This document shows positions 1 to 64,000 of a DNA stretch of 64,000 bases, piece by piece. The translations under genes and the position numbers were made by a program. Numbering within the stretch: position 1 is the first letter of the stretch; each line of letters starts with the position of its first letter. The notes beneath the pieces are model-generated. The model saw only the letters and a program-made list of their open reading frames with translations, was not told where the DNA came from and searched no databases. Origin of the DNA: Clostridia bacterium (GTDB lineage Bacteria > Bacillota > Clostridia > Oscillospirales > Acutalibacteraceae). The stretch is taken from positions 1 through 64,000 of the forward strand of contig JAFSGP010000031.1 of NCBI GenBank assembly GCA_017440755.1. Direction: 5' to 3'.

Positions 1-3
1 GGC

Positions 4-34
4 AAAAAAAGACAGCCGCACGTGAGCGGCTGCC
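4..34 (-). terminator. Rho-independent terminator downstream of galE
   Basis: Read on the minus strand, a 7-bp GC stem (CAGCCGC at 13-19 pairing with GCGGCTG at 26-32) is followed by a run of seven T (complement of positions 4-10). It lies 3' of the minus-strand galE gene, beyond the hairpin cluster at 65-135, and is the natural end of that transcript. Confidence 0.8.
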
Positions 35-64
35 TGAAATGGTAATGCGGTGCCAAACTTCTGT

Positions 65-135
65 GCCCCTTCCAGGGGCTAAGCCTGTAATTGCCCCTTC
101 TAGGGGCTACTCAAACCACCAGTTTACTGGTGGTT
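65..135. repeat. Cluster of three short perfect hairpins (REP-like)
   Basis: Two near-identical hairpins, GCCCCT-TCC-AGGGGC (65-79) and GCCCCT-TCT-AGGGGC (93-107), are followed by a 10-bp perfect hairpin AACCACCAGT-TT-ACTGGTGGTT (114-135). They sit between the galE stop codon and its terminator, so they are in the galE 3' UTR. None has a T-run, so they are not terminators. The arrangement resembles REP/BIME palindromes or the ends of IS200/IS605-type elements; no transposase is present, and that assignment is inference. Confidence 0.6.
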
Positions 136-147
136 ATGATTATCTCA

Positions 148-1164
148 TTATTCAGCGTAGCCCTTGGGATTCTGGGACTGCCAGCGCCAGGAATCGCGGC
201 ACATATCCTCAAGCCCCTTTTCTGCCTTCCAGCCAAGCAGGGAGGCTGCCTTGGAGGGGTCGGAGTAGACGGCGCCCAGGTCACCGGGACGGCGATCCAC
301 AATGACGTAGGGTACGTCCACGCCGTTGGCTTCCTTAAAGGCATTGACCAGATCCAGCACGCTGTAGCCGGTGCCGGTACCCAGATTGACCGCCTCAGCG
401 CCGGTGTGAGCCAGAGCGTAGTCGGTGGCCTTTACGTGACCGCGGGCCAGGTCTACCACGTGAATGAAATCACGCACGCCGGTGCCGTCAGGGGTGTCGT
501 AGTCGTCGCCGAAAATGGACAGACGGGCCAGCTTGCCAATGGCAACCTGCGAGACGTAAGGCATCAGGTTGTTAGGAATGCCGTTGGGGTCTTCGCCGAT
601 GCGACCGCTCTCGTGAGCACCGATGGGGTTAAAGTAGCGCAGCAGCACCACCGACCACTCGGGGTCGGACACGCACAGGTCAGAAAGAATGCCCTCAATC
701 ATAAACTTGGTGCGCCCGTAGGGGTTGGTGCAACCGCCGATCTCCATATCCTCGGTGAGGGGAGAGGGGTTCTTTTCACCATAGACTGTAGCGGAGGAGG
801 AGAAGATCATACGCTTGCAGCCCATCTCCGCCATGACCTGACACAGAACCACCGTACCGTTTACGTTGTTGTCGTAATACTTCAGGGGGATCTGCACGGA
901 TTCGCCAACCGCCTTAAGACCGGCGAAGTGAATAACCGCCTCGATTTTGTTTTCCTTAAAGATGCGACGCAGACCCTCCGCGTCGCGGATATCACACTCG
1001 TAGAAGGGGAAATCCTTACCTGCCAGCTCGCGGGTGCGATTCAGCGCCTCGGGCTTGGAGTTGTAGTAGTTGTCCAGAACCACAATGTCGTAGCCTGCCT
1101 TGATCATCTCAATGCAGGTGTGGCTGCCGATGTAACCGCAGCCGCCGGTGATTAAAATTGCCAT
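148..1164 (-). CDS. galE: UDP-glucose 4-epimerase
   Basis: Interconverts UDP-glucose and UDP-galactose (Leloir pathway, supply of galactosyl donors for envelope glycans); cytoplasmic, NAD-dependent. The protein opens with the Rossmann motif GGCGYIGSHT, and carries SSSATVYG and the YGRTK segment (Tyr and Lys of the short-chain dehydrogenase active site). About 338 residues, normal for GalE. I start at the ATG at 1164 because GGGAGG lies about 8 nt upstream; the upstream in-frame ATG at 1179 itself overlaps that ribosome-binding site. Transcribed divergently from the nucleotidyltransferase gene, which suggests shared sugar-nucleotide metabolism. Confidence 0.95.
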   Translation of the reverse strand: MAILITGGCGYIGSHTCIEMIKAGYDIVVLDNYYNSKPEALNRTRELAGKDFPFYECDIRDAEGLRRIFKENKIEAVIHFAGLKAVGESVQIPLKYYDNNVNGTVVLCQVMAEMGCKRMIFSSSATVYGEKNPSPLTEDMEIGGCTNPYGRTKFMIEGILSDLCVSDPEWSVVLLRYFNPIGAHESGRIGEDPNGIPNNLMPYVSQVAIGKLARLSIFGDDYDTPDGTGVRDFIHVVDLARGHVKATDYALAHTGAEAVNLGTGTGYSVLDLVNAFKEANGVDVPYVIVDRRPGDLGAVYSDPSKAASLLGWKAEKGLEDMCRDSWRWQSQNPKGYAE

Positions 1165-1193
1165 ATCTCTGCCTCCCATTTTTTCTTTACCAC

Positions 1194-1222
1194 ATTATAC
1201 CCCTCTGCATCGTGAAAGACAA
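1194..1222 (-). promoter_or_regulatory. galE promoter
   Basis: On the minus strand TTGTCT (1222-1217), a 17-nt spacer and TATAAT (1199-1194) form a near-consensus sigma-A promoter about 30 nt before the galE start codon. Confidence 0.75.
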
Positions 1223-1231
1223 TAGTAATTT

Positions 1232-1257
1232 GTTGCAAAGAATAGGAAAAATGCAAC
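1232..1257. promoter_or_regulatory. Inverted repeat between divergent promoters, possible operator
   Basis: GTTGCA (1232-1237) and TGCAAC (1252-1257) form a 6-bp inverted repeat with a 14-nt AT-rich centre, placed between the galE promoter and the plus-strand promoter at 1276. The position suits a shared operator, but the repeat is short and no regulator is identified. Confidence 0.35.
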
Positions 1258-1275
1258 ATTTTCACCCTATAAGGG

Positions 1276-1304
1276 TTGTCTTTTTTGCGCTAAAGGAGTA
1301 TAAT
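1276..1304 (+). promoter_or_regulatory. Promoter of the nucleotidyltransferase gene
   Basis: TTGTCT (1276-1281), 17-nt spacer, TATAAT (1299-1304). The -35 hexamer is the same non-consensus TTGTCT used by the divergent galE promoter. Confidence 0.75.
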
Positions 1305-1353
1305 GAAGCAGACAACTGGCCTCAGTGGTCACAATGAAAAAGGAGAGATAGAT

Positions 1354-2265
1354 ATGAAACCCACACTCATCATTATGGCAGCAGGTATGGGCAGCCGTTT
1401 CGGCGGTCTCAAGCAGATTACGCCGGTTGGTCCTGACGGACAGAAAATTATGGACTATTCCGTGTATGATGCGGTGCGTGCCGGCTTTGGCAAGGTGGTG
1501 TTTGTTATCAAGCATGCCTTTGAGGAGGAGTTTAAGGAGAAAATAGGCAACGCGATTGCCGCTCACATTCCTGTTGAGTACGTGTTCCAGGAGCTGGACG
1601 CTCTGCCGGCGGGCTACTCTGTACCCGAGGGTCGCGTTAAGCCTTGGGGTACCGGTCACGCGGTGCTGTGCTGCCGTGACGTGGTTAACGAGCCCTTTGT
1701 GGTACTGAATGCGGACGATTATTACGGCTGTGACTGTTTCGCTCTGTTGGCGGAGTTCTTGGCTCGCCCGCAGGTGGGGGACAAGAAACATATTGCCATG
1801 GCAGGTTACCTGCTGCATAACACCCTGACCGAGAACGGCAGCGTGTCCCGCGGCATCTGCGAGACTGACGAGAGTGGTATGCTGACCGGTTTGACCGAGC
1901 GCACCCAGATTGAAATCATTGACGGCAAGCCGCAGTTCACCGAGGACGGTGGCGAGAGCTGGACCGAGCTGGATCCCAACTGCTATGCGTCTATGAACTG
2001 CTGGGCGTTCCCCGCAGGCTCTCTGGACAGCTTTGAAAAGATGTTCTGTGCTTTTCTGGACGAGCGTGGCGCCGAGATGAAGTCGGAGTTCTATCTGCCC
2101 TTCGCCGTCAACGAGATGGTCGCCACCGGCGAGGCGGACGTGCAGGTTCTGCCCACCAAGGATAAGTGGTACGGTATGACCTATGCCGAGGACCATGAGC
2201 TGGTGCGTAAGGCGCTGGCGGACCTGACCGAGCAGGGCGTATATCCCGCCACGATGTGGAAGTAA
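1354..2265 (+). CDS. Sugar-nucleotide-type nucleotidyltransferase (NTP_transferase family)
   Basis: Predicted to transfer a nucleotidyl group to a sugar phosphate or related acceptor. The N-terminal AAGMGSRFGGLKQ matches the GxGxR...K nucleotide-binding signature of the NTP_transferase/GlmU-like fold, and VLNADDYYG fits the metal-binding Asp region. 303 residues; exact substrate not recognisable. I choose the ATG at 1354 (AAAGGAGAG 8-16 nt upstream); the longer reading frame beginning at 1303 overlaps the -10 box. The neighbouring divergent galE supports a nucleotide-sugar role. Confidence 0.75.
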   Translation: MKPTLIIMAAGMGSRFGGLKQITPVGPDGQKIMDYSVYDAVRAGFGKVVFVIKHAFEEEFKEKIGNAIAAHIPVEYVFQELDALPAGYSVPEGRVKPWGTGHAVLCCRDVVNEPFVVLNADDYYGCDCFALLAEFLARPQVGDKKHIAMAGYLLHNTLTENGSVSRGICETDESGMLTGLTERTQIEIIDGKPQFTEDGGESWTELDPNCYASMNCWAFPAGSLDSFEKMFCAFLDERGAEMKSEFYLPFAVNEMVATGEADVQVLPTKDKWYGMTYAEDHELVRKALADLTEQGVYPATMWK

Positions 2266-2286
2266 TCACCGATAGGAGATAACGGT

Positions 2287-3759
2287 ATGCGTTACATAAC
2301 GCCTGAGGAGGCGGGGGTTTCCTCGTCTGCGATAACCGCTTTTATCCATCTGCTGGAGGAGCATCGCATTCCCACCCACAACCTGATTCTTGCCCGTGGT
2401 GACGCCATCTTTTACGAGGGTTACTGGGCCCCGTTTCATAAGGACTTTGCGCACCGCATGTACTCGGTGTCCAAGAGTCTGGTGGCGTTGGCGGTGGGCT
2501 TTTTGGAACAGGACGGATTGGTGGATTTGGACGAGCGAATCTTCACCTATTTTCCCGAAGAATCCGCCGCCCAGACGGACGCCAATATGGCCGCCCAGAC
2601 GGTGCGAAATATGCTGATGATGAGCACCGCCAAGGACGATGGCTTCTGGTTTGCGGATAAACCCGCCGACCGTGTGCGGTACTATTTTGAGAATCCGCGC
2701 CCCAGCCGTCCCTGCGGGCGGTATTTCCGCTACGACAGTGCCGGCTCCTTTGTGCTGTGTGCGCTGGTAGAGCGGCGCAGCGGAAAGCGGTTTATTGATT
2801 ACCTGCGGGAGAAGCTGTTTGACAAGATTGGTGTGTCGGGTGCTGTTCGTTGCCTGCAGTGCCCCGGCGGTCACTCTTGGGGGGACTCGGCGGTGATCTG
2901 TCCGCCGATGGATATTCTCAAGATTGCCCGTTTTACGATGAACGGTGGCAGCTGGAATGGGGAGCAGATTCTCAACCGCGCCTTTGTGGAGGCGGCGGTG
3001 TCCAAACAGATTGATAACGGCTACCTCAGCGAGAATCAGTATAATACCCAAGGGTACGGTTACCTGATTTGGCGCACCTTTGATAACAGCTATTTCTTTA
3101 ACGGTATGGGCGCACAACTGGCGGTATGCGTGCCGGATAAGGACATTATTATGATGTTCAACGGCGATACCCAGGGCCGTGACCCGGCGGCGCGCTCCAT
3201 TTTGATGGACGGCTTTTTCCGCTTAATTGCCCGTCCGGCGGCGGAGGGCTGCTTGCCTGCCGATACGGCGGCCGCCGAAGAGCTGGCGGCGCTTACCGCC
3301 TCTCTCAAGCTGGTCGCCACGACGGGCGAAAAAACCTCGTCCATGGCGGACAGGGTGAACGGCGTTACCTACACGATGGGGGAGAACCCGATGGGCATCA
3401 CCCGTATGCGGTTTTCCTTCACCGAGGATGGCGGCATCTGGCACTATACCAACGCACAAGGGGATAAACAGCTCGCTTTTGCGATGTGCAAGAACGCCTT
3501 TGGTGAATTCCCGCAGGACGGGTATGCGGACGAGATTGGCACCGTGAGCGGCAACCGCCGCTATGCCTGTGCCGCTTCTGCGGCGTGGGTGGAGCCCAAC
3601 AAGCTGAATCTGCAGGTGCAGATCATCGATACGTATTTCGGTAATATGCACGCGGTTTTTTCTTTTGGCGAGAATGACTGCTGTGTGGTTATGAATAAGG
3701 CGGCAGAGGATTTTCTGGACGAGTACGTGGGCGAGGCCTACGGCACCGCCGACGCATAA
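2287..3759 (+). CDS. Serine hydrolase, class C beta-lactamase/esterase family
   Basis: Member of the penicillin-binding-protein-like serine hydrolase family; real substrates are usually esters or peptides, so antibiotic resistance should not be assumed. The nucleophile motif SxxK is S60-V-S-K63, followed by the Y149-D-S motif expected about 90 residues later. No signal peptide is visible, so probably cytoplasmic. The catalytic domain occupies about residues 1-320, and a C-terminal beta-rich region of about 150 residues follows. 490 residues. RBS AGGAGA precedes the ATG. It lies 21 nt after the nucleotidyltransferase and 14 nt before hpt, so likely one operon. Confidence 0.8.
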   Translation: MRYITPEEAGVSSSAITAFIHLLEEHRIPTHNLILARGDAIFYEGYWAPFHKDFAHRMYSVSKSLVALAVGFLEQDGLVDLDERIFTYFPEESAAQTDANMAAQTVRNMLMMSTAKDDGFWFADKPADRVRYYFENPRPSRPCGRYFRYDSAGSFVLCALVERRSGKRFIDYLREKLFDKIGVSGAVRCLQCPGGHSWGDSAVICPPMDILKIARFTMNGGSWNGEQILNRAFVEAAVSKQIDNGYLSENQYNTQGYGYLIWRTFDNSYFFNGMGAQLAVCVPDKDIIMMFNGDTQGRDPAARSILMDGFFRLIARPAAEGCLPADTAAAEELAALTASLKLVATTGEKTSSMADRVNGVTYTMGENPMGITRMRFSFTEDGGIWHYTNAQGDKQLAFAMCKNAFGEFPQDGYADEIGTVSGNRRYACAASAAWVEPNKLNLQVQIIDTYFGNMHAVFSFGENDCCVVMNKAAEDFLDEYVGEAYGTADA

Positions 3760-3773
3760 AGGAGAGAAAGACT

Positions 3774-4322
3774 ATGCATAAGGACTTATCGCGCATTCTG
3801 CTGTCGGAGCAGGAATTGGACGAGACCATCACCCGCATTGCCGCCGAGCTGGATCGGGATTATGCGGGTGAGGAGCATCGGCTGGTGCTGGTGTGTATCC
3901 TCAAGGGCTCTGTGGTGTTTATGGGCGAACTGATGAAAAAGATTACCATTCCCGTGGAGATTGACTTTATGCGGGTTTCCTCCTATGGCAACGGCACCGA
4001 GACCACAGGTCATATCAACATTATACTCGACCTGTTGCGCAAGGATCTGGATAAAAGCGATATTCTCATTGTGGAGGACATCATCGACAGCGGCCGCACC
4101 TTGGCGCACTTGAGTCAGTACCTGACGTTAAAGGGCGCACGCAGCGTGCGCACCTGCACGTTGCTGGATAAGCCCTCCCGCCGCGAGGTGGACTTCACTG
4201 CCGACTACGTGGGCAAGGTGATTCCCGACGAGTTCGTGGTGGGCTACGGTCTGGACTATGATGAAAAGTATCGCGCCTTGCCTTATGTGGGTATCCTCAA
4301 GCCGGAAATCTACTCAAACTAA
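3774..4322 (+). CDS. hpt: Hypoxanthine phosphoribosyltransferase
   Basis: Purine salvage: hypoxanthine or guanine plus PRPP to IMP or GMP. The PRPP-binding loop is VEDIIDSGRT and the N-terminal half holds LKGSVVFMGEL; 182 residues, standard for bacterial HPRT. RBS AAGGAGAG is 6-8 nt before the ATG. Last gene of the 1354-4322 run, ending at a strong shared terminator. Confidence 0.95.
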   Translation: MHKDLSRILLSEQELDETITRIAAELDRDYAGEEHRLVLVCILKGSVVFMGELMKKITIPVEIDFMRVSSYGNGTETTGHINIILDLLRKDLDKSDILIVEDIIDSGRTLAHLSQYLTLKGARSVRTCTLLDKPSRREVDFTADYVGKVIPDEFVVGYGLDYDEKYRALPYVGILKPEIYSN

Positions 4323-4323
4323 C

Positions 4324-4361
4324 AAAAAACGGTGTTGCCATTCGGCAACACCGTTTTTTTC
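4324..4361. terminator. Bidirectional terminator between hpt and the ABC transporter
   Basis: ACGGTGTTGCC (4329-4339), loop ATTC, GGCAACACCGT (4344-4354), flanked by A6 on the left and T7 on the right, so it can stop both convergent transcripts. Confidence 0.9.
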
Positions 4362-4363
4362 TA

Positions 4364-5116
4364 TTACAATACTTTGCTTAAGAACTCTTTCAGACGGGGG
4401 CACTGGGGACGCTCGAACACGTCCTCGGGAGTACCCTGTTCCATGATTTTGCCGCCGTCCATAAAGAACACGCGGGAGGCAACCTCACGGGCAAATCCCA
4501 TCTCGTGGGTGACGATAACCATGGTCATACCTTCCTCGGCCAGCTGCTTGATGAGGTCCAGCACCTCGCCGACCATCTCGGGGTCCAGAGCGGAGGTGGG
4601 CTCGTCGAACAGAATGACCTTGGGGTTCATCGCCAGCGCACGGACGATAGCCACGCGCTGCTTCTGACCGCCGGAGAGGGTAGAGGGGTACTTGTCTGCC
4701 CAGTCGTCTAAGCCGATGCGCTGCAGAAGCTTGTGGGCGTTTGCCTCGATATCCGCCTTGATTTGGGCGCGCTTTTCGCGGTCGCGGACACCCTTGAGCC
4801 CAATATGCAGAGGCGCCAAGGTGATATTCTGCAGCACCGTCTTGTTATTAAAGAGGTTAAACTGCTGGAATACCATACCCATACGCTGACGGTGGTAGTT
4901 GATGTCGACCTTCATATCGGTGAGGTCCACACCCTCGAACATAATCGAGCCGGAGGTAGGGTCCTCCATGCAGTTGAGACAGCGCAGGAAGGTGCTCTTG
5001 CCGCTGCCGGAGGGACCGATGATGACGATGCGCTCGCCCTCGTGAATGGTTTCGCTGATTTCGTCCAGTACGGTCAGGTTGCCGTAGCGTTTTGTCAGAT
5101 TAATTGCTTCTATCAC
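4364..5116 (-). CDS. Polar amino acid ABC transporter, ATP-binding protein
   Basis: GlnQ/ArtP-type ATPase energising uptake of an amino acid. Walker A GPSGSGKS, signature LSGGQKQR, Walker [15 protein letters not shown] and the H-loop VTHEMGF are all present. 250 residues. The start overlaps the end of the permease gene by 17 nt, so the two are translationally coupled. Third gene of the binding protein-permease-ATPase operon. Confidence 0.95.
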
Positions 5117-5810
5117 TTTTACGCAGGCTCCTTTCCATACATTTAATACCTAAGGTGATGAGCGCCACCAGCACAATGTAGATGAGCGCCATAAACAGAT
5201 AGGGCATCAGATATTCGTAGGTCTTGTTACCAATCTCGTTGAAGGTCTTGTACAGGTCAATGGCCGCTACGAAGCTGACCACGGAGGTATCCTTGACCAA
5301 AGCGATAAGCTCGTTACCCAAGGTGGGGAGGATATGCTTGACCGCCTGAGGAACCACGATTTTCATCATGGTGGTGCCATAGCTCAAGCCTACTGCACGC
5401 CCCGCCTCCATCTGTCCGGGATCCACCGACAGAATGCCGCCGCGCATAATCTCGGATACGTAGGCACCGGAGTTGAGTCCGAAAACCAAAATACAGGTGT
5501 TCAGCGAACCGATGTTAATACCGCACAGGGGGAATAACACGTAGTAGGCGAGCAGCAGCTGCACCACAATGGGGGTACCGCGGAAAAAGCCTACGTACAC
5601 ACCGCAAATCTTATCTAAGATGCGGGGGAGAAGCTTGTACTTCGGCATCACCTTGACAGAGGCGATGAGGGTGCCGATCACGATACCCATCAGCAGACCG
5701 ATGAAGGCGATGAGCAGGGTGTTGACCAAGCCTTCGCCCAATACCCGCTGCCAGGCGCCGCCGGTGCCGAACTTTTCCCAGAAAACTAACCATTTGTTGA
5801 CAATATCCAT
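5100..5810 (-). CDS. Polar amino acid ABC transporter, permease
   Basis: HisM/GlnP-family inner-membrane subunit (236 residues) with about five membrane segments. The characteristic amino-acid permease region runs from [14 protein letters not shown] to [22 protein letters not shown], containing the EAA-loop Gly that contacts the ATPase. Start ATG at 5810 preceded by AAAGGA. It would function as a homodimer with the ATPase at 4364-5116. Confidence 0.93.
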
Positions 5811-5828
5811 AATGAGGTCCTTTCACAG

Positions 5829-5867
5829 CAGAAGCCTCGCCGCTTAAAGAAAGCGGCGAGGTTTCTG
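5829..5867 (-). promoter_or_regulatory. Intercistronic hairpin between binding protein and permease
   Basis: GAAGCCTCGCCGC (5831-5843) pairs with GCGGCGAGGTTTC (5853-5865), a 13-bp stem with one wobble. On the minus strand no U-run follows, so it looks like an mRNA-stabilising or partial attenuation element. Such hairpins commonly keep the binding protein more abundant than the membrane parts of ABC importers. Confidence 0.65.
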
Positions 5868-5889
5868 TAAGTTACCTGTAGGTGATCGA

Positions 5890-6735
5890 TTAGCCGTTAA
5901 CAGCCTTAGCAATGGCGTTGGCGGGAGCGTTGTCCACGATGACGTAGTCAATCTCGCCGTTGATCATAGCGGTGACAGCCAGAGCGGCATAGTCATACTC
6001 CATCTTGGTGGCGGTCAGACCGGCGAAGCCGTAGCCGTCGGGATCGTCGCTGTCACCCTCGATGTAGATGGCTCCGGTGGTGCCCTTCTGGCAGCCGGCT
6101 TTGCCGTTGAGCGCATTCAGAGCGGCCACGATGTCGTCAGCGCTCTTGCAGGCGTCAAAAGCGGTGCTGTCAGCGGGAACCATTACCACCTGGTTGGCGC
6201 TGTAGTAGGAATCGCTGAAGGTGACGATCTCCTCACGAGCGGGGGTGATGGTCAGACCAGCCATACCAATGTCGCAGATGCCCTGCTGTACGGAGGTAAC
6301 AACCGCGTCAAACTGCATATCCTTGATAACCAGCTCTTTGTTCAGGTACTCGGCCAGACCGGCGGCGATCTCCAGATCGATACCGCTGTACTTGCCGGCG
6401 TCCACCATTTCGAAGGGCTCAAAGCCGGTGGAGGTAGCTACGACAAGCTGATCCTTGGAGGAATCCTCAGCCGCAGACTCGATGGCGGCGGGGGTACCAT
6501 CGCCGAAGTACTTGTCGCAGATGGCATCGAAGGTGCCGTCGCCCTTGATCTTAGCCAGGTACTCGTTGACCTTGCCCAGCAGCTCGGTGTCCTCCTGGTT
6601 TACGCAGAAAGCGTAAGCCTCCTCGGACAGAGCGATGTCGATGACCTTTACCTTAGCGGCGCCGGTGGTAGCACAGGAGCAGCACAGCACAGCCAGCATA
6701 GCGATAACGGCCACAATGGAAAGAATCTTTTTCAT
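5890..6735 (-). CDS. Amino acid ABC transporter substrate-binding lipoprotein, apparently circularly permuted
   Basis: Extracellular receptor (SBP_bac_3 family) for the importer encoded downstream. Start is the ATG at 6735 with GAGGAG upstream. Residues 1-21 form a lipoprotein signal (hydrophobic run ending CCSC, probable acylated Cys21). The order of parts is unusual. Residues about 29-80 (IDIALSEEAYAF through DGTFDAICDKYFG) match what is normally the C-terminal end of this family. Residues about 95-281 (LVVATSTGFEPFE, SGIDLEIAAGLA, MAGLTITPARE, YVIVDNAPANAI) match the normal N-terminal and middle parts, and the protein stops where the usual tail would begin. A 14-residue linker joins the two pieces. 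The frame is continuous. Family assignment is firm; permutation is my inference from motif order. Confidence 0.9.
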   Translation of the reverse strand: MKKILSIVAVIAMLAVLCCSCATTGAAKVKVIDIALSEEAYAFCVNQEDTELLGKVNEYLAKIKGDGTFDAICDKYFGDGTPAAIESAAEDSSKDQLVVATSTGFEPFEMVDAGKYSGIDLEIAAGLAEYLNKELVIKDMQFDAVVTSVQQGICDIGMAGLTITPAREEIVTFSDSYYSANQVVMVPADSTAFDACKSADDIVAALNALNGKAGCQKGTTGAIYIEGDSDDPDGYGFAGLTATKMEYDYAALAVTAMINGEIDYVIVDNAPANAIAKAVNG

Positions 6736-6792
6736 AACAGTTCTCCTCTTTCTAAAAAAATCGTTTTTGCCCAATGAATGGGAACGAAACAC

Positions 6793-6821
6793 AGTATACA
6801 CGCAAATTTGCATATTGTCAA
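6793..6821 (-). promoter_or_regulatory. Promoter of the ABC importer operon with palindromic spacer
   Basis: TTGACA (6821-6816), 17-nt spacer, TATACT (6798-6793) on the minus strand. The spacer contains the perfect 10-bp palindrome GCAAATTTGC (6802-6811), well placed for a repressor to block RNA polymerase. Confidence 0.75.
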
Positions 6822-7001
6822 CACGTTTTTGCATAAAAATTCCCAAAAACAGGCTGTTTTTCTTTTTTTAATGTGTTTTTATCGTAAAAATATCGTCACA
6901 AAGTGTATATATACACAAATTTTGCATAAAACCACGGACATACAGGACAAAGCAGATGGCAAACAGAGCGGAAAAAGTTGCCTGATTTTTACGATTTACT
7001 C
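6822..7001. other. AT-rich intergenic stretch between divergent promoters
   Basis: Between the importer promoter and the rpsF promoter I see no gene. The segment is AT-rich, with T-runs near 6858-6868 and a partial echo of the GCAAATTTGC palindrome around 6917-6925, but no convincing RNA gene or binding site. Confidence 0.5.
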
Positions 7002-7030
7002 TTGACTAATGTATAAAAGTCTGTTATAAT
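7002..7030 (+). promoter_or_regulatory. rpsF-ssb-rpsR promoter
   Basis: TTGACT (7002-7007), 17-nt spacer, TATAAT (7025-7030): a strong sigma-A promoter leaving a leader of about 70 nt before rpsF. Confidence 0.85.
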
Positions 7031-7063
7031 GTCACAGTTCATGAAATGTGGACAAATCCTTGC

Positions 7064-7083
7064 CTCATCTCAAGGGTGAGGCC
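7064..7083 (+). promoter_or_regulatory. Leader hairpin ahead of rpsF, candidate S6:S18 autoregulatory site
   Basis: GCCTCA and TGAGGC pair across a short loop (about 7065-7082) just before the Shine-Dalgarno AAGGAGGTG (7094-7102). In several phyla the rpsF leader binds the S6:S18 complex for feedback control. The position fits, but I could not verify the conserved CCG-containing bulge, so this is a candidate only. Confidence 0.35.
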
Positions 7084-7108
7084 ATCAGACCATAAGGAGG
7101 TGCAATCT

Positions 7109-7408
7109 ATGCCCACAATCAAAGCATCCTACGAGGCCGTTTTCATCTTCTCCCTGGCTCAGGGTGAGGAGAGCGTCAATGCACTGAAGGAGAAGTTCAG
7201 CGCCCTGATCGCTCAGAATGCTGAAATCGGCGAGACCGACGAGTGGGGCAAGCGCAAGCTGGCCTACCTCATCAACGACGAGGCGGAGGGCTACTACGTC
7301 CTGTACAACTTCGTCAGCGGTCCCGAGTTCCCTGCGGAGCTGGAGCGTGTCAGCGGTATTACCGACGGCGTGCTGCGTTCGATGGTTATCCGCAAGGAAG
7401 AGAACTAA
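7109..7408 (+). CDS. rpsF: 30S ribosomal protein S6
   Basis: Small-subunit platform protein that binds 16S rRNA together with S18. 99 residues; contains the family segments YEAVFIFS and the LAYLINDEAEGYYVLYNF region. The ATG at 7109 follows AAGGAGGTG by 6 nt; the frame extends upstream but has no ribosome site there. First gene of the conserved rpsF-ssb-rpsR operon. Confidence 0.97.
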   Translation: MPTIKASYEAVFIFSLAQGEESVNALKEKFSALIAQNAEIGETDEWGKRKLAYLINDEAEGYYVLYNFVSGPEFPAELERVSGITDGVLRSMVIRKEEN

Positions 7409-7421
7409 GGAGGAGTAAACC

Positions 7422-7868
7422 GTGAACAGTATCTGTTTGATGGGTCGTTTGACCGGAGATCCCGAGCTCAAGACCACCCAGAACGGCTTCTCCGTGACCA
7501 GCTTCAGCGTGGCTGTTGACCGTGCGTTCCGTGGCAAGGACCAGGAGCGTCAGACGGATTTCATCAACTGCGTGGCTTGGCGCGGTACCGCCGAGTTTAT
7601 CTCCCGCTACTTCCGTAAGGGACAGCGTATTGCCCTGCAGGGCTCTCTGCAGTCCCGCCGCTACACGGCCAACGATGGCAGCCAGCGTACTGCCTACGAG
7701 GTCGTGGTCGACAATGCATTCTTCTGTGAGGCCAAGGGCGGTAACGCCGGCGGCGCTCCCAGCTACGATTCCCAGATTCCTCAGCCCGTGGAGGCACGGC
7801 CTGCCTTCTCCACCGCCAATGCGGGGGACTTTGAGGAGATCCTCACCGATGAGGACCTGCCCTTCTGA
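7422..7868 (+). CDS. ssb: Single-stranded DNA-binding protein
   Basis: OB-fold protein (about residues 1-105, NSICLMGRLTGDPELK and FINCVAWRGTAEFI) with a disordered acidic tail ending EDLPF, the tip that docks replication and repair partners. 148 residues. Begins with GTG at 7422, 6-8 nt after AGGAGGAG. Lies between the two ribosomal protein genes, as in most Bacillota. Confidence 0.97.
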   Translation: MNSICLMGRLTGDPELKTTQNGFSVTSFSVAVDRAFRGKDQERQTDFINCVAWRGTAEFISRYFRKGQRIALQGSLQSRRYTANDGSQRTAYEVVVDNAFFCEAKGGNAGGAPSYDSQIPQPVEARPAFSTANAGDFEEILTDEDLPF

Positions 7869-7910
7869 GATTTGGAATCGGCTGAAAATTGAGAAAAGGA
7901 GGCCTTCGTA

Positions 7911-8168
7911 ATGGCTGAGAGAACCGAGAGACCCGAGCGCCCCATGCGCCCCGGTCGTAAGGGCCACCGTAAGGTGTGCCAGTTCTGCGTGGATAAGATT
8001 GACTACATCGATTACAAGGATGTGGCTCGTCTGCGCCGTTGCATGTCCGAGCGGGCAAAGATTCTGCCCCGCCGTGTGACCGGCACCTGCGCTCGTCACC
8101 AGCGTGCTCTGACCACCGCTATCAAGCGTGCCCGTCAGGTAGCCCTGGTGCCCTTCGTTGCTGAATAA
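7911..8168 (+). CDS. rpsR: 30S ribosomal protein S18, four-cysteine form
   Basis: Partner of S6 on the 30S platform. 85 residues, with the conserved [11 protein letters not shown] and [19 protein letters not shown] segments. Cysteines at 23, 26, 44 and 60 fit a zinc-binding (C+) type of S18, known as one of two forms of several ribosomal proteins. RBS AAAGGAGG upstream of the ATG. Ends the operon. Confidence 0.97.
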
Positions 8169-8177
8169 TTTGGCACA

Positions 8178-8215
8178 AAGAAACCGCCTGTTCCATTCGG
8201 AACAGGCGGTTTTTC
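8178..8215. terminator. Terminator after rpsR (bidirectional)
   Basis: AACCGCCTGTTCC (8182-8194), loop ATTC, GGAACAGGCGGTT (8199-8211) then T-run; an A-rich left flank would let it serve the convergent DegV gene too. Confidence 0.9.
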
Positions 8216-8228
8216 TATGTGGAGGGGA

Positions 8229-9116
8229 TTAATTCACTCTCTTGTCGCCCCAGAAGAAGACGGCGGTGGTGCCGGGACCGGTGTGGCAGCCGATGGTGGT
8301 GCCGATGCTGTAAATCTGTACTTTGCCGTTCAGGTGGGGGAATCGCTTTTCAATTTCGTCTGCGACGAAACGGGCGTTATCCTCACAGGCGGAGTTGCAG
8401 ATGAAGCACTTGCCGTTATAATCGGTGCCGTTCTGCGCGTGTTCAATCATCTGATTGACCAATTCCTTCAGCGAGTTCTGCACGCCGCGAATCTTAAAGC
8501 GGGGGATAAGGCGGCCGAGGTTATCCACGTTCAGTACGGGACAGATTTTAAGCACCGTACCAAACCACCCTGCAGCCTTGGTGACACGACCACCCTTAAT
8601 GAACTGGGTCAGGTCGCTGGCGGTAAACCAGTGATGCATCTCCAGCTTGTGCGCCTCAGCCCAATCGCGCAGGGTGTCGATGTCTGCACCGTCGTCCCGC
8701 ATATCCGCCAGTGTATCTACCAGCAGCCCGCCGCCGGAGGAAGCTGCCAACGAATCTACTACGTACAGTTTGCGGTCGGGGTACTGCTCCTGCAGCATCT
8801 CTGCCGCGATACGGGCAGAATTATAGGAACCGGACAGACCGCTGGACAAGGTCAGATGCAGCACATCCATACCATCTTTCAGAAAACCCTCGAAGTAACG
8901 GGTATATTCCTCCACGTTCACCTGGCTGGTATGCACGTCTGCACCGCCCCCCACGGCTTTGTAGAAGTCGGCATGGGACATACTCAGTCCCATATCGTCG
9001 AAGTGGTCAACACCGTCCATCGTGTAATGGAAGCAGGCATAGGAAATGTTGCGTTCTTTCATATATTCGGGGGTCAAATCCACCACCGAACAACAGCTAA
9101 GTACAAAGTTACTCAT
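8229..9116 (-). CDS. DegV family fatty-acid-binding protein
   Basis: DegV proteins bind a fatty acid and, in species with FakA, feed fatty acids to the kinase for phospholipid synthesis. About 295 residues with the DegV signatures: VDLTPEYMKE near the N terminus, HTSQVNVEEYTRYFEG, and LSSGLSGSYNSA. Start chosen at the ATG at 9116 with GAGGAG about 10 nt upstream; the longer frame begins with a GTG that overlaps the putative -10 box. No fakA partner is nearby. Confidence 0.9.
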   Translation of the reverse strand: MSNFVLSCCSVVDLTPEYMKERNISYACFHYTMDGVDHFDDMGLSMSHADFYKAVGGGADVHTSQVNVEEYTRYFEGFLKDGMDVLHLTLSSGLSGSYNSARIAAEMLQEQYPDRKLYVVDSLAASSGGGLLVDTLADMRDDGADIDTLRDWAEAHKLEMHHWFTASDLTQFIKGGRVTKAAGWFGTVLKICPVLNVDNLGRLIPRFKIRGVQNSLKELVNQMIEHAQNGTDYNGKCFICNSACEDNARFVADEIEKRFPHLNGKVQIYSIGTTIGCHTGPGTTAVFFWGDKRVN

Positions 9117-9142
9117 ACGCACACGCTCCTCGCAAAATATTT

Positions 9143-9172
9143 CTCTTACAGTATACACTAACCCTAAACGAA
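9143..9172 (-). promoter_or_regulatory. Probable degV promoter
   Basis: Minus-strand GTGACT, 17-nt spacer, TATACT, with the -10 about 30 nt before the start codon. The -35 has one mismatch from the common TTGACT. Confidence 0.5.
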
Positions 9173-9269
9173 AGTCACCCTACCATAAATAATATATTAT
9201 CTCCTCTCGAAAGTATCGCGGTAGAGTAGAAAAATAATCACTCCACCGGCAGTAGAGTGGGGATTTCCC

Positions 9270-9298
9270 TTGCATTTTAAGGGGGGGTATGGTATGAT
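9270..9298 (+). promoter_or_regulatory. Promoter of the XRE regulator
   Basis: TTGCAT (9270-9275), 17-nt spacer containing a G7 tract, TATGAT (9293-9298), about 37 nt before the start codon. Confidence 0.7.
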
Positions 9299-9335
9299 AG
9301 ACATGTAAAGCAAATTATTGCGCAAAGAGGTAGTT

Positions 9336-9935
9336 ATGGAAGAGTTGAAGATGATAATTGCCGGCAACATCGGCAAACTGCGCCGCGAGGCGGGCATAAC
9401 CCAGCTCGATTTGGCGGAAGAACTGAATTATTCGGATAAAGCCGTGTCCAAATGGGAGCGCGGCGAGTCCGTTCCCGATATTGTGACGCTAAAACAGCTG
9501 GCGGACCGTTTTTCGGTGTCGGTGGACTATCTGTTGCGGGCGGATCACCCCTCTGAGGTGGAGGCGAAACGGGAGTATACCAAGCGTCAAAAGCGCAACC
9601 ATGGTATCATCACCGCGCTGTCCTGTATGCTGACGTGGTTGGTGGCAACCTTTATATTTTTCAGTTTAGATTTGGCCTTGCACGGTGCACCGATATGGAT
9701 GGCATTTGTGTATGCAGTTCCCGTTACCGCGGTGGTGTTGCTGGTGTTCAATAGTATCTGGGGAAACCGCCGCCGTAATTTCGTAATTATTTCCGTTTTG
9801 GTGTGGAGTTTGTTGCTGTGTGTCTACTTGTCGGCACTTGTTTTCTTTTCTCAGAACATTTGGCTTATCTTTATCATTGGCATTCCTGCACAGATTATTA
9901 TTGCTCTGTGGGCTGGCCTACGGCTGGAGAAATAA
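9336..9935 (+). CDS. XRE-family regulator with membrane domain
   Basis: Residues about 8-62 form a Cro/CI-type helix-turn-helix (NIGKLRREAGITQLDLAEELNYSDKAVSKWERGESVPD), followed by a basic linker and about four hydrophobic membrane segments from residue 90 to the end. This suggests a membrane-tethered DNA-binding protein that senses an envelope or small-molecule signal; its target is unknown. 199 residues from the ATG at 9336, preceded by AAAGAGG. A monocistronic gene ending at a strong hairpin. Confidence 0.85.
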   Translation: MEELKMIIAGNIGKLRREAGITQLDLAEELNYSDKAVSKWERGESVPDIVTLKQLADRFSVSVDYLLRADHPSEVEAKREYTKRQKRNHGIITALSCMLTWLVATFIFFSLDLALHGAPIWMAFVYAVPVTAVVLLVFNSIWGNRRRNFVIISVLVWSLLLCVYLSALVFFSQNIWLIFIIGIPAQIIIALWAGLRLEK

Positions 9936-9940
9936 TGCTA

Positions 9941-9975
9941 AAAAAGAGGCTGTACTTATCGTACAGCCTCTTTTA
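9941..9975. terminator. Bidirectional terminator overlapping a 3' coding end
   Basis: AAAAGAGGCTGTAC (9942-9955), loop TTATC, GTACAGCCTCTTTT (9961-9974). The stem includes the last codons and stop of the convergent minus-strand gene. Confidence 0.85.
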
Positions 9976-11395
9976 CTTTTCGTAAGCGTTTTTTGAGGTG
10001 TTGACGGACGGGAATTGCCTTGGATACGTATAGGATATTAGCCCGTTCCACCAGTGCCATAATCATCATAAAGTTGCAGACCAGCTTGGGGGTCAGCAGG
10101 GGATAGTCCACCATGCCCTGAATGATAAAGCAGCCTACAAAGCCCAGCACCGCAAAGCCAATCCAGAAGGAATAGCCGTAGCCGTTACGCAGGAGCTCCA
10201 CACCGTTCTTTGCCGCCTTAAATCCAATAAGTAGCATAATGATAAGGGCGAAGATGCCGCCGCCGAGCAGCAGCTCCAGCACAATGTTGTGGGTGTGAAT
10301 GGCATTAAGCCCGTTTCCTTTCAGGATTTCCTCGGATACGCCGGTACCCATTCCTTGTCCGAAAATGGGATAGTCCGCAATCTGGTCAAAGCTTTCAACC
10401 CAGATGCGGTAGCGGTCGCTGATTGCCAAATCCGCGCCGCCGTTGTTGATGATTTCCGCAGTAGTATTAAATATCTCACCACTGCCGGCGCCACCGCCGC
10501 CACTGCTGCCGCTGCTGCCGCCTACCGAGTTGGTGACGTTTTCCAGTATCTGACCGCCGATGGAAATACCGGGGATAATACTGATGAATCGCTTGACCAC
10601 CTCGTCAGGAATGAGCAGAACGCCGCACAGAGCGTACAGGGAAACGGTTGCAAACTTGTGACGGATATTGAGCACCATCAGAGCCAGCAGCAGAATCAGC
10701 AGGGCAACGTAGCCGCCGCGGCTGAAGGAGTAGGTCACACCGCCCAAGCAGAGGAATAAGCAGATGCGGCAGAACATTCGCAGCCCCTCGCGTCGCTCGT
10801 AGAAGTTGAAATAAACCACAAAAGGTGCCACGGACATCAGGTACATAGACAGCACGTTGGGGTTGCTGAAGGTGGAGCAAGCGCGGAGAATGTAGGGCGT
10901 CTTGCTCACCTCGATGGGGAGGAAGCTGTATACGATTTTATCCAGCCACTCCCACACCTGAATGGGATTACCATTGGTGTAGAAACCGATGCGGTACTGC
11001 AGACAGGCGATGAGTCCCACCACACCCGCCACACCGGTGATGTACAGCATGATGGAGTCGTAGCGGTCGCTGTCGGTGAGCAGATTGTAGAGAATCAGAT
11101 ATGCAAGGAAGAAGAACAGCCACACGCCGATGGTGACCAAGGTGGACAGGCGATCCTTACTGTATATGAGCGTCACCGCCATATAGGCGATATATACCAG
11201 CATCATCTTGCCGATGGTACCGACGGCGATGGATTGCTTGCTTTCTCGAATGTCCTTGTAGGCAAAGAAGGCTGCCGCCAAAACGAGGAAAAAGCTGATA
11301 TATTCCGGGAATAGCGGGACCAACGCTATCAGCAGCAGTGCGCGCTGATAGGGGAGCCGCAGGTCTTGCTGTATCTGCCGCAGGCTTGTTTTCAC
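9956..11395 (-). CDS. O-antigen ligase/polymerase family membrane protein
   Basis: Polytopic membrane protein (479 residues, about 10-12 hydrophobic segments) with the Wzy_C/WaaL core: a long loop ending DYPIFGQGMGTG, then IHTHNIVLELLLGGG with His367 and His369. Such proteins join or polymerise lipid-linked glycans at the outer face of the membrane. The large external loop carries a Gly/Ser-only stretch at about residues 292-306. Starts with GTG at 11395 after AAAGGATG. No glycan cluster surrounds it, so the substrate is unknown; it might work with the flippase at 58.3-59.7 kb. Confidence 0.85.
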   Translation of the reverse strand: MKTSLRQIQQDLRLPYQRALLLIALVPLFPEYISFFLVLAAAFFAYKDIRESKQSIAVGTIGKMMLVYIAYMAVTLIYSKDRLSTLVTIGVWLFFFLAYLILYNLLTDSDRYDSIMLYITGVAGVVGLIACLQYRIGFYTNGNPIQVWEWLDKIVYSFLPIEVSKTPYILRACSTFSNPNVLSMYLMSVAPFVVYFNFYERREGLRMFCRICLFLCLGGVTYSFSRGGYVALLILLLALMVLNIRHKFATVSLYALCGVLLIPDEVVKRFISIIPGISIGGQILENVTNSVGGSSGSSGGGGAGSGEIFNTTAEIINNGGADLAISDRYRIWVESFDQIADYPIFGQGMGTGVSEEILKGNGLNAIHTHNIVLELLLGGGIFALIIMLLIGFKAAKNGVELLRNGYGYSFWIGFAVLGFVGCFIIQGMVDYPLLTPKLVCNFMMIMALVERANILYVSKAIPVRQHLKKRLRKVKEAVR

Positions 11396-11427
11396 AGTCC
11401 CACATCCTTTCCGTAAAAATTCACCTT

Positions 11428-11456
11428 ACTATAGCATAGGTCCTGACAAAAAGCAA
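11428..11456 (-). promoter_or_regulatory. Promoter of the O-antigen ligase-like gene
   Basis: Minus-strand TTGCTT (11456-11451), 17-nt spacer, TATAGT (11433-11428), about 33 nt upstream of the GTG start. Confidence 0.7.
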
Positions 11457-11504
11457 GAAAGATTACAACATTGTAACCTTTCCTTAATCAATATATAAGG
11501 ATTC

Positions 11505-11543
11505 AAAAAAACGCCTGCCGTGCATTCGCTCGGCAGGCGTTTT
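11505..11543 (-). terminator. Terminator of the pgk-tpiA-gpmI operon
   Basis: AAAACGCCTGCCG (11508-11520) pairs with CGGCAGGCGTTTT (11531-11543); on the minus strand the hairpin is followed by T7. Confidence 0.9.
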
Positions 11544-11554
11544 GACGAGTCGCA

Positions 11555-13072
11555 TTAACCGATGATGAGGCTTTCGCCGGTCATCTCGGCGGGCTGGGGC
11601 AGACCCAGCAGGGACAGCATGGTGGGGGCGATATCCGCCAGACGACCGCCCTCCTTGAGGGCGACGTCCTTACCCACCACACAGAAGGGAACGGGGTTAG
11701 TGGTGTGGGCAGTGAAGGGGGCACCGTCCGGCTCGTACATCTTGTCCGCGTTGCCGTGGTCAGCGGTGATGATGGCGCAGCCACCCATCTCCAGAGTGGC
11801 GGCAACCGTCTTACCAACGCAGGTGTCCACCGCTTCAACCGCCGCCTTGGCGGCATCAAAGATGCCGGTGTGACCAACCATGTCGCAGTTGGCGTAGTTA
11901 AGGATAATCACGTCATAGGCACCGGAGCGAATCTTCTCGCACACCGCGTCGCACACAGGGTAGGCACTCATCTCCGGCTGCAGGTCGAAGGTGGGCACGT
12001 CGGGGGACTGAATGAGGATACGGTCCTCTCCCTCGAAGGTGGTCTCTTCGCCGCCGTTGAAGAAGAAGGTGACATGAGCATATTTCTGAGTTTCTGCAAT
12101 GCGCAGCTGGGTCAGCCCCTGCTTGCTCAGGTACTCGCCCATGGTCATCGTCAGCTCCTGCGGTTCAAAGGCGATAGTCACGTTGGGCATGGTGGCATCG
12201 TAGGGAGTCATGCACACGTAGTGCAGGGGGAAGAAGCCGTTCTTGCGCTCGAAGCCGTCGAACGCCTCGTCCACAAAGGTGCGGGTGATCTGACGAGCGC
12301 GGTCAGGACGGAAGTTGAAAAACACCACGCTGTCGTTGGGCTTGATGGTGCCTTCCTTATCGCAGACGGTGGGCACCACGAACTCGTCGGTGACCTCGGC
12401 GGCATAGGAATCGGCTACAGCCTTAACGGCACAGCAGGCGGTGTTGCCTTCGCCATATACCATGGCGGCATAGGCTTTCTCTACGCGGTCCCAAGCAAAG
12501 TCGCGGTCCATCGCGTAGTAGCGACCCATTACGGTGGCAATCTTACCTACGCCGATTTCCTCCAGTTTTGCAGCGCAAGCCTTCACGTAGTCGATACCCG
12601 AGGAGGGGGGCACGTCACGACCGTCCAGCAGAGCGTGGATATATACCTTGTTGAGTCCGTTGCGCTTCGCCATCTCCACCAGACCGTACAGGTGCTCGAT
12701 GTGGCTGTGCACGCCGCCGTCGGATAGCAGACCGATGAGGTGCAGAGCGCTGTCGTTCTGCTTGCAGTTGGTCATGGCGTCCAGCAGCACCTTGTTCTCA
12801 AAGAAATCCCCGTCCTCAATGGACTTGGAGATGCGGACCAGCATCTGATATACCACGCGACCGGCGCCGATGTTGGTGTGACCTACCTCGCTGTTACCCA
12901 TCTGCCCGTCCGGCAGACCTACGTCCAGACCGGAGGCGCCAATTTGGGTGGTGGGGTTTTCTGCAAAAATCTTAGACAGATTGGGGGTGGCGGCTGCCTC
13001 AATAGCGTTACCGTAGGCATCGTTGTTGATGCCGAAGCCGTCCATAATGATAAGGGTTAAAGGCTTTTTCAT
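11555..13072 (-). CDS. gpmI: Phosphoglycerate mutase, 2,3-bisphosphoglycerate-independent
   Basis: Glycolysis: 3-phosphoglycerate to 2-phosphoglycerate, manganese-dependent alkaline-phosphatase fold. LIIMDGFG supplies the metal-binding Asp (residue 11), GQMGNSEVGH holds the phosphorylated Ser61, and ITADHGNADKM near the C terminus provides further metal ligands. 505 residues from the ATG at 13072 (AAAGGTAG upstream). Third gene of the operon. Confidence 0.95.
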   Translation of the reverse strand: MKKPLTLIIMDGFGINNDAYGNAIEAAATPNLSKIFAENPTTQIGASGLDVGLPDGQMGNSEVGHTNIGAGRVVYQMLVRISKSIEDGDFFENKVLLDAMTNCKQNDSALHLIGLLSDGGVHSHIEHLYGLVEMAKRNGLNKVYIHALLDGRDVPPSSGIDYVKACAAKLEEIGVGKIATVMGRYYAMDRDFAWDRVEKAYAAMVYGEGNTACCAVKAVADSYAAEVTDEFVVPTVCDKEGTIKPNDSVVFFNFRPDRARQITRTFVDEAFDGFERKNGFFPLHYVCMTPYDATMPNVTIAFEPQELTMTMGEYLSKQGLTQLRIAETQKYAHVTFFFNGGEETTFEGEDRILIQSPDVPTFDLQPEMSAYPVCDAVCEKIRSGAYDVIILNYANCDMVGHTGIFDAAKAAVEAVDTCVGKTVAATLEMGGCAIITADHGNADKMYEPDGAPFTAHTTNPVPFCVVGKDVALKEGGRLADIAPTMLSLLGLPQPAEMTGESLIIG

Positions 13073-13098
13073 AGCAGTTCTACCTTTCTTACTCAACA

Positions 13099-13126
13099 AG
13101 AGGGCGGGCATTTCTGCCAGCCCTCT
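13099..13126 (-). promoter_or_regulatory. Intercistronic hairpin between tpiA and gpmI
   Basis: AGAGGGC/GGGCA and TGCC/AGCCCTCT (13099-13126) form a GC-rich stem with one internal mismatch; no U-run on the minus strand. Likely an mRNA processing or stability element. Confidence 0.5.
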
Positions 13127-13143
13127 CGGTGGATTTGTACTAC

Positions 13144-13896
13144 TTACTTCGCGGCCGCAACAATGGTGGCGAAATCGGGGGCTTTCAGCGAGGCACCGCC
13201 AATCAGACCGCCGTCCACGTCAGACATGGCCAGCAGCTCGGCTGCGTTGGCGGCGTTCATAGAACCGCCGTACTGAATGGTGACAGCCTTCGCCGCCGCC
13301 TCGTTGTACAGACCGGCCAGCACGCCACGAATCTGGGCACAAACCTCATTGGCCTGCTCGGCGGTAGCGGTCTTGCCGGTGCCGATGGCCCAAACAGGCT
13401 CGTAGGCGATGATCACACGGCTCAGCTCCTCCTCGGACACGCCCTCCAGAGCGATCTTTACCTGCATAGCCACCACCTCGGCGGTGATGTCCTGCTCGCG
13501 CTGCTCCAGATACTCGCCCACGCACAGGATAACGGTCAGACCTGCGTCCAGAGCGCCGCGCACACGCTTGGCAACGGTGGCATCGGTATCACCGAAATAG
13601 GTGCGGCGCTCGCTGTGACCCAGAATAACGTAGCCGACGCCCATCTCACGCAGCATATCTGCGGCGATTTCGCCGGTGAAAGCACCGGACTTCTCCCAGT
13701 AGCAGTTCTGGGCGGCCACACCAATGTTGGAGCCCTTGGTGGCCTCCAGAGCGGCGGGGATATCGATATAGGGGACACCCACAACCACATCGCAGGCAGC
13801 GTCAGCTACCAGAGGCTTAATGGCCTCGATGAGAGCGGTGGCCTCAGCGGGGGTCTTATTCATTTTCCAGTTACCGGCAATAACGTACTTACCCAT
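13144..13896 (-). CDS. tpiA: Triosephosphate isomerase
   Basis: Interconverts dihydroxyacetone phosphate and glyceraldehyde 3-phosphate. Active-site residues are visible: N9 and K11 (GNWKMN), H94 (ILGHSERR), E166 (AYEPVWAIGTG), and the phosphate-binding GGS near the C terminus. 250 residues, canonical. ATG at 13896 with AAAGGAG upstream; it follows pgk by about 26 nt. Confidence 0.97.
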   Translation of the reverse strand: MGKYVIAGNWKMNKTPAEATALIEAIKPLVADAACDVVVGVPYIDIPAALEATKGSNIGVAAQNCYWEKSGAFTGEIAADMLREMGVGYVILGHSERRTYFGDTDATVAKRVRGALDAGLTVILCVGEYLEQREQDITAEVVAMQVKIALEGVSEEELSRVIIAYEPVWAIGTGKTATAEQANEVCAQIRGVLAGLYNEAAAKAVTIQYGGSMNAANAAELLAMSDVDGGLIGGASLKAPDFATIVAAAK

Positions 13897-13922
13897 GATT
13901 CATTACTCCTTTATCAATTCAA

Positions 13923-15134
13923 TTATTTGTCGCTCATAGCGGCGATACCGGGCAGCTCCTTACCCTCCAGGAATTCGAGAGAGGCGCCGCCACCGGTGGA
14001 GATGTGGCTCATCTTGTCGCCGAAGCCCAAAATGTTGACAGCTGCAGCAGAGTCGCCGCCGCCGATGATGGTGGTGGCGTCGGTCTCGGCCAGCGCCTTA
14101 GCAACCGCGATGGTACCCTTTGCCAGAGTGGGGTTCTCGAACACGCCCATAGGCCCGTTCCAAACCACGGTCTTGGCATTCTTCACTTCGTTCGCGTACA
14201 GCTCAGCGGTAGCAGGACCGATGTCCAGGCTCATCATATCCGCAGGGATTGCGTCGGAGGGAACGACGGTCACGTCCAGCTCAGCATCGATGGGATCGGG
14301 GAAGTCCTTGGCGATGGTGCAGTCCACGGGGAGCAGAATCTTGACGCCCTTCTCCTCAGCGCGGGCCAGCATCTCGCGGCAGTAGTCGATCTTGCTCTCG
14401 TCCAGCAGGGAGGTACCCACGCCATAGCCCTTAGCGGCCAGGAAGGTGTACGCCATACCACCGCCGATGATCAAGGTGTCGGCCTTGTTCAGCAGGTTCT
14501 CGATCACGTTCAGCTTGTCCGCAACCTTGGCACCGCCCAGAATGGTAACGAAGGGACGGTTGGGGTTGTTAACGGCGCTGCCCAGATACTGGACCTCTTT
14601 AGCCATCAGATAGCCGTTGGCAGACTCCTCTACGTAGGAAGCCACACCCACGGTAGAGCAGTGAGCGCGGTGCGCCGCACCGAAAGCGTCGTTGACGAAC
14701 AGGTCGCACAGGGAACCCAGCTCCTGAGAGAAGGCCTCGCCGTTCTTAGTCTCCTCGACGCGATAGCGGGTGTTCTGCAGCAGAACCACGTCGCCGTCCT
14801 TCATAGCGGCAACGGCGGCCTTGGCGTTGTCGCCAACCACGTTGTCGTCAGCGGCGAACACAACGTCCTTGCCCAGTTTCTCGCTCAAGCGGACAGCCAC
14901 GGGAGCCAGAGACAGCTCGGGCTTCGGCTCGCCCTTCGGCTTGCCCAGGTGGGAGCACAGGATAACCTTGGCGCCGTTGTTGATCAGGTACTGAATGGTG
15001 GGCAGGGCGGCCACGATACGGTTCTCATCGGTGATGACGCCGTTCTTCAGCGGCACGTTGAAATCGCAACGTACCAATACGCGCTTGCCGGCCACGTTCA
15101 GGTCTTCTACGTTCTTTTTGCTCAGGTAACTCAT
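13923..15134 (-). CDS. pgk: Phosphoglycerate kinase
   Basis: Makes ATP from 1,3-bisphosphoglycerate. N-terminal RCDFNVPL and the C-terminal GGGDSAAA nucleotide loop are present; 403 residues. The ATG at 15134 has AAAGGATG about 8 nt upstream. First gene of pgk-tpiA-gpmI; the usual gap gene is not beside it, and the region upstream is a promoter rather than a gene. Confidence 0.97.
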
Positions 15135-15190
15135 AACACAACATCCTTTCAAAATGTTCTCTGTTAAAAAGGTAACAAACCAACAGTCCT

Positions 15191-15219
15191 ATTGTATATG
15201 ATTTTTCCGCGTTTTGCAA
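15191..15219 (-). promoter_or_regulatory. pgk operon promoter
   Basis: Minus-strand TTGCAA (15219-15214), 17-nt spacer, TACAAT (15196-15191), about 57 nt upstream of pgk. Confidence 0.75.
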
Positions 15220-15301
15220 GAGGTATGTTAAGAAAAGTAAGAAAAACCTTGATTTTCTATACTTTATGGAGTTCTCGTCCCGTTGTGTGTCATATTTTTG
15301 T

Positions 15302-16669
15302 TCATAACAACCGCAAACCTTTGGGATAACGATTTTTAAGCCGCCCACCGGCGCATTTTCCAAATCCTACAGGTACGCCCTCTACCGTTACGGCAGTCCA
15401 GCCGTTTTCTCCGTTGCAGGGGATTTCCTCACCGTGGAGAAAGGCGGTCAGAAGCGGGTCACCGAGGGATAGGTCGAATCGTCTTCGACAGTTTTCTGCC
15501 TTGGAGGCGAGGAAAATGCTGTGACAGGGCTCCAAGCGGTTCTTACACAGGGTAGCGACCGCGACACCGGCGGAGATTACACCCGTCCCTCGACAATCGG
15601 GCAGGTCGGCGGGGAGCAGGCGAACCTGTTCGCCAACCGTAACAAACACCCCTTGCGGTGTGTCGGTGAAGCAGTCCCTGTACAGCTCCTCTGCCGCGGC
15701 AGCATGGGGGTCGGCCTTGGGGAAAGGATAGGGAGCGGGTGACGGAGCGGGTAGGGCATCATCGGCTTTTCGCAACAGGGCAATGAAATGCCCTTCGCCG
15801 CCGTGCTGCGGCAGAATGCGGCGGGTAGCGGTCAGGTCGATGTTAGTGTCCAATCCCAGCCGCTTGCCGTCAAAGCCCGGGCAGCCCCACGTAACGCGAA
15901 TTGGCTCCGGTGTAAACTCTGAATGTCGCTGTAAAAAGTCGAGCACCGTCAGTTCGTTTTCCTCCGGCGCAAAGGTGCAGGTGGAATATACCAACCGCCC
16001 ACCGGGACGCACCGCCCGTGCGGCGTTATCCAATATTTCCGCTTGGCGAGCGGCACAACGGCGAACGTTATCCAAACTCCACTCCGCCAAGGCTTGGGGT
16101 TCCTTGCGGAACATGCCTTCGCCGGAGCAGGGGGCGTCCACCAGAACGGCATCGAAATATCCCTCCAATGCGCCGCACACATCGGCGGTGTCCCGATTGC
16201 TGACAACCTGGCGTCGCACACCCCAACGTTCCAGATTCTGCTGCAGAACGCGGGCGCGTGAGGGGACATATTCATTACTCCACAGGAAGCCGCTGTCTCC
16301 GATGGCGGTGGCAATTTGCGTAGATTTTCCGCCGGGTGCAGCGCAGAGGTCCAGAACGCGCTCGCCCGGCTGAGGATTCAGCACCGCTACGGCAGAGGCG
16401 GCTGAGGGCTCCTGCATATAGTAGATTCCGGCATGGTGGAGCGGGTCGCTCCCTGCCTTGTGCTCGTCGTCCAGATAGAAGCAGTCCGCCGCAAAGGGAG
16501 AGGGGGTCAGCGGCAGTGGGAAGATACGCAGAAAATCCGTCACCGTCAGCTTGCTGCTGTGCAGCCGCAGACCGCGTCGCAGAGGCGTAGCGTATCCGGC
16601 GAGGAATGCGGGGTAGTCGTTACCCAACAATGCCTGCATGCGCAGCTCAAATTCTTGTGGCAAGTTCAT
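15302..16669 (-). CDS. rRNA cytosine-C5 methyltransferase, RsmF/NOL1-NOP2-Sun family
   Basis: SAM-dependent m5C methyltransferase acting on 16S rRNA. SAM loop DLCAAPGGKSTQ (residues 107-118), catalytic cysteines C181 in DAPCSGEGMF and C231 in YSTCTF. The C-terminal 150 residues fit the RsmF-type RNA-binding extension. 455 residues. ATG at 16669 with AAAGGAG upstream. It lies downstream of the TSCPD gene, separated by a hairpin, so it may receive only read-through. Confidence 0.88.
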   Translation of the reverse strand: MNLPQEFELRMQALLGNDYPAFLAGYATPLRRGLRLHSSKLTVTDFLRIFPLPLTPSPFAADCFYLDDEHKAGSDPLHHAGIYYMQEPSAASAVAVLNPQPGERVLDLCAAPGGKSTQIATAIGDSGFLWSNEYVPSRARVLQQNLERWGVRRQVVSNRDTADVCGALEGYFDAVLVDAPCSGEGMFRKEPQALAEWSLDNVRRCAARQAEILDNAARAVRPGGRLVYSTCTFAPEENELTVLDFLQRHSEFTPEPIRVTWGCPGFDGKRLGLDTNIDLTATRRILPQHGGEGHFIALLRKADDALPAPSPAPYPFPKADPHAAAAEELYRDCFTDTPQGVFVTVGEQVRLLPADLPDCRGTGVISAGVAVATLCKNRLEPCHSIFLASKAENCRRRFDLSLGDPLLTAFLHGEEIPCNGENGWTAVTVEGVPVGFGKCAGGRLKNRYPKGLRLL

Positions 16670-16693
16670 CTGCTTTACACTCCTTTCTGCATA

Positions 16694-16725
16694 GAAAATG
16701 CTGTCACAGCGGGCTGCGACAGCAT
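16694..16725 (-). terminator. Hairpin/terminator after the TSCPD gene
   Basis: ATGCTGTC (16698-16705) pairs with GACAGCAT (16718-16725), with an inner CAGC/GCTG stem; on the minus strand TTTTC follows. Probably a leaky terminator, since the methyltransferase gene follows within 30 nt. Confidence 0.65.
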
Positions 16726-16733
16726 AGATAATC

Positions 16734-16988
16734 TTATTCGTTGGCAGCGGTGGCCTCTTTGAGCGCCTTCGCCAGTTGGTCGGGGCAGGAGGTCCCCTTA
16801 AAGCCGCACTGAATGCCCTCCATGCGGCGGATAGCTTCTTCTACCGGCATACCCTCCACCAGATTGGCAATACCCTTGGTGTTGCCGTTGCAGCCGCCGT
16901 CAAATTTCACGTCGGTGACGCAGCCGTCCTTGATGTCGAAAGTAATGGTGCGAGAGCAAACGCCTTTCGTACGATAGGAAAAAGCCAT
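16734..16988 (-). CDS. TSCPD domain protein (TIGR03905-like)
   Basis: Small 84-residue protein with the motif that names the domain (GTSCPDQLAKAL) and conserved Cys in GVCSRTITFDI and DGGCNGNTKGI. The TSCPD domain is also found at the C terminus of some ribonucleotide reductases, where the cysteines may bind metal; the stand-alone form has no established function. Starts at the ATG at 16988 (AAAGGGG upstream), 29 nt after the PHP gene. Confidence 0.85.
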   Translation of the reverse strand: MAFSYRTKGVCSRTITFDIKDGCVTDVKFDGGCNGNTKGIANLVEGMPVEEAIRRMEGIQCGFKGTSCPDQLAKALKEATAANE

Positions 16989-17017
16989 ACGTAGAAACCC
17001 CTTTCTGTTCGTTTGGG

Positions 17018-17860
17018 TTATTTTTTGTTCTTTTTCGCTTTATATGCAAGCATGGTTTGCACAATGCCGTCCGGCGCACCGTAGCTGCCGAGGGCGCGCA
17101 GGGAGGAGGAGTACATGCCGTGAAAATCCGAGCCGCCGGTGGTCAGCAGACCGTGTTCGTTAGCGAAGGTCAGATACTGCTCCAGCTTTTCGTCCGAATG
17201 CTTGGGGTGCCATACCTCGATGCCGTCCAGTCTGTTCTCGGCAACCAACTCCTCCATCAGCGCCTCGCTGTCGTATACGACGGGGTGCGCCAGCACCGCC
17301 AGACCGCCTGCACTGTGGATAAGGTCGATAACCTCACGGGTTTCGGGATATTCGATGGGTACGTAAGCACAGCCTTCTTTGGTATCGAACAGCTTCTTGT
17401 ACACGTCGCCGTAAAAGCTGTCGGCATATCCGGCATCAATGAGCGCGTGCATGATGTGTTGTTTATACACGTTGGTGCTGCCGGAAGCGCAGCGCACAAC
17501 GGATTCAGGCACGATAGGGTAGTAGCGCAGTACTTTCTTTACCATTTCGGTGCCTGCGGCACGACGGGCGGTATTTACCTGACGGCATACGCCCTCCAGA
17601 CGGTCGGGGGTGTCGCACATATATCCCAGAATGTGCACTTTTCTGCCGCGCTGAGCGTCCCAGGTGGAGAACTCCACGCCGTGAATGACCTCCACTCCTT
17701 GCCGCTTACCGATGACACCGGCGCGGGTAGCGCCGGCTACCGCATCGTGGTCGGTGATGGCAATGGTGGTGAGACCCCGTCGCCGTGCTGTGGCGATGAT
17801 CTCATCTATCCCCATGGAACCGTCGGAAATTTTGCTGTGGATGTGCAAATCGCAGGACAT
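17018..17860 (-). CDS. PHP domain phosphoesterase (RNase AM/YciV-like)
   Basis: Metal-dependent hydrolase; the family includes 5'-3' exoribonucleases of short RNAs and nucleotide 3',5'-bisphosphate phosphatases. DLHIHS (H6, H8), ITDHD, HGVEFS, LAHP and GGSDFHG are the PHP metal-ligand motifs in order. About 280 residues. I start at the ATG at 17860, preceded by AAAAGGGG; the longer frame begins at a TTG before that site. Confidence 0.88.
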   Translation of the reverse strand: MSCDLHIHSKISDGSMGIDEIIATARRRGLTTIAITDHDAVAGATRAGVIGKRQGVEVIHGVEFSTWDAQRGRKVHILGYMCDTPDRLEGVCRQVNTARRAAGTEMVKKVLRYYPIVPESVVRCASGSTNVYKQHIMHALIDAGYADSFYGDVYKKLFDTKEGCAYVPIEYPETREVIDLIHSAGGLAVLAHPVVYDSEALMEELVAENRLDGIEVWHPKHSDEKLEQYLTFANEHGLLTTGGSDFHGMYSSSLRALGSYGAPDGIVQTMLAYKAKKNKK

Positions 17861-17939
17861 ACCGAATACCCCTTTTTGTGACAAACCGGTCCGCTACCGG
17901 CAAAGCATTACCCTGAAACTATTACCTACATTTTCCAAT

Positions 17940-17969
17940 ATTATACACCATTTTAGCGAAAAAAAGCAA
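17940..17969 (-). promoter_or_regulatory. Promoter of the PHP-TSCPD operon
   Basis: Minus-strand TTGCTT (17969-17964), 18-nt spacer, TATAAT (17945-17940). The remaining gap up to 18099 is AT-rich with several AAAAACGGA-like repeats (17978-18014) and holds no other feature I can support. Confidence 0.7.
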
Positions 17970-18099
17970 CCGAAAAACCGCAAAAAACGGAAATTTTTCA
18001 AAAAAACGGAAAAATGACAGGATATGTCTTTTTTGTCCATTTAATTTGGTTAAAATGCCTACTTTCTCCATTGAACGAGGTTGAAATTGCGGGAGACGG

Positions 18100-18128
18100 T
18101 TGAAAAAATTCACAGCGTGTGCTATACT
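18100..18128 (+). promoter_or_regulatory. Promoter of the COG0523 GTPase pair
   Basis: TTGAAA (18100-18105), 17-nt spacer, TATACT (18123-18128). No Zur-type palindrome is evident next to it. Confidence 0.7.
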
Positions 18129-18163
18129 AACAAAGTGAAAAATGTTTGGAAAGGCAGATGTTT

Positions 18164-19210
18164 ATGACAAAGATTGATATTTTTTCCGGCTTCTTGGGGG
18201 CGGGTAAAACCACGCTGATAAAGAAGCTGATTGCAGAGGCGTACAGTGGCGAAAAGCTGGTGCTGATTGAAAACGAGTTTGGCGAGATCGGTATTGACGG
18301 TGGCTTTATGAAGGAGGCCGGCATTGAGATTACCGAGATGAACTCCGGCTGTATTTGCTGCAGTCTGGTGGGGGATTTCACCAAAGCGTTGGAAAAGGTG
18401 CTGGAGGAGTACCGTCCTGACCGCATTCTCATTGAGCCTTCCGGTGTGGGTAAGCTCAGCGACGTGATTCGTGCGGTGGAAAAGGTGGCTTCCGGCGATG
18501 TGAAGCTGAATAGCTTTACAACCATAGCGGACGCTACAAAATGCCGCATTTACATGAAAAACTTCGGCGAATTCTATAACGACCAGATTCAGCACGCGGG
18601 TTGCATTGTGCTTAGCCGTACTCAGGGAATGCCCCGGGAAAAATTGCTGGCCTGCACCGAGCAGATTCGGCAGCTCAATGAAACGGCGGTGATTATTACC
18701 ACGCCTTGGGAAGAGCTGGACGGTGAACGGATTTTGGCGGCAATGGAGGGGCAGAACACTCTTTCTCATGAGTTGGAGGAGCTGGCACAGCCTTGTCCGG
18801 TTTGCGGTCATCATCACCACGAGCACGAGCATCACCATGAGCACGAGCATCACCATGAGCATGGGGAAGATTGCCACTGCTGTCATCATGACCATCAGCA
18901 CGACCATGACCACCATCATCATGCCGATGAGGTGTTTGACAGCTGGGGTGTGGAAACGGCGGCTCTCTTTACAGAGGAGGATATCCTATCTGCGCTGCAT
19001 GCATTGGAACAGGAGTCTAAATTTGGTATGGTGCTGCGGGCAAAGGGCATTGTTGCGGCTGCAGACGGCAAATGGATTCATTTCGACTACGTTCCGGGCT
19101 GTCCCGACGTGCGACGGGGCGGGGCGGACGTGACCGGTCGCCTGTGCGTTATCGGCTCTCATATGGATAAGGCGGCTCTGGCGAGCCTGTTTGGCATAGC
19201 GGAGGGATAA
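18164..19210 (+). CDS. COG0523 (CobW/ZNG-type) GTPase with His-rich metal-binding segment
   Basis: G3E-family GTPase, predicted metallochaperone for zinc or a related metal. Walker A GFLGAGKTT (residues 9-17), the COG0523 CxCC metal motif GCICC (62-66), an EPSG motif, then a CPVC pair (211-214) and a run of about 38 residues that is mostly His with Glu/Asp (216-253), and a C-terminal CobW_C-like domain ending near residue 348. The His segment includes an exact 18-bp tandem duplication at 18821-18856. The ATG at 18164 lies 9 nt after GGAAAGG and is preferred over 18158 (3 nt). Stop and next start are separated by one base. Confidence 0.9.
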   Translation: MTKIDIFSGFLGAGKTTLIKKLIAEAYSGEKLVLIENEFGEIGIDGGFMKEAGIEITEMNSGCICCSLVGDFTKALEKVLEEYRPDRILIEPSGVGKLSDVIRAVEKVASGDVKLNSFTTIADATKCRIYMKNFGEFYNDQIQHAGCIVLSRTQGMPREKLLACTEQIRQLNETAVIITTPWEELDGERILAAMEGQNTLSHELEELAQPCPVCGHHHHEHEHHHEHEHHHEHGEDCHCCHHDHQHDHDHHHHADEVFDSWGVETAALFTEEDILSALHALEQESKFGMVLRAKGIVAAADGKWIHFDYVPGCPDVRRGGADVTGRLCVIGSHMDKAALASLFGIAEG

Positions 19211-19211
19211 A

Positions 19212-20156
19212 ATGGATATTCCCGTATATTTGTTTACCGGCTTCTTGGATTCCGGAAAATCCACCTTTTTACAGACTACATTAGAAGATAAGCGATTCAA
19301 CAGCGGGGAGCGTACGCTTGTTTTGCTGTGCGAAGAAGGAGAGTGTGAGTTGGATTCCTCGCGCTTCTCCGGTCAAAACGTGGCGATAGAAACGTTGGAC
19401 GACCCGGCACAGCTTACCGAGGATATTCTCATCGCGTTCCAGAAAAAGCATCGCGCCCAGCGGGTGATGGTGGAATATAACGGCATGTGGTTGCTGGACG
19501 ACCTGTATCAGAATCTACCGCCCAACTGGGTAATCTATCAGGAAATGATGTTCGCAGACGCCAATACTTTTGTTTCCTACAATAATAATATGCGCAATTT
19601 GGCGGTAGATAAGCTGCGCAGTGCGCAGCTTGTGGTGTTTAACCGTGCACCAAAGGATTTGGACAAGATGGCGCTGCATAAGATTGTCCGCGGTGTCAGC
19701 CGCCGCACGGATATTGCCTATGAGTACGGCGAGGACGACGTGGAATATGACGACATCGAAGACCCCTTGCCCTTCGACAAAGAGGCGGCGGTGATAGCGA
19801 TAGGGGACGAGGATTACGCCCTGTGGTATCGGGATCTGTCGGAAGAGCTGAAGAGTTACGACGGCAAGACGGTAGAGTTTAAGGGGGTGACGGTGGTGAA
19901 AGACCGCACCATACCCGAAAACTGCTTTATTGTGGGACGTCCGTTGATGACCTGCTGTGAGGACGATATTCAGTTTGCCGGTCTGGTTTGCGAGTGGGCC
20001 GGCGCTACTACGCTGCACGACAGAGATTGGGTGACGGTGCGAGCCACGATATCCGTGCGCAAACATCCCTGCTATGGGCGGGTGGGACCTGTGCTGACGG
20101 GGCTGTCCGTAACCGTTGCTCAACCGCCGGAGCAGGAGGTCGCTACATTCTATTAA
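19212..20156 (+). CDS. COG0523-like GTPase fused to a YcgQ/DUF1980-type domain
   Basis: Residues 1-190 are a degenerate G3E GTPase (Walker A TGFLDSGKST at 9-18; no CxCC motif). Residues about 210-312 resemble the C-terminal domain of YcgQ/TIGR03943 proteins (YDGKTVEFKGV, then VGRPLMTCCEDDIQFAGL with the paired Cys). In other Bacillota YcgQ and permease YcgR are separate genes beside a COG0523 GTPase in zinc-regulated operons, so fusion here supports a metal-homeostasis role. 314 residues, translationally coupled to the preceding GTPase. Confidence 0.75.
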   Translation: MDIPVYLFTGFLDSGKSTFLQTTLEDKRFNSGERTLVLLCEEGECELDSSRFSGQNVAIETLDDPAQLTEDILIAFQKKHRAQRVMVEYNGMWLLDDLYQNLPPNWVIYQEMMFADANTFVSYNNNMRNLAVDKLRSAQLVVFNRAPKDLDKMALHKIVRGVSRRTDIAYEYGEDDVEYDDIEDPLPFDKEAAVIAIGDEDYALWYRDLSEELKSYDGKTVEFKGVTVVKDRTIPENCFIVGRPLMTCCEDDIQFAGLVCEWAGATTLHDRDWVTVRATISVRKHPCYGRVGPVLTGLSVTVAQPPEQEVATFY

Positions 20157-20273
20157 CGCGTTAAAACACTACAGAATGGCGTCTTTTTGCCTAAGTTTTT
20201 ACCGAAAATTTGGCTATTTTGTACAGTTTGCCGCGAAATATTTTTGGCAAACGCACAAAAATATATTTTCCTC

Positions 20274-20302
20274 TTGCAAACCTCGGGAAAATGGAGTATA
20301 GT
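20274..20302 (+). promoter_or_regulatory. hup promoter
   Basis: TTGCAA (20274-20279), 17-nt spacer, TATAGT (20297-20302), giving a leader of about 85 nt that includes a GC-rich imperfect hairpin around 20312-20336. Confidence 0.75.
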
Positions 20303-20395
20303 AATCGCATAAGGCGCTCGCACTGCGGTGCGCGTCGGATGTTTGTCCATATGCGGCATTGCCGCTGGAATATAATTTTGTGGAGGTATATCGTT

Positions 20396-20668
20396 ATGAA
20401 CAAGGTAGAACTCATTGCTGCTGTTGCCGAGAAGGCCGGCCTGACCAAGAAGGACGCCGAGAAGGCTGTCGCCGCTGTTGTGGCTTCTGTTGAGGAAGCT
20501 CTGGTTAAGGGTGACAAGGTTCAGCTGATTGGCTTCGGTACTTTCGAGGTTCGTGAGCGCGCTGCTCGCATCGGCCGTAACCCCCAGACCAAGGCTGAGA
20601 TCAAGATTGCTGCTTCCAAGCAGCCCGTGTTCAAGGCCGGCGCTGCCCTGAAGAAGGCTGTCAACTAA
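20396..20668 (+). CDS. hup: HU family DNA-binding protein
   Basis: Small nucleoid protein, 90 residues ([20 protein letters not shown], then [23 protein letters not shown]-binding arm). ATG at 20396 with GGAGG 9 nt upstream; frame extension upstream to 20210 crosses the promoter and is not translated. First gene of the block hup-rqcP-yabP-yabQ-divIC-yabR, but followed by its own terminator. Confidence 0.97.
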
Positions 20669-20681
20669 TTTGCAGATACTA

Positions 20682-20713
20682 AGCCGTCCGGTCCGCCGGA
20701 CGGCTTTTGTCTT
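20682..20713 (+). terminator. Terminator after hup
   Basis: AGCCGTCCGG (20682-20691), loop TCCG, CCGGACGGCT (20696-20705), TTTTGTCTTT. Some read-through is needed to express rqcP unless it has its own promoter. Confidence 0.85.
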
Positions 20714-20730
20714 TCTTGGAGGTTTGAACT

Positions 20731-20976
20731 ATGCGTTTGGATAAATATTTAAAGGTTTCCCGCTTAATCAAACGGCGCACGGTTGCCAACGAGGCCTGTG
20801 ACGCGGGAAAGGTGTTTGTGAACGATAAACCGGCGCGCGCATCCTATGACGTGAAAGTGGGGGATGTTATTGCGCTGACCTTGGGTGCGCGTCAGCTGAC
20901 GGTGCAGGTGGTAGCTGTACAGGAGACGGTTGCCAAGAACGATGCCGCCCTCTTATATACCGTGCTGAACGGTTAA
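20731..20976 (+). CDS. rqcP: S4-domain RNA-binding protein RqcP (YabO)
   Basis: 81-residue S4 domain (MRLDKYLKVSRLIKRRTVANEAC, GKVFVNDKPARASYDVKVGD). RqcP works with RqcH in ribosome-associated quality control, helping alanine-tail elongation on stalled 50S subunits. RBS TTGGAGG upstream of the ATG. Same position relative to yabP-yabQ-divIC-yabR as yabO in Bacillus subtilis. Confidence 0.92.
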   Translation: MRLDKYLKVSRLIKRRTVANEACDAGKVFVNDKPARASYDVKVGDVIALTLGARQLTVQVVAVQETVAKNDAALLYTVLNG

Positions 20977-20984
20977 GTTGTCTT

Positions 20985-21014
20985 GCATATCCTCTGCCTG
21001 CCGCATCATATATA
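20985..21014 (+). promoter_or_regulatory. Candidate sigma-E promoter for yabP-yabQ
   Basis: GCATATC (20985-20991) and CATATATA (21007-21014) with a 15-nt spacer approximate the sporulation sigma-E consensus (KMATATT, CATACANT). yabP is sigma-E-dependent in B. subtilis, which supports the guess; the -10 match is imperfect. Confidence 0.35.
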
Positions 21015-21037
21015 TGCTGTAAGATGATGCGGAGGGG
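21001..21037 (+). promoter_or_regulatory. Hairpin overlapping the yabP ribosome-binding site
   Basis: CCGCATCAT (21001-21009) pairs perfectly with ATGATGCGG (21024-21032); the 3' arm runs into the Shine-Dalgarno GGAGGGG (21031-21037) ahead of the ATG at 21045. If formed it would limit access to the site. Confidence 0.5.
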
Positions 21038-21044
21038 ATAGGCA

Positions 21045-21326
21045 ATGGAGTATAAAGAGAAGAGTGCGGTACAATTACCGCATCAGCTGATACTGCAGGA
21101 GCGGCACTTGCTGGAAATGACCGGCGTTTCGGACGTGGACAGCTTTGATGAAAATACGGTTACCGCGTATACCACGCTGGGGGAATTGACCATTCACGGC
21201 AAGGGGCTTCATATTCGTCAGTTGAATTTGGAAAGCGGCTCCCTCTCTGTTGAGGGACAGGTGGATAGTCTCAGCTATGCCGAAGCGGTGCGGGGCGGCG
21301 GCTTTTTCGGGCGGTTGTTCCGCTGA
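21045..21326 (+). CDS. yabP: Sporulation protein YabP
   Basis: 93 residues with the YabP signature (LILQERHLLEMTGVSDVDSFDENTVTAYTTLGELTIHGKGLHI). Required during sporulation in Bacillus, under sigma-E; acts in the mother cell at the forespore envelope. Its stop overlaps the yabQ start by one base. Evidence that the organism can sporulate. Confidence 0.9.
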   Translation: MEYKEKSAVQLPHQLILQERHLLEMTGVSDVDSFDENTVTAYTTLGELTIHGKGLHIRQLNLESGSLSVEGQVDSLSYAEAVRGGGFFGRLFR

Positions 21327-21793
21327 TGCCTATGGAATGGAGTGGAAAGCAGCAGCTCTTGTTTCTGTTGCAGAGTGCCGGTTTGGGCGTGGGAATCGGA
21401 CTGCTGTTTGATAGTATGACAGGCATGGGGCGAGCGTGCAAGCGGCGAGCGGCGGTGTTTTTCATAGATGTTATGTTCGGCATTGTGGCGGGATTTATCA
21501 CGTTTTTTGCCGCCTTGGCTATTATGGACGGGGCGCTTCATCCGCTATTGTTTCTTGGCGGTGGTGTCGGGTTTCTGGCGGAGCACAACAGCGTAGGGGT
21601 GATATGCAGCCGATGGGTTTGCGCGGCTTTGCGCGGTTTGGGCCTGTTTTACCGCCGCTTTTGTGAAAAATTTGAGGCTGTTTTGTTGCTTGCCGGCAGG
21701 AAAATGGCCCATTTTTTTACACAGATGCGAAAGATAGCAAAAAAAGGGGAGAAAAATCCAAAAAAATTCCGTTTTTTTCAAAAAAAGACTTGA
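21326..21793 (+). CDS. yabQ: Spore cortex biosynthesis membrane protein YabQ
   Basis: 155-residue polytopic membrane protein; about three to four hydrophobic segments between residues 8 and 105 (LQSAGLGVGIGLLFDSM, VMFGIVAGFITFFAALA), and a very basic Lys-rich tail. In Bacillus it is needed for cortex formation. Overlaps yabP by one base. Confidence 0.85.
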   Translation: MPMEWSGKQQLLFLLQSAGLGVGIGLLFDSMTGMGRACKRRAAVFFIDVMFGIVAGFITFFAALAIMDGALHPLLFLGGGVGFLAEHNSVGVICSRWVCAALRGLGLFYRRFCEKFEAVLLLAGRKMAHFFTQMRKIAKKGEKNPKKFRFFQKKT

Positions 21794-21818
21794 AATTTAA
21801 AACGTTTCGCAGTAAAAT
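21790..21818 (+). promoter_or_regulatory. Promoter for divIC-yabR
   Basis: TTGAAA (21790-21795), 17-nt spacer, TAAAAT (21813-21818). It would give vegetative expression of divIC independent of the sporulation genes upstream. Confidence 0.6.
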
Positions 21819-21865
21819 GTTCTGTGTGAAATTATTTATTGCTGTTTAGAAAGGAGGTCGCCCGT

Positions 21866-22150
21866 ATGAGCACGCGGAGAAAGGCGAAGAAAAAGAGCAA
21901 TCTGGCCGTTCGCATTGTGTTGGTTGCGGTGGCGGCCTTCCTGTTTTTCAAGTTGGTTCAGCTGCATTCTCAGATTGAGGAAAAACAGCAGCTTATCGAC
22001 AATATGAACAGCAACATCATCAAACAACAGCTGATTAACGAGGACCTGTCCGAACAGATCGAAAATGCGGATGCGTATCTGGAGCGGCAGGCGAACGAAG
22101 CAGGTCTTGGTTTGCCGGGTCAGCAGGTGTATCAGAACGCAGCAGGTTGA
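21866..22150 (+). CDS. divIC: Septum formation initiator DivIC (FtsB family)
   Basis: 94-residue bitopic protein: basic N terminus, one membrane segment (about residues 14-33), then a heptad-rich coiled coil (QIEEKQQLIDNMNSNIIKQQ) and a short C-terminal domain. Partner of FtsL and DivIB in the divisome. ATG at 21866 follows AAAGGAGGTC; an upstream in-frame TTG lacks a ribosome site. Confidence 0.9.
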   Translation: MSTRRKAKKKSNLAVRIVLVAVAAFLFFKLVQLHSQIEEKQQLIDNMNSNIIKQQLINEDLSEQIENADAYLERQANEAGLGLPGQQVYQNAAG

Positions 22151-22182
22151 TTCAGGGCGCATTAGGGGGATACAGCACGCGT

Positions 22183-22635
22183 ATGCAGTTAGAGGTTGGA
22201 AGCATTCTTGAGGGCAAGGTTACCGGTATTACAAAGTTCGGCGCTTTTGTGGAATTGCCGGATAAGAAGACCGGCATGGTACATATTTCTGAGGTGGCAG
22301 CTACCTACGTGAAGGAGATTACCGACCACGTGACCGAGGGCCAGACCGTTAAGGTGAAGGTGCTCAGCATCGGTGAGGACGGTAAAATCAGCCTGTCTAT
22401 TAAAAAGGCGCAGGCTCCTGCTCCGCGACAGGCGGCACCTCGTCGCCCTGCCTTCAGCGGTCGCCCCGGCGATTACGAGTGGCAGTCCTCTGCGCCTCGC
22501 AGCGAGAGCTTTGAGGATATGATGAGCCGCTTTAAGGCGACCAGCGATGAGAAAATCTCTGACCTGAAGCGCTCTTTGGACAGTAAACACGGCGGCTTTG
22601 GTCGTAAGCCCCGCGGCAACGGTCCGCAGCAATAA
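22183..22635 (+). CDS. yabR: S1-domain RNA-binding protein YabR
   Basis: 150 residues: S1 RNA-binding domain (about 1-72; GSILEGKVTGITKFGAFVEL, MVHISEVA) then a Pro/Arg-rich low-complexity tail. Start is the ATG at 22183, consistent with the usual N terminus of the family; AGGGGG is 13 nt upstream, and a TTG at 22147 overlapping the divIC stop is an alternative. Function not settled. Confidence 0.85.
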   Translation: MQLEVGSILEGKVTGITKFGAFVELPDKKTGMVHISEVAATYVKEITDHVTEGQTVKVKVLSIGEDGKISLSIKKAQAPAPRQAAPRRPAFSGRPGDYEWQSSAPRSESFEDMMSRFKATSDEKISDLKRSLDSKHGGFGRKPRGNGPQQ

Positions 22636-22642
22636 ACAACAG

Positions 22643-22686
22643 AAGGGGAATGTTCTCTCTGTACGGAGATGGGCGTTCCTCTTTTT
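22643..22686 (+). terminator. Probable terminator after yabR
   Basis: AGGGGAA...TTCCTCT outer pairing with an inner CTCT/GGAG stem, followed by TTTTT at 22682-22686. The stem is imperfect. Confidence 0.55.
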
Positions 22687-22729
22687 GTATGATATAGGTT
22701 TGCGTTACACACGGAAGAGGGTGAACGGT

Positions 22730-23845
22730 ATGGAAAGAATCGAATATTGCGCACCATGCCTGTTTGGTATCGAGGGTATTTTGGCAGATGAATTGCGCCG
22801 TATGGGCGCCGAGGACGTTCGTCCCGAAAACGGACGCGTCTTGTTTAGCGGCGGCATCGAAATGATGGCGCGCGCCAATATCGGCTCTCGCTATGCGGAG
22901 CGGATACAGATACTGATGGGACGCTTTCACGCGTATAGCTTTGAAGAACTGTTCCAAGGGGTGAAGGCACTGCCTTGGGAGCGGTGGATTGGACGACAGG
23001 ACGCATTTCCCGTAAAGGGCTGGTCGCTGAATTCTAAATTGCACAGCGTACCCGACTGCCAATCTATCGTGAAAAAGGCGGTAGTGGCGCGTCTGAGTGG
23101 TGTATATGGTATCCAGTGGTTTGACGAGTGCGACGGCAAATGCCAGATTCAGTTTACTATTATGAAGGACGAGGTTACCGTCCTGCTGGATACCAGCGGT
23201 GTGGGCCTGCACAAGAGAGGTTATCGCGCCGTATCCGGTGGCGCTCCGATTAAGGAGACGCTGGCGGCAGCGATTGTGGACGTGACCCGCGCTCGTCGTG
23301 CCCGTTTGGTTTGCGATCCTTGCTGCGGCTCGGGTACGCTGCTGATTGAGGCGGCTATGGCGGCGCGCGGCATTGCCCCCGGCGGTAAGCGCGCTTTTTC
23401 TGCTATGTACTGGGGTAGCGTCCCTGCAGAGGTGTGGAAAGAGGAGCGGCAGGCAGCCCGAGAGCGGCGGCGCGAGGTGGAGTTTGCCGCCCGCGGCGGT
23501 GATATTGACCCGGCGGTGCTTTCTTTGGTAGGCGAAAACGCGACGAAAGCGGACGTGGGGGATTGCATTACCACCGCGCTGCAGGACGTGCGCCAGTTTG
23601 TTCCCGATGGGGACAGCGGCACGGTGCTGGTCAACCCGCCCTATGGCGAGCGTCTGCTGGACGTAAAGGCGGCGGAGGAGCTGTACCGCATTATGGGTAA
23701 GGTGTTTGTGCCGAAGGCAGGCTGGAGCTATGCTATCATCAGCCCCCACGAGCAGTTTGAAACCCTGTTCGGTCGTCCCGCGGACAAACGCAGAAAATTA
23801 TATAACGGTATGCTGAAATGTCAGCTGTATATGTACTATAAATAA
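22730..23845 (+). CDS. THUMP-domain RNA methyltransferase, RlmL-type
   Basis: SAM-dependent N2-guanine methyltransferase of 23S rRNA (RlmL/YpsC type). N-terminal THUMP region about residues 1-155; SAM loop CDPCCGSGTLLIEAA; catalytic NPPYGERL. 371 residues. ATG at 22730 with GAAGAGGG upstream; the longer upstream frame has no start signal. The lipid kinase follows 15 nt downstream. Confidence 0.9.
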   Translation: MERIEYCAPCLFGIEGILADELRRMGAEDVRPENGRVLFSGGIEMMARANIGSRYAERIQILMGRFHAYSFEELFQGVKALPWERWIGRQDAFPVKGWSLNSKLHSVPDCQSIVKKAVVARLSGVYGIQWFDECDGKCQIQFTIMKDEVTVLLDTSGVGLHKRGYRAVSGGAPIKETLAAAIVDVTRARRARLVCDPCCGSGTLLIEAAMAARGIAPGGKRAFSAMYWGSVPAEVWKEERQAARERRREVEFAARGGDIDPAVLSLVGENATKADVGDCITTALQDVRQFVPDGDSGTVLVNPPYGERLLDVKAAEELYRIMGKVFVPKAGWSYAIISPHEQFETLFGRPADKRRKLYNGMLKCQLYMYYK

Positions 23846-23860
23846 GCAGGAGGTCTAATA

Positions 23861-24820
23861 ATGCGCCACGTGTTTATACTCAACCCCGTAGCGGGTAAAA
23901 ACCGCCTCGCGTTGATGATTCGCGGAAAAATAGACGCTTATTTTGCGCGCCATCCTGAGCTGGAACACCGCGTTCGCCTGACAGATGAGCCGGGTGCGGC
24001 CACCCGCATTGCGCGGGAGGAGTGCGAGGCGGGTGGACCTGTGCGTCTGTACGCCTGTGGCGGCGACGGCACGCTGCAGGAGACAGCCAATGGCATTCTG
24101 CCCGATTGTGATGTGGAGTTGGCGGTGATTCCCTGTGGCTCCGGCAATGACTACGTGCGCACATTCGGTGGGCGTGAGAGCTTTATGGAGCTGGATAACC
24201 TCATCGAGGGTGAGGCGATTCCGGTCGATGCGGTGGATTGCGATGGGCGTCTGTCGCTGAACATTGCTTCCATTGGCATGGACGCTTCGGTGGGGCAGAA
24301 GATGCAGCGGTATAAGAATCTCCCCGGTATCAACGGGTCTATGGCATATAATTTGGCGGTGGTGGACGTGTTTTGCCACCCGATTGGCGAACAGATGGAT
24401 ATTGAAATCGAGGGCGAGGACGGAGAGACCATTACCCGCAGCGGCAGATATCTGATGACGCTGGCTGCCAACGGGCAGTACTATGGCGGCGGTTATCGCG
24501 GCGCACCGCAAGCAGTGCCGGACGACGGCGTTTTGGACTTTGTGCTGGTTAAGAAAATTTCTCGTGCGAAAATCCCCTTCTTTTTAGGGAAGTATAAGGC
24601 GGGGGATTATGCGGACCTGGACTGCTGTGAGCATATCCGTGGCTCAGCTATGCGAGTGCGGGCTGCCAATCCTATGGTATGCAACGTGGACGGTGAATGC
24701 TTCAGCGCGTCGGAGATGGCTTTTTCCATTCTGCGCGGCGCCTTCCGCTTTGTGCTCCCTAAATCGGTGGCGGCGGCTCGCAAGGTCATCGGTGGGGCGT
24801 ATGCGCAGACGGTGTTGTAA
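23861..24820 (+). CDS. Diacylglycerol/sphingosine kinase-family lipid kinase
   Basis: YegS/DagK-type kinase, likely recycling diacylglycerol into phospholipid. Motifs: NPVAGKNR, the nucleotide loop GGDGTLQE and CGSGNDYVR. 319 residues, usual length. RBS AGGAGG before the ATG. Likely co-transcribed with the methyltransferase gene. Confidence 0.9.
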   Translation: MRHVFILNPVAGKNRLALMIRGKIDAYFARHPELEHRVRLTDEPGAATRIAREECEAGGPVRLYACGGDGTLQETANGILPDCDVELAVIPCGSGNDYVRTFGGRESFMELDNLIEGEAIPVDAVDCDGRLSLNIASIGMDASVGQKMQRYKNLPGINGSMAYNLAVVDVFCHPIGEQMDIEIEGEDGETITRSGRYLMTLAANGQYYGGGYRGAPQAVPDDGVLDFVLVKKISRAKIPFFLGKYKAGDYADLDCCEHIRGSAMRVRAANPMVCNVDGECFSASEMAFSILRGAFRFVLPKSVAAARKVIGGAYAQTVL

Positions 24821-24858
24821 ATAAATTGTAAAATTGCAGAAAATATTCCAATTTTCAC

Positions 24859-24886
24859 TTGATTTTTTCGAAAAAGTGGTTACAAT
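24859..24886 (+). promoter_or_regulatory. groESL promoter
   Basis: TTGATT (24859-24864), 16-nt spacer, TACAAT (24881-24886), immediately followed by the CIRCE operator. Confidence 0.75.
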
Positions 24887-24890
24887 AGAG

Positions 24891-24917
24891 TTAGCACTCG
24901 ACAAAATAGAGTGCTAA
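24891..24917 (+). promoter_or_regulatory. CIRCE operator (HrcA binding site)
   Basis: TTAGCACTC, 9-nt spacer, GAGTGCTAA: an exact CIRCE inverted repeat. HrcA bound here represses groESL until heat or misfolded protein titrates GroEL. The hrcA gene is outside the window. Confidence 0.97.
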
Positions 24918-25241
<324 letters not shown>

Positions 25242-25264
25242 TTGACTGTATTAGGAGGAATTGA

Positions 25265-26896
<1,632 letters not shown>

Positions 26897-26900
26897 TGAA

Positions 26901-26932
26901 AGAAAGCCACCCTCGCGAGAGGGTGGCTTTTT
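26901..26932. terminator. Bidirectional terminator after groEL
   Basis: AAAGCCACCCTC (26903-26914), loop GCGA, GAGGGTGGCTTT (26919-26930) then T; also ends the convergent AraC gene. Confidence 0.9.
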
Positions 26933-27736
26933 CTATCGGTTCATCAGAGAATATTTTTTGGGTGTTATACCTTTGTGCCGCTTAAATACGGCGGCAAAAT
27001 AGTTGCTGTCGTTAAAGCCGCAGGCGGAGGCCACCTCGGTGATGGAAAGATTCTTTTTCGCCAGCATTTTTTCGGCGGCGGTGATGCGAGTGATGGTGAT
27101 ATATTCGTTGAGTCCCACGCCTGTTACCTCTTTGAACAGCTTAGAGAAGTGGCTGCGGCTGAGGGCATATTTGCGGGAAAGTAGCTCCAGACTCAGTTCG
27201 CTGCCGTAGTTTTCGCAGATGTAGGTGGCGGCATTTTGTATCAGTCGATAGGAATCGCTCAGTTCTGTGTGGCTTTCGGTCAGACGATAGCGGCTGATGA
27301 GAATCAGCAGTTGCCGCAGATACAGCCGCTCCATTTCCAGATAGCCGTCAGCCCGCTGTTTGTTCTCCTGCTCAATCTTGCGAAAAATCTCTTTTAGTTT
27401 ATATAGCTGGTCGGGGGGGATACGAATGAGGCGGTTGGATTTCAGTCCCTCGACGTAATGGAGATACTCGCCGCCCACAAAATCGTCGTCAAACAGGAAC
27501 AGCAGCCGCTCCGCCGCTTGATCGGTGGCGGTCTTGTGAAAACACCCCTTGGGAACAAAAATAAGGTCGCCGGCCTCTAACAGGTAAATCTCGCTGCCGA
27601 TAAAGTATTTTGTGCTGCCTTTTTCCAAAAAGTACAACTCATGCTTGTTGTGGAAATGAGATTGGGGCATCACAAAGGAGCTGTCCCGCGTGGCACGCTG
27701 GAAAAATTCTATTTTTTCATCACTGTAAATAGCCAT
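26933..27736 (-). CDS. AraC-family transcriptional regulator
   Basis: N-terminal cupin sensor domain (about 1-140: HFHNKHELYFLEKGSTKYFIG, DLIFVPKGCFHK) and a C-terminal double helix-turn-helix (about 165-267: LELLSRKYALSRSHFSKLFKEVTG, ITEVASACGFNDSNYFAAVFKRHKG). 267 residues. Divergent from uxaB-uxaA, so probably the regulator of the hexuronate genes; effector likely a uronate or its derivative (inference). Confidence 0.88.
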   Translation of the reverse strand: MAIYSDEKIEFFQRATRDSSFVMPQSHFHNKHELYFLEKGSTKYFIGSEIYLLEAGDLIFVPKGCFHKTATDQAAERLLFLFDDDFVGGEYLHYVEGLKSNRLIRIPPDQLYKLKEIFRKIEQENKQRADGYLEMERLYLRQLLILISRYRLTESHTELSDSYRLIQNAATYICENYGSELSLELLSRKYALSRSHFSKLFKEVTGVGLNEYITITRITAAEKMLAKKNLSITEVASACGFNDSNYFAAVFKRHKGITPKKYSLMNR

Positions 27737-27753
27737 ATTTCATCACCAAGGCT

Positions 27754-27782
27754 ATTCTATCATATTTCTGCAAAAGGGACAA
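27754..27782 (-). promoter_or_regulatory. Promoter of the AraC regulator
   Basis: Minus-strand TTGTCC (27782-27777), 17-nt spacer, TAGAAT (27759-27754). I find no equally good promoter for the divergent uxaB, which would fit activator-dependent expression. Confidence 0.65.
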
Positions 27783-27872
27783 CAATAATTTCTTGTTTTC
27801 TTTCTATTTGGCAATATTTCAATGGAAAACAGGAGAAACGAAAAGTATAATGAAAAAGAAGGAGTGATTTCG

Positions 27873-29168
27873 ATGACAGTAACGAAACCGATTCGTTCCG
27901 AGCAGGTCATTCAATTCGGCGAGGGCGGCTTTTTGCGTGGCTTTGTGGATTGGATGCTGCAGATTTTGAATGAGCAAACGTCGTTTGACGGAAGCGTGGT
28001 GGTGGTCCAGCCGCTGCCGCAAGGTTTGTGCGATACGTTGCAGGCACAGGACTGCGTATACACTCATATTATGCGGGGCTTACAGAATGGCGTGCCCGCG
28101 GTGGAGAGTAAGCGGGTTGATGTGATTTCCCGTACCATTAAGCCCTATGATGACTATGAAGCCTATTTGCGGCTGGCGGATAATCCTACCTTCCGCTTTG
28201 TGGTATCCAACACCACCGAGGCAGGTATTGTTTACGAGGCAGGGGACAAGCTGACCGATGCTCCGCATCACACGTTCCCCGCAAAGGTGACCGCTCTCTT
28301 ATATCGGCGGTACCGCAACGGCATGCACGGGTTTGTTTTCTTGCCCTGCGAGCTGATTGACAAGAACGGTGAAACGCTGAAAGCTTGTATCCTGCGGTAT
28401 GCCGCCGACTGGCAGCTGGAGCAGGGCTTTATCGACTGGGTGGAGAAGGAAAACACCTTCTGTAACACACTTGTGGACCGCATCGTGACGGGTTACCCCA
28501 AGGATGAGACCTTCGATTTGGAATATGTGGACCATATGCTCAATACCAGCGAGCTGTTCCACCTGTGGGTGGTGGAGGGGCCTCGTTACATTTTGGAGGA
28601 GCTCCCTTTTGATAAGACGGAGCTGAATGTGCTGTTCACGGAGGACCTGGAGGCCTACCGCACCCGCAAAGTGCGTATCCTCAACGGCGCGCACACCTCT
28701 ATGATTCCTTATGCAATGCTTCGCGGGTTGGAGACGGTGAAGGATTGTATGGAGGACGAGGAGATGTCCGCTTTTGTCCGCGGCTGTGTGTTTGAGGAGA
28801 TTATTCCCACTCTCGACCTGCCCCGCGAGGAGCTTTTTGCCTATGCCAACGATGTGTTCGAACGGTTCAATAATCCCTATATCAAGCATTTTTGTGCGTC
28901 GATTTCTCTGAATTCCGTGAGCAAGTTTAAGGTGCGCGTATTGCCTTCCTTGCTGGAATATATTAAGCGTACGGGGAAGATGCCCGCACGGCTGATTAAG
29001 TCCCTGTATATGCTCATCGCTTTCTATAAGAAAGGCACACCAACCGATAGCGAGGACGTGGTTACTTTTATGAAAGAAAAGACCATTCCCGAGATTTTGT
29101 CCCATACCGCTTTTTGGGATACCGACCTGAGTTTTCTGTGTGACGAGGTACTGAAATATGCGGATTAA
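27873..29168 (+). CDS. uxaB: Tagaturonate reductase (altronate oxidoreductase)
   Basis: NAD-dependent reduction of D-tagaturonate to D-altronate in galacturonate catabolism. Mannitol-dehydrogenase/polyol family: N-terminal QFGEGGFLRGFVDWML, VRILNGAHTSMIPYAMLRG and the C-terminal SLYMLIAFYKKG region. 431 residues. The ATG at 27873 is preceded by AAGGAG; the longer frame starting at 27822 overlaps a TATAAT-like stretch. Overlaps uxaA by 11 nt. Confidence 0.9.
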   Translation: MTVTKPIRSEQVIQFGEGGFLRGFVDWMLQILNEQTSFDGSVVVVQPLPQGLCDTLQAQDCVYTHIMRGLQNGVPAVESKRVDVISRTIKPYDDYEAYLRLADNPTFRFVVSNTTEAGIVYEAGDKLTDAPHHTFPAKVTALLYRRYRNGMHGFVFLPCELIDKNGETLKACILRYAADWQLEQGFIDWVEKENTFCNTLVDRIVTGYPKDETFDLEYVDHMLNTSELFHLWVVEGPRYILEELPFDKTELNVLFTEDLEAYRTRKVRILNGAHTSMIPYAMLRGLETVKDCMEDEEMSAFVRGCVFEEIIPTLDLPREELFAYANDVFERFNNPYIKHFCASISLNSVSKFKVRVLPSLLEYIKRTGKMPARLIKSLYMLIAFYKKGTPTDSEDVVTFMKEKTIPEILSHTAFWDTDLSFLCDEVLKYAD

Positions 29169-30537
29169 CAAGCTGGACAACGTGGAAATCAATCTGGCGG
29201 ACGGGCATAAATATGCTGCGCAGGATATTGCGGCGGGGGAGAATATCATTAAATACGGCTCTCCCATTGGTCATGCCACCGTGCCGATTGCCAAAGGGGA
29301 GCACGTACATACGCATAACGTGAAAACCAATTTGGCAGGCAACTTGGAGTATACCTACTCCTATAAAGACTACGGCATACAGCCTGTTGACTCCGCCCTT
29401 ACCTTTATGGGATATCGGCGGGAGAATGGTGACGTGGGTATCCGCAACGAGGTGTGGATTGTCAACACGGTGGGCTGTGTTAATAAGATTGCGGAGAGGC
29501 TTTCTGCCCTAACGGGGGCGCGTAGCTTTCCACACCCCTTTGGCTGCTCCCAGCTGGGGGACGACCAGCGCACCACCCAGCTGATTCTACGCGGTATGGT
29601 AAACCACCCCAACGCAGGCGGTGTTTTGGTCTTAGGTCTGGGTTGTGAGAATAACAATATTGCGCTGTTCAAGGAAATCTTGGGCGAGTATGACCCCAAG
29701 CGTGTAAAATTCCTAAACTGCCAGGACCATGATGACGAAATCGCCGCGGGTGTTGCCTTGATTGAGGAATTGCAGGCCTATGCCGCCACCTTCCGGCGGC
29801 AGCCGATTCCGCTTGCTCGCCTACGTATCGGGCTTAAATGCGGCGGTAGCGACGGCTACAGCGGCATTTCCGCCAACCCGCTGGTGGGCTGTCTGTCCGA
29901 CCGTGTCATAGCCTGTGGCGGCAGCTGTGTGCTCACCGAGGTGCCGGAGATGTTTGGCGCAGAGCATCTGCTGATGGAGCGGTGTGTGTCCCGCGAGGTG
30001 TTCGATAAAACGGTGGCTCTAATTAACGATTTTAAGGATTATTACACCCGCCACAACCAAGTGATATACGAGAATCCGTCCCCCGGTAACAAGGCGGGCG
30101 GCATCACCACCTTGGAGGAGAAGTCTCTTGGCTGTGTGCAGAAGGGCGGATTGTGTCCTGTGGTGGACGTGCTGGATTACGGAGACACCCTCACAAAGAA
30201 CGGGCTGTCTCTGCTGAATGGCCCCGGCAACGATATTGTGGCCATCACCAATCTGATGGCGGCTGGGGTGCATCTTATCCTGTTTACCACCGGCCGAGGC
30301 ACCCCCATCGGTGGCGCGGTTCCTACGGTGAAGATTGCCACCAACCATGATTTGGCGGTGCGTAAGGCAAACTGGATTGATTTTGATGCCTCTCCCGTGT
30401 TGGGGGAGAAATCCATGGACGCGGTGACCGACGACCTGCTTACCTACGTGCTGTCTGTTGCCTCCGGTGAGGAGACCAAGAACGAGCAGAACGGCTATCG
30501 AGAGATATCCATTTTCAAAGACGGCGTGACACTATAA
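29158..30537 (+). CDS. uxaA: Altronate dehydratase
   Basis: Dehydrates D-altronate to 2-keto-3-deoxygluconate, the step after UxaB; metal-dependent. N-terminal SAF-type domain (about 1-95, with HVHTHNVKTNL) and the catalytic domain with GYRRENGDVGIRNEVWIVNTV, CEN and GRGTPIGGAVPTVKIATN. 459 residues. Its start lies inside the uxaB end, so the two are coupled. The isomerase uxaC and the KDG kinase/aldolase are not in this window. Confidence 0.93.
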   Translation: MRINKLDNVEINLADGHKYAAQDIAAGENIIKYGSPIGHATVPIAKGEHVHTHNVKTNLAGNLEYTYSYKDYGIQPVDSALTFMGYRRENGDVGIRNEVWIVNTVGCVNKIAERLSALTGARSFPHPFGCSQLGDDQRTTQLILRGMVNHPNAGGVLVLGLGCENNNIALFKEILGEYDPKRVKFLNCQDHDDEIAAGVALIEELQAYAATFRRQPIPLARLRIGLKCGGSDGYSGISANPLVGCLSDRVIACGGSCVLTEVPEMFGAEHLLMERCVSREVFDKTVALINDFKDYYTRHNQVIYENPSPGNKAGGITTLEEKSLGCVQKGGLCPVVDVLDYGDTLTKNGLSLLNGPGNDIVAITNLMAAGVHLILFTTGRGTPIGGAVPTVKIATNHDLAVRKANWIDFDASPVLGEKSMDAVTDDLLTYVLSVASGEETKNEQNGYREISIFKDGVTL

Positions 30538-30540
30538 GAA

Positions 30541-30571
30541 AAAGACCGTTCCCATGGGAACGGTCTTTTAT
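30541..30571. terminator. Bidirectional terminator after uxaA
   Basis: AAAGACCGTTCCC (30541-30553) and GGGAACGGTCTTTT (30556-30569); A- and T-rich flanks serve both convergent genes. Confidence 0.9.
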
Positions 30572-30572
30572 G

Positions 30573-31679
30573 TTACAGGAAAAACAGTTTCGCGGCCGCG
30601 GTCATAATCACCAGAAACACCAAGTTAATGAGTGTGAAAAGCCAGAAATAGGTCTTGCCGTGACCGGGGTACAGGATGCGGTATTCGCTGAAAGTAATCA
30701 GGCTGGCAAGAGAGGCGATGAGGGTGCCTGTGCCGCCGATGTTGACACCCAGCAGCAGAGCGGGGTAGTCATTGGTGAAGCGGGACAGCAGAATGGCTGT
30801 GGGCACATTGCTGATGCCTTGACAGGACAGAATGGACACAAGCAAGGTGTCGGTGGACAATAAGGAGGAAACGAAGGCGTTGACCGCCTCTATCCGTGCC
30901 AGATTGCCGGCAAAAATAAAGAAGAAGAAAAACGTACCCAGCAAAGGATAGTCTACCATCAGTAAAGACTCGCGGTCAGCGATGAAGAGAACGAGAGGTA
31001 TAAGAACCAAACCGAGTAAAAACGGAATTACGCGAAACACAATGAGCAAGGATATCGCAAACAGTGCCAGATACAGCGTGGTGCGCCGTCCGTTCAGCTT
31101 TTCGCCGTATTCTTCGTGAATTGTCAGCTTGACAGGCTTGACGAATAGACAGGCTATAGCCAACAGCGAGATAGCGAGCAGAAATGGGGGCAGCATAATG
31201 CGGGTGAATTCACCGGTTGGAATATTAAAATAGGAATATAGGTATAGATTCTGCGGATTGCCAAAAGGTGTGAGCATACCACCTAAATTAGCGGAGATGT
31301 TTTGCAGTATGAACAGGTATGCCATATAGCTTTCCTGACCCGTGACGGAAAGGGCAAAATATCCCAAGGGTAAAAAGGTAATAAGCGCCATATCGTTAGC
31401 AATGAGCATGGAGCCGATGAAGGTGATGACAATAAGCATGAGGAATAGCCCACGCAGATTACCGGAGATACGCACCAACCGTCTGGCGAGGATAGTGAAG
31501 AACTTAATGTTGCGCAGAGCGCACACCACCGCCAGCGTCAGAAACAGGCAGACCAGTGTATTCCAGTCGAAGTAGGAGAGGTACTCTCTATCCGGTGGCA
31601 CAAAAAAGGCGGTGACAAGCGCCGCTATGGCCGCCACGCAGAAAACCGTATGTTTTTTAATAAATCGAACGACAGGCAT
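30573..31679 (-). CDS. SLC13/CitMHS-type anion permease
   Basis: Polytopic membrane transporter of the ion-transporter superfamily (citrate/dicarboxylate, arsenite or Na+/H+ relatives). About ten hydrophobic segments; two internal motifs typical of the fold, NISANLGGMLTPFGNPQNL and the C-terminal NIGGTGTLIASLASLI. 368 residues from the ATG at 31679 (AAAGGAG upstream). Substrate unknown; proximity to the uronate genes is not strong evidence because they are on opposite strands. Confidence 0.8.
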   Translation of the reverse strand: MPVVRFIKKHTVFCVAAIAALVTAFFVPPDREYLSYFDWNTLVCLFLTLAVVCALRNIKFFTILARRLVRISGNLRGLFLMLIVITFIGSMLIANDMALITFLPLGYFALSVTGQESYMAYLFILQNISANLGGMLTPFGNPQNLYLYSYFNIPTGEFTRIMLPPFLLAISLLAIACLFVKPVKLTIHEEYGEKLNGRRTTLYLALFAISLLIVFRVIPFLLGLVLIPLVLFIADRESLLMVDYPLLGTFFFFFIFAGNLARIEAVNAFVSSLLSTDTLLVSILSCQGISNVPTAILLSRFTNDYPALLLGVNIGGTGTLIASLASLITFSEYRILYPGHGKTYFWLFTLINLVFLVIMTAAAKLFFL

Positions 31680-31712
31680 TGCAAAAAACTCCTTTTTTTC
31701 ACACTGTCTGCC

Positions 31713-31741
31713 ATCATACACCAGATTTCGAGGTTTTGCAA
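31713..31741 (-). promoter_or_regulatory. Promoter of the SLC13-type permease
   Basis: Minus-strand TTGCAA (31741-31736), 17-nt spacer, TATGAT (31718-31713). Confidence 0.75.
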
Positions 31742-31775
31742 GAGTCAATTGTGATGATTTGGGAGGAAACCGCCG

Positions 31776-31881
31776 CACCGTATAAAGTGGCTTCTGCGTA
31801 AACTCATTACCAGACTAAAAAAGAAACAGCACCACTTGGTGCTGTTTCTTTTTTGGTGCGGGCAAGAGGACTTAGAACCTC
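31776..31881. repeat. Direct repeat copy A: flank, terminator-like hairpin and partial tRNA-Leu 3' end
   Basis: A 106-bp unit that parallels 31956-32061. Its left 37 bp (31776-31812) are identical to 31956-31992. A terminator-shaped hairpin follows (AAGAAACAGCACC/GGTGCTGTTTCTT) whose stem sequence differs from copy B. It ends with 28 nt (31854-31881) matching the last 27 nt of tRNA-Leu(CAG) except for one extra base in the T-loop. The rest of the tRNA is absent, so this is a partial copy, not a gene. Confidence 0.8.
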
Positions 31882-31967
31882 GATTTCCCGTGAGGGGAGC
31901 GGGTGCAGTATTTGAAGATGGTGGTTCACGGAAAATCTGTTATACGGTGCTGCCTCACCGTATAAAG
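31882..31967. other. Structured spacer between the two tRNA-Leu 3' ends
   Basis: GATTTCCCGTGA (31882-31893) can pair with TCACGGAAAATC (31926-31937), a 12-bp stem with one G-U; then TTATACGGTG (about 31940-31949), a 6-nt loop and CACCGTATAA form a perfect 10-bp inverted repeat whose right arm is the start of repeat copy B. No open reading frame or recognised RNA family. Confidence 0.6.
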
Positions 31968-32061
31968 TGGCTTCTGCGTAAACTCATTACCAACATAAAA
32001 AACTAAGCAACACCGAATGGTGTTGCTTAGTTTTTGGTGCGGGCAAGAGGACTTGAACCTC
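31956..32061. repeat. Direct repeat copy B, ending in the intact tRNA-Leu
   Basis: Partner of 31776-31881 at a 180-bp period: same 37-bp flank, then the tRNA-Leu(CAG) terminator, then the last 27 nt of the real tRNA. Confidence 0.8.
31997..32034 (-). terminator. Terminator of tRNA-Leu(CAG)
   Basis: On the minus strand the CCA end is followed at once by AAAAACTAAGCAACACC, loop ATTC, GGTGTTGCTTAGTTTTTT. Confidence 0.9.
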
Positions 32062-32121
32062 CACCGAATTGCTCCGATATGAACCTGAATCATACGCGTC
32101 TGCCAGTTCCGCCATGCCCGC
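32035..32121 (-). tRNA. tRNA-Leu, anticodon CAG
   Basis: 87 nt including encoded CCA. Acceptor GCGGGCA pairs with TGCCCGC; the D-arm starts GCGGAACTGGC; anticodon stem TATGA/TCATA with loop TTCAGGT, reading CUG codons; a long variable arm (class II); T-arm GGAGGTTCAAGTCCTC. No clear promoter is visible just upstream on the minus strand; it lies 105 nt after the end of the GDPD gene and may be read through from it. Confidence 0.97.
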
Positions 32122-32226
32122 ATATTCTGTTTTCGTCCGGTGGGTTACCCCTGAGGACGAAATGCATTATACAGCAGACGGAACGGTTTGTCAATAGGTT
32201 TTTACAACTTTTTTAAAAAAGTTTTT

Positions 32227-33048
32227 TCAGGGTTCGTAACCCTCGAAAATCACCGCATCAAACCGGTTGGCGGCGGCAGCCGTTTCCTGCTCGGGGGTGC
32301 GAATGGTCCATGCAAAGGTGGGAGCACGGAACAGTCCGCGACACACACGAAATGAGAAAACCTGCGTGTCGGTGTGCTGGTAGGCAATGAAATGCGGTCG
32401 CGCCAAAAAGTTGGTGAGCAAGTACGTGAGCAGCTTGCCAACGAAAGGAGAAACCTCCTTGTTGTCCGGCTCAAATATGCAGGAAAGAATTCCTCGTACA
32501 ACCTGTGGTTGGTTTTTCTTAAACCAGCGCACCATCATCGGGTTGAAGGATTCCACACAAACGGGTCCTTTGTAATCCTTGAGAATCTCCCACGCCGCCT
32601 CACATAGGGTGGTGTCGGTGAAGGAGGCGGCATTCTTAAACTCACACAGTAGGGGGGCGCCGTCCAGAACGGCTAACACCTCGCTCAGTAACGGGATAGA
32701 CTCGCCGCTGTCCAGCAAGGTGAGGTCTTTCAGCTCCGCATAGGTGAGAGCGTCCACCCGTTTATCTATGCCGCACATACGGAGCAGGGTGTTGTCGTGG
32801 AACACCACCACCTGACCGTCGGCGGAAAGCCGCACGTCCAATTCCACCGCCAGCCCTGCCTCTGCCGCGCGGCGAAAGGCGGCGAGGGAGTTTTCGGGTA
32901 CGCGGCTATCTCCGGAATGTAGACCGCGATGCGCATAGCGGTACGTGTCAAAGGGGGCGATACTCCGTCGCTTGGCGGGAGAGACGAGGAAGAGGTATAA
33001 GCCCGCAACCACCACGGCGACGGCTATCAGAATAGATACAACAATCAC
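32227..33048 (-). CDS. Membrane-anchored glycerophosphodiester phosphodiesterase
   Basis: Hydrolyses glycerophosphodiesters to glycerol-3-phosphate and an alcohol. One N-terminal membrane segment (about residues 1-22), then a GDPD TIM barrel with H40-R41-G, E52-N53, E69-L-D71 and H84 as the catalytic set. 273 residues. I choose the GTG at 33048: GAGG lies 9 nt upstream and the site is coupled to the stop codon of the MFS gene (33053). An upstream TTG frame start lacks such a site. Confidence 0.88.
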   Translation of the reverse strand: MIVVSILIAVAVVVAGLYLFLVSPAKRRSIAPFDTYRYAHRGLHSGDSRVPENSLAAFRRAAEAGLAVELDVRLSADGQVVVFHDNTLLRMCGIDKRVDALTYAELKDLTLLDSGESIPLLSEVLAVLDGAPLLCEFKNAASFTDTTLCEAAWEILKDYKGPVCVESFNPMMVRWFKKNQPQVVRGILSCIFEPDNKEVSPFVGKLLTYLLTNFLARPHFIAYQHTDTQVFSFRVCRGLFRAPTFAWTIRTPEQETAAAANRFDAVIFEGYEP

Positions 33049-33052
33049 GATG

Positions 33053-34642
33053 TTAATCCTCAATATCAAAGTTTTCCAGCATAGATGCCTTGGGCGCGGC
33101 GACGGAATCTCCGTGCTTTACAAACAGCATCGTCACGAAAGAGCCGGCTACAAAAATGGTGGCGTAGGGGAACAGGGTGGTCATGCCGATGTTATCCATA
33201 AAGATACCGCTTAGGAAGGGGGTAAATACCTGTGCCGCCATGGAGGCGGTGTAGTAGTAACCGGTGTATTTGCCCACGTTGCCGCCCTTGGCAAGCTCCA
33301 CCACCATGGGGAAGGAGTTGACGTTGATGGTGGCCCAGCCAATACCCGCTAGAGCAAAAAGGATATTCATCAGCAGTGCGGGGGTGGTAGGACCGGCAAA
33401 GTAGGCAGAGCCAAAAGCGACCCCCAAAATCAGCACGCCGGCTAAGATACACTTCTTGCGTCCCAGCTTGGAGGAAATCATACCCACAGGCAGATAGGAA
33501 ATAATGGCGGCTGCCTGGGCTATGATGAGGGTCATATTGTAATCCTTTTGCAGAATGTTGGAGGCATATACGGAGTACTTGGAAGTAACCGCATTGTAGC
33601 CCATATACCACAAGGCGACGGAGGCGAGAATGAGCAAAAGGGAAAGAATCTCGCCGCGAGACAGCTTGCGATTTCCTGCCGCATCGGACTGTGCGGATTC
33701 GTCAATGCCGAAGTGCCTGGACTGCTCTTCCATCTCTTGAACAAAACGATTCTCCTTAACGGTCAGCAGGAAAATAATCAAAGAAACAATCATCAAGGCG
33801 GCTACGATGCTGAAGAAAACGACGTAGCTCATCAGACCGTTTTTGGCACTGCCGGTACCGATGATCATGCCCAGAACCAGCACGAAAACACCGCCGGCGG
33901 AACCCATCAGATTAATGACGGCATTTCCCTTACTGCGCAGCGGCTTGGGGGTAACGTCGGGCATCAAGGCAACGGCAGGGGAGCGGAAGATGGACATGGA
34001 TACCAGCACAATCAGCAATAGCCCCACGAAGAAAATGAGGGTGGTGGGATTGGTGAGCGTCGCCTTCCATGCATAGGCTTGACGGGCAGGGGCTACGTAC
34101 TCGGAATAGGGGCTGATGCGCTCGCCGGTGTATGAGGTATCGTCCGTAACGTCGTTGCCTTCCTCGTCCCAGACGGTATCGGTGCGAATGGACAGGAAGG
34201 TGTCGCGGTCGAATTTCTCCTGAATGACAAAGGGCTTACCGTCGGTGTCTTTCAATATGAAATCGCCGTAATCGTAGTCATACAGAACGGCCAAGGAGGA
34301 CTCGCTGTCCACGTTCTTTACGTCTGCGATGTTGGTCAGTTGCATGTTATCCACAAAGGATAGAGCAATAAAGGCGACAGCGGCGAGAATGGTGCCGACA
34401 ATGATGAAAGGAGTGCGTTTACCGATTTTGGTGTGGCACTTGTCGGAGAGAGCGCCGAACAACGGCAGCATAAACAAGGCCAAGACGTTGTCAAAGGCCA
34501 TAATGATGCCGGAATAAGCTTGGGGCATGCCAAACTTGTTGGTCAGGGTGAGAGCGATGATATTGTCGTAGGCTTGCCAGAAGGCACAAATCAAAAAGAA
34601 GGCAAAACCCACAAAGATAGTGCGACGGTAGTTGAGTTTCAT
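33053..34642 (-). CDS. MFS transporter (GPH/SLC45-like sugar symporter type)
   Basis: Polytopic carrier, 529 residues. The segment RSPAVALMPDVTPKPLRSKGNAVINLMGSAGG is typical of the GPH/SLC45 branch that moves sugars or glycosides with cations. Unusually, about 100 hydrophilic residues (about 98-198, rich in Asp/Glu/Thr) sit between hydrophobic segments near TM3 and TM4, probably outside the cell. ATG at 34642 with AAAGGAT upstream. Coupled to the downstream GDPD gene, hinting that the two handle related phospho-glycerol or glycoside substrates (inference). Confidence 0.82.
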   Translation of the reverse strand: MKLNYRRTIFVGFAFFLICAFWQAYDNIIALTLTNKFGMPQAYSGIIMAFDNVLALFMLPLFGALSDKCHTKIGKRTPFIIVGTILAAVAFIALSFVDNMQLTNIADVKNVDSESSLAVLYDYDYGDFILKDTDGKPFVIQEKFDRDTFLSIRTDTVWDEEGNDVTDDTSYTGERISPYSEYVAPARQAYAWKATLTNPTTLIFFVGLLLIVLVSMSIFRSPAVALMPDVTPKPLRSKGNAVINLMGSAGGVFVLVLGMIIGTGSAKNGLMSYVVFFSIVAALMIVSLIIFLLTVKENRFVQEMEEQSRHFGIDESAQSDAAGNRKLSRGEILSLLLILASVALWYMGYNAVTSKYSVYASNILQKDYNMTLIIAQAAAIISYLPVGMISSKLGRKKCILAGVLILGVAFGSAYFAGPTTPALLMNILFALAGIGWATINVNSFPMVVELAKGGNVGKYTGYYYTASMAAQVFTPFLSGIFMDNIGMTTLFPYATIFVAGSFVTMLFVKHGDSVAAPKASMLENFDIED

Positions 34643-34670
34643 ACCGATATATCCTTTCGCGTTTTTCTTT

Positions 34671-34699
34671 ATTGTAGCATAGTATGCCCCGAATAGCAA
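34671..34699 (-). promoter_or_regulatory. Promoter of the MFS-GDPD operon
   Basis: Minus-strand TTGCTA (34699-34694), 17-nt spacer, TACAAT (34676-34671). Confidence 0.7.
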
Positions 34700-34707
34700 G
34701 AAAAGGA

Positions 34708-34736
34708 TTGCATTTGTGTAAGGAGTTTGCTATGAT
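34708..34736 (+). promoter_or_regulatory. Promoter of the HAD phosphatase gene
   Basis: TTGCAT (34708-34713), 17-nt spacer, TATGAT (34731-34736), 25 nt before the start codon. Confidence 0.7.
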
Positions 34737-34760
34737 TTACGAGAAAGGAGTGTGTGCGCG

Positions 34761-35402
34761 ATGCGGTACGTTTTATTTGACTTAGACGGGACGCTGACCG
34801 ACCCCGGACCTGGCATTACCAACTGTGTTGCTTATGCATTGGAGAAGTTTGGTGTTTATCCAAAGGGTCGGGAAGAGCTGTATCCCTACATTGGACCTCC
34901 TCTCGTGCCGTCCTTTCGGGAGTATCACGGGCTGAGTGCCGAGCAGGCAGAGCAGGCGCTGTTGTATTATCGGGAGCGGTTTTCCGCAAAAGGGCTATAT
35001 GAGAACGAGGTTTATGCCGGTATCCCTGAGCTGCTTGCCGCCCTACGAGAGCGGGGAGACAAGTTGATTGTGGCCACCTCCAAGCCGGAGGAGTTTACCA
35101 ATCGCATTCTTGCTCATTTTGACTTGTCGAAATACTTTGATTTTGTCGGCGGAAACACCCTGGACGAAGCCCGCCCGACCAAAGCTTCTGTCATTACGTA
35201 TATTCAGGAGAATTACCCTGACATCACCGCCGATAACGCCGTAATGGTGGGGGACAGAAAGTACGACATTGAGGGCGCTCACGCCTGTGGCTTGCCGGCG
35301 GTGGGAGTGCTGTACGGCTACGGCGATCGGGCGGAGCTGGAGACTGTTTGCGCGGATAAAATCGCCGTCACAGTATCGGAATTGGCGTCTCTTTTGCTGT
35401 AA
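34761..35402 (+). CDS. HAD-family hydrolase, phosphoglycolate phosphatase-like
   Basis: HAD motif I DLDGTLTDPG near the N terminus, motif II VATSK, motif III/IV MVGDRKYDIEGA, with a helical cap between. About 213 residues from the ATG at 34761, 10 nt after AAAGGAG. The family dephosphorylates phosphoglycolate or nucleotides; the exact substrate cannot be told. Confidence 0.88.
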   Translation: MRYVLFDLDGTLTDPGPGITNCVAYALEKFGVYPKGREELYPYIGPPLVPSFREYHGLSAEQAEQALLYYRERFSAKGLYENEVYAGIPELLAALRERGDKLIVATSKPEEFTNRILAHFDLSKYFDFVGGNTLDEARPTKASVITYIQENYPDITADNAVMVGDRKYDIEGAHACGLPAVGVLYGYGDRAELETVCADKIAVTVSELASLLL

Positions 35403-35420
35403 AATAACAGAATTCTAAAC

Positions 35421-35466
35421 AAAACAGGAAAGATTGTTGAAAATTTAACAATTTTCCTGTTTTTCT
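35421..35466 (+). terminator. Terminator after the HAD gene
   Basis: AAAACAGGAAA-ATTGTT pairs with AACAAT-TTTCCTGTTTT across an 8-nt loop, with one bulged G; TTTTTCTTT follows. Confidence 0.75.
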
Positions 35467-35478
35467 TTATATTTACTC

Positions 35479-35507
35479 TTTACATTTAGAGAATAGTGTG
35501 TTAAAAT
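35479..35507 (+). promoter_or_regulatory. PFOR promoter
   Basis: TTTACA (35479-35484), 17-nt spacer, TAAAAT (35502-35507), about 78 nt before the start codon. Confidence 0.7.
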
Positions 35508-35585
35508 GTACGGTGGTATGTTGGGTAGGGAGGACCTGCTCACAATAACCTAATCTATTTTATCCTATAAAAGGAGGACATATCT

Positions 35586-38500
35586 ATGGCAAGAAAGTTC
35601 AAGACCATGGACGGTAACAACGCTGCGGCTCACGTATCCTATGCGTTTACCGAGGTGGCGGGTATCTATCCGATTACTCCCTCCAGCCCCATGGCAGACT
35701 ACGTGGACCAGTGGGCAGCCGCCGGTCTGAAAAACATCTTCGGTACCACCGTTAAGGTGTCCGAGATGGAATCCGAGGCGGGTGCCGCCGGTACCGTGCA
35801 CGGCTCTCTGAATGCCGGTGCTCTGACCACCACCTACACCGCCTCTCAGGGTCTTCTGCTGATGATCCCCAACATGTACAAGATCGCCGGTGAGCTGCTG
35901 CCTTGCGTGTTCCACGTTTCCGCACGCTGCGTGGCTTCTCATGCGCTGAACATTTTCGGCGACCACTCTGACGTGTACGCTTGCCGTCAGACCGGTTTCG
36001 CTATGCTGGCTGAGACCAACACCCAGGAGGTTATGGACCTGGGCGCTGTGGCTCATCTGGCCTCCATCAAGGGTCGCGTGCCTTTCCTGAACTTCTTCGA
36101 CGGTTTCCGTACCTCTCATGAGATTCAGAAGATTCAGATCTGGGATTACGAGGATCTGAAGGAGATGTGCGATATGGACGCCGTTGCTGCGTTCCGTAAG
36201 CGCGCACTGAACCCCGAGCATCCCGTGATGCGTGGCTCCCACGAGAACGGCGATATCTTCTTCCAGCATCGTGAGGCCTGCAACAAGTACTACGACGAGA
36301 TTCCCGCGATCGTTGAGGAGTACATGGGCAAGGTCAATGAGAAGCTGGGCACCGACTATCAGCTTTTCAACTACTACGGTGCTCCCGATGCCGAGCGTAT
36401 CATCATCGCGATGGGCTCCATCTGCGACGTGATCGAGGAGGTTATTGACTACCTGACCGCCAAGGGCGAGAAGGTGGGTCTGGTCAAGTGCCGTCTGTAC
36501 CGTCCCTTCTGCGCGGACAAGCTGGCTGCTGCTATTCCTGCTTCTGTTAAGAAGATTGCCGTTCTGGATCGTACCAAGGAGCCCGGCGCTCTGGGCGAGC
36601 CTCTGTATCTGGACGTTGTTACCGCTCTGGCTACCCAGGGCCGTGGCGATATCCGTGTGACCGGCGGCCGTTACGGTCTGGGTTCCAAGGATACTCCTCC
36701 CTCCAGCGTGTTCGCTGTATACGACGAGCTGGCTAAGGACGCTCCTAAGGCCCAGTTCACCATCGGTATCGTAGACGACGTGACCGGTCTGTCTCTGGAG
36801 GAGAAGGAAGCCCCCAACACCGCTGCTGAGGGTACCATCGAGTGCAAGTTCTGGGGTCTGGGCGGTGACGGTACCGTTGGCGCCAACAAGAACTCCATTA
36901 AAATTATCGGTGACCACACCGATAAGTACGTGCAGGCTTACTTCCAGTACGACTCCAAGAAGACTGGCGGTATCACCATCAGCCACCTGCGCTTTGGTGA
37001 TCAGCCCATCAAGAGCCCCTACTACATCAACAAGGCGGACTTCGTGGCTTGCCACAACCCCTCCTATGTGCTGAAGGGCTACAAGATGGTCAACGACGTG
37101 AAGCCTGGCGGTATCTTCATGATCAACTGCCAGTGGAACGCCGAGGAGCTGGACAAGCATATGCCTGCTGAGGCGAAGCGTTACATCGCCAAGAACAACA
37201 TTCAGCTGTATACCATCAACGCCATTGACCTGGCGATTGAGATTGGTATGGGCAAGCGTACCAACACCATTCTGCAGTCTGCGTTCTTTACGCTGGCCAA
37301 CGTTATGCCTCAGGCTGACGCCATCCAGTACATGAAGGACGCCGCCACCAAGTCCTACCTGAAGAAAGGTCAGGATATCGTGGATATGAACCACAAGGCT
37401 ATCGATGCCGGCGCTACTGCGTTCGTGAAGATCGACGTGCCTGCCGACTGGGCGAATGCCACCGACGATACCGCCGTTGTTGCGGAGCAGGGTCCCGCCA
37501 AGCTGGTTAAGATGGTTGACAACATCATGAAGCCCGTGGGCAAGATGGACGGCGACAGCCTGCCTGTTTCCGCTTTCATCGACCATGCGGACGGTACCTT
37601 CGAGCAGGGCGCTTCCGCCTACGAGAAGCGCGGCGTGGCCGTGATGGTTCCCGAGTGGGATCCCACCACCTGTGCCAAGTGTAACAAGTGCGCCTTCGTT
37701 TGCCCCCACGCTACCATTCGTCCCTTCGCTCTGAGCGAGGAGGAGGTTGCTGCGGCTCCCGCCAACATGAAGAAGGCTCCCAAGCCGGTCATCAAGACCA
37801 ACTACACCTACACTCTGGCTGTTTCTCCGCTGGATTGTATGGGTTGCGGCGTCTGTGTCGGCGTTTGCCCCACCAACTCCTTGAAGATGGTTTCTCAGGA
37901 GAGCCAGGCTGCCGAGCAGGATGTCTTCGACTACTGCGTGGCCAACGTATCCGAGAAGCCCGAGACCTGCGGCAAGACCGTGATCTCCAGCCAGTTCAAG
38001 AAGCCTCTGCTTGAGTTCTCCGGCTCCTGCGCCGGCTGTGCCGAGACCGCTTACGCTCGTCTGATCACTCAGCTGTTCGGCGATCGTATGTATATCTCCA
38101 ACGCTACCGGCTGCTCCTCCATCTGGGGTGGTCCTGCGGCTACCTCTCCCTACACCACCGATGCTAAGGGCCACGGCCCCGCTTGGGCGAACTCCCTGTT
38201 TGAGGACAACGCTGAGCACGGCTTTGGTATGTATCTGGGTCAGAAGGCTGTCCGCGAGAACCTGATCGCTCAGGTTAAGGAGATGGCTGCTTCCGACAAG
38301 GCTTCTGCCGAGTTCAAGGCGGCTGCTGACAACTATCTGAACACCGTCAACGACGGCGAGGCGAATGCCGCTGCTACCACCGCTCTGATTGCTGAGCTGG
38401 AGAAGGCAGCCGCTGCCGGTTGCCCCACCGCTCCCGCCATTCTGGAGAACAAGGAGTACCTGTCCAAGAAGTCCGTCTGGATCTTCGGTGGTGACGGCTG

Positions 38501-39131
38501 GGCCTACGATATCGGCTTCGGCGGTCTGGACCACGTGCTGGCTTCCGGTGAGGACGTCAACGTGATGGTCTTCGATACCGAGGTGTACTCCAACACCGGT
38601 GGTCAGGCCTCCAAGGCTTCCAACATCGGTCAGGTGGCGCAGTTCGCCGCCGCCGGTAAGGCGATTGCCAAGAAGAGCCTGGCGGAGATCGCCATGAGCT
38701 ACGGCTATATCTATGTTGCTCAGATCGCTATGGGTGCCGACCAGAACCAGACCATCAAGGCCATCGCTGAGGCGGAGGCTTATCCGGGTCCCTCTCTGAT
38801 CATCGGCTACTCTCCCTGCGAGATGCACGCTATCAAGGGCGGCATGGTCAATTGCCAGGCCGAGATGAAGAAGGCTGTGGATTGCGGCTACTGGAATATG
38901 TTCCGCTTCAACCCCGCTGCTAAGGCGGAGGGCAAGAACCCCTTCACCATGGACAGCAAGGCGCCCACCACCAGCTATCGTGACTTCATTATGAACGAGG
39001 CCCGTTATGCTTCTCTGACCCGCTCCTTCCCGGAGCGTGCTGATGCCCTGTTCAACAAGGCTGAGGAGACCGCTATGGCTCGTTACGAGCACCTGGTCCG
39101 CCTGGGTGAGCTGTACGCGCAGAACGTCTGA
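35586..39131 (+). CDS. nifJ: Pyruvate:ferredoxin (flavodoxin) oxidoreductase
   Basis: Oxidises pyruvate to acetyl-CoA and CO2, reducing ferredoxin; the central enzyme of clostridial fermentation and oxygen-sensitive. Single-chain form, 1181 residues, with domains in the usual order: pyrimidine domain (EVAGIYPITPSSPMA), transketolase C-like domain, gamma domain, two [4Fe-4S] motifs (CAKCNKCAFVCP and CMGCGVCVGVCP), and the TPP-binding domain (GDGWAYDIGFGGLDHVLA, the proximal cluster Cys in SCAGCAETAY). RBS AAAGGAGG. Monocistronic, highly biased codons, consistent with great abundance. Confidence 0.98.
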   Translation: MARKFKTMDGNNAAAHVSYAFTEVAGIYPITPSSPMADYVDQWAAAGLKNIFGTTVKVSEMESEAGAAGTVHGSLNAGALTTTYTASQGLLLMIPNMYKIAGELLPCVFHVSARCVASHALNIFGDHSDVYACRQTGFAMLAETNTQEVMDLGAVAHLASIKGRVPFLNFFDGFRTSHEIQKIQIWDYEDLKEMCDMDAVAAFRKRALNPEHPVMRGSHENGDIFFQHREACNKYYDEIPAIVEEYMGKVNEKLGTDYQLFNYYGAPDAERIIIAMGSICDVIEEVIDYLTAKGEKVGLVKCRLYRPFCADKLAAAIPASVKKIAVLDRTKEPGALGEPLYLDVVTALATQGRGDIRVTGGRYGLGSKDTPPSSVFAVYDELAKDAPKAQFTIGIVDDVTGLSLEEKEAPNTAAEGTIECKFWGLGGDGTVGANKNSIKIIGDHTDKYVQAYFQYDSKKTGGITISHLRFGDQPIKSPYYINKADFVACHNPSYVLKGYKMVNDVKPGGIFMINCQWNAEELDKHMPAEAKRYIAKNNIQLYTINAIDLAIEIGMGKRTNTILQSAFFTLANVMPQADAIQYMKDAATKSYLKKGQDIVDMNHKAIDAGATAFVKIDVPADWANATDDTAVVAEQGPAKLVKMVDNIMKPVGKMDGDSLPVSAFIDHADGTFEQGASAYEKRGVAVMVPEWDPTTCAKCNKCAFVCPHATIRPFALSEEEVAAAPANMKKAPKPVIKTNYTYTLAVSPLDCMGCGVCVGVCPTNSLKMVSQESQAAEQDVFDYCVANVSEKPETCGKTVISSQFKKPLLEFSGSCAGCAETAYARLITQLFGDRMYISNATGCSSIWGGPAATSPYTTDAKGHGPAWANSLFEDNAEHGFGMYLGQKAVRENLIAQVKEMAASDKASAEFKAAADNYLNTVNDGEANAAATTALIAELEKAAAAGCPTAPAILENKEYLSKKSVWIFGGDGWAYDIGFGGLDHVLASGEDVNVMVFDTEVYSNTGGQASKASNIGQVAQFAAAGKAIAKKSLAEIAMSYGYIYVAQIAMGADQNQTIKAIAEAEAYPGPSLIIGYSPCEMHAIKGGMVNCQAEMKKAVDCGYWNMFRFNPAAKAEGKNPFTMDSKAPTTSYRDFIMNEARYASLTRSFPERADALFNKAEETAMARYEHLVRLGELYAQNV

Positions 39132-39154
39132 TTAGAAGATACTCTGATTAGATA

Positions 39155-39194
39155 ATAAAATCCCCGATTACGATACGGTAATCGGGGATTTTTT
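39155..39194 (+). terminator. Terminator after PFOR
   Basis: AAAATCCCCGATTAC (39157-39171), 6-nt loop, GTAATCGGGGATTTT, then more T. Confidence 0.92.
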
Positions 39195-39284
39195 TCTTTT
39201 TATCAAGTAAATGATAATTTGGGACTATCCAAATGAATGAAAATCGTGTATACTGGGGGGTGAATGATAAAAGGCGGTGTTAAT

Positions 39285-40262
39285 TTGTTTATTGGTAATG
39301 TGGAAATTAAAGGAAAGGCGGCGCTGGCTCCGATGGCGGGGGTAGCGGACCGCGCATTCCGTCAGATATGCTTTGATCACGGTGCCGCCTGCGTAGTGGG
39401 GGAGATGGTCAGCAGTAAAGGGCTGACCTACGGCGACCGCAAGAGCGCAGAGCTGCTGGAACTGGACGCAGAAGTACGTCCTGCGGCTATCCAGCTGTTT
39501 GGCGATGACCCCGCCACGATGGCGCGGGCGGCGGTGCAGGCGCTGGACTATAAGCCGGATTGGATTGACATTAATATGGGTTGTCCCGCGCCGAAAATTG
39601 CAGGTAACCACTGTGGCAGCGCCCTAATGCGGGAGCCCGACCTATGCCGTCGCTTGGTGCAGGCGGTGAAAGAAGCCGTCCCTGTGCCGGTCACCGCCAA
39701 AATCCGTAAGGGCTATGCCAAGAACGAGGTGAATGCGGTGGAGGTAGCCCTTGCCTGCGAGGCGGGCGGCGCCGATGCCATCACCGTCCACGGGCGTACC
39801 CGCGACCAGATGTATGCGCCGCCTGTGGATTGGGATATTATTCGTCAGGTGAAACAGGCGGTAAAGGTGCCTGTCATCGGCAATGGTGACGTGGTAGATG
39901 CCTTGTCAGCAGCCGCTATGTACGAGCAGACGGGTTGCGATTTGATTATGGTGGGGCGCGGAGCGTTGGGTGCGCCGTGGGTGTTTTCCCAGATACAGGC
40001 GTATCTGGAGCACGGACGGCTACTGCCTACACCGTGTATGGCACAGCGCATGACCACCCTGCTGCGACAGGTGGAGCTAACCGTGCAGTATAAGGGCGAG
40101 CGGGTGGCTCTGCTGGAGGCGCGCAAGCATGCCGCTTGGTACATGAACGGGCTGCGCGGTGCGGCGGAATTTCGCCGCCGCGCAGGAAGCATTACTACCA
40201 TGCAGGAGCTGGCGGAATTATGCGCCGGTGTAGTGATGGCTGACGAGGAGGGACGACTGTAA
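39285..40262 (+). CDS. dus: tRNA-dihydrouridine synthase
   Basis: FMN enzyme reducing uridines in the tRNA D-loop (DusB-type). ALAPMAGVADRAFR, DINMGCPAPKI, the catalytic Cys in NHCGSALMR, and TVHGRTRDQMY are the family motifs. I prefer a TTG start at about 39285, because it matches the family N terminus (FIGNVEIKGK) and has AAAGGCGGTG just upstream. The in-frame ATG at 39264 lies within 15 nt of a TATACT -10-like box and lacks a spaced ribosome site. The stop overlaps the maf start. Confidence 0.9.
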   Translation: MFIGNVEIKGKAALAPMAGVADRAFRQICFDHGAACVVGEMVSSKGLTYGDRKSAELLELDAEVRPAAIQLFGDDPATMARAAVQALDYKPDWIDINMGCPAPKIAGNHCGSALMREPDLCRRLVQAVKEAVPVPVTAKIRKGYAKNEVNAVEVALACEAGGADAITVHGRTRDQMYAPPVDWDIIRQVKQAVKVPVIGNGDVVDALSAAAMYEQTGCDLIMVGRGALGAPWVFSQIQAYLEHGRLLPTPCMAQRMTTLLRQVELTVQYKGERVALLEARKHAAWYMNGLRGAAEFRRRAGSITTMQELAELCAGVVMADEEGRL

Positions 40263-40855
40263 TGTGGAAGAAACCGTTAATTTTAGCCTCTGCCTCACCG
40301 CGCCGACAGGAAATACTGACGTTGGCGGGCGTTCCTTTTACGGTGTGTCCGGCAGAGGGGGAGTGGGCACCTCCCGATTTGTCCCCGTCAGAGCGAGTGA
40401 AAGCACTGGCGAGGAGTAAAGCGGCACAGGTTGCCGGGACTCATTCTGACAGCTTGGTTCTTGGCTCGGATACGATGGTGGTGCTGGGGGACACGGCACT
40501 CGGTAAGCCCCGTTCTGCGGAGGAGGCGGTAGAAATGCTGCTATCCCTCAGCGGAAAGACCCATTATGTGATGACGGGTGTGTGGGTTATTCGCACAGAC
40601 GAGGCAGGAAATGCTGTAAAGGAAGATGGCTTTACAGACGTCGCTGAAGTGGTATTTTACCCGATAACTCGCGAAGAGGCGGAAAATTACGTTGCTACGG
40701 GCGAGCCTTTGGACAAGGCCGGCAGTTATGCTATTCAAGGGAAGGGTATGCGATTCGTTGAGCGAATTGACGGTGATTTTTATACCGTTATGGGGCTGCC
40801 CGGTGGTCGTTTGTTGCGATTTTTGACTGATTTTGCGCCGGATTTGCAGAAATAA
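40262..40855 (+). CDS. maf: Maf nucleoside triphosphate pyrophosphatase
   Basis: House-cleaning pyrophosphatase acting on modified or canonical dTTP/UTP; linked to septum control in Bacillus. ILASASPRRQEIL, the catalytic Asp in VLGSDTMVVL and GKPRSAEEA are present; 197 residues. The ATG overlaps the dus stop (TAATG). It directly precedes mreB, as in many Bacillota. Confidence 0.93.
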   Translation: MWKKPLILASASPRRQEILTLAGVPFTVCPAEGEWAPPDLSPSERVKALARSKAAQVAGTHSDSLVLGSDTMVVLGDTALGKPRSAEEAVEMLLSLSGKTHYVMTGVWVIRTDEAGNAVKEDGFTDVAEVVFYPITREEAENYVATGEPLDKAGSYAIQGKGMRFVERIDGDFYTVMGLPGGRLLRFLTDFAPDLQK

Positions 40856-40887
40856 TCGTATTTTAAGAAATTTTTTCCATTTTTATA

Positions 40888-40916
40888 TTGAGATTTTCTT
40901 GTAATGGGTATATAAT
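40888..40916 (+). promoter_or_regulatory. mreB promoter
   Basis: TTGAGA (40888-40893), 17-nt spacer, TATAAT (40911-40916). Confidence 0.75.
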
Positions 40917-40922
40917 ATTTAG

Positions 40923-41972
<1,050 letters not shown>

Positions 41973-41982
41973 TGAGGAACCG

Positions 41983-42006
41983 GCGGAGGACGGAAACGTC
42001 TTCCGC
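41983..42006 (+). promoter_or_regulatory. GNRA-capped hairpin between mreB and mreC
   Basis: GCGGAGGACG (41983-41992), tetraloop GAAA, CGTCTTCCGC (41997-42006): 10 bp with one G-U. Followed by a pyrimidine tract rather than a clear U-run, so probably a partial attenuator or stability element that keeps MreB above MreC/MreD. Confidence 0.55.
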
Positions 42007-42042
42007 TTTCCGCTTTTAATCCGCAGGTAAGGAGATTTTGTC

Positions 42043-42894
42043 TTGAAAGACTTTTGGAAGAGTGTATTTGCTAAGGTAATGGGCGGTATTGCTTTGGTTT
42101 TGGTCGGTGTGATGATATACAGTGCCACCACAGGCGGTATCGCCACCATTCCTGCTAAATTGGCGGGAATATTCATAACGCCCGTGCAGTCGCTGGTCAG
42201 CGGCATTTCCGACGGGGTCAGCGGCTTTTTCGGCAATTTAACCGGTGGCAGTGACCTGCGGCAGCAGCTGGCACAGCTGGAGGCGGAAAATGCCGCCCTG
42301 CGGGAACAGCTTGTGGAGTATGACGCCCTTAAGCAGGAGAATGACTGGTACAGCGATATTCTGGGTCTGCATGAGTCGCATTCCGACTATACGTTTGCGG
42401 CAGGACGCGTTATTGGCCGCGACCCTTCGGACGTATATGGGAATTTCACCATTAACGCGGGCAGCAATGCAGACGTTGCGGTCAATGACCCCGTGGTTGC
42501 CACGGACGGCTCGCTGGTAGGCGTGGTGGAGGAGGTCGGTCTTACCTACGCGAAGGTGCGGACGGTGCTGGACCCGGCTACCAAGGTGGCTTCTCAGATA
42601 AGCCGTACGGGGGATACCGCATATACGGCGGGTGGCACGATTGATATGGCGCGGGACAACTGCCTGCGCATGACCACGCTGGAGCGCTCTTCCGGCGTGG
42701 CAATGGGAGATTACGTGATAACCTCCGGCATCGGTGGCGTGTATCCCGCAGGACTGCTTATCGGCAGCGTGCAGACCATCAGTAGCGCTTCTGACGGTAT
42801 GACACTGAATGCGGACGTGCTGCTGTTTGCCAACATCACCGGACTGAAACAGGTAATGGTTATTACCTCCTTCGACGGACAGGGCGGTCAGTAA
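42043..42894 (+). CDS. mreC: Rod-shape determining protein MreC
   Basis: Bitopic protein linking MreB to PBP2. One membrane segment (about residues 8-30), a coiled coil (LRQQLAQLEAENAALREQL, about 67-100) and a double beta-barrel domain. 283 residues. Starts with TTG at 42043, 8 nt after AAGGAG; there is no in-frame ATG with a ribosome site near it. Confidence 0.93.
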   Translation: MKDFWKSVFAKVMGGIALVLVGVMIYSATTGGIATIPAKLAGIFITPVQSLVSGISDGVSGFFGNLTGGSDLRQQLAQLEAENAALREQLVEYDALKQENDWYSDILGLHESHSDYTFAAGRVIGRDPSDVYGNFTINAGSNADVAVNDPVVATDGSLVGVVEEVGLTYAKVRTVLDPATKVASQISRTGDTAYTAGGTIDMARDNCLRMTTLERSSGVAMGDYVITSGIGGVYPAGLLIGSVQTISSASDGMTLNADVLLFANITGLKQVMVITSFDGQGGQ

Positions 42895-42919
42895 AATCTT
42901 GGGAAAGGGGTCGGATACT

Positions 42920-43462
42920 ATGAAAACAAAACAGCGTGCCGGTCTCTTTTTGTCCAAGACCTCTTCGAGCTGGCTTGCATATGGTTTGATGGCGTTGCTC
43001 ATTATGCTGTTGCAGATGGCACCTCACTTTTTCCCATCTATTTGGCATGCCCGTCCTGTACCGCTGGTGCTGTTTGTGGTTTGTGTTGCCCTGTTCGAGG
43101 GGGCGCGTTTAGGCGGCGGTATCGGCTTGTTGGCGGGTCTGCTGTGGGACGTCTATTCCTTTCGGCTGTTCGGCTACGATGCGCTGATATTAATGGTGAT
43201 TGGTATTGCGGTAGGTCTGTTGGTGCAGTGGTTGCTGCGTGCCAATTTCTTGTCTGCCATGCTGCTTTGCACGGCAGGTGTGCTGATACAGACGCTTTTT
43301 GAGTGGCTGTTTTGCTGCGTGATATTTCTTAAAGAGGAGAGCCTGGCGGTGCTGGGCAAGGTGCTTTTACCCAATGCGCTGTACACGATTGTGTTGGCTC
43401 CTCTGATGTTCTGGTTGGTGCTGGGCGTAGCGCGGTTTCTGCGGCGGCACACGAACCGATGA
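42920..43462 (+). CDS. mreD: Rod-shape determining protein MreD
   Basis: 180-residue protein with about five to six membrane segments; family features include a charged-poor hydrophobic core and the LLAGLLWDVYSFRLFGYDALI segment. ATG at 42920 preceded by GAAAGGGG. Position between mreC and PBP2 fixes the identity. Confidence 0.92.
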   Translation: MKTKQRAGLFLSKTSSSWLAYGLMALLIMLLQMAPHFFPSIWHARPVPLVLFVVCVALFEGARLGGGIGLLAGLLWDVYSFRLFGYDALILMVIGIAVGLLVQWLLRANFLSAMLLCTAGVLIQTLFEWLFCCVIFLKEESLAVLGKVLLPNALYTIVLAPLMFWLVLGVARFLRRHTNR

Positions 43463-43497
43463 TTTGATTTTTCAGTTTTTGAAAGGAGGTGGCGGTG

Positions 43498-45546
43498 ATG
43501 CTGAAGGACCCTTACGTAAGCGGTCTGCGGTTTCAGCGGGTTTTAGCTCTGCTGTTGGTTCTGCTTATCATTTTGGGTGTATATGTTGTGCGTTTGTTCC
43601 AAATTCAGATCGTGCAGGGTGAAGAGTATCTGAAATTGGCGGACGAGAGTTATAAAACCTCCATCTCCATCGCCGCCTCCCGCGGGGAGATACTGGACTG
43701 CAATCAGATTCCGTTGGTGTCCAACCGCACCAGCTATGCGGTGACACTGGATTATAACTATTTTCCTCACGGCAACAGTGAGGAGCAGCTGCGACAGCAA
43801 AATGACTGCCTGAAGGAACTGGTGGAGCTACTGCAAGCGCAAGGAGAAACTTGGAATGATACGCTGCCTATTAGCTCCATGCAACCTTATGCGTTTGATG
43901 AAGAGCGGCAAAGCGGTGTAGAGAAACTGAAGACCAATCTGCGTATGGCCTCTTATGCTACGGCGGAGCAGTGCCTGCAGCAGATGGTGGTAAACTACGG
44001 TCTCTCTGCCTACGACGAGGAATGGCAGCGGATTTTGGCCGGCATTCATTACGAAATGGATACCGCCGGCTTTTCCGCGACGGTGCCGTATACCCTTGCC
44101 AGTGACGTGACCAGCACCACGATGTATCGCATCGTGGAATATAGCAGCCGTTTTCCCGGCGTGGACGTGATTACGGTGCCCGTGCGGGAGTATGTGGGCG
44201 GCACCACGGCTTGCCATATTATCGGCACGGTGGGTCCCATCTACGCAGAGGAATATGCGGAATTAAAAGAGCAGGGCTACTCCTATAACGATATTCTGGG
44301 CAAAAGCGGCATCGAATCGGCGGCGGAGGAGTATCTGCGCGGTACAGCCGGTAAACGCGTGCTGTCCAAGGACGCGCATGGTGTCGTCACCTCCGAGGTG
44401 CAGGCGGTAGCGCCCACACCGGGACAGTCGGTTATTCTCTGCTTGGATTCCCGTGTACAGCAGGCGGCGCAGACCGCCTTGGCGGAAACCATAACGGACC
44501 TGCGCGCGAATGGGGAAGAGAAGAAGGGTAAGGACGTTAAGAGTGGCTCGGTGGTAATGCTGGACGTGAAAACGGGCGGTGTGATGGTTTGCGCCTCTTG
44601 GCCGGATTATGACCTGTCCACCTATTCTGCACAGTATAACGAACTGATTGAAAACGAGGACAATCCGCTGTTTAACCGCGCGCTGTTTGGCGCCTTTCCC
44701 TGCGGCTCAACCTTTAAGCCGGGTGTGGCGCTGGCTTCCTTAACCGACGGCTACATTGGGGCGGGTACGGCCATTCATTGCGGCGGTACGTATATGTACT
44801 ACGCCCCCAGTTACACTCCAAAATGTATGGGCGTACACGGGAATCTGAATGCCGTGACGGCACTGGAAAAGTCCTGCAACCTGTTTTTTTATGAGGTGGG
44901 ACGGCTGATGGGGAGCAACCTGTTCAGCTATCTGACCCAGTATGGTTTCGGCCAGAAGACGGGTGTGGAAATCGGCGAATCCTCCGGCATTCAGCAGACA
45001 CCGGAATATATGCGCTCCATCGGCGGAACGTGGGTCGGCGGTGACTATCTGCAGCTGGCTATCGGTCAGCGAGGGTCGTATACCCCCATACAGCTGGCGG
45101 CCTATACGATGATGATTGCCAACGAGGGTGTGCGGTATAAGACCCATTTTATCAAGTCGATTCGCAGCTATGACGGCACCGAGGAGACGGTGATTCCCAC
45201 CGAGGTGGCAGCCACCGCCAAGTGGAGCCGCGAAGCGATGGATACGGTAAAACAAGGTATGATTGCAGTTGGTAAGACGGGTACGGCCCGTGGCTCTTTC
45301 GCGAACGCTCCTTACACCGTAGCTTGTAAGACGGGTACCGCGCAGACGGGTATCAACAACACCTCTGACCACGGTACTTTTATTGCCTATGCGCCGGCTG
45401 AGAATCCAGAGGTAGCCATAGCGGTAGTGGTGGAGCGGGGAACCTCCGCTGCCTCCGCTTCGGTGGCACGTAAGGTGCTGGACGCGTACTTTGAGGGGAA
45501 AGAAACAGGGGAGTCTCCTACGGAAAACGGCGTTTTATTGCCGTAA
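43498..45546 (+). CDS. mrdA: Penicillin-binding protein 2 (elongasome transpeptidase)
   Basis: Class B PBP cross-linking peptidoglycan during elongation. One N-terminal membrane segment (about residues 15-37), dimerisation domain, then the transpeptidase: S404-T-F-K, S459-C-N and K611-T-G-T. A second KTGT lies at 593-596, 18 residues earlier (see findings). 682 residues. ATG at 43498, 8-10 nt after AAAGGAGG; the GTG at 43489 is too close to that site. rodA is not adjacent. Confidence 0.93.
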   Translation: MLKDPYVSGLRFQRVLALLLVLLIILGVYVVRLFQIQIVQGEEYLKLADESYKTSISIAASRGEILDCNQIPLVSNRTSYAVTLDYNYFPHGNSEEQLRQQNDCLKELVELLQAQGETWNDTLPISSMQPYAFDEERQSGVEKLKTNLRMASYATAEQCLQQMVVNYGLSAYDEEWQRILAGIHYEMDTAGFSATVPYTLASDVTSTTMYRIVEYSSRFPGVDVITVPVREYVGGTTACHIIGTVGPIYAEEYAELKEQGYSYNDILGKSGIESAAEEYLRGTAGKRVLSKDAHGVVTSEVQAVAPTPGQSVILCLDSRVQQAAQTALAETITDLRANGEEKKGKDVKSGSVVMLDVKTGGVMVCASWPDYDLSTYSAQYNELIENEDNPLFNRALFGAFPCGSTFKPGVALASLTDGYIGAGTAIHCGGTYMYYAPSYTPKCMGVHGNLNAVTALEKSCNLFFYEVGRLMGSNLFSYLTQYGFGQKTGVEIGESSGIQQTPEYMRSIGGTWVGGDYLQLAIGQRGSYTPIQLAAYTMMIANEGVRYKTHFIKSIRSYDGTEETVIPTEVAATAKWSREAMDTVKQGMIAVGKTGTARGSFANAPYTVACKTGTAQTGINNTSDHGTFIAYAPAENPEVAIAVVVERGTSAASASVARKVLDAYFEGKETGESPTENGVLLP

Positions 45547-45552
45547 AAGGGG

Positions 45553-45581
45553 TTTACTTTTTCGCTTTTATATGCTATAAT
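45553..45581 (+). promoter_or_regulatory. minD promoter
   Basis: TTTACT (45553-45558), 17-nt spacer, TATAAT (45576-45581). The leader holds a small hairpin TTGGGCG/CGCCCAA (45590-45611). Confidence 0.7.
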
Positions 45582-45642
45582 AACCCAAATTGGGCGTTTC
45601 TTTTCGCCCAAGGACTGACCAATTGCCGGGAGAGTGTAAAAT

Positions 45643-46383
45643 ATGAGTCAAATATCTGTGATTACCTCCGGCAAGGGTGGCGCCGGAAAATCAACGGTTA
45701 CGGCGGGCTTGGGCAATGCTTTGTCCCGTTTGTCCGGCCGTGTTCTGCTGATCGATGCCGACGCGGGTTTGCGTAGTCTGGATTTGATGCTCGGCGTGGC
45801 GGGGAATACCATGTACGACTTGGCGGACGTGTTTGCAGGGAACTGCGAGCCTGCCCGTGCCATCTATTCTTCGCCCGTCTTTCAGAATGTGTTCGTTCTG
45901 CCTGCTCCCATTCATTTGGAGGAAATGTGCTCCCCCAAAGAGATGCGGGCTTTGTGCCGTGGTTTAGCTTCCTACTATGACCACGTTATTATCGATTGCC
46001 CTGCCGGTATGGGCAAGGGGTTTGATACAGCGGTTTCCGCGGCGGACAGAGCATTGGTTGTGTCCACCCCCGATATGGTCTGTGCCCGTGACGCACAGAT
46101 TATCGGTAATCTGTTGGAAGAGCGGCGATTGCCTGCTCATTTGATTATCAACCGCCTGCGTCCTAACAAGGTGATGGACGGTTCCATGCCGGACGTGGAC
46201 GAGATTATCGATACCGCGGGCATTCAGCTTTTGGGCATTCTCCCGGAGGACGAGGAGGTCGCGGTGGCAAATGCCAACGGACGTCCGCTTCCGTCCGCCT
46301 GCAACGCGGCTGTTTGCTTTGCCAATATCGCGCAGCGGTATTTGGGCGGGTCTGTGCCGCTTGCCCGCTTAGAGAAGATGTAA
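45643..46383 (+). CDS. minD: MinD-like septum site-determining ATPase
   Basis: Deviant Walker A ATPase (GKGGAGKST, residues 10-18), LIDADAGLRSLDLMLG, and DHVIIDCPAG. Normally MinD recruits MinC to block misplaced Z-rings. 246 residues. The protein ends RYLGGSVPLARLEKM: the usual C-terminal amphipathic membrane-targeting helix is missing or extremely short. minC and minE are not beside it, although they usually follow PBP2 genes in Clostridia, so it may be a MinD relative with a modified role. Confidence 0.85.
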   Translation: MSQISVITSGKGGAGKSTVTAGLGNALSRLSGRVLLIDADAGLRSLDLMLGVAGNTMYDLADVFAGNCEPARAIYSSPVFQNVFVLPAPIHLEEMCSPKEMRALCRGLASYYDHVIIDCPAGMGKGFDTAVSAADRALVVSTPDMVCARDAQIIGNLLEERRLPAHLIINRLRPNKVMDGSMPDVDEIIDTAGIQLLGILPEDEEVAVANANGRPLPSACNAAVCFANIAQRYLGGSVPLARLEKM

Positions 46384-46424
46384 GCTTTGTTGTTCTTTTA
46401 TTTTACAGGAGGTAGTGAATCGTT

Positions 46425-46832
46425 ATGAACATTGCGCTGATTGCACACGATGCCAAGAAGGAACTGATGGTCCAGTTCTGTATCGCCTATTGCGGCATTT
46501 TGAGCCGCCACAACCTGTGCGCAACCGGCACCACGGGTAAACTGGTTGCCGAGGCGACGGGTCTGGATATTGTTCGCTATATGAGCGGTTCTCAGGGCGG
46601 TGGCGAGCAGATCACCGCACGCATCTCCTGTGACGAGATTGACTTGCTTCTGTTTTTCCGCGATCCGCTGACCGTCAAGAGCGATGAGCCTAACGACCAC
46701 GATATGCTGCGCCTGTGCGATATCCGTGGCATTCCCGTGGCCACCAACATTGCCACGGCCGAGGTGCTGATTCACGGTCTGGAGCGCGGCGATTTGGATT
46801 GGCGTAATATCGTTAATCCTCGCAACCGCTGA
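46425..46832 (+). CDS. mgsA: Methylglyoxal synthase
   Basis: Converts dihydroxyacetone phosphate to methylglyoxal plus phosphate, a bypass when sugar phosphates build up. [33 protein letters not shown] and FFRDPL with the catalytic Asp; 135 residues. RBS AGGAGG before the ATG. Follows minD by 41 nt. Confidence 0.96.
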
Positions 46833-46852
46833 TAGAAGAGGATATAGGAGTA

Positions 46853-46878
46853 GGGTACACTGCGGTGTACCCTTTTCC
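46853..46878 (+). terminator. Terminator after mgsA
   Basis: GGGTACAC (46853-46860), loop TGCG, GTGTACCC (46865-46872), TTTTCCC. The U-run is short, so it may be leaky into hisS. Confidence 0.7.
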
Positions 46879-46922
46879 CACGCATATGGGAGAGACGCAT
46901 AAAGGATAGAGAGGATTGTATT

Positions 46923-48236
46923 ATGGATTTGATTACCCAGGCGCCCCGCGGCACACAGGACGTGTTGCCCGACAGCAGCCACAAATGGCAGTACGTTGAG
47001 CAGACAGCGCTGGCGATTGCCCGCGATTTTGGTTTTCGTGAGATTCGTACTCCCGTGTTTGAACATACCAACCTGTTCCAGCGTTCGGTAGGCGAGACCA
47101 CCGACGTGGTGCAGAAGGAGATGTATACCTTCGAGGATAAGGGCGGTCGTTCCATTACGCTGCGCCCCGAGGGAACTGCCGGTGCGGCACGTGCGGTGTT
47201 GGAGCACGGCTTGCTCAGCGGTGCTCTGCCGGTGAAGGTGTCCTACGTCACCTCCTGCTATCGGTACGAGAAAAGCCAGAAAGGGCGCTATCGTGAGTTC
47301 CACCAGTTTGGCGTGGAGTGCTTTGGCGCCTCGGCACCGCAGGCGGACGCAGAGACCATCTCTCTGGCAATGCAGATTCTCAGTGCCCTCGGGCTGAAAG
47401 GGGTTGCCCTGCATATCAACTCCATTGGCTGCCCCACCTGCCGCGCCAAATATTATGCGGCGCTCAAGGAATATTTTGCTTCCCATGTTGAGGAGCTGTG
47501 TGGCACCTGTCAGGGTCGCTTGGAGCGCAATCCCATGCGTATCTTAGACTGTAAATCTCCCGTTTGTCACGGTATTGCCGCTGATGCGCCTGTGATGCTG
47601 GACTACCTGTGTGAGGATTGCGCCGCTCACTTTGAGGCGGTGAAGAGCTGTCTGTCCGCGGCGGAGATTCCCTATGTTCTTGACCCCCATATCGTGCGCG
47701 GTCTGGACTACTACACCCGCACCGTGTTCGAGCTGGTATCGGAGGACGGTTTGGTCGTTGCCGGCGGTGGTCGCTACGATGGCTTGGTAGAGGAATTGGG
47801 CGGCGCCCCGCAGCCGGGTTTGGGCTTCGGTATGGGCATTGAGCGGCTGCTGATGGTAATGGAGCAGACGGAAGCACCCTTCCCGCCTGCACCTGCTTGT
47901 GACCTCTATCTCGTTTCGATGGGACAGGCGGCGGCGCAGAAGTGCTTTGCATTAGCCACTTCTCTGCGAGAGGGTGGCACCGCTGTGGAATGCGACATTG
48001 TCGGGCGCTCTCTGAAAGCACAGATGAAATATGCAGATAAGCTGGGCGCACGCTTCACCATCGTGGTGGGGGACAACGAGCTGGAGACTGGTTTGGCTCA
48101 GCTGAAGGATATGACCACGGGTGAGACCGAAGAGGTTTCCTTGGGTGATCTGTATACGGTGTTGCGGCAGAAGTTGCTTGACCGCGAGCTGGCGGATATG
48201 ACCGACCTGTTCGGCAGCATTGCCGAGTTTCAATAA
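46923..48236 (+). CDS. hisS: Histidyl-tRNA synthetase
   Basis: Class II synthetase: motif 2 SCYRYEKSQKGRYREFHQFG, His-specific VRGLDYYTRTVFE, motif 3 GFGMGIERLLM, and an anticodon-binding C-terminal domain. 437 residues. No T-box is visible upstream. aspS follows 24 nt later, the common hisS-aspS pair. Confidence 0.97.
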   Translation: MDLITQAPRGTQDVLPDSSHKWQYVEQTALAIARDFGFREIRTPVFEHTNLFQRSVGETTDVVQKEMYTFEDKGGRSITLRPEGTAGAARAVLEHGLLSGALPVKVSYVTSCYRYEKSQKGRYREFHQFGVECFGASAPQADAETISLAMQILSALGLKGVALHINSIGCPTCRAKYYAALKEYFASHVEELCGTCQGRLERNPMRILDCKSPVCHGIAADAPVMLDYLCEDCAAHFEAVKSCLSAAEIPYVLDPHIVRGLDYYTRTVFELVSEDGLVVAGGGRYDGLVEELGGAPQPGLGFGMGIERLLMVMEQTEAPFPPAPACDLYLVSMGQAAAQKCFALATSLREGGTAVECDIVGRSLKAQMKYADKLGARFTIVVGDNELETGLAQLKDMTTGETEEVSLGDLYTVLRQKLLDRELADMTDLFGSIAEFQ

Positions 48237-48260
48237 TTGCTGTAAAAGGGGTAATGGAGT

Positions 48261-50045
48261 ATGGCAGAGACCATTAAAGGATTAAAGCGCACCGCCTACT
48301 GCGGCGAATTCCGTGAGAAGCACGCGGGGCAGGAGGCTGTGGTTTTTGGCTGGGTTCAGCGGCAGCGTGACCTGGGTCAGCTGATTTTCGTTGACCTGCG
48401 CGACCGCACCGGCATCGTACAGCTGGCCTTTGATCAGGACACCGACAAGGCGGTGTTCGAAAAGGCATTCTCGTTGCGTAGTGAGTTTGTGGTAGCCGCG
48501 AGAGGCACTGTGCGTGTGCGTTCCGCCCGCAACAAGGAAATCCCTACCGGTGACGTAGAGATTGCAGTGGAAGAGCTGCGCATTCTCAATAAGGCGGAAA
48601 CCCCGCCCTTTGAGATTGTGGAAAACTGCGGTACCGCGGAGGCGACTCGTCTCAAATATCGCTATCTGGACCTGCGCCGTCCCGACCTGCAGAAGAACAT
48701 TCTGTTGCGTCACCGCATCACCAAGGTGATTCGCGATTTCTTTGACAAAAACGGCTTTATCGAGCTGGAAACTCCCATGCTGATTAAATCCACTCCCGAG
48801 GGCGCCCGCGATTTCCTGGTGCCCAGCCGTCTGCACCCCGGCGAGTTCTATGCCTTGCCCCAGTCCCCCCAGCTGTACAAGCAGCTGAGCATGGTGGCGG
48901 GTTTCGACCGCTACGTGCAGCTGGCTCGTTGCTTCCGCGATGAGGACCTGCGCGCGGACCGTCAGCCGGAGTTTACCCAGATCGACCTGGAGATGTCCTT
49001 TGTAGACGTTGAGGACGTGCTGGGGCTGGGCGAGGACTTTATGCGCACGCTGTTTGGCGAGGTTTTGAACGTGGATATCCCCACGCCGCTGCCTCGTCTG
49101 AAATATAACGACGCCATGGAGCGCTATGGCTCGGATAAGCCGGATACCCGTTTTGGTATGGAGATTATCGACCTGACAGAGGCGGTAAAGGGCTGTGGCT
49201 TCGGTGTGTTCACCTCTGCTATTGAGGGCGGCGGCACGGTGCGCTGCTTAAACGCGAAAGGCGCCGCGGCTACCTTGTCCCGCAAAGAGATTGACAAGCT
49301 CACCGAGATGGTTAAGGGTATTGGCGCCAAGGGGTTGGCTTGGGTTCGCTGGGTGGAGGAGACTCCCGCCTCTTCCTTCGGCAAATTCCTTACCGAGGAC
49401 GAGATGAAGGCGCTGCTCACCGCCGCCGGTGCCGAGCAGGGCGACGTGGTGCTGATTGTCGCTGACACGGTGAAAAAGCACGTGCTCACCACCTTGGGTG
49501 CGCTGCGACTGGAGCTGGCGAACAAGCTAGACATTCCCCGCGAGGGTTTCAATTTGCTGTGGATTACCGAGTTCCCCTTCTTCGAGTGGGACGAGGAGAG
49601 CGGCACGTGGATGGCGATGCATCACCCCTTTACGTCCCCTCTGGACGAGTGCATTCCGTATCTGGATAGCGATCCCGATAAGGTGTACGCAAAGGCCTAT
49701 GACCTGGTTCTCAACGGCATTGAGCTGGCGTCCGGTTCGATTCGTATTACCGACCCCGACCTGCAGAATCATATGTTCCGCGCGCTGGGTCTGTCTCAGG
49801 AGGAGGCACAGCAGAAGTTTGGCTTCCTGCTTGACGCTTTCCGCTATGGCGCACCGCCTCATGGTGGTATGGGTATCGGTCTGGACCGTCTGGTGATGCA
49901 GATGGTGGGGGCTTCCACCCTCCGCGACGTTATCGCCTATCCTAAGGTGCAGAATATGACTGAGCCGATGACTGATTGTCCCTCCGCGGTGGACGAGCAG
50001 CAGCTGGTTGACCTGAGCATCTCCGTTATTGAGCAAGCTGAATAA
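48261..50045 (+). CDS. aspS: Aspartyl-tRNA synthetase
   Basis: Class II synthetase of bacterial type: N-terminal OB anticodon-binding domain (about 1-110), class II core with motif 2 ARCFRDEDLRADRQPEF, the GAD insertion domain (about 285-400), and motif 3 GMGIGLDRLVM. 594 residues, the bacterial length. May be discriminating or non-discriminating (Asn); sequence alone does not settle it here. Confidence 0.97.
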   Translation: MAETIKGLKRTAYCGEFREKHAGQEAVVFGWVQRQRDLGQLIFVDLRDRTGIVQLAFDQDTDKAVFEKAFSLRSEFVVAARGTVRVRSARNKEIPTGDVEIAVEELRILNKAETPPFEIVENCGTAEATRLKYRYLDLRRPDLQKNILLRHRITKVIRDFFDKNGFIELETPMLIKSTPEGARDFLVPSRLHPGEFYALPQSPQLYKQLSMVAGFDRYVQLARCFRDEDLRADRQPEFTQIDLEMSFVDVEDVLGLGEDFMRTLFGEVLNVDIPTPLPRLKYNDAMERYGSDKPDTRFGMEIIDLTEAVKGCGFGVFTSAIEGGGTVRCLNAKGAAATLSRKEIDKLTEMVKGIGAKGLAWVRWVEETPASSFGKFLTEDEMKALLTAAGAEQGDVVLIVADTVKKHVLTTLGALRLELANKLDIPREGFNLLWITEFPFFEWDEESGTWMAMHHPFTSPLDECIPYLDSDPDKVYAKAYDLVLNGIELASGSIRITDPDLQNHMFRALGLSQEEAQQKFGFLLDAFRYGAPPHGGMGIGLDRLVMQMVGASTLRDVIAYPKVQNMTEPMTDCPSAVDEQQLVDLSISVIEQAE

Positions 50046-50049
50046 CCAT

Positions 50050-50086
50050 TTTCCGCCCTATCCGTATGGATAGGGCGGATTTTTTC
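50050..50086 (+). terminator. Terminator after aspS
   Basis: TCCGCCCTATCC (50052-50063), loop GTAT, GGATAGGGCGGA (50068-50079), T6. Confidence 0.93.
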
Positions 50087-50155
50087 ATTTTTATGTGGTT
50101 ATTATGTAAAACGGTGTTGAATATTAATGGAATTAATGGTAAAATAAAGGGTAAT

Positions 50156-50164
50156 TGATATAAT
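50156..50164 (+). promoter_or_regulatory. Extended -10 promoter for recJ operon
   Basis: TGATATAAT fits an extended -10 (TGnTATAAT); no good -35 hexamer is found 16-18 nt upstream. It lies 23 nt before the recJ start. Confidence 0.5.
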
Positions 50165-50187
50165 AGGATAAGAAAGGGGAGGAGAAT

Positions 50188-52233
50188 ATGCAGGTAAAGC
50201 GCTGGAATATCGCTGCGCTTAATACGGAATTGGCTGCGGAGCTGGCTGAGGCGTGTGAAATTCATCCATTTTTGTCCCTGCTGTTCACTTCCCGCGGGAT
50301 TGATACTCCTGAGCAGGTATATGAGTACCTTGTCGGACACGAAGAGGAGATTGATCCTTTCTCTTTTATCGATATGGAGTTGGCGGTGACACGCATTCGC
50401 CGTGCCGTTTTGGAAAAAGAGAAAATTCTGGTTTATGGTGACTACGATGCGGACGGCGTTACTGCTACCGCGCTGTTGGTCTCTTATCTACGCAGTAAGG
50501 GAACGGACGTTATCTACCGCGTTCCGCTGCGGGAGGAAGGATACGGCCTGCATCCCCAGACGATAGAATGGGCGGCGCAGCAGGGGGTTCAGCTGCTTAT
50601 CACAGTGGATACCGGTGTGACCGCGGTGGACGAGGTAGCGCTGGCAAATGCTGCCGGTATTGACGTGGTGGTGACCGATCATCACCAGCCCGTCGCGGAG
50701 CTACCTGCCGCAGTCGCGGTGGTTGACCCGCATCGGGTTGACTGCGAGAGTGGCTGCACTGATTTTGCCGGCGTAGGCGTGGCGTTTATGCTGGTCTGCG
50801 CTCTCGAGGAGGACGGTGACAGGATTTTCACCGAATACGGCGATTTGCTCACCCTGGGTACCTTGGGCGACGTAATGCCGTTGCAGGGTCTTAACCGCGA
50901 TTTGATGCGGCGCGGTATCCTTCTCTTGGAGGAGAGCGGTCGTCCCGGTTTGGTGGCTCTGCGTGAGGTAGCCGGACTGGCGGATAAATCTCTGACGGCT
51001 TCCACCATTTCCTTTGGGCTGACGCCCCGCTTAAACGCGGCAGGTCGTATGTCGGATCCGGATATCGCGGTGCGTTTGTTGCTATGCACGGATTCCCAAG
51101 AGGCCGCCGAGCTGGCACAACAGATACAGCAAATTAACACCGAGCGACAGACAGCCAGTAATGAAATTGTACGGCAGGCGGAGTCTCTGCTGGAGCAGCA
51201 TCCCGAGTGGTTGTACGACCGCGTTATCGTCGTCGGCGGCGAAGGCTGGCATAGCGGCTTGCTGGGGCTGGTGGCTTCCCGCCTGATGGAGCGGTATGGA
51301 AAGCCCGCGATTGCTATGAGCTTCGGCGCGGACGGGGTGGCCCATGGCTCCTGCCGTAGCGTGGAGGGCTTTTCCCTTTATGAGGCGTTGCTTTCCTGTT
51401 CGAATCTGTTAACGGTGTTCGGTGGACATGAGTTGGCGGCGGGTGTGACCTTACCTGTGGCTGATGTGGAGACATTCCGCCGCGCGGTGAATGAATATGC
51501 CGCCCGACAACACCCCCAAATGCCGACCCCGTCCTTGGATATTGCGGTGCGACTGCGCCCCGACCAGATAAATACGGAGAAGTTGGAGCTACTGCAGGTG
51601 TTGGAGCCTTATGGCGCAGGTAACCCTGTGCCGCTGTTTGGCCTGTTCCGTATGCAGCTGGATAACATAACGGCACTGGGTGGCGGTAAGCATTTGCGCC
51701 TCTCCTTGAGTCGGGACGGGATACGTATTAATGCGGTTAAATTTCAGACTTCGCCTGAGGAGTTTCCCATTCCATGCGGCGCTACCGTTAATTGCGTCGT
51801 TAGTCTGGACCGTAACGAATATCGTGGCAACATCACGGTCAGCGTGCGTATTCGTGACGTTTCTTTCGCCGATACCGACCGTGAGCGGTTGGCGGCGGAC
51901 ATAGACACGTTTTCCTCCGTTATGCGGCAGGAAATTCGTCCTGTAGCGGACTGTATCCCTGCTCGTGAACAGCTGGGACGACTGTATAATCTTCTGCGCA
52001 CCTGTGGCGAATGGAATGGTACGGCGGAACAGCTGCACCATGCTATCGGGGAGACCGCGCCCACGGTATTGCAGATGCTGATAACGTTGGAATTGTGGCA
52101 GCAGGCGGGGCTTATCCGTTGGTACGACCGCGGAGAACGCTTGCAAATCAAAGTATTACCTGCCGATGGAAAAGCGGACTTAACCACTACGCCGTTATAT
52201 CGGTATTTGAAAGGGGATGAGGAGAGTGTCTGA
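50188..52233 (+). CDS. recJ: Single-stranded-DNA-specific exonuclease RecJ
   Basis: 5'-3' ssDNA exonuclease in recombination and mismatch/base-excision repair; DHH phosphoesterase. GDYDADGVTAT (D85, D87), D141, DHH at 164-166, then DHHA1 with the GGHELAAGVTL motif and an OB-like domain. 681 residues, between the E. coli and B. subtilis lengths. RBS GGGGAGGAG. Overlaps the relA start, so coupled. Confidence 0.95.
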   Translation: MQVKRWNIAALNTELAAELAEACEIHPFLSLLFTSRGIDTPEQVYEYLVGHEEEIDPFSFIDMELAVTRIRRAVLEKEKILVYGDYDADGVTATALLVSYLRSKGTDVIYRVPLREEGYGLHPQTIEWAAQQGVQLLITVDTGVTAVDEVALANAAGIDVVVTDHHQPVAELPAAVAVVDPHRVDCESGCTDFAGVGVAFMLVCALEEDGDRIFTEYGDLLTLGTLGDVMPLQGLNRDLMRRGILLLEESGRPGLVALREVAGLADKSLTASTISFGLTPRLNAAGRMSDPDIAVRLLLCTDSQEAAELAQQIQQINTERQTASNEIVRQAESLLEQHPEWLYDRVIVVGGEGWHSGLLGLVASRLMERYGKPAIAMSFGADGVAHGSCRSVEGFSLYEALLSCSNLLTVFGGHELAAGVTLPVADVETFRRAVNEYAARQHPQMPTPSLDIAVRLRPDQINTEKLELLQVLEPYGAGNPVPLFGLFRMQLDNITALGGGKHLRLSLSRDGIRINAVKFQTSPEEFPIPCGATVNCVVSLDRNEYRGNITVSVRIRDVSFADTDRERLAADIDTFSSVMRQEIRPVADCIPAREQLGRLYNLLRTCGEWNGTAEQLHHAIGETAPTVLQMLITLELWQQAGLIRWYDRGERLQIKVLPADGKADLTTTPLYRYLKGDEESV

Positions 52234-54436
52234 GGTAACGGTTGAACGCAAAGAAGACGTATTGAAGGAGTTAGAACAGCTGCTGCTCGGCAGTGATAAA
52301 TCCTATGACATTATCCGCATCCGCGAGGGCGTGGAGACGGCGATTGCTGCTCACAACGGTCAGTTCCGCCGTTCCGGCGAGGAATATGTGTGTCACCCTC
52401 TGCACGTAGCCTGCATTCTCGTGGAAATCGGTATGGATACCGATGCCATCATTGCGGCCCTTCTGCACGACGTAGTGGAGGATACCGCGATGGAGCTGGA
52501 CGAGCTTACTCGACGGTTTGGACAGGACGTTGCGGATCTGGTGGACGGTGTTACCAAGATAACCAAGATGAGTTTCACCACCCGTGAGGAACAGCATGCG
52601 GAGAACGTCCGCAAGATGCTGCTCGCGATGTCCAAAGACGTGCGGGTGATGATTATCAAGCTGGCCGACCGCCTGCATAATATGCGCACCAGTGGTGGGT
52701 GGGAGCCGCAAAAGCAGCGTGACAAGGCCCACGAGACCTTGGATATATACGCGCCGCTGGCTCACCGACTTGGTATCCGCACCATTAAGGAGGAGCTGGA
52801 GGACCTGTCTCTGCGGGTGCTGGACCCCATCGCCTATAAGGAGATTGAGGAGAATCTGGCGTTGCATGCCGACGAACGGAAAGCATTCTTAAAGAACATT
52901 CAGCAGCGGCTGCAGGAGCATTTGGCGGATTATGGGCTACAGGCGCATATTTCGGGTCGCGTCAAGAGCCATGCAGGCATTTATCGCAAGATGTATATGC
53001 GTGGCAAATCCTTTGACGAAATCTTTGACATTTACGCTGTCCGTGTCATTGTGGACAACCTCAACGACTGTTATAATGCACTGGGTATTGTGCACGAGAT
53101 GTTCCGCCCGTTGCCCAATCGCTTTAAGGACTATATTTCGACCCCCAAGCCCAATATGTACCAATCGCTGCATACCACGGTGGTCAGCCGTGAGAAGATT
53201 GCGTTTGAGGTGCAGATACGCACCTGGGAGATGCATTACACGGCAGAGTACGGTATCGCCGCCCATTGGAAGTATAAGGCGGGTATCCAGAAACGGGATA
53301 AGCTGGAGGACCGCCTCTCTTGGGTGCGTCAGTTTATTGAGAGCCAGCAGGACGTAGACGATGCAGAGGATATTGTCCGCGGCATCAAGACCGACTTGGA
53401 TATTGACGACGTGTTTGTGTTTACCCCCAAGGGTGACGTGATTACTCTACCCGAAGGCAGTACGGTTATCGACTTTGCCTATGCCATTCACACGGCGGTG
53501 GGCAATCGTATGGTGGGGGCTAAAGTGAACGGCCGCATCGTACCGCTGGACTATAAGGTTAAAACGGGCGAGCTGGTGGAGGTGCTTACCACCTCGGCGG
53601 CGAACCACGGTCCCAGCCGCGACTGGCTCACCATCGTCCACACCAGCGAGGCGCGAAACAAGATTCGTGGCTGGTTTAAGAAGGAACGTCGTGAGGAGAA
53701 TATTCAACAAGGTCGCGAGGAACTGGAGCGGGAGCTGTCCCGCAATCTGATTCGCTTGACGGGGGAGCGCATGGAGCAATTCCTGCTGTCCCACGCCCGC
53801 AAACAGCATTGCGCTACCTTGGAGGATTTCTACGCAGCTATCGGCTATGGCGGCGTTATGCTGTCCAAGCTCATTCCTCGCATGAAAGAGGAATATAGCC
53901 GTATGTTACGGGACGAGCAGGCGGCAGTGCAAAGCATACCTGTTATTCCCGTTACGCCGCCGCCTCGCCGTCATCATCACAATGAGGGCGTGATTATCGA
54001 CGGCGTAGACGATTGTCTGGTCAAGTTTGCGCAATGCTGCAACCCCGTTCCCGGAGACCAGATTATTGGCTTTATCACCCGTGGCTACGGGGTTTCCATA
54101 CACCGACGCGATTGCAATAACGTACCCCGTGACATTGCCGCCGCGCCTAATAAAGAGCGTTGGGTGACGGTGCATTGGGAACAGTCGGTAAATACCGAAT
54201 TCCACGCGAATTTGCGTATTGTGGCGCACGACAGCAACAACCTGCTTCTGAAGGTCACCACCTTGCTGGCGGGAATGCACATTCCTGTGCATTCCGTCAA
54301 TGCGCGGGACCAGGAGGTTGGCGCGGTGATGTCTATGACCATCTCGGTCAACAGCGTGGAGCATCTGCAAACGGTAATTAAAAAGCTGGGCGCCATAGAC
54401 GGTGTAGATGCCGTTCAGCGCACAGGGCATATGTAA
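52226..54436 (+). CDS. relA: Bifunctional (p)ppGpp synthetase/hydrolase (RelA/SpoT, Rel)
   Basis: Stringent response enzyme. HD hydrolase domain (H57, H81-D82, HDVVEDT), synthetase domain (FDIYAVRVIVDNLNDCYNALG, YISTPKPNMYQSLHTTV), TGS domain (DVFVFTPKGDVITLPEGSTVIDFAYAIHT), zinc-finger region (CNPVPGDQIIGFITRGYGVSIHRRDC) and C-terminal ACT domain. Full-length, 736 residues. I prefer the GTG at 52226, 9 nt after AAGGGG; the ATG at 52217 directly abuts that site. Start lies inside recJ. Confidence 0.96.
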   Translation: MSEVTVERKEDVLKELEQLLLGSDKSYDIIRIREGVETAIAAHNGQFRRSGEEYVCHPLHVACILVEIGMDTDAIIAALLHDVVEDTAMELDELTRRFGQDVADLVDGVTKITKMSFTTREEQHAENVRKMLLAMSKDVRVMIIKLADRLHNMRTSGGWEPQKQRDKAHETLDIYAPLAHRLGIRTIKEELEDLSLRVLDPIAYKEIEENLALHADERKAFLKNIQQRLQEHLADYGLQAHISGRVKSHAGIYRKMYMRGKSFDEIFDIYAVRVIVDNLNDCYNALGIVHEMFRPLPNRFKDYISTPKPNMYQSLHTTVVSREKIAFEVQIRTWEMHYTAEYGIAAHWKYKAGIQKRDKLEDRLSWVRQFIESQQDVDDAEDIVRGIKTDLDIDDVFVFTPKGDVITLPEGSTVIDFAYAIHTAVGNRMVGAKVNGRIVPLDYKVKTGELVEVLTTSAANHGPSRDWLTIVHTSEARNKIRGWFKKERREENIQQGREELERELSRNLIRLTGERMEQFLLSHARKQHCATLEDFYAAIGYGGVMLSKLIPRMKEEYSRMLRDEQAAVQSIPVIPVTPPPRRHHHNEGVIIDGVDDCLVKFAQCCNPVPGDQIIGFITRGYGVSIHRRDCNNVPRDIAAAPNKERWVTVHWEQSVNTEFHANLRIVAHDSNNLLLKVTTLLAGMHIPVHSVNARDQEVGAVMSMTISVNSVEHLQTVIKKLGAIDGVDAVQRTGHM

Positions 54437-54448
54437 GGAAGAATCAGA

Positions 54449-54916
54449 ATGAAAGCAGTATTTCAGCGGGTGACAGAGGCATCTGTCACGGTAGATAATC
54501 GGCAGATTGCCGCCATCGGCGACGGTGTGCTGCTGTTGGTGGGCGTGTGCAATGAGGATACCCCTGCCGAGGCGGAGCTGTTGGCGAAAAAGGTAGCCGG
54601 TCTGCGCGTGTTCTGCGATGAACAGGATAAAATGAATCTGTCTGTGCTGGACATCGGCGGTAGCGTGCTGGCGGTGTCTCAGTTTACGCTCTGTGCTAAC
54701 ACCGCACGCGGGCGTCGTCCTGATTTTTTTGGAGCGGCGCGGCCTGAGCAGGCGTTGCCGCTGTTCGACCATTTTGTGGAGTGTCTGCGCTGCGAGGGTA
54801 TCGCCGACGTGCAAACGGGCGAATTCGGCGCAGATATGCAGGTGCGGCTGCTCAACGACGGTCCCGTAACCATTCTGTTGGATACCGACGTGTGGAAAAA
54901 GGGGGAGAGAGCGTGA
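54449..54916 (+). CDS. dtd: D-aminoacyl-tRNA deacylase
   Basis: Removes D-amino acids (and Gly from tRNA-Ala) from mischarged tRNAs. [13 protein letters not shown], the catalytic SQFTLC segment and the cross-subunit GP motif NDGPVT are intact; 155 residues. Follows relA as in B. subtilis. Stop overlaps the next start in GTGA. Confidence 0.96.
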
Positions 54917-55530
54917 AGCTGCGTTGCTTGGAGCTTGGTGCCCTAAGCACCAATTGCTATCTGGTTTGGGACGAGGCTGGACAGGCTTTGATTATCGACC
55001 CCGCCTGCTACCCCGACCGCATTCTGACCGCTGTGAAAGAGGCGGATTTGCAGGTGGTGGCTGTGGTGCTGACGCACGCTCACTTTGACCACATGGAGGC
55101 TGCACAGGCCGTCTGTGAAGCCACCGGTGCCCCTCTCTGCGTGAGCGAAGGAGACGCTCCGGCAGCAGCCGACCCGAACCGAAATCTGTCCGGTCGATTG
55201 ATGGCAAAGCGAATGGTTGCGTTGCAGGCGGACCGCCTTCTGCGGGAGGGGGACACCCTGTCTGCGGGGTCTCTTACCTTTACCGTGTGGGAAACCCCTG
55301 GTCACACCCCCGGCTGTATCTGTTTGGTAGGGGAGGACGTGGTTTTCTCCGGTGACACGTTGTTTTGCGGTAGCATCGGTCGCACCGATTTCCCCGGCGG
55401 AGACGATATGGCAATGCTGCGTTCTTTGCGCCGTCTGGCGACCCTGCCGGAGAGTATGGCGGTATATGCCGGGCACGGTCCTGCCACTACCATCGGGCGG
55501 GAAATTCGCACCAATCCCTATATGCGATAA
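54913..55530 (+). CDS. MBL-fold metallohydrolase (glyoxalase II-like)
   Basis: Zinc-dependent hydrolase: [11 protein letters not shown] (HxHxDH), GHTPGC, FSGDTLF and GHGPAT ligands in order. 205 residues. Starts with GTG at 54913, overlapping the dtd stop, with GGGGGAGAG upstream. Annotated in relatives as hydroxyacylglutathione hydrolase-like; glutathione is rare in Clostridia, so the substrate is open. Fourth gene of recJ-relA-dtd-MBL-hemZ. Confidence 0.9.
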
Positions 55531-55542
55531 AAGGAGCTGTTT

Positions 55543-57024
55543 ATGCACCTGTATTTATTAGGAAACGACTTTCATTTTGAATGTGAAAACGTCTGTCGTT
55601 TGTTTTTGCCATTAGAAAAGATTGTGACTCACCACGAGGAGCAGCCCGCGGAAGCCGACGGGCTGACAGTGGTGTGCGGTATGAAAACGGAGGAGAAAAC
55701 CGCCCACCTTTCCTGTCGTGTTTGGTTGGATTCCTTTGATGAAACGGCGACGGCCACGGTTACCGATGACGGCGTTGGTTTTCGCGATTGTTGCGAGCTG
55801 GAATTGTGTACGTTACTGTACCGTTTACTTGTAAAGCTGCTTGGCTTTACACATGGTTGGGGCTTGATAACAGGGGTTCGTCCAGTAAAGCTGCTCCGCC
55901 GCCTGGTGCGGGAGAGCGGCGAGGAGGCGGCGCTTGCCTATTTCCGAGATAAGTTACTGGTGGGAGAAGAAAAGCGTTCTCTCTGCCACACGACTTTGCA
56001 GGCGGAGGATAAGCTGTTGGCATTATCCCGCCCCAATTCGTTCAGTTTATACGTATCCATTCCTTTTTGCCCTACGCGGTGTGATTATTGCTCCTTTGTG
56101 TCCCAGACGGTGGTACAAGCCAAAAAGCTGATTCCCGACTATGTGGAGCAGTTGTGTAAGGAGATTGCGTACACGGGGCGAATGGCCCGTGAATTGGGTC
56201 TGCGGCTGGAAACGGTGTATTTCGGCGGCGGCACGCCGACTACCTTGTCGGCGGAGCAGTTAACCATGCTGTTTCGTGCGGTGGAGCAGTCCTTTGACCT
56301 GTCCACCCTGCGGGAATATACCGTGGAGGCGGGACGCCCTGATACCGTCACCGCTGAAAAAATGGCCGCCATTCGGGCGGCGGGTGTTGGGCGCGTAAGC
56401 ATTAATCCTCAGACACTGCAACCTGCCGTTCTGGCCGGTATCGGCCGCAAGCATACGGTGGAGCAGTTCTACGAAGCCTATAATCTGGCACGACAGGCAG
56501 GCTTTGCCAACATCAACACCGACCTGATAGCGGGCTTGCCTGATGATACCTTCGATGGCTTTGCAGATACGCTGGAGCGTATTGTTGCTCTCGACCCTGA
56601 AAGCGTTACCGTACACACCTTGTCGATGAAACGGGCGTCCAATATTATGCTGCAGCATCGGGCGGACTATCGAGCGGAAGAGGATACGGTGCGTATGGTA
56701 CAGCTGTCTGCCGATTCCTTGCCTGCGGCGGGATACGCTCCGTATTACCTGTATCGTCAGAGTCGAACGGTGGGGAATCAGGAGAACGTAGGCTGGGCAA
56801 AACCCGGTTACGAAGGGCTGTATAACGTTTACATTATGGACGAGACCCATACCATATTAGGCTGTGGAGCCGGTGCGGTGAGCAAGCTTAAGCAGCCCGG
56901 CACCGACTATCTGGAGCGTATATTCAACTATAAATTCCCATATGAGTACAATGCCGGGCTGGAGGAGATGCTCCGCCGCAAGGATGGCGTGCCTGTCTTC
57001 TATGAAAAATATGCCTCTTTGTAA
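55543..57024 (+). CDS. hemZ: Coproporphyrinogen dehydrogenase HemZ (radical SAM)
   Basis: Oxygen-independent coproporphyrinogen III oxidase-like enzyme. A distinctive N-terminal domain (about 1-160) precedes the radical SAM barrel with C176-xxx-C180-xx-C183 (CPTRCDYC) and GGGTP at 228-232. 493 residues. RBS AAAGGAG. HemZ-type proteins accompany relA-dtd-MBL operons in Bacillota; whether this organism makes haem is not shown here. Confidence 0.92.
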   Translation: MHLYLLGNDFHFECENVCRLFLPLEKIVTHHEEQPAEADGLTVVCGMKTEEKTAHLSCRVWLDSFDETATATVTDDGVGFRDCCELELCTLLYRLLVKLLGFTHGWGLITGVRPVKLLRRLVRESGEEAALAYFRDKLLVGEEKRSLCHTTLQAEDKLLALSRPNSFSLYVSIPFCPTRCDYCSFVSQTVVQAKKLIPDYVEQLCKEIAYTGRMARELGLRLETVYFGGGTPTTLSAEQLTMLFRAVEQSFDLSTLREYTVEAGRPDTVTAEKMAAIRAAGVGRVSINPQTLQPAVLAGIGRKHTVEQFYEAYNLARQAGFANINTDLIAGLPDDTFDGFADTLERIVALDPESVTVHTLSMKRASNIMLQHRADYRAEEDTVRMVQLSADSLPAAGYAPYYLYRQSRTVGNQENVGWAKPGYEGLYNVYIMDETHTILGCGAGAVSKLKQPGTDYLERIFNYKFPYEYNAGLEEMLRRKDGVPVFYEKYASL

Positions 57025-57031
57025 TTAGGGA

Positions 57032-57060
57032 TTGCAAATTTCTGCAAAACAGCATATAAT
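57032..57060 (+). promoter_or_regulatory. Promoter of the zinc-ribbon protein
   Basis: TTGCAA (57032-57037), 17-nt spacer, TATAAT (57055-57060), about 36 nt before the start. Confidence 0.75.
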
Positions 57061-57095
57061 AGAATTGAAACAAGCCGAAAAGGAGTGTGCGGACA

Positions 57096-57458
57096 ATGAA
57101 AACTTGGGAAGAACTGGTATGCAAGGCAAAAGAACTGGCCGGCGAGGCAGGACGAAAGGTGACCGACGTCGCGGACCTGGCAAAGCAGAAGATTAAGATT
57201 GCCGAGAACGAAAAGGCAATCCGCGCCACCCTGGAGGCGCTGGGTCGTCTGCTGTATGACAGCCGTCGTGGGGACGAAGAGCTGCAGGAGGAGATGGTTG
57301 CTGAGCTGGTGGCGCAGATTGACGAGCTGGCGGCTGCCAACGAGGACCTGCAGGCCGCCATTGACAACAACAGCGGGAAAAAGACCTGTGTTGTCTGCGG
57401 CAACGCGAACCCGAGCGGCGCAGCTTTCTGCAATAACTGCGGTAAGAGCTTGGATTAA
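57096..57458 (+). CDS. Coiled-coil protein with C-terminal zinc ribbon
   Basis: 120 residues: an almost wholly helical, Glu/Lys/Ala-rich N-terminal part (about 1-90) predicted to form a coiled coil, then a CxxC...CxxC zinc ribbon (CVVCGNANPSGAAFCNNCG). Cytoplasmic, monocistronic, between its own promoter and terminator. Function unknown. ATG at 57096, 10 nt after AAAGGAG. Confidence 0.85.
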   Translation: MKTWEELVCKAKELAGEAGRKVTDVADLAKQKIKIAENEKAIRATLEALGRLLYDSRRGDEELQEEMVAELVAQIDELAAANEDLQAAIDNNSGKKTCVVCGNANPSGAAFCNNCGKSLD

Positions 57459-57462
57459 TAGC

Positions 57463-57497
57463 AAAAAAACAGACGACCATTGGTCGTCTGTTTTTTT
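57463..57497. terminator. Bidirectional terminator
   Basis: ACAGACGACCA and TGGTCGTCTGT (about 57469-57491) flanked by A7 and T7; ends both the zinc-ribbon gene and the convergent TtcA-like gene. Confidence 0.92.
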
Positions 57498-58314
57498 AAT
57501 ACTCGTCTAAGAAGCTGTGGTACACATCACCCTTATGGTAACTAAGTATAGTTTCTAAATTCACGTTTTCCGCACTACGGAAGATGTTTACGTCAATTTG
57601 GCGATTTACTTTACGCAGTTGCGCCAGCAGCGCCTTGATTTCTGCCCGTTTCGAGCCGCTTTCCTCCTGTTCGCTGTCGGTGACCGAGCAGGCGCAGCGT
57701 ACGAACTGCAGGTCGTTGTATTTCGCCCAGTTGACAATGTCCTTTTCCCTGACGGCATACAGCGGTCGTATCAGCTCCATGTCGGGGAAGTTTGTGCTGT
57801 GCAGCTTCGGCATCATGGTGCGCATTTCGGCGGCATACAGCATGCTCATCAGGGTGGTTTCGATGACATCGTCGAAGTGGTGCCCAAGCGCAATTTTATT
57901 GCAACCCAGTTGCTGCGCAAACTTGTACAGATACCCCCGCCGCATGCGCGCACACAGGTAGCATGGGGTACCTTCCTGCTGCTTTTCCACCACGGAGAAA
58001 ATGGAACTCTCAAAGATGTGGGCGGGAAGTTGCAATTCGTCCAGCAGTTGCTCAATGCGTTGCCGATTTTCAGGGCGGTAGCCGGGGTCCATCACCAAAA
58101 ACTCCAGTTCAAAGGGGACTTCGCTTCCGTGGCGTTGCAATTCTTGTAGGCATTTTGCCAACACGAAGGAATCTTTGCCGCCGGAAATACACACGGCAAT
58201 GCGGTCGCCCGCCTCAATCATTTTATAGTCTTTCAGCGCTCCGATAAAGGGGTTCCAAATGGTTTTGCGATAGGTTTTAATAAGACTACGTTCGATTTGC
58301 TGACATTTATCCAT
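57496..58314 (-). CDS. TtcA-like tRNA thiolation PP-loop ATPase
   Basis: Activates a tRNA base for sulfur insertion. PP-loop S44-GGKDS, C118-YL-C121, and paired cysteines near 207 and 209, which in the TtcA family bind an iron-sulfur cluster; H145-H146 follow. 272 residues. In E. coli TtcA makes 2-thiocytidine-32; in Bacillota related proteins may act on other bases. The start is 2 nt after the flippase stop, so coupled. Confidence 0.88.
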   Translation of the reverse strand: MDKCQQIERSLIKTYRKTIWNPFIGALKDYKMIEAGDRIAVCISGGKDSFVLAKCLQELQRHGSEVPFELEFLVMDPGYRPENRQRIEQLLDELQLPAHIFESSIFSVVEKQQEGTPCYLCARMRRGYLYKFAQQLGCNKIALGHHFDDVIETTLMSMLYAAEMRTMMPKLHSTNFPDMELIRPLYAVREKDIVNWAKYNDLQFVRCACSVTDSEQEESGSKRAEIKALLAQLRKVNRQIDVNIFRSAENVNLETILSYHKGDVYHSFLDEY

Positions 58315-58316
58315 GC

Positions 58317-59726
58317 TCAGCCTCCTGAACGACGGCTGATAACCTGCCGAATGCTGCCCAGCAACGGTTTGAAGTTCATAATCAGCAGTATGAGGAAAAT
58401 ACCGCCTTCAATATAAACCCAACCTCGTACCTCCAGCACCATAATAATGGCTTGTACAATCAGTAGCACGCTATTGGCGACGAAACGCGGAACGTTCCAG
58501 TCGATGGGAATAAAACGACGGGTGTGTACGGCACGCAGCAGGAACACCAAGCCGTAGCTGGCAGCGGTGGATAGCGCGGCGCCATGGACACCGAGGCGGG
58601 GAATGAAAATGAAATTACCGATTAGGTTACCGACAGTACCGATAACGGTGGTAAACAGCGAGCTTTTGCTTCGTTTTTCCACGATGTAGATGGTACCCAG
58701 GAAGGTGACGAAGCAGGAAAGCGCCGTGGCGATGATGAGGGTGGGCATATACTCCCACGAGGGGTAAAAGCTGTCTGCCACCAAAATCCGCGTTACCAGC
58801 TTGGCACAGAGAATGAGCAGGGAGGCACCGACGAAAATCACCGCCTGATACATGGAGAAAACGTGGGAAAAGAACTTTTTCCGCTCCAGACGGCTACTCT
58901 CGGTGAGAATGGACATCTGCCATGCGTCCATGAAAATGCCGCAAACCAGTATCAACAGGTTCGGAATCTTGTAGGATATGGCATACAGCCCGTTGGCGGC
59001 TTCGTTGATATACCAGGTGACCATATAGCGGTCAGACATGTCGGTGACCCACCACAGTGCGGAGGTGGGAATCAGCGGAATGGAGTAGCGCAGCATGGCG
59101 GAGGTGACCGCCTTATTTAGTTTCTTAATGTTGATGAAACGGTACAGCTTAGCACTGAAGAAGAGGATTATCGTGCAGATAAAGTCGCTGAGCACGATGG
59201 CGAGAATATAGCCAACCACGCCCATGTGCCACACCGCGAGGAACAGCACGTCCAGCAGCAGGGTGATAGCCGTACCGATGATGCTGACCCCTGCGAACAG
59301 CTTCACTTTTTGCAGACTCTTTACAAAATAGGCAAAGAGGTAGTGCATAATGGAGCAGAACACAAAGATGTATACCCATATGGCGTGCTCGCCGAAGGTG
59401 GGAATCATTCGTACCAGCGGGAAGAATAGGGCAAAGGCGCCGAAGCCCAGCAGGTTGACGGTCAGACCTGCCGTCAGCACTGATGAGCGGTCGGTCTCTC
59501 CGTCCATATTAAAGCGGAGAACGGCGGTGTTCATACCGAGGGATACCAGCGGGATAAGCAGATTGGCGGCTTGCACCACCAGGTCCACGATGCCGTACTC
59601 ACCGTTGGTGAGGTAGCTGGTGTACAGCGGCATTAACAGAACGGTGAGCACCTTGGACGCTAAGGTGCCCAGCCCTAATATCAGCGTATTGGAAAACAGC
59701 TTTTTATAGCGGTCGATGCGTGCCAT
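58317..59726 (-). CDS. Polysaccharide (oligosaccharide) flippase, MOP superfamily
   Basis: About 12-14 membrane segments over 469 residues, Wzx/SpoVB-like. The N-terminal LFSNTLILGLGTLASKVLTVLLMPLYTSYLTNGEYGI is typical. Predicted to flip lipid-linked glycans across the membrane. No glycosyltransferases lie nearby; it may pair with the O-antigen ligase-like protein at 9956-11395 (inference). ATG at 59726 with AAAGGAG; the ATG at 59747 precedes that site. Confidence 0.88.
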   Translation of the reverse strand: MARIDRYKKLFSNTLILGLGTLASKVLTVLLMPLYTSYLTNGEYGIVDLVVQAANLLIPLVSLGMNTAVLRFNMDGETDRSSVLTAGLTVNLLGFGAFALFFPLVRMIPTFGEHAIWVYIFVFCSIMHYLFAYFVKSLQKVKLFAGVSIIGTAITLLLDVLFLAVWHMGVVGYILAIVLSDFICTIILFFSAKLYRFINIKKLNKAVTSAMLRYSIPLIPTSALWWVTDMSDRYMVTWYINEAANGLYAISYKIPNLLILVCGIFMDAWQMSILTESSRLERKKFFSHVFSMYQAVIFVGASLLILCAKLVTRILVADSFYPSWEYMPTLIIATALSCFVTFLGTIYIVEKRSKSSLFTTVIGTVGNLIGNFIFIPRLGVHGAALSTAASYGLVFLLRAVHTRRFIPIDWNVPRFVANSVLLIVQAIIMVLEVRGWVYIEGGIFLILLIMNFKPLLGSIRQVISRRSGG

Positions 59727-59763
59727 AGGCGCTCTCCTTTCTATCATTTGATTACATTATCTT

Positions 59764-59792
59764 ATTCTATCACAACCCCCGCAGAATTACAA
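59764..59792 (-). promoter_or_regulatory. Promoter of the flippase-ttcA operon
   Basis: Minus-strand TTGTAA (59792-59787), 17-nt spacer, TAGAAT (59769-59764). Confidence 0.7.
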
Positions 59793-59798
59793 GCCCGC

Positions 59799-59827
59799 TT
59801 GACAAATACCGCTGTTTTCTCTACAAT
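59799..59827 (+). promoter_or_regulatory. Promoter of the 59.85-kb small gene
   Basis: TTGACA (59799-59804), 17-nt spacer, TACAAT (59822-59827). Confidence 0.8.
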
Positions 59828-59850
59828 AGGGTTGTTCGGAGGTGATTCCC

Positions 59851-60174
59851 TTGTTTTGGAAAAAGAAAAAGCAGGTTGTGATTAATGAGACGGCTCTGCG
59901 TTTGGATGGGCGGGAGTTATCCGCCTTGGCGCGACGTTATATAGATGAAAACGGCAGTCCGCAGGAGGAGGGTCTGGGTCACGGCGGTCGGGTGGATACG
60001 GCTAATGGACACGTGATCCTCTCCAACGGAGAGCGGGAGGTTTTCTATAACAGCGACATTTCTGCCGTGGAGTGTGCAGAGCTGATGTCGAAAAACGGCG
60101 CTATCTTCAGCGGCGTTAACGAGTTCAGCGGAGAAGAAGAGACCATTGTTGTCTACTATACCAAATGGAGATAA
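59851..60174 (+). CDS. Small hypothetical protein
   Basis: 107 residues, not recognised. Basic start (MFWKKKKQ), then a mixed alpha/beta sequence with GHGGRVDTANGHVILSNGEREVFYNSDISAVECAELMSKNGA; no signal peptide, no Cys motif. Expression signals are strong: consensus promoter, and GGAGGTGATT 3-8 nt before a TTG start codon at 59851. A GTG at 59842 overlaps the ribosome site and is rejected. Ends at its own terminator. Confidence 0.75.
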   Translation: MFWKKKKQVVINETALRLDGRELSALARRYIDENGSPQEEGLGHGGRVDTANGHVILSNGEREVFYNSDISAVECAELMSKNGAIFSGVNEFSGEEETIVVYYTKWR

Positions 60175-60207
60175 AAGAAAGCCTGTCGTTTGACAGGCTT
60201 TCTTTAT
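60173..60207. terminator. Bidirectional terminator
   Basis: AAAGAAAGCCTGTC, loop GTTT, GACAGGCTTTCTTT; shared by the small hypothetical gene and the convergent phosphopantetheinyl transferase gene. Confidence 0.9.
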
Positions 60208-60821
60208 AAGGTGATAATTTGTAATTTTCCTTGCCATTCTTTGGCGCAGCATAGGGTAATGAATAGATTTTCATGCTTAAACTGCCGCCAAAAGCAATGG
60301 TTGGCATCGTCCGGTCCGTCGGCGGGCATTGGCGTTTCAAAGCTACCAAGCGGTAACACTAAGCCAAACCCCGTGAACTTGATATATGCCTCTTTCGCCG
60401 TCCAGAGTGGGGTGAATCGCTCTGTGGGGTTTTCCGCCAGCCATGTTCTTTCACGTTCGGTAAAGCAACGAGCAGCCACTTTGGGATTAAAGGGGGTGAT
60501 TACCTGCGCATCGACACCGATTTCATTATCGGCGGTGGCGCACACCACCCAGTTGGCGGAGTGGGATAGGGAGAAAAAGGCATCGTCCCGCCCATAAAGA
60601 TAGGGCTTGCCGCGGCTACCGTGGAATAGCGTCGGCGGTGTGTCGTCCTGCCCGAACAGGCGGGTGAGCAGCAGACCGGCGGCGGCGCACTGGGCTCTTT
60701 TCTCCGGCAGTTGCAGACGGGCGATACGCTGCTGTCGTGTCGCGTCTAAATAAGGCAAGACGGCGGCTAAATTCGCCTCGTCCTGCAGGGGAGAGCAATC
60801 CGCGATGTACAGGGTGTCCAT
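60204..60821 (-). CDS. 4'-phosphopantetheinyl transferase (Sfp type)
   Basis: Attaches the phosphopantetheine arm to carrier proteins. GVDAQ (magnesium-binding Asp) and WTAKEAYIK are the two signature motifs; 205 residues. ATG at 60821 with AAAGGAGG upstream; upstream frame extension crosses the promoter. Sfp-type enzymes often serve secondary metabolism as well as fatty-acid ACP; no biosynthetic cluster is near. Confidence 0.9.
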   Translation of the reverse strand: MDTLYIADCSPLQDEANLAAVLPYLDATRQQRIARLQLPEKRAQCAAAGLLLTRLFGQDDTPPTLFHGSRGKPYLYGRDDAFFSLSHSANWVVCATADNEIGVDAQVITPFNPKVAARCFTERERTWLAENPTERFTPLWTAKEAYIKFTGFGLVLPLGSFETPMPADGPDDANHCFWRQFKHENLFITLCCAKEWQGKLQIITL

Positions 60822-60852
60822 GTTTGCCGCCTCCTTTCCTTGCAATGAAAAC

Positions 60853-60881
60853 ATCTTATCACAAAGGGCTGTTTCTGTCAA
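60853..60881 (-). promoter_or_regulatory. Promoter of the Sfp-type gene
   Basis: Minus-strand TTGACA (60881-60876), 17-nt spacer, TAAGAT (60858-60853). Its -35 lies only 9 bp from the -35 of the divergent tex promoter. Confidence 0.75.
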
Positions 60882-60890
60882 TGAATGCAA

Positions 60891-60920
60891 TTGACAGGAC
60901 ACCGCTTTGTGCGGTATAAT
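60891..60920 (+). promoter_or_regulatory. tex promoter
   Basis: TTGACA (60891-60896), 18-nt spacer holding an ACCGC/GCGGT inverted repeat, TATAAT (60915-60920). Confidence 0.8.
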
Positions 60921-60954
60921 AATGTCCGTAATCGAATAGAAAAGGAGTACCCCA

Positions 60955-63090
60955 ATGGATATTCAACAGACCCTTGTAAATGAATTTCATCTTCGCCTGG
61001 CACAGGTGGAAAATGCCGTCAAACTGCTGGACGATGGCAATACCATACCATTTATCGCCCGCTACCGCAAGGAGCAGACGGGCTCTCTGGACGATCAGGT
61101 GCTGCGTGAGTTGGCGGACCGCCTGACCTACCTGCGTAATCTTAACGAGACCCGCGAGAAGTATCGGGCGACCATTGAGGAGCAGGGGGCACTAACGGAG
61201 GAACTGGCAGCGGCGCTGGACGCGGCGGTAACGATGACCGAGCTGGACGACCTGTACCGTCCCTATCGCCCCAAGCGCCGTACCCGTGCCACCGTGGCGA
61301 AGGAACGGGGCTTGCAGCCGCTGGCGGACGCCCTGTACGCGCAGGACCCCAAAGGGGAAGACCCCTATGTCTTGGCAGAGGGATACATTACCGAGGAGAT
61401 ACCTACTGCAGAAGATGCGCTGGCGGGTGCACGGGATATCATTGCGGAGCTTATTTCCGACGACGCCAACGTGCGCAAGCGCCTGCGTGTGGTGTGTATG
61501 GCGAACGGCTTCCTCACCTCCAAGGCGGCCACCGAGGAGGACAGCGTGTATGCCAACTACTACGAATTCCGCGAGCCGCTTTCCAAGGTGCCGGGACATC
61601 GCGTGCTGGCTATCAACCGTGGCGAGCGAGAGGAGTTCCTTAAAGTGCACGTGGAGTTTGAGCCGGACCGTGCGATGCGGATCATCTATTCCGAACACCT
61701 GAAAGGGGAGAGCCCCTCTGCGGCACAGGTACAGGCGGCGGCTGAAGATGCCTACGACCGCCTGATTTTTCCCTCGCTGGAGCGGGAGATGCGAAATGCC
61801 CTGTCGGAGGCGGCCGGCGAGGCCGCTATCAAGGTGTTCTCCACCAACCTGCGCCAGCTGCTGATGCAGCCGCCTGTTAAGGGAAAGGTGACGCTGGGTC
61901 TGGACCCCGGCTATCAGCACGGCTGTAAGTGTGCGGTTATCGACCCCACCGGCAAGGTGCTGGATACGGGTATTATCTACCCTGTACCCCAGTTTAAGCG
62001 GATGGATGCGGCACGCCGCACTGCCCTTGAGTTTATCCGTAAGCACAAGGTGGAGGTCATCGCCATCGGCAACGGCACCGCCTCTCACGAAACTGAGGTG
62101 TTTGCTGCTGACCTGATTCGGGAAAACAATCTCACCGACGTGGCGTATATGGTCATCAGTGAGGCGGGCGCCTCGGTGTACTCCGCTTCCAAACTGGCGG
62201 CGCAGGAATTCCCCGATTACGACGTAAACCTCCGCTCGGCGGTGTCCATCGCCCGCCGTATGCAGGATCCCTTGGCGGAGCTGGTCAAGATCGACCCCAA
62301 GGCCATCGGCGTGGGGCAGTATCAGCACGACCTGCCCCAGGCGCACCTGTCTGCCGCACTGGACGGCGTGGTGGAGTCCTGCGTGAACGCCGTGGGTGTG
62401 GACCTCAACACCGCCTCGGCACCGCTGCTGGAGCAGGTCGCGGGCATCAACGCCACGGTAGCGAAGAATATCGTTACATACCGTGAGGAGAACGGTATGT
62501 TTACCTCCCGTGCGGCACTCAAAAAGGTGCCGAAACTGGGTCCGAAAGCCTTTGAGCAGTGCGCCGGCTTCCTGCGTGTGCCGGAGAGTAAGGAGATGCT
62601 GGACCACACCGCCGTCCACCCCGAGAGCTACGGTGTTGCCAAGGAATTACTGGCTTTCTGCGGTGTAAAGGGGAAGGACATTACACCTGTTCGGGAGAAG
62701 GTGGACGCCTTTGGCATCGCCGCTTTAGCGGAGAAATTGGGTGTGGGCGAGCCCACTCTGGCGGATATTGTGGCGGAGTTGCAGCACCCCGGTCGTGACC
62801 CTCGTGACGAACTGCCTGCGCCGCTGCTGCGCACCGATATTTTGGGTATTGAATCGCTGAAGGCGGGTATGGAACTGACGGGTACCGTCCGCAACGTGGT
62901 GGATTTCGGCGCCTTTGTGGACATCGGCGTCCATCAGGACGGTCTGGTGCATATCTCACAGGTCACCAACCGCTTTATCAAGCATCCCTCTGAGGTGCTG
63001 AAGGTAGGAGATATCGTCAAGGTGTGGGTACTGTCCGTCGACGTGCAGAAAAAGCGCATCGGGCTGACGATGAAGAAGCCCAATTCTTGA
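60955..63090 (+). CDS. tex: RNA-binding transcription accessory protein Tex
   Basis: Conserved nucleic-acid-binding factor related to eukaryotic Spt6. Domains in order: helical N-terminal scaffold (IPFIARYRKEQTGSLDD), YqgF/RuvC-like fold (LGLDPGYQHGCKCAVIDPTGKV), helix-hairpin-helix repeats (NTASAPLLEQVAGINATVAKNIV), and a C-terminal S1 domain (about 640-708). 711 residues. RBS AAAGGAG before the ATG. Confidence 0.96.
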   Translation: MDIQQTLVNEFHLRLAQVENAVKLLDDGNTIPFIARYRKEQTGSLDDQVLRELADRLTYLRNLNETREKYRATIEEQGALTEELAAALDAAVTMTELDDLYRPYRPKRRTRATVAKERGLQPLADALYAQDPKGEDPYVLAEGYITEEIPTAEDALAGARDIIAELISDDANVRKRLRVVCMANGFLTSKAATEEDSVYANYYEFREPLSKVPGHRVLAINRGEREEFLKVHVEFEPDRAMRIIYSEHLKGESPSAAQVQAAAEDAYDRLIFPSLEREMRNALSEAAGEAAIKVFSTNLRQLLMQPPVKGKVTLGLDPGYQHGCKCAVIDPTGKVLDTGIIYPVPQFKRMDAARRTALEFIRKHKVEVIAIGNGTASHETEVFAADLIRENNLTDVAYMVISEAGASVYSASKLAAQEFPDYDVNLRSAVSIARRMQDPLAELVKIDPKAIGVGQYQHDLPQAHLSAALDGVVESCVNAVGVDLNTASAPLLEQVAGINATVAKNIVTYREENGMFTSRAALKKVPKLGPKAFEQCAGFLRVPESKEMLDHTAVHPESYGVAKELLAFCGVKGKDITPVREKVDAFGIAALAEKLGVGEPTLADIVAELQHPGRDPRDELPAPLLRTDILGIESLKAGMELTGTVRNVVDFGAFVDIGVHQDGLVHISQVTNRFIKHPSEVLKVGDIVKVWVLSVDVQKKRIGLTMKKPNS

Positions 63091-63097
63091 TTTCCCC

Positions 63098-63126
63098 TTG
63101 ACAAATCCGCAAAAAAAGACTATGAT
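63098..63126 (+). promoter_or_regulatory. tRNA-Leu(TAA) promoter
   Basis: TTGACA (63098-63103), 17-nt spacer, TATGAT (63121-63126), close to consensus and 26 nt before the tRNA. Confidence 0.88.
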
Positions 63127-63152
63127 ATGGAGCGTCCCTGCTCCATTCATAC

Positions 63153-63239
63153 GCCGCTGTGGTGGAACTGGCAGACACAAGGGACTTAAAATCCCTCGGT
63201 GGAAACACCGTACCGGTTCGATTCCGGTCAGCGGCACCA
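63153..63239 (+). tRNA. tRNA-Leu, anticodon TAA
   Basis: 87 nt with encoded CCA. Acceptor GCCGCTG/CAGCGGC, D-arm GGTGGAACTGGC, anticodon stem AGGGA/TCCCT with loop CTTAAAA, long variable arm (CGGTGGAAACACCG), T-arm CCGGTTCGATTCCGG. Class II tRNA reading UUA/UUG. Confidence 0.97.
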
Positions 63240-63276
63240 AATACCCCCAACACGCAGATGCGTGTTGGGGGTATTT
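63240..63276 (+). terminator. tRNA-Leu(TAA) terminator
   Basis: Long perfect stem: ATACCCCCAACACGCA, loop GA, TGCGTGTTGGGGGTAT, then TTT. Confidence 0.92.
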
Positions 63277-63277
63277 T

Positions 63278-63405
63278 GCACCACTGACCACGTCGCAGAG
63301 AATTGGTCTACTTTTTCGGTTTGCGTAGCAAATGGCGACTGTTAAAGTCGCCAAGAAAAAGTATAGGAGTTGGCAAAGCCAACTCCACGGTTCAGATTCC
63401 GGTCA
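63278..63405. repeat. 128-bp structured repeat, copy 1
   Basis: Differs from copy 2 (63443-63570) at a single base. Internal pairings include GACCA/TGGTC, an outer TACTTTTTC/GAAAAAGTA stem enclosing TTTGC/GCAAA and TGGCGACT/AGTCGCCA hairpins, then GGAGTTGGC-AAA-GCCAACTCC. The right end, CGGTTCAGATTCCGGTCA, resembles the T-arm of the adjacent tRNA-Leu(TAA) with one extra base in the loop; the ends TGACC and GGTCA are inverted. No coding capacity. Probably a small mobile or dispersed element of unknown type. Confidence 0.85.
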
Positions 63406-63442
63406 CCTTGATTTCTGTACATCCGTGTGTCGGGGCTGTTTC
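63406..63442. other. Spacer between the two 128-bp repeats
   Basis: 37 bp with no recognisable feature; repeat period 165 bp. Confidence 0.5.
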
Positions 63443-63570
63443 GCACCACTGACCACGTCGCAGAGAATTGGTCTACTTTTTCGGTTTGCGGAGCAAATGG
63501 CGACTGTTAAAGTCGCCAAGAAAAAGTATAGGAGTTGGCAAAGCCAACTCCACGGTTCAGATTCCGGTCA
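63443..63570. repeat. 128-bp structured repeat, copy 2
   Basis: Same as copy 1 apart from G for T within the TTTGC-GNA-GCAAA loop region. Same orientation. The high identity suggests recent duplication or strong constraint. The 86 bp to the right (63571-63656) show no feature I can support. Confidence 0.85.
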
Positions 63571-63656
63571 GAACCTCCAAATGTGTAAATACCCATCCGA
63601 AGGTTGTATTTATGCAGGATTTTACAAAAAATCTTGCAAAAACCCTTGATTTTTTC

Positions 63657-63685
63657 TTGACAATCCTCTGATATAGGAGTAATAT
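63657..63685 (+). promoter_or_regulatory. Promoter of the leader peptide-aminotransferase transcript
   Basis: TTGACA (63657-63662), 17-nt spacer, TAATAT (63680-63685). Confidence 0.8.
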
Positions 63686-63718
63686 ATATGCATCAAGTTC
63701 GAAAGGAGAGCCACGGAT

Positions 63719-63784
63719 ATGTTCAGTAGCTGTTATTATTACTTTTTTATGATGGACTGCCCGTGCTCTGCCGCCGCTCGCTGA
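63719..63784 (+). CDS. Tyr/Phe-rich leader peptide (21 residues)
   Basis: Short frame with a good ribosome site (AAAGGAGAG at 63702-63710, 8 nt before the ATG). Residues 5-12 are CYYYFFMM, that is three Tyr then two Phe codons in a row, followed by a Cys-Pro-Cys and Ala-rich end; the stop codon falls in a hairpin loop. This composition, with an attenuator-like structure after it and an aminotransferase gene 88 nt downstream, marks a ribosome-mediated attenuation leader sensing charged tRNA-Tyr/tRNA-Phe (inference). Confidence 0.75.
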   Translation: MFSSCYYYFFMMDCPCSAAAR

Positions 63785-63855
63785 TGCGAGCGTAGAGTTT
63801 ACGGACAGTCCGCAGCCGCATATGCCGCCGTGCATAGTGAGGGTGCGGATTTTTT
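63754..63855 (+). promoter_or_regulatory. Transcription attenuator downstream of the leader peptide
   Basis: First structure: GGACTGCCCGT (63754-63764) pairs with ACGGACAGTCC (63801-63811), one mismatch, enclosing CGCTCGC-TGAT-GCGAGCG (63775-63792). Second structure: CCGCA-TATGC (63816-63825) pairs with GCATA (63832-63836) and TGCGG (63844-63848) around a 7-nt bulge, followed by T6: a terminator before the aminotransferase. Stalling at the Tyr/Phe codons would cover the 5' arm of the first stem. I could not define the anti-terminator pairing by eye. Confidence 0.65.
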
Positions 63856-63872
63856 ATTTGGAGGTAGGTAAA

Positions 63873-64000
63873 ATGATCGCAAAGGATATGTTAGCCCTTG
63901 GTAAGAAAAGCTCGGTTATTCGTGAGATCTTCGAGTACGCCCGTGTGCGCCGCGGGGAGATCGGTGCGGAGAACGTGTTTGATTTTAGTTTAGGTAATCC
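63873..64000 (+). CDS. PLP-dependent aminotransferase, N-terminal part (runs off the window)
   Basis: Only the first 42 complete codons are present. The start (MIAKDMLALGKKSSVIREI) and the FDFSLGNP segment match class I/II aminotransferases of Clostridia annotated as aspartate/aromatic aminotransferases. GGAGG at 63860-63864 precedes the ATG. The Tyr/Phe leader upstream suggests a role in aromatic amino-acid synthesis or interconversion; the catalytic Lys lies beyond the window. Confidence 0.8.
   Translation, partial: MIAKDMLALGKKSSVIREIFEYARVRRGEIGAENVFDFSLGN

Follow-up and report, generated by a model that had tools for sequence, protein, structure and literature searches.

Circularly permuted SBP_bac_3 receptors of ABC importers in Clostridia and the rejection of a single origin for their permuted forms

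The window (the whole stretch of DNA analysed, 64,000 nucleotides of a Clostridia contig) contains a gene for a substrate-binding protein of the SBP_bac_3 family that does not follow the canonical linear order of head, D2, and tail. The order is instead tail, head, and D2 (named CP1 herein). The product is very likely a working lipid-anchored amino-acid receptor of an ABC importer, encoded by a naturally circularly permuted gene; there are no binding or transport data. The segment order, its conservation, the importer operon, purifying selection, and the rejection of one origin for all permuted forms are shown by the data below. The receptor gene, its segments, and the two importer genes are as follows.

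5890..6735, minus strand: gene for the permuted SBP_bac_3 lipoprotein of 281 aa, with tail, linker, N-terminal part of D1, and D2 in that order (CP1)
6673..6735, minus strand: signal peptide with lipobox, whose Cys21 is conserved in all 22 aligned sequences
6496..6651, minus strand: residues 29-80, equivalent to the C-terminal segment of canonical receptors and made up of the last strand of D2, the second crossover strand, and the two D1 helices at the C terminus, from Pfam, the AncQR alignment, and AlphaFold2 (AF2)
6454..6495, minus strand: residues 81-94, linker that connects the former C terminus with the former N terminus, from the alignment
6175..6453, minus strand: residues 95-187, the N-terminal D1 segment of the canonical order, which carries the GFEPFE and TITPAR motifs and the invariant R167
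5893..6174, minus strand: residues 188-281, the D2 lobe without its last strand, ending in VDNAPANAIAKAVNG, D268 invariant
5100..5810, minus strand: gene 2 of the operon, for the ABC permease (BPD_transp_1)
4364..5116, minus strand: ABC ATPase, ABC_tran, GTG start, overlapping the permease gene

The receptor gene runs on the minus strand from an ATG at 6735 to a stop at 5890-5892, and no internal stop interrupts the 281 codons, as an initial annotation made from the sequence alone had stated. The encoded chain consists of the lipoprotein signal (Cys21), VKVIDIALSEEAYAFCVNQEDTELLGKVNEYLAKIKGDGTFDAICDKYFG, a short linker, and QLVVATSTGFEPFE...TITPAR...VIVDNAPANAIAKAVNG, followed by the stop. Because the chain terminates ~13 residues past VDN, it carries no second tail. 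Compared with the Pfam model PF00497, the protein as encoded produces two crossed stretches (110.1 bits against a curated cut-off of 26.4 bits, which establishes SBP_bac_3 homology). Residues 97-208 match model positions 1-111, and the tail (residues 29-80) searched alone matches positions 98-131 (27.7 bits, E 2.5e-6). When the tail is rejoined after the head, the resulting string matches positions 1-131 as a single stretch with 116.5 bits. The alignment to the solved AncQR structure (4zv1) is likewise crossed, with residues 96-277 corresponding to chain residues 11-176 and residues 27-79 to chain residues 181-233.

These results bear on several claims of the initial annotation. Its coordinates and its description of a tail segment (residues 29-80) placed after the signal, then a linker, then the head, held in both the Pfam and AncQR comparisons, and the separate search it proposed did align the tail to the C-terminal region of the SBP profile. 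Its placement of the termini and the break at the hinge failed as worded. The break is inside D2, ahead of its last strand, and corresponds to the interval from residue 176 to residue 181 of the AncQR chain. By the lobe limits of GlnBP, D2 contains the new termini and D1 the old ones, which the linker now connects.

In GlnBP and LAO, the ligand is anchored by the Arg of TITPxR, the Asp of VDN, and the aromatic residue of GFxPFE. The corresponding residues of the window protein (R167, D268, and F105) are all present and are invariant in the alignment of 22 sequences, as are F142, G160, Q216, G218, T219, and T220. The linker (residues 81-94) is the most variable part of the mature protein and the fastest changing at the protein level.

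Structure prediction with AF2 and the 22-sequence alignment gave a mean pLDDT of 87.6 and a pTM of 0.77. The tail blocks have pLDDT values of 92-98 and form the expected strand-strand-helix-helix succession (strands at 29-32 and 39-46, helices at 50-65 and 68-77). When the model was compared to the PDB with Foldseek and VIA-align, only residues 89-281 (two thirds of the model) aligned, and they did so to cluster F amino-acid receptors (Z 12-14, rmsd about 3-4, 166-180 residues aligned). Both aligners depend on chain order and cannot place the tail, so its absence from the aligned ranges is no evidence against it. Docking of the tail at its canonical site is predicted by the model and rests on sequence homology and AF2 confidence, with no order-free superposition. 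Sequence searches of the PDB were made with one CP1 query and one query of a second permuted order (CP2, described below). In the alignments inspected, every chain has the canonical order or is a canonical tandem, and the CP1 order was not recognized in any solved chain.

A scan of genome_contigs with one genome per species identified 21 full-length relatives with 50-82% identity to the window protein over the alignment, and every one of them keeps the CP1 order (21/21). In the family to which the window belongs, a profile built from the alignment identified the order in 34 of 200 genomes; it was also identified in 16 further genomes from other families of the order and in 25 more genomes of the class, including three single-contig genomes (G658, G686, and G805). 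Among these 25, one family (f32) has the order in 16 of its 18 sampled members. Within the phylum but outside the class, no CP1 order was seen in ~290 genomes, and plasmid records yielded no relative covering 80% of the query. Segment order in the fetched loci was checked using separate HMMs for head, D2, and tail. Most loci were picked with the CP1 profile, which may bias the sample towards proteins with a tail-head junction; a check with PF00497 itself in 12 chosen genomes returned 16 canonical, 12 CP1-order, and two CP2-order genes, and none broken in D1. The closest canonical-order match to the window protein has at most 47% identity. Close orthologues share the permuted order, and standard-order relatives occur as separate, more distant genes; with the tail aligning to the SBP C-terminal region, neither of the two outcomes that the initial annotation had named as refuting came about. 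Values of dN/dS against close relatives are 0.06-0.24 for the tail and 0.10-0.33 for the head, both well below 1, and purifying selection acts on both segments.

The operon was described as an intact importer operon, and this held: genes for a BPD_transp_1 permease and an ABC_tran ATPase lie on the same strand. Both are downstream of the receptor gene in 21/21 loci from genome_contigs. Rfam scans of the window and 20 relatives found no riboswitch or other RNA that would name the ligand. Because the order is conserved (single-contig genomes included), the operon is kept, selection is purifying, and the ligand-anchoring residues are invariant, both an assembly error and a decaying gene can be excluded. 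The circular permutation reading itself is supported by the crossed sequence matches, the confident AF2 fold, occurrence in many genomes including single-contig ones, and purifying selection.

Other features of the window were recorded. On the strand opposite the operon, a beta-lactamase-fold protein and a phosphoribosyltransferase-domain protein are encoded at 2287-4322 (+). Upstream of the receptor gene, at 7046-8168 (+), there is a ribosomal protein S6 gene followed by ssb-like and rpsR-like genes, the last two identified by sequence reading. Two tRNA genes occur at 32038-32121 (-) and 63153-63236 (+). Variants of the CP1 gene were seen in other genomes, including one protein with an insertion within the D1 head segment (L094:1060-2196, -) and one receptor fused with its permease in a single 532-residue open frame (L087:238-1833, +).

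Several permuted forms with different breakpoints occur across the class, which the initial annotation had not noticed. The CP2 order consists of lipobox, D2, tail, linker, and head, ends at QVIIVKK, and was recognized in proteins from the family search that the profile matched only from tail into head. Five CP2 proteins are fused C-terminally to a permease (L052, L058, L061, L062, and L152), and a sixth is assigned to this group by length (L153, 537 aa). In a third order (CP3), the break falls within D2, with its second half N-terminal and its first half C-terminal. The three CP3 proteins (L171, L173, and L181) belong to a family outside the class (f173). Every breakpoint found is in lobe D2, and the tail-linker-head junction is common to all permuted forms.

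Loci with more than one receptor domain were also encountered. One has two CP2 domains in tandem with a permease in a 779-residue open frame (L189:400-2736, +). Two others within the order are canonical SBD-SBD-permease tandems (L109:1615-3930, +, and L110:273-2555, +) with near-identical SBD copies, from which we read them as recent internal duplications. These two tandems and the CP2-CP2-permease protein are possible candidates for intermediates. In one genome (G445), a CP1 gene is directly followed by a CP2-order gene (L084:588-2370, -), a pair that may be a snapshot of duplication with a second permutation. Directly upstream of another CP1 operon is a second permuted receptor with the order D2, tail, head (L005:468-1379, +). 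It comes from a more distant SBP subfamily, has its own permease and ATPase, and has a relative (L213) in G049.

Maximum-likelihood trees were constructed using head, D2, and tail columns set in canonical order for every protein. The window protein belongs to a clade whose 37 representatives are without exception permuted (31 CP1 and six CP2), with support of 95/72 in the careful tree and an SH-aLRT of 99 in the quick tree. Further CP1-order proteins (L089, L092, L093, and L161) and their close relatives branch among canonical proteins, and these independent CP1-order proteins have up to 72% identity to their canonical neighbours. Parsimony requires 13 changes of the canonical label in both trees, counting gains and losses. 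A single clade of all permuted proteins was rejected by the AU test (p 6.7e-5), as were groupings of all CP1 proteins (p 0.0018) and of all CP2 proteins (p 1.4e-56). Circular permutation seems to have arisen more than once in the class. The groups for the AU tests were chosen after the first tree, so the p values are somewhat optimistic; bootstraps are not fully settled, and some of the changes could be reversions to canonical order.

Recent cases indicate how the segments are related. In BLAST comparisons with the canonical protein L172, the CP1-order protein L159 gave crossed matches with 70.9% identity for the head and 71.2% for the tail, and L092 gave 66.1% and 66.0%, also in crossed order. 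Because head and tail are equally identical to the same canonical protein, they share one history, that of a single gene that was re-cut. Identities between the window clade and canonical proteins are 40% and 50% for head and tail and discriminate poorly. Within the window clade, the six CP2 proteins retain the C-terminal DDTTFDxC...ADV stretch of the CP1 clade, and the protein L088 matches a CP1 protein (L018) with 61 and 49% identity in crossed order. It is likely from these two observations that a permuted gene was permuted again, giving CP2 within the CP1 clade; the alternative is a shared tandem ancestor. Linkers vary between permuted groups in both length and sequence.

Four rival explanations were considered. 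The one that survives best, while still unlikely, is a single ancient permutation followed by re-cutting and repeated reversion to canonical order. In its favor, the tail-linker-head junction recurs in every permuted form, losses as well as gains enter the parsimony count, and the six CP2 proteins inside or beside the CP1 clade indicate that re-cutting probably occurs. Against it are the rejection of one permuted clade (p 6.7e-5), the independent CP1-order proteins that have canonical neighbours of up to 72% identity, and linkers whose length and sequence differ by group. A second rival, in which pieces of two different SBP paralogues were fused and no single gene was permuted, is very unlikely. 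These genomes do carry several SBP_bac_3 genes, with three in the genome of the window, but the recent independent cases have matching head and tail identities to L172 (70.9/71.2% for L159 and 66.1/66.0% for L092). There is similarly little to support a non-transport role, such as sensing or a scavenging decoy lipoprotein. The protein is lipid-anchored and its ligand is not known, but permease and ATPase genes follow in 21/21 loci, the ligand-anchoring residues are invariant, and fusions of a permuted domain to a permease exist (L052, L058, L061, and L087). That the order is a chimera of assembly, or a rearrangement local to a single metagenome-assembled genome (40 contigs, 85.6% complete), is all but excluded by the same order in 21 independent assemblies with 50-82% identity, in 34/200 family genomes, and in single-contig genomes.

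Under the preferred reading, a working receptor made by circular permutation, the old ends, which are neighbours in D1, would have been joined by the ~14-residue linker, and new ends would have opened in D2 just before its last strand. A linker of 14 residues would suffice because the old termini are close together in D1. The Venus-flytrap fold and ligand site would be retained, with R167 holding the carboxylate and D268 the amino group. An amino acid would be bound between the lobes and then passed to the adjacent permease and ATPase as usual. In topology, D1 would become one continuous piece and D2 would be split. Physically, the one clear change would be an N-terminal lipid anchor carried by D2 and no longer by D1. 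The gene is likely to have arisen when a standard gene was duplicated in tandem and the two copies fused, after which the first copy lost its front and the second its back. No leftover of a duplicated copy adjoining the receptor gene was recognized. The amino-acid ligand, anchor geometry, and duplication route are inferred, with no binding data. Anchor placement may be the most economical selective reason for permutation, because every permuted form seen has its N terminus in D2. Drift without selection, by way of tandem-domain intermediates, remains possible as an alternative to selection on the anchor.

A permuted SBP of another class is already known. TpMglB-2 (Tp0684) of Treponema pallidum and relatives is a glucose receptor of cluster B with a permuted chain, and the name 'Type Ic / Cluster Bc' was proposed for it (PMC4990184). 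Like the window protein, it is a lipid-anchored receptor of an ABC importer that was circularly permuted in nature, and it is conserved in a lineage; its type is reported in Gram-positive gut bacteria as well and keeps the bilobed fold and ligand-induced closure (PMC4990184). The authors advanced a similar idea, that membrane anchoring drove the permutation (PMC4990184). In that cluster B sugar receptor the first three N-lobe strands moved to the C terminus. The window protein is instead an SBP_bac_3 amino-acid receptor of cluster F, with its tail relocated to the front and the break in D2. The window protein is thus a permuted ABC-importer receptor but does not belong to cluster Bc, since its Pfam and PDB matches are to SBP_bac_3 and cluster F rather than to the Type I, cluster B sugar family. 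It is homologous in all segments to canonical cluster F receptors (GlnH, ArtJ, the ArgBP of T. maritima, and AncQR 4zv1), has the same motifs and the same predicted fold, and differs from them in linear order and in the place of the termini and lipid anchor. In SBD1-SBD2-permease proteins of the GlnPQ type (6h30), the SBD1 tail followed by the SBD2 head gives the same local order as the window junction. Such proteins have two complete canonical domains and a fused permease, unlike the window protein, which has 281 aa, one domain, and a separate permease gene and is not a fusion of this type. A GlnPQ-type tandem is possibly the kind of intermediate involved, and is not the same arrangement.

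The statement of the initial annotation that no family with this order has been described agrees with the literature searched, which contained no permuted SBP_bac_3 or amino-acid receptor (most subscription papers were outside its reach). The text of the CIRPIN permutation survey does not mention periplasmic, solute-binding, or substrate-binding proteins. Within the literature searched, the permuted SBP_bac_3 receptor is new.

Natural circular permutations are mostly known as single old events, and the surprising part here is the recurrence together with breakpoints found only in D2. For annotation, profile and structure searches that depend on order treat such receptors as fragments, with partial and split matches. 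Naturally tolerated termini in D2 would be useful in the design of biosensors from these receptors. A bolder reading, which we regard as no more probable than its negation, is that the amino-acid receptors of Bacillota are a natural hot spot for permutation. By this reading, independent lineages would have cut the receptor at no fewer than three sites, all of them in D2, and a gene already permuted would have been permuted a second time (CP2 within the CP1 clade, and beside a CP1 gene in L084). The shift of the anchor from D1 to D2 may then have come about by selection on the docking of a tethered receptor with its permease.

Follow-up and report, generated by a model that had tools for sequence, protein, structure and literature searches.

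Twin repeats behind tRNA-Leu(TAA)

The window, that is, the whole stretch of 64,000 nucleotides analyzed here (positions 1 to 64,000 of contig JAFSGP010000031.1, Clostridia bacterium assembly GCA_017440755.1), contains two tRNA genes, tRNA-Leu(TAA) and tRNA-Leu(CAG). tRNA-Leu(TAA) (63153..63239, + strand), identified with ARAGORN and Rfam RF00005, is intact and is the gene whose 3′ end, from the T-loop to CCA, recurs in the copies described below. It is followed by a terminator hairpin recognized from the sequence (Ter1; 63240..63275, +) and, just past it, by two 128-bp repeats in the same direction (63278–63405 and 63443–63570), which are identical at 127 positions, with a sole mismatch at 63326 (T/G), and lie 37 bp apart. 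The initial annotation had reported these twin copies, their spacing, their place behind the terminator and the inverted ends TGACC...GGTCA of the unit, all of which were found as described. Outside the 128 bp, the flanks of the two copies differ (4/37 matching positions on the right and 15/37 on the left), and therefore the near identity stops at the inverted ends and not at the 165-bp tandem period of the unit.

Folding of the + strand of the unit gave −50.2 kcal/mol (z = −6.3; 0/200 shuffles equally stable), as compared with z = −4.3 for the antisense strand. The hairpin-rich fold that had been claimed was recovered, with a hairpin, a three-way junction, a hairpin and a T-arm-like hairpin in this order. 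The unit had also been said to lack a reading frame; mechanical open reading frames do cross it (for instance, one of 105 aa at 63332–63649), but no sign of a real gene was found.

The left part of copy 1 (63278..63308, +), delimited by sequence and by the TGACC/GGTCA ends, starts with GCACCACTGACC and comprises a weak inverted counterpart (R′) of the end shared by the tRNA and R* (see below), followed by a linker. The inverted match of this segment to its own tRNA scored 13, which is not above background, and such matches were clearer at other loci. Next come the three-way-junction core (63309..63363, +; 74.5 bits with model R1, and covariation) and a further hairpin recognized from the fold, AGGAGTTGG-CAAAG-CCAACTCC (63365..63386, +). 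The last 18 bp of the unit, CGGTTCAGATTCCGGTCA, match the T-arm (CGGTTCGATTCCGGTCA) of the neighboring tRNA-Leu, with one base added. This segment, named R* (63388..63405, +), is a direct copy of the T-arm whose T-loop contains an additional A (GGTTC-A-GATTCCGGTCA). The initial annotation had overlooked that the unit duplicates the 3′ end of its own tRNA, a feature that alters the interpretation. The 37-bp spacer (63406..63442, +) resembles one half of a worn terminator, namely its loop and 3′ arm, as judged by comparison: its loop, ACATCCGTG, is that of the terminators of two congeneric genomes (G003 and G004). Copy 2 (63443..63570, +; 127/128) has its core at 63474–63528 and its R* at 63553–63570.

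The other tRNA of the window, tRNA-Leu(CAG) (32035..32121, − strand), bears a tail of the same type that had also gone unnoticed. Its terminator (31997..32034, −) is followed by an element body of a different type (31882..31991, −), with a stem formed by GATTTTCCGTG and CACGGGAAATC, and by R* (GAGGTTC-T-AAGTCCTCTTGCCCGCACCA; 31854..31881, −), in which the tRNA 3′ end is copied over its full length in direct orientation, with an additional base; it matches the tRNA at 20/20 positions from the T-loop to CCA. A second terminator (31817..31853, −) lies after R*, and beyond it begins a truncated second copy of the element (31776..31811, −), 36 bp of which are identical to 31956–31991. On the same contig but slightly beyond the window, a strong match to a Y1 transposase was found approximately 9.7 kb from the twin repeats (C24:73243-73599, −); the core model was silent beside it.

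Copies of the tRNA 3′ end in tRNA tails

Many tRNA tails of the window's own genome (G000) shared the same layout, in which the tRNA and its terminator are followed by a stretch similar to the tRNA 3′ end in inverted orientation, one or more folded hairpin bodies and a direct copy of the 3′ end from the T-loop, consisting of T-arm and acceptor strand. Tandem units repeat the succession of inverted copy, body and direct copy. In order to quantify this, tails of up to 500 nt were scored with the 30-nt 3′ end of their own tRNA and with those of the other tRNAs of the same genome. One survey of the own genome covered the tails of 21/30 distinct tRNAs, the others being closely trailed by another tRNA or short-tailed; in the remaining genomes, 16/28 (G016, a control from the same family), 20/30 (G126, from a second genus, plus two further loci) and 20/32 (G007) candidate regions were taken. 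The scores rest on 26 tails of the own genome, 16 of G016, 21 of G126 and 16 of G007.

With mismatched pairs as the background, the score of the own tRNA in direct orientation lay above their 99th percentile in 14/26 tails of the own genome, 13/21 of G126 and 5/16 of G007, and no outstanding direct copy was present in the 16 tails of the control G016. Counting either orientation, 16 of the 21 tails of G126 contained an own-tRNA copy above this limit. The sum of direct-copy scores was not reached by any of 10,000 permutations in the own genome, G126 or G007, and was reached by 4400 in G016; for inverted copies, the corresponding figures were 0 (own genome), 0 (G126), 128 (G007) and 1902 (G016). 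A best direct score of at least 28 was reached in 32 tails. The own tRNA was the best match in 31 of them, and the lone exception was the tail of tRNA-Trp in the own genome, which holds an R* of tRNA-Leu(TAG) type. The permutations and the control genome ruled out chance or artefact as a source of this pattern. The occurrence of imperfect copies across many contigs speaks against assembly error; one exception in G001 (L010), where a perfect inverted tRNA-Leu copy past its terminator lies beside an NN and may be an assembly artefact, was set aside and not used. Two further observations on tails are worth recording: behind tRNA-Gly(GCC) of G126 (L166), the whole unit, including tRNA 3′ end and terminator, is in perfect tandem, and the tails of tRNA-Pro(CGG) and tRNA-Leu(TAG) (L031 and L049) have in common a hairpin, TTGAATGTTCATAACGGACTTnACnGTTATGAACATT, directly 3′ of the copied CCA.

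The direct copies start at a fixed point. The exact 9-mer immediately 3′ of the T-loop TTC was present in 11/26 tails of the own genome, 12/21 of G126, 5/16 of G007 and 0/16 of G016; in mismatched pairs it occurred in 1/650, 0/420, 0/240 and 0/240, respectively. Thirty-seven direct copies were inspected at this junction: 15 showed TTC with one extra base, four an otherwise disturbed TT, 14 unrelated element sequence upstream, and four an intact T-loop (33/37 without an intact T-loop). Within the own genome, the extra base was found in 13 of 16 direct copies.

Both ends could be followed most closely in body D, a single body of 76–83 bp with the ends ACRARCTCC and GAGARGA that was counted 25 times by pattern in G126 and its congener G219; the end analysis covers the 20 of these copies that were listed, and a single place was also recorded in each of seven other genomes. 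It lies behind 13 different tRNAs altogether: Trp and Arg(CCG), and also Leu(GAG), Thr(TGT), Val(CAC), Arg(ACG), Gln(CTG), Lys(TTT), Pro(CGG), Leu(TAA), Met(CAT), Val(GAC) and Ser(GGA). A tRNA on the same strand lies within 400 nt upstream of 15/20 copies, the first copies being located 55–63 nt past the tRNA; among the other five, four belong to an array at a contig end and one is solitary. The left flank ends in GAA, the inverse of TTC, in 19/20 copies, and all 16 recognizable right ends (16/20) continue into RANCC, starting at the base after TTC. The left copy therefore begins at T54 and the right one at position 57, with an offset of 3 nt, in standard tRNA numbering. In G126, the inverted copy has its centre at the palindromic terminator. 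The own genome agrees with G126 at the right junction, but its left junction is worn or of another kind: the exact left boundary of G126 does not hold there, R′ being degenerate or extending beyond the T-loop.

Structure and distribution of the bodies

A model of the three-way-junction core (core A) was built on six hand-picked copies. The resulting 66 distinct rows had 91.5% of cells paired, with double changes at 19/21 pairs and 280 double-change cells versus 72 in shuffles, in an alignment that was fitted to the model and is hence biased towards it; slid controls reached at most 52.7% paired cells and none of 500 shuffles matched the covariation of the core. Body D was aligned model-free with MAFFT (15 of 16 distinct copies, a divergent Trp copy being omitted) and tested against a structure derived from single-copy folds. 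Here, 95.7% of cells were paired, with double changes at 14/27 pairs and 45 double-change cells versus 12. Its internal loop GTGAG/GAAG is near-invariant and the helix past the loop varies freely. The covariation supports the earlier proposal of a structured element rather than a decayed gene. Neither of the two outcomes that would have told against the initial annotation, a repeat confined to this locus or stems lacking covariation, was observed. Within the window, only tRNA scored above the cut-off of a known Rfam family, all other matches with E ≤1 falling below it. Palindromic structured RNAs of human microbiomes are listed in PMC8040213.

In the own genome, blastn detected no copies of the exact 128-bp unit other than the two at this locus, and a diverged relative lies at the same tRNA in G008. 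This gave a first impression of a single-locus repeat, which was reversed by the covariance model: the core occurs elsewhere, so that the locus is not unique, and the own genome holds 11 core-A copies, of which four follow a tRNA, one lies just upstream of tRNA-Thr and six are elsewhere. Core copies away from tRNAs were found at protein-gene ends, in apparent rplU leaders and in arrays; at the protein-gene ends, hairpins made of the last codons of the gene and their inverse abut the core. Copies in an apparent rplU (L21) leader were observed at L065 and L068, in two genomes of one genus. Relative to the tRNA, the core was found in both orientations. Under the stricter filters applied to the large genome sets, with which some weak matches were lost, the core model detected 17/398 genomes (9/135 genera) of the family at E ≤0.01 and 15/394 genomes (12/169 genera) of the order at E ≤0.001. 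An exact pattern of the core gave two matches in genome_contigs and none in viral_contigs, an exact 24-mer pattern gave no locus in genome_contigs, and blastn of the unit gave no match in phages and plasmids. The core pattern is carried by a related goat-rectum Clostridia MAG, RGIG2955; it was also matched in a MAG labelled Rhodobacteraceae (L134, CALCPC010000453.1), which may be chance or contamination.

Occupancy of the tRNA-Leu(TAA) tail differs within the genus: the own genome has two units and G005 none, G008 and G004 have one unit each, of different body types, plus cargo genes, and G003 retains a left remnant plus another cargo gene. The small cargo genes of these tails (L113, L114, L016 and L018 in G003, G004, G008 and G005, respectively) differ by species, and one cargo protein, MKLFEQYK.., reappears behind tRNA-Thr(TGT) of the own genome (L118).

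Origin of the tail units

A single body whose ends are joined to 13 tRNAs at fixed T-loop positions is the signature of site-specific insertion and not of gene decay; insertion is invoked because identical body ends meet many tRNA sequences at fixed positions. We consider it probable (approximately 0.58) that the 128-bp unit represents a short insertion element without coding capacity, the target of which is the conserved T-loop (TTC|RANYCC) in the 3′ portion of tRNA genes. The locus-specific tRNA copies, the covariation and the variable occupancy of the tRNA-Leu(TAA) tail also speak for this reading. Points against it are the worn inverted copy at the window locus, the left boundary that does not hold in the own genome, the four of 37 direct copies with an intact T-loop, and the fact that only four of the 11 core-A copies of the own genome follow a tRNA. 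The elements are read as non-autonomous structured mobile elements. For this part of the initial annotation, the support is indirect and comes from the dispersed copies, the fixed ends and the Leu(TAG) end located at tRNA-Trp; an insertion event was not observed, and neither transposition, excision nor strain-level insertion polymorphism was seen in the genomes compared. The element might travel as a hairpin, either as single-stranded DNA or derived from RNA. The tRNA gene would be opened at the T-loop with the 3-nt offset, and the body would become linked to the two strands of the end on the right, as if capping one side of the break. Fold-back copying via the palindromic terminator could then rebuild a complete tRNA in front, leaving inverted and direct copies of the target and a tRNA that keeps working. 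At the 3′ ends of some protein genes, the copies appear to have arisen by the same process, and the machinery would act in trans. Three gene families were compared over 20 genomes, nine of them element-rich and 11 element-poor: a Y1 transposase was present in 5/9 and 3/11, and a reverse transcriptase in 3/9 and 1/11, respectively. Nine Y1 loci searched with R1 gave one weak match (E 0.045) and no clear core copy adjacent to the gene.

The covariation would also suit a domesticated RNA, transcribed by read-through into the tail and acting either as a switch, with the tRNA 3′ end and R* as alternative pairing partners of R′, or as a trailer for tRNA maturation or nuclease block, so that selection rather than mobility keeps R′ and R* matched. 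The near-invariant GTGAG/GAAG loop beside a covarying helix in body D and the stronger fold of the sense strand (z = −6.3 versus −4.3) agree with such a role. However, the body sits past a strong terminator, species differ in its presence at one and the same tRNA, core A occurs in both orientations to tRNAs and also at protein-gene ends, and convergent selection would not predict identical body ends at exact T-loop positions of 13 tRNAs, which makes this explanation unlikely.

Also unlikely, and placed a little lower, is that R* represents the attR of tyrosine-integrase islands or satellites of the T-loop class since shrunk to a few hairpins. The tails do resemble tRNA/tmRNA integrative islands in their intact tRNA, the displaced 3′ fragment beginning at the T-loop and the tandem arrays; after island integration the tRNA is restored and a 3′ fragment is displaced, and the Islander survey names three crossover subsites, among them the T loop (PMC4383910). 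By contrast, the units read here are only some 76–250 bp long and lack an integrase gene, for which they offer no space; the target is copied in inverted as well as direct orientation, and the integrase model has no inverted copy. The extra junction base in 13/16 direct copies of the own genome also speaks against it, and one body with the same ends at 13 tRNAs would require 13 specialized attP sites. The place of attB within the tRNA is reported to go with the integrase subfamily (PMC2647930), and the Islander survey discards candidates shorter than 2 kb or without integrase (PMC4383910), so that units as small as these would be missed. A purely replicative error, in which template switching at terminator hairpins copies tRNA ends both ways and yields the bodies as by-products, would fit the inverted copy of G126 centred on a palindromic terminator and the similar palindromes at protein-gene ends, but is highly improbable given bodies that form shared families with conserved ends and structure at many loci and genomes, and a family control genome with 0/16.

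The insertion reading was also set against other known repeats. The REP/BIME family with its RAYT consists of small covarying palindromes without open reading frame, in many copies at gene 3′ ends, all of which the present elements share. Y1 genes exist in the own genome, yet clear core copies do not lie beside them, and REP elements are not known to carry tRNA ends that match their locus. ERIC, BOX, RUP and other MITE-like repeats are non-coding, folded and modular, with inverted ends. The present elements have these properties and dispersed copies; unlike in such repeats, the ends are copied from the target gene (approximately 20 nt, direct and inverted), an arrangement that does not clearly correspond to classical terminal repeats with a short target duplication. 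A parent autonomous transposon with the same ends was not found among phages and plasmids (blastn) or in the loci read. In eukaryotes, the autonomous retroelements Ty1, Ty3 and TRE insert beside tRNA genes as safe targets; they likewise use tRNA genes in general, but insert beside them, without a T-loop junction. The target-copying geometry matches no transposition or integration reaction that we know of.

The tail architecture is real and statistically strong, and it is undescribed as far as our searches of the open-access literature reach. That it represents a new class of bacterial mobile elements, in which tiny folded nucleic acids enter nearly any tRNA gene at its T-loop through hairpin-capping or fold-back copying, so that the target is present in both an inverted and a direct copy and the tRNA is spared, is a tentative proposal to which we would give slightly less than even odds. 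If true, bacteria would own a general tRNA-seeking insertion system, following a logic like that of the eukaryotic retroelements directed to tRNA genes, but with the T-loop as its site of action. The crowded tRNA tails of these gut Clostridia, rich in hairpins, would then be explained, and the system would offer a handle for discovering a new recombinase, nuclease or polymerase activity.

Finally, genes for 23S rRNA intervening-sequence proteins (PF05635) were observed close behind tRNAs at L117 (G000:C2:26209), at G126:C36:45869 and 32956, and at G005:C51:6983. Several of these tails contain arrays of short hairpins spaced by words like ATGATG or ATGATATC, which may represent a second type of tRNA-tail insertion.

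Follow-up and report, generated by a model that had tools for sequence, protein, structure and literature searches.

In some Clostridia of the ruminant gut, many tRNA genes and the tmRNA gene are followed by palindromic DNA units of about 110-185 bp, frequently as tandem arrays. Every unit closes with a copied tRNA 3' end whose T-loop is, in most cases, one base too long. The units have a regular anatomy and are tied to tRNA genes through a sharp junction. They stand beside differing terminators, form mixed arrays and keep their palindromes in a DNA-like manner. The extra base that had been noticed in two tRNA-Leu-derived fragments is real and is the start of something larger.

What are these units? 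The reading preferred here, which has about an even chance of being right, is that gene-poor, att-site-like palindromic DNA units insert and accrete in the T-loops of tRNA and tmRNA genes, served by a recombinase acting in trans. The mobilizing enzyme is putative. Phages and islands classically dock at tRNA 3' ends. A unit would begin in the T-loop of the intact gene and extend to that of a displaced tRNA 3'-end copy, and the two starting fragments would be the right-hand ends of such units. Insertion would occur by recombination at the T-loop, where site-specific insertion and accretion would resemble those of tRNA- and ssrA-targeted islands. The extra base would mark the junction between the unit and the displaced tRNA end, and it may give that junction polarity or block recombination with the tRNA.

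The two starting loci

The window (the whole stretch of 64,000 nucleotides that was analysed) contains two intact tRNA-Leu genes. The original prediction was that the fragments derived from them share an extra base after TTC, and both sequences bear this out when compared with the intact genes. CGGTTCAGATTCCGGTCA is found at 63388-63405, with a second copy at 63553-63570 (0 matches in 100 shuffles of the window), and GGTTCAGATTCC at 63389-63400 and 63554-63565. The tRNA-Leu(TAA) gene upstream of both copies (63153-63239) has CCGGTTCGATTCCGGTCA for comparison. On the minus strand, 31868-31879 reads GGTTCTAAGTCC where tRNA-Leu(CAG) (32035-32121) has GGTTCAAGTCC instead. Two accompanying claims need correction. 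The repeats behind tRNA-Leu(TAA), given as 128 bp, are 144 nt long (97% identity, spacing 165 bp), and the two loci, taken to be unrelated, are both members of one genome-wide family. An assembly or sequencing error was also considered as the source of the extra base and rejected because the base is present in 35 copies across genomes. The features of the two loci are as follows.

63153-63239, plus strand: intact tRNA-Leu(TAA), host gene of the array (ARAGORN; Rfam RF00005)
63240-63275, plus strand: terminator hairpin belonging to the first unit (perfect inverted repeat)
63262-63405, plus strand: unit 1 of the tandem pair, 144 nt (direct repeat, 97% identical to 63427-63570)
63279-63289, plus strand: left arm, an inverted tRNA 3'-end segment, CACCACTGACC region (inverted repeat I1)
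63309-63363, plus strand: internal palindrome TACTTTTTC..GAAAAAGTA, with an inner hairpin at 63333-63353 (stem search)
63366-63386, plus strand: palindrome adjoining the T-arm mimic, GGAGTTGGC/GCCAACTCC (stem search)
63388-63405, plus strand: 8-nt-loop T-arm copy TTCAGATT and displaced tRNA 3' side (sequence)
63427-63570, plus strand: unit 2 of the tandem pair (direct repeat)
63553-63570, plus strand: second 8-nt-loop T-arm copy (sequence match)
32035-32121, minus strand: intact tRNA-Leu(CAG) (ARAGORN)
31999-32034, minus strand: terminator hairpin belonging to the Leu(CAG) unit (stem search)
31940-31965, minus strand: hairpin H1, TTATACGGTG/CACCGTATAA (stem search)
31882-31937, minus strand: long palindrome P3, GATTTTCCGTGA/TCACGGGAAATC (stem search)
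31854-31881, minus strand: 8-nt-loop T-arm copy TTCTAAGT and complete displaced tRNA 3' end including CCA (sequence)
31817-31853, minus strand: second terminator, beyond the displaced tRNA 3' end (direct repeat D1)
31772-31816, minus strand: start of a further broken unit, ending at the H1 tip (direct repeat D2 and reading)

A separate observation concerns 63700-63900 on the plus strand, where a short reading frame (MFSSCYYYYFFMMDCPCSAAAR) with a run of Tyr/Phe codons precedes hairpins and a start codon (at about 63874). To judge from the sequence, this looks like an aromatic amino acid leader-peptide attenuator ahead of an aminotransferase-like gene.

Anatomy of the units and the T-loop junction

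Counting from the tRNA, the order of parts is CCA, a strong terminator, about 20 nt, an inverted arm, hairpin H1, the long palindrome P3, 1-3 nt and the T-arm copy. The left arm (GAACYN) and the right arm (NRGTTC) are inverted copies of T-stem and loop positions 51-56. Sixteen units of the commonest class were aligned. In their consensus the two ends, GAAC(Y)(N) and (N)(R)GTTC, form an outer stem by pairing, and compensatory changes in it track tRNA positions 51 and 52. The same consensus shows conservation of P3 (GGTTTTGCG..CGCAAAACC) and of a section of its loop (GA..AAGCAC). The extra base is the first base beyond the outer stem, between C56 and R57.

T-arm statistics were taken from 46 first units behind tRNA genes in six related genomes. 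The loop of the copy has 8 nt in 35/46, 7 nt in 11/46 (including a tRNA-Lys copy in genome G009 assigned by reading) and 6 or 9 nt in 0/46. Normal 7-nt loops in other copies had been named as evidence against the pattern, so this evidence exists in part. In the 8-nt copies the inserted base is mostly A, otherwise T or C, and it follows TTC directly in all but three (TTACAACT, TTACGAAT and TTGCAAGT). The copies match the cognate tRNA at positions 51 (43/46), 52 (43/46) and 53 (46/46), and the match drops at T-stem positions 49 (13/46) and 50 (12/46). Positions 49 and 50 are both kept in 0/35 of the 8-nt copies versus 5/11 of the 7-nt copies (p = 0.0003). Therefore, the 7-nt copies include whole T-arms, whereas the 8-nt copies start at position 51.

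This bears on what the extra base is for. It had been suggested that the fragments are disabled T-arm mimics that mark or protect an attachment site. The suggestion is only partly supported. Its attachment-site part agrees with the att-type look of the junction in the T-loop. However, a base serving to disable the T-arm is not supported. T-stem positions 49-50 are already broken in the 8-nt copies, and the base lies just outside the outer stem GAAC..GTTC and so resembles a junction base. One further explanation, that the base is a universal bulge opposite a 7-nt left arm, suits L144 but fails at Leu-CAA, Leu-TAG, Gln and G389, where the left arm matches the extra base or has equal length.

Palindromes conserved as DNA

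A perfect P3 stem of at least 8 bp is present in 30/46 units versus 1.2% of shuffles, and the 27 such stems that were listed represent 16 different sequences. The terminators provide a built-in control for RNA-type pairing changes. Among imperfect pairs, the ratio of GU to AC is 12:2 in the terminators versus 9:11 in the unit stems (Fisher p = 0.03). The palindromes are kept as DNA on this evidence, which is a modest test, and an RNA function is rejected because the unit stems have no GU preference over AC.

What would an RNA function look like? Read-through from the tRNA might yield a small RNA containing a T-arm mimic. Such an RNA could affect tRNA processing or serve as a sponge, comparable to RttR of E. 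coli tyrT, and the closest known tandem repeats, those of E. coli tyrT/tyrV, are indeed annotated with the small RNA RttR. However, the pairing ratio is at odds with this idea, the units sit behind strong terminators, and an Rfam search of the window gave nothing above gathering beyond the two tRNAs. A structured RNA is very unlikely. Together with the broken T-stem and the position of the base, the terminators and the stems without RNA-type GU preference leave both notions, that the extra base disables a T-arm and that it avoids recognition as a tRNA, without support.

Distribution within and between genomes

A search of the 1.8-Mb genome for GGTTCNRANTCC, the pattern of a T-arm whose loop has 8 nt, gave 21 matches versus 4 for the reversed pattern. 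Two of the 21 are exceptions, one being a chance match in a gene (C4) and the other an inverted left arm (C13). All others follow tRNA-Lys, Gln, Trp, Ser, Arg or one of four Leu genes, or stand at contig ends, places where such repeats interrupt the assembly. Chance is excluded as the source of the recurrence of the 8-nt T-loop. The survey of this genome also covered the 3' flank of every tRNA found by Rfam or ARAGORN, which revealed further units at Ala, Gly and Gln(TTG), and worn copies at Pro, Arg-CCG, Val, Ser-GCT and His.

The original prediction proposed a search of T-arm-like fragments near tRNA genes in related genomes, and there the extra base recurs far above chance. In six genomes of one genus, units are found behind Lys, Gln, Ser, Arg, Val, Ala, Gly, Pro, Trp and Leu tRNA genes, and one site is behind tmRNA. 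Units are also present in other Clostridia MAGs from ruminants. In another family of the same order (G389, G377 and G401) the palindromes differ but the GTTCA junction is identical. The family is patchy, since few of the 394 genomes of the order that were scanned are enriched. Enrichment of the pattern in G041 and G055 was set aside because the middle bases varied (GGA/GAA) and no units were confirmed, and matches spaced about 645 bp apart in G310 proved to be a coding repeat. A literature search, mostly of what can be read without journal subscriptions, found no units this small and this frequent at tRNA genes.

Two other kinds of sequence were seen near tRNA terminators or units. A second repeat family behind tRNA terminators consists of many small hairpins with spacers ATGATGT or ATATCATC. 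It is found in G000 downstream of tRNA-Thr(TGT), Val(GAC) and Arg(CCT) (L056, L057 and L069), in G002/G006 (L241, L283 and L286) and at L152. Single ORFs occur between or before units, encoding DMP19-like (L043), WapI-immunity-like (L148) and small membrane (L152) proteins. After the ORFs that lie behind or between units at L148, L152 and L320 (G005 and G006) comes a shared motif, CTACTTTTAGTC, with four matches in two genomes.

Insertion or local replication

One sign of insertion comes from the terminators. At G003 Arg-ACG, G003 Ser-GGA and G006 Val-CAC, the terminator behind the displaced tRNA end differs from the one adjoining the tRNA, and the one behind the displaced end is probably the original. 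Another sign comes from mixed arrays. The tmRNA gene of L196 has three units in a row, in the order X-Y-X by type, and every one of them has a terminator and a tRNA 3' end of its own. The first and third agree at 86% of positions outside the terminator and at only 62% within it, and simple tandem duplication does not yield such an array. The tRNA-Trp of G000 carries a Leu-TAG-type unit, in the Ser-CGA unit of G002 the left arm is of the Ser-CGA kind and the right arm of the Ser-GGA kind, and the same core sequence is found at many different tRNA genes in several genomes. In the manner that Islander-type searches look for, an intact target gene lies on one side and a displaced 3' fragment on the other. 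The integrase gene that such searches also look for is absent from the element, units of 110-185 bp being too small for one.

What if no recombinase is involved at all? Tandem duplication and template switching at the strong palindromes (terminator, H1 and P3) would then produce both the copied tRNA 3' end and the inverted arm, and would hold the arms to the sequence of the local tRNA, while the cores would spread by gene conversion. Several observations suit this scenario. The units are tandem and in tRNA orientation, and the left arm is closer to the cognate tRNA than to other tRNAs (Wilcoxon p = 3e-6). In several arrays the later units skip from the T-arm copy to the terminator loop, and there are arrays that end at the H1 tip. 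Arrays or second units often begin or end in the terminator loop at Ser-GGA, Leu-CAA, Leu-TAG, Arg-ACG and Glu, and they start or stop at the H1 tip at Arg-ACG, Gln, Ser-GGA and Leu-CAG. It is as if hairpin tips behave as breakpoints. That a dedicated enzyme was not found in the carrier genomes searched is a further point in its favor. Nevertheless, it sits poorly with one core recurring at many tRNA genes of several genomes, with arrays whose members may differ (X-Y-X) and with terminators that differ before and behind displaced tRNA ends. A purely local origin is possible but rather unlikely.

Insertion at the T-loop has difficulties of its own. One is that cognate-matched arms combined with cores common to several tRNAs need arm correction, which goes beyond plain insertion of one element. 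Another is the 7-nt loop in 11/46 copies, with the full T-stem kept in 5 of those. The negative searches described below, for a dedicated recombinase and for a free or phage- or plasmid-borne form, also count against it.

The search for a mover

Among the tyrosine recombinases of six carrier genomes of the genus, only an Xer-like protein is common to all. The others, classed by eye, are assorted phage/ICE-type integrases. Y1 transposase is lacking in G002, G003, G005 and G401 among the carrier genomes searched, and reverse transcriptase is missing from several carriers, with none common to all those searched. Absence from several carriers rules out both as the common mover. Thus, no dedicated recombinase was found among the tyrosine recombinases, Y1 transposases and reverse transcriptases of the carriers searched.

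Other recombinases do occur around the units. A carrier-type genome has an island with a large serine recombinase and an adjacent HsdR-like gene (L197, 3411-7908, minus strand), integrated at a tRNA 3' end directly before a unit, which is a point in favor of T-loop insertion. In two proviral contigs (L292 and L293), a provirus is integrated at a tRNA 3' end and its right junction is followed directly by the host unit. tRNA-targeting recombinases of both kinds are therefore present near units, and their role as movers is only putative.

Perhaps these neighbors are what the units are for. A host might keep units as decoys that divert phage and island integrases from tRNA genes, with the extra base blocking strand exchange in the overlap. 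The provirus and the serine recombinase island immediately before units are compatible with this, as is the finding that small T-loop changes reduce phage Ms6 integration (PMC1762012). However, in both cases the tRNA was used despite the unit, and the left arm and the conserved P3 core are left unexplained. The decoy idea is very unlikely.

A free or phage- or plasmid-borne form was not found in the viral contigs, phages and plasmids searched. BLAST of phages and plasmids gave no unit match, core-pattern matches in viral contigs are unrelated palindromes, and two viral contigs considered as free carriers are proviruses with host flank.

Comparison with known systems

The repeats behind E. coli tyrT/tyrV (RttR; Rfam RtT) are 178-bp tandem units behind a tRNA gene, each ending in a tRNA 3'-end copy, as here. 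They also have an inverted copy of part of the tRNA end (GGGGAAGGAT) and internal hairpins. However, they occupy one locus, and their tRNA copy begins at about position 58, without GTTC, the extra base or a shared core, whereas the Clostridia units occur at many tRNA genes and have a common core and the GTTC+1 junction. The RtT covariance model (RF00391) found no match.

The Dehalococcoides ssrA islands offer a parallel for the preferred reading of T-loop insertion. They accrete in the middle of the T-loop, with displaced 3' ends lined up in tandem and a conserved motif next to the displaced end (PMC3146451). However, these islands bear genes and a serine integrase (PMC3146451), whereas the Clostridia units are 110-185 bp and nearly always gene-free. 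Phage Ms6 likewise recombines within the T-loop, and single changes in this loop affect it (PMC1762012).

Integron attC sites resemble the units in their imperfect palindromes, short inverted ends and asymmetric base, and a few units are preceded by a single small ORF (DMP19-like or WapI-immunity-like). However, attC ends are GTTRRRY / RYYYAAC rather than NRGTTC/GAACYN, and most units have no ORF. The tyrosine recombinases of the carriers appear by eye to be Xer-like or phage/ICE-like, with no integron-type integrase recognized among them. Integron cassettes proper were rejected because the end boxes differ and an integron-type integrase was not seen in this inspection by eye. A genome-wide cassette-like system without IntI, in which tRNA and tmRNA T-loops would be the dock and units ending in GAACYN/NRGTTC would recombine, accrete and occasionally bring small immunity-type genes, is an unlikely variant. 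REP/BIME elements with their RAYT (Y1) transposase are also intergenic palindromes behind transcription units in many copies per genome, but the Clostridia units are tied to tRNA 3' ends and Y1 transposase is absent in several carriers.

Implications

In carrier genomes, the units account for breaks in the assembly behind tRNA genes and for partial tRNAs falsely called there. They also offer many natural junctions for the study of T-loop recombination. Finally, a family of such tiny units, sharply joined to the T-loop at many tRNA genes of one genome, would connect tRNA-targeted recombination with the E. coli tyrT repeats, an old puzzle.

Follow-up and report, generated by a model that had tools for sequence, protein, structure and literature searches.

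A predicted ribosome-mediated attenuator with Tyr and Phe control codons ahead of an aromatic amino acid operon in Clostridia

The well-known trp and pheA attenuators of E. coli (Proteobacteria; RF01859) resemble the leader described here insofar as each has a leader peptide with codons for the end products of its operon and three mutually exclusive helices. In the E. coli trp leader the stop codon is placed so that a terminating ribosome covers the antiterminator segment, and the stop codon of the Clostridia leader is placed in the same manner. In Bacillota uncharged tRNA is usually sensed by the T-box (RF00230), from which the Clostridia leader would differ in sensing by way of the translating ribosome. 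Leader attenuators for histidine have been predicted in small groups of Bacillota genomes, for hisS*/hisZ in bacilli (PMC2965389) and in the B. cereus group, Peptostreptococcaceae and Erysipelotrichales (PMC9413887). The uORFC-13-1 motif found before aroF in Acholeplasma, a uORF that has one or more Phe codons and lies beside a terminator, is also a predicted attenuator; its 24 examples come from Acholeplasma and environmental DNA and are described with a Phe U-run (PMC8632094).

We analysed a leader located near the end of a 64,000-nucleotide stretch of DNA from a gut bacterium of the Clostridia, referred to as the window. Judged from the sequences of this locus and its relatives, the leader is very probably a ribosome-mediated transcription attenuator that measures the charging of tRNA with Tyr (and Phe) and controls an aromatic amino acid operon.

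The leader locus, its operon and its surroundings

The features of the locus are listed in Table 1. The original prediction had described a consensus promoter with a strong ribosome site, a 21-codon frame with consecutive Tyr and Phe codons and a stop codon in the loop of an inner hairpin, and all of these were located: the promoter as TTGACA-17-TAATAT, the ribosome site as AGGAG, the aromatic codons as Y6 Y7 Y8 F9 F10, and the TGA stop within the loop. It had also described two adjacent hairpins, the second with a U6 tract, followed by the aminotransferase. Folding gives a long hairpin at approximately 63754-63811 and a terminator hairpin at approximately 63807-63851, and the U6 tract is present, but the two hairpins are not merely adjacent; positions 63807-63811 are common to both, so the helices compete for the base of the terminator. 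A third helix, involving the leader Shine-Dalgarno region, was absent from that description. The aminotransferase does follow, and it heads an eight-gene aromatic operon that extends past the window. The RNA from 63750 to 63860 folds at -50.9 kcal/mol, compared with -36.5 +/- 3.4 kcal/mol in shuffles (z = -4.3), and none of 200 shuffles was equally stable.

Table 1. Coordinates of the leader features within the window.
Feature	Position	Strand	Details
Sigma-A-type promoter	63657..63685	+	-35 TTGACA 63657-63662, 17-nt spacer, -10 TAATAT 63680-63685
Segment 0, leader Shine-Dalgarno and spacer	63704..63716	+	AGGAG 63704-63708
Predicted anti-antiterminator pairing of segment 0	63708-63716 with 63761-63768	+	GAG-c-CACGG with CCGTGCTC
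Leader peptide ORF, 21 codons	63719..63784	+	MFSSCYYYFFMMDCPCSAAAR; matching ORFs in 59 leaders
Control codons	63734..63748	+	Tyr6-Tyr8 63734-63742, Phe9-Phe10 63743-63748
Segment 1	63754..63768	+	Alternative partners: segment 0 (via 63761-63768) or segment 2 (via 63754-63764); covariation
Inner hairpin	63775..63792	+	TGA stop 63782-63784 in loop; antiterminator tip, possible RNA polymerase pause hairpin
Segment 2, 3' arm of antiterminator 1:2	63801..63811	+	ACGGACAGTCC
Intrinsic terminator	63807..63851	+	5' arm AGTCCGCA 63807-63814; 3' arm TGCGGATT 63844-63851
U6 tract	63850..63855	+	Expected 3' end of the attenuated RNA
Aminotransferase Shine-Dalgarno	63860..63864	+	
PLP-dependent aminotransferase	63873..64000	+	ATG at 63873, continues to contig base 65063; NCBIfam NF005305

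The window stops 128 bases into the aminotransferase gene, and the remainder of the operon follows on the same contig in the order aminotransferase, pheA, aroB, aroC, an aroE-aroK fusion, aroQ, aroA and tyrA, with the genes closely spaced or overlapping. The aminotransferase matches NCBIfam NF005305 at 544.5 bits (cut-off 376), the pheA product is a prephenate dehydratase with a chorismate mutase domain, and the following genes match aro, phe and tyr families. The products of this operon convert shikimate-pathway precursors into Phe and Tyr, in keeping with a leader rich in Tyr and Phe codons.

No T-box or other Rfam family (Rfam 15) reached its gathering score at the leader locus, where the Phe_leader model RF01859 scored 17.5 bits against a gathering cut-off of 55. 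Ten matches to the T-box model were found in the same genome, four of them above the Rfam cut-off. The genes next downstream of the T-boxes at L042-L049, named from reading their sequences, include pheS, thrS, alaS and ileS, and the organism therefore uses T-boxes at other loci. T-box sensing and the predicted leader-peptide sensing coexist in one genome. Among relatives that lack the leader, no T-box was found at gathering score ahead of the orthologous aminotransferase.

Upstream of the leader lies a tRNA-Leu (TAA) at 63153-63239, followed by a terminator-like inverted repeat at approximately 63242-63276. Between the tRNA and the leader promoter is a 144-nt direct repeat (63262-63405 and 63427-63570; 97% identical, 165 nt apart), each copy of which has a perfect GGAGTTGGC/GCCAACTCC hairpin and which was not found elsewhere in the genome assembly. 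The sequence CGGTTCAGATTCCGGTCA within the downstream repeats resembles the 3' part of tRNA-Leu, and for this reason the repeats may stem from a duplication involving the tRNA end. In a relative, a Gut-1 RNA (RF01706; L055:1-66) lies beside a tRNA just upstream of the leader.

Distribution of the leader and conservation of its peptide

When aminotransferase orthologue loci were gathered without regard to the presence of a leader, the leader with its terminator was found directly upstream at 15 of 23, which is not expected by chance. A covariance-model search of 300 genomes of the family gave 21 with the leader, and one of 394 genomes of the order gave 30. A wider model added four from other parts of the class, beyond the order; applied to 398 genomes sampled from the phylum, it detected none beyond the class. 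Altogether there are 59 distinct leaders in ten family-level groups of the same class (Clostridia by record titles). The records with names are metagenome-assembled genomes of Oscillospiraceae or Clostridia from animal gut samples. The first genes behind the leader at the loci examined are the aminotransferase with pheA, pheA with aroB, or a DAHP synthase-like gene (MNFHRKLPIP...; L062, L063, L065, L066, L069, L074, L076, L084, L087, L094, L097, L098). The DAHP synthase-like gene is mostly followed directly by pheA. The occurrence of this last arrangement in many genomes indicates either transfer of the element from one first gene of the pathway to another or its retention at several of them. 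A pheA gene lies close downstream at nearly all loci examined; none was seen in the stretch fetched for L065. Searching ahead of more distant pheA homologues gave no Tyr/Phe-rich leaders beyond the group already known.

Aligning the leader across relatives, as the original prediction had proposed, showed that the Tyr and Phe codons and both stems are conserved in the 59 leaders. With these codons, the stems and the promoter all conserved and compensatory changes present, the earlier reading of the locus as ribosome-mediated attenuation is supported. In 56 of the 59, a promoter that matches the consensus at 10 or more of 12 positions lies about 30 nt ahead of the leader ORF. The ORFs have 17 to 29 codons, nearly all with a recognisable Shine-Dalgarno sequence, and always precede aromatic-pathway genes. 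Each contains 4 to 11 Tyr or Phe codons; among the 1,272 residues that follow the start in the 59 predicted peptides there are 208 Tyr, 209 Phe and 1 Trp. The enrichment is specific to the reading frame, with 5.95 Tyr or Phe codons in frame among the ten codons ahead of segment 1 versus 1.5 and 1.9 in the other frames.

The distance between these codons and segment 1 is also conserved. Counting back from segment 1, 58 of the 59 leaders have an aromatic codon at 14 nt, which is Tyr in 53, and 57 have one at 17 nt; nearer positions are occupied less often (11 nt, 93%; 8 nt, 63%; 5 nt, 7%). In a folding sweep that assumed ribosome footprint sizes, with a leading edge of 13 nt, the probability of the terminator base fell from 0.95 to 0.51 across A-site distances of 10 to 13 nt from segment 1. 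The peaks of codon conservation, at 14 and 17 nt, lie just beyond this switch point, so the model gives most weight to the very codons that are best conserved. In the present leader Tyr8 and Tyr7 occupy the positions at 14 and 17 nt. Phe9 (11 nt) and Phe10 (8 nt) are by geometry too close to segment 1 for antitermination, so that these two should add little. From this model Tyr6-Tyr8 should be the main signal in the leader of this genome.

The original prediction had offered the Met-Met and Cys-Pro-Cys codons as further stall points, and here the comparison goes against it. These residues vary in relatives (KK, TK, NK; CLC, CPF, RQC, YRR), the DNA that encodes them is constrained by RNA pairing, and a ribosome that had advanced so far would already cover segment 1. 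In L091, L008, L009 and L075 the residues at segment 1 are changed and the pairing is kept. In L084 (L084:1501-1653) the A run after the Tyr and Phe codons is one base shorter, through either a natural frameshift or a single-base assembly error; the segment 1 RNA is kept, with GGGCTGCCCGTC present as in relatives and read one frame over, giving KRAARLM instead of K-G-C-P. The comparison thus indicates that segment 1 is conserved as RNA and not as peptide.

Competing helices, ribosome states and alternative readings

Comparison of the leaders identified three mutually exclusive helices, all of which covary: an anti-antiterminator (0:1), an antiterminator (1:2) and the terminator (3:4). Helices 1:2 and 3:4 have alignment columns in common. 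In 14 leaders helix 1:2 had 90.5% of cells paired and double changes at 7 of 12 pairs, with a covariation score reached by no shuffle and slid registers that paired 22-40%. Helix 3:4, which together with a U tract stands ahead of the first gene, had 98.2% of cells paired. The larger counts, 85.3% for 1:2 in 55 leaders and 94.1% for 3:4 (slid-register controls for the two, 22-50%), lean toward these helices, because the search that yielded 44 of the 59 leaders used a covariance model with 1:2 and part of 3:4 built in; the first 15 leaders were collected without it.

A model with only helices 1:2 and 3:4 was replaced. Its no-ribosome folds gave termination, and helix 0:1 was sought for this reason. 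The arms of 0:1 pair on average at -15.2 kcal/mol within their own leaders versus -11.0 kcal/mol when swapped between leaders (z = -11.3; 0 of 20,000 permutations), and with 14 representatives below 55% identity z was -5.9; examples of the arms are GGAAAACGG/CCGTTTTCC in L055, GAACGGA/TCCGTTC in L007, GACGGAAA/TTTCTGTC in L009 and GGCAGTCC/GGACTGCC in L065. Control pairings (segment 0 with segment 2, segment 0 with reversed segment 1, upstream DNA with segment 1, and the codons with segment 1) gave z from -0.1 to -1.7. A cruder gapless 8-mer count pointed in the same direction (7.3 own versus 6.9 swapped pairs of 8), its smaller margin reflecting that the 0:1 register differs between leaders. 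In 58 of 59 leaders the pairing takes in 4 nt or more of the Shine-Dalgarno zone.

We infer from these pairings the folds that would form in cells and the direction of sensing. With no ribosome on the leader, the Shine-Dalgarno region would pair with segment 1, the terminator would form and the operon would be off. Equilibrium folding of this state gave a terminator-base probability of 0.84, which fell to 0.59 when segment 0 was scrambled, as the probability of 1:2 rose from 0.12 to 0.44. When charged tRNA is scarce, a ribosome stalled on the Tyr and Phe codons would break 0:1 and leave segment 1 just free, so that 1:2 could form, remove the base of the terminator and turn the operon on. With the ribosome stalled at the third-last Tyr/Phe codon the terminator-base probability was 0.48, or 0.93 with segment 1 scrambled. 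When Tyr and Phe are plentiful, the ribosome would reach the stop codon in the antiterminator tip and cover segment 1, allowing 3:4 to form and the operon to be off; with the ribosome at the stop the probability was 0.96. At equilibrium the stalled state is terminated about 0.5 on average across the leaders and above 0.9 in L009, L075, L078-L080, L088 and L099, so that in these relatives the order of transcription must favour 1:2. Helix 1:2 should be favoured in the stalled state, being transcribed before the terminator is complete. In 58 of 59 leaders, versus 47.5 expected from shuffles, the stop codon lies inside the inner hairpin between segments 1 and 2 (mean z -2.2). By analogy with the pause hairpin at this place in B. 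subtilis vmlR (PMC9226507), the inner hairpin may cause RNA polymerase to pause before it reaches segment 2.

Three other readings were weighed against ribosome-mediated attenuation with an anti-antiterminator. A two-hairpin attenuator lacking 0:1, in which an untranslated leader leaves the operon on by default, draws on six leaders (L004, L008, L035, L085, L098 and L100) where 1:2 is favoured without a ribosome. It is improbable, since with 0:1 most leaders favour the terminator when no ribosome is present and the swap test backs 0:1 better than it backs 1:2 (z -11.3 versus -9.7). We regard as still less probable, and quite unlikely, a nascent-peptide sensor of the TnaC or ErmCL kind, whose peptide would bind free Tyr or Phe or stall the ribosome by its sequence and not respond to uncharged tRNA. 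Conservation of R-F-Y-Y-Y followed by D-C-[PL]-C in a subset of leaders is what such a sensor might leave, but outside the Tyr/Phe run the residues are free to vary, at most positions Tyr and Phe replace one another, and the D-C-P-C stretch tracks RNA pairing, L084 reading the same RNA in another frame.

That the locus is a terminator with a small open frame and senses no amino acid, or that a protein or metabolite binds the RNA, is hardly credible and the least probable of the three. A strong terminator hairpin could by itself stop readthrough transcription, but nearly all relatives have their own promoter and a Tyr/Phe ORF, the three exclusive helices covary, the position of the codons fits the ribosome footprint and no Rfam riboswitch or T-box lies at the site. 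Comparative sequence evidence shows the leader frame, the control codons, the three competing helices, the promoter and the operon context.

The chances appear about even that throughout the family the Shine-Dalgarno region, as anti-antiterminator, also shuts the leader to further ribosomes, so that each transcript is read essentially once, and that a single Tyr codon 14 nt before segment 1 works as a ruler of fixed length that marks where the ribosome ends. If true, this would imply that the first ribosome trails RNA polymerase closely here in Clostridia, unlike the runaway transcription that has been reported in B. subtilis.

Relation to described attenuators

The leaders appear to form a genuine and apparently uncatalogued family of ribosome-mediated transcription attenuators, a kind of element that is itself already known. 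Within open-licence papers, searched without their supplements, no Tyr/Phe leader in Clostridia was found; a listing in a supplementary table is possible. With 59 examples in ten family-level groups it is a well-supported RNA family to catalogue, and it indicates trp-type attenuation of the shikimate/Phe/Tyr pathway across a wide range of Clostridia, here in an organism that has T-boxes at other genes, among them pheS. The switch would work only if the first ribosome stays close behind RNA polymerase along the leader, and the reported lack of such coupling in B. subtilis (PMC9226507) counts against it; for the same reason the leader is a natural place to test transcription-translation coupling in Bacillota. 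The built-in ruler, the spacing from codon to segment, can be tested base by base.

Like the Bacillota His leaders (PMC2965389, PMC9413887), the family would use leader-peptide attenuation in place of T-boxes, and it differs from them in amino acid and in the genes controlled. The uORFC-13-1 motif (PMC8632094) is set apart from it by its published description. The B. subtilis vmlR leader (PMC9226507) shares the uORF, an anti-antiterminator, a pause hairpin between the antiterminator arms and a terminator; it senses ribosome-stalling antibiotics, and the Shine-Dalgarno sequence of its uORF is single-stranded, whereas in the Clostridia leader it is part of the predicted anti-antiterminator arm. 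To the E. coli trp and pheA leaders there is no sequence relation, as the Phe_leader score at the locus indicates, and the Clostridia leader has Tyr besides Phe codons and an antiterminator tip formed by a separate hairpin that holds the stop codon. The unusual feature of the family, as the pairing comparison identifies it, is that the leader's own Shine-Dalgarno region acts as the anti-antiterminator arm; in E. coli that arm is the control-codon region, whereas in Clostridia it would be the Shine-Dalgarno and start region of the leader.
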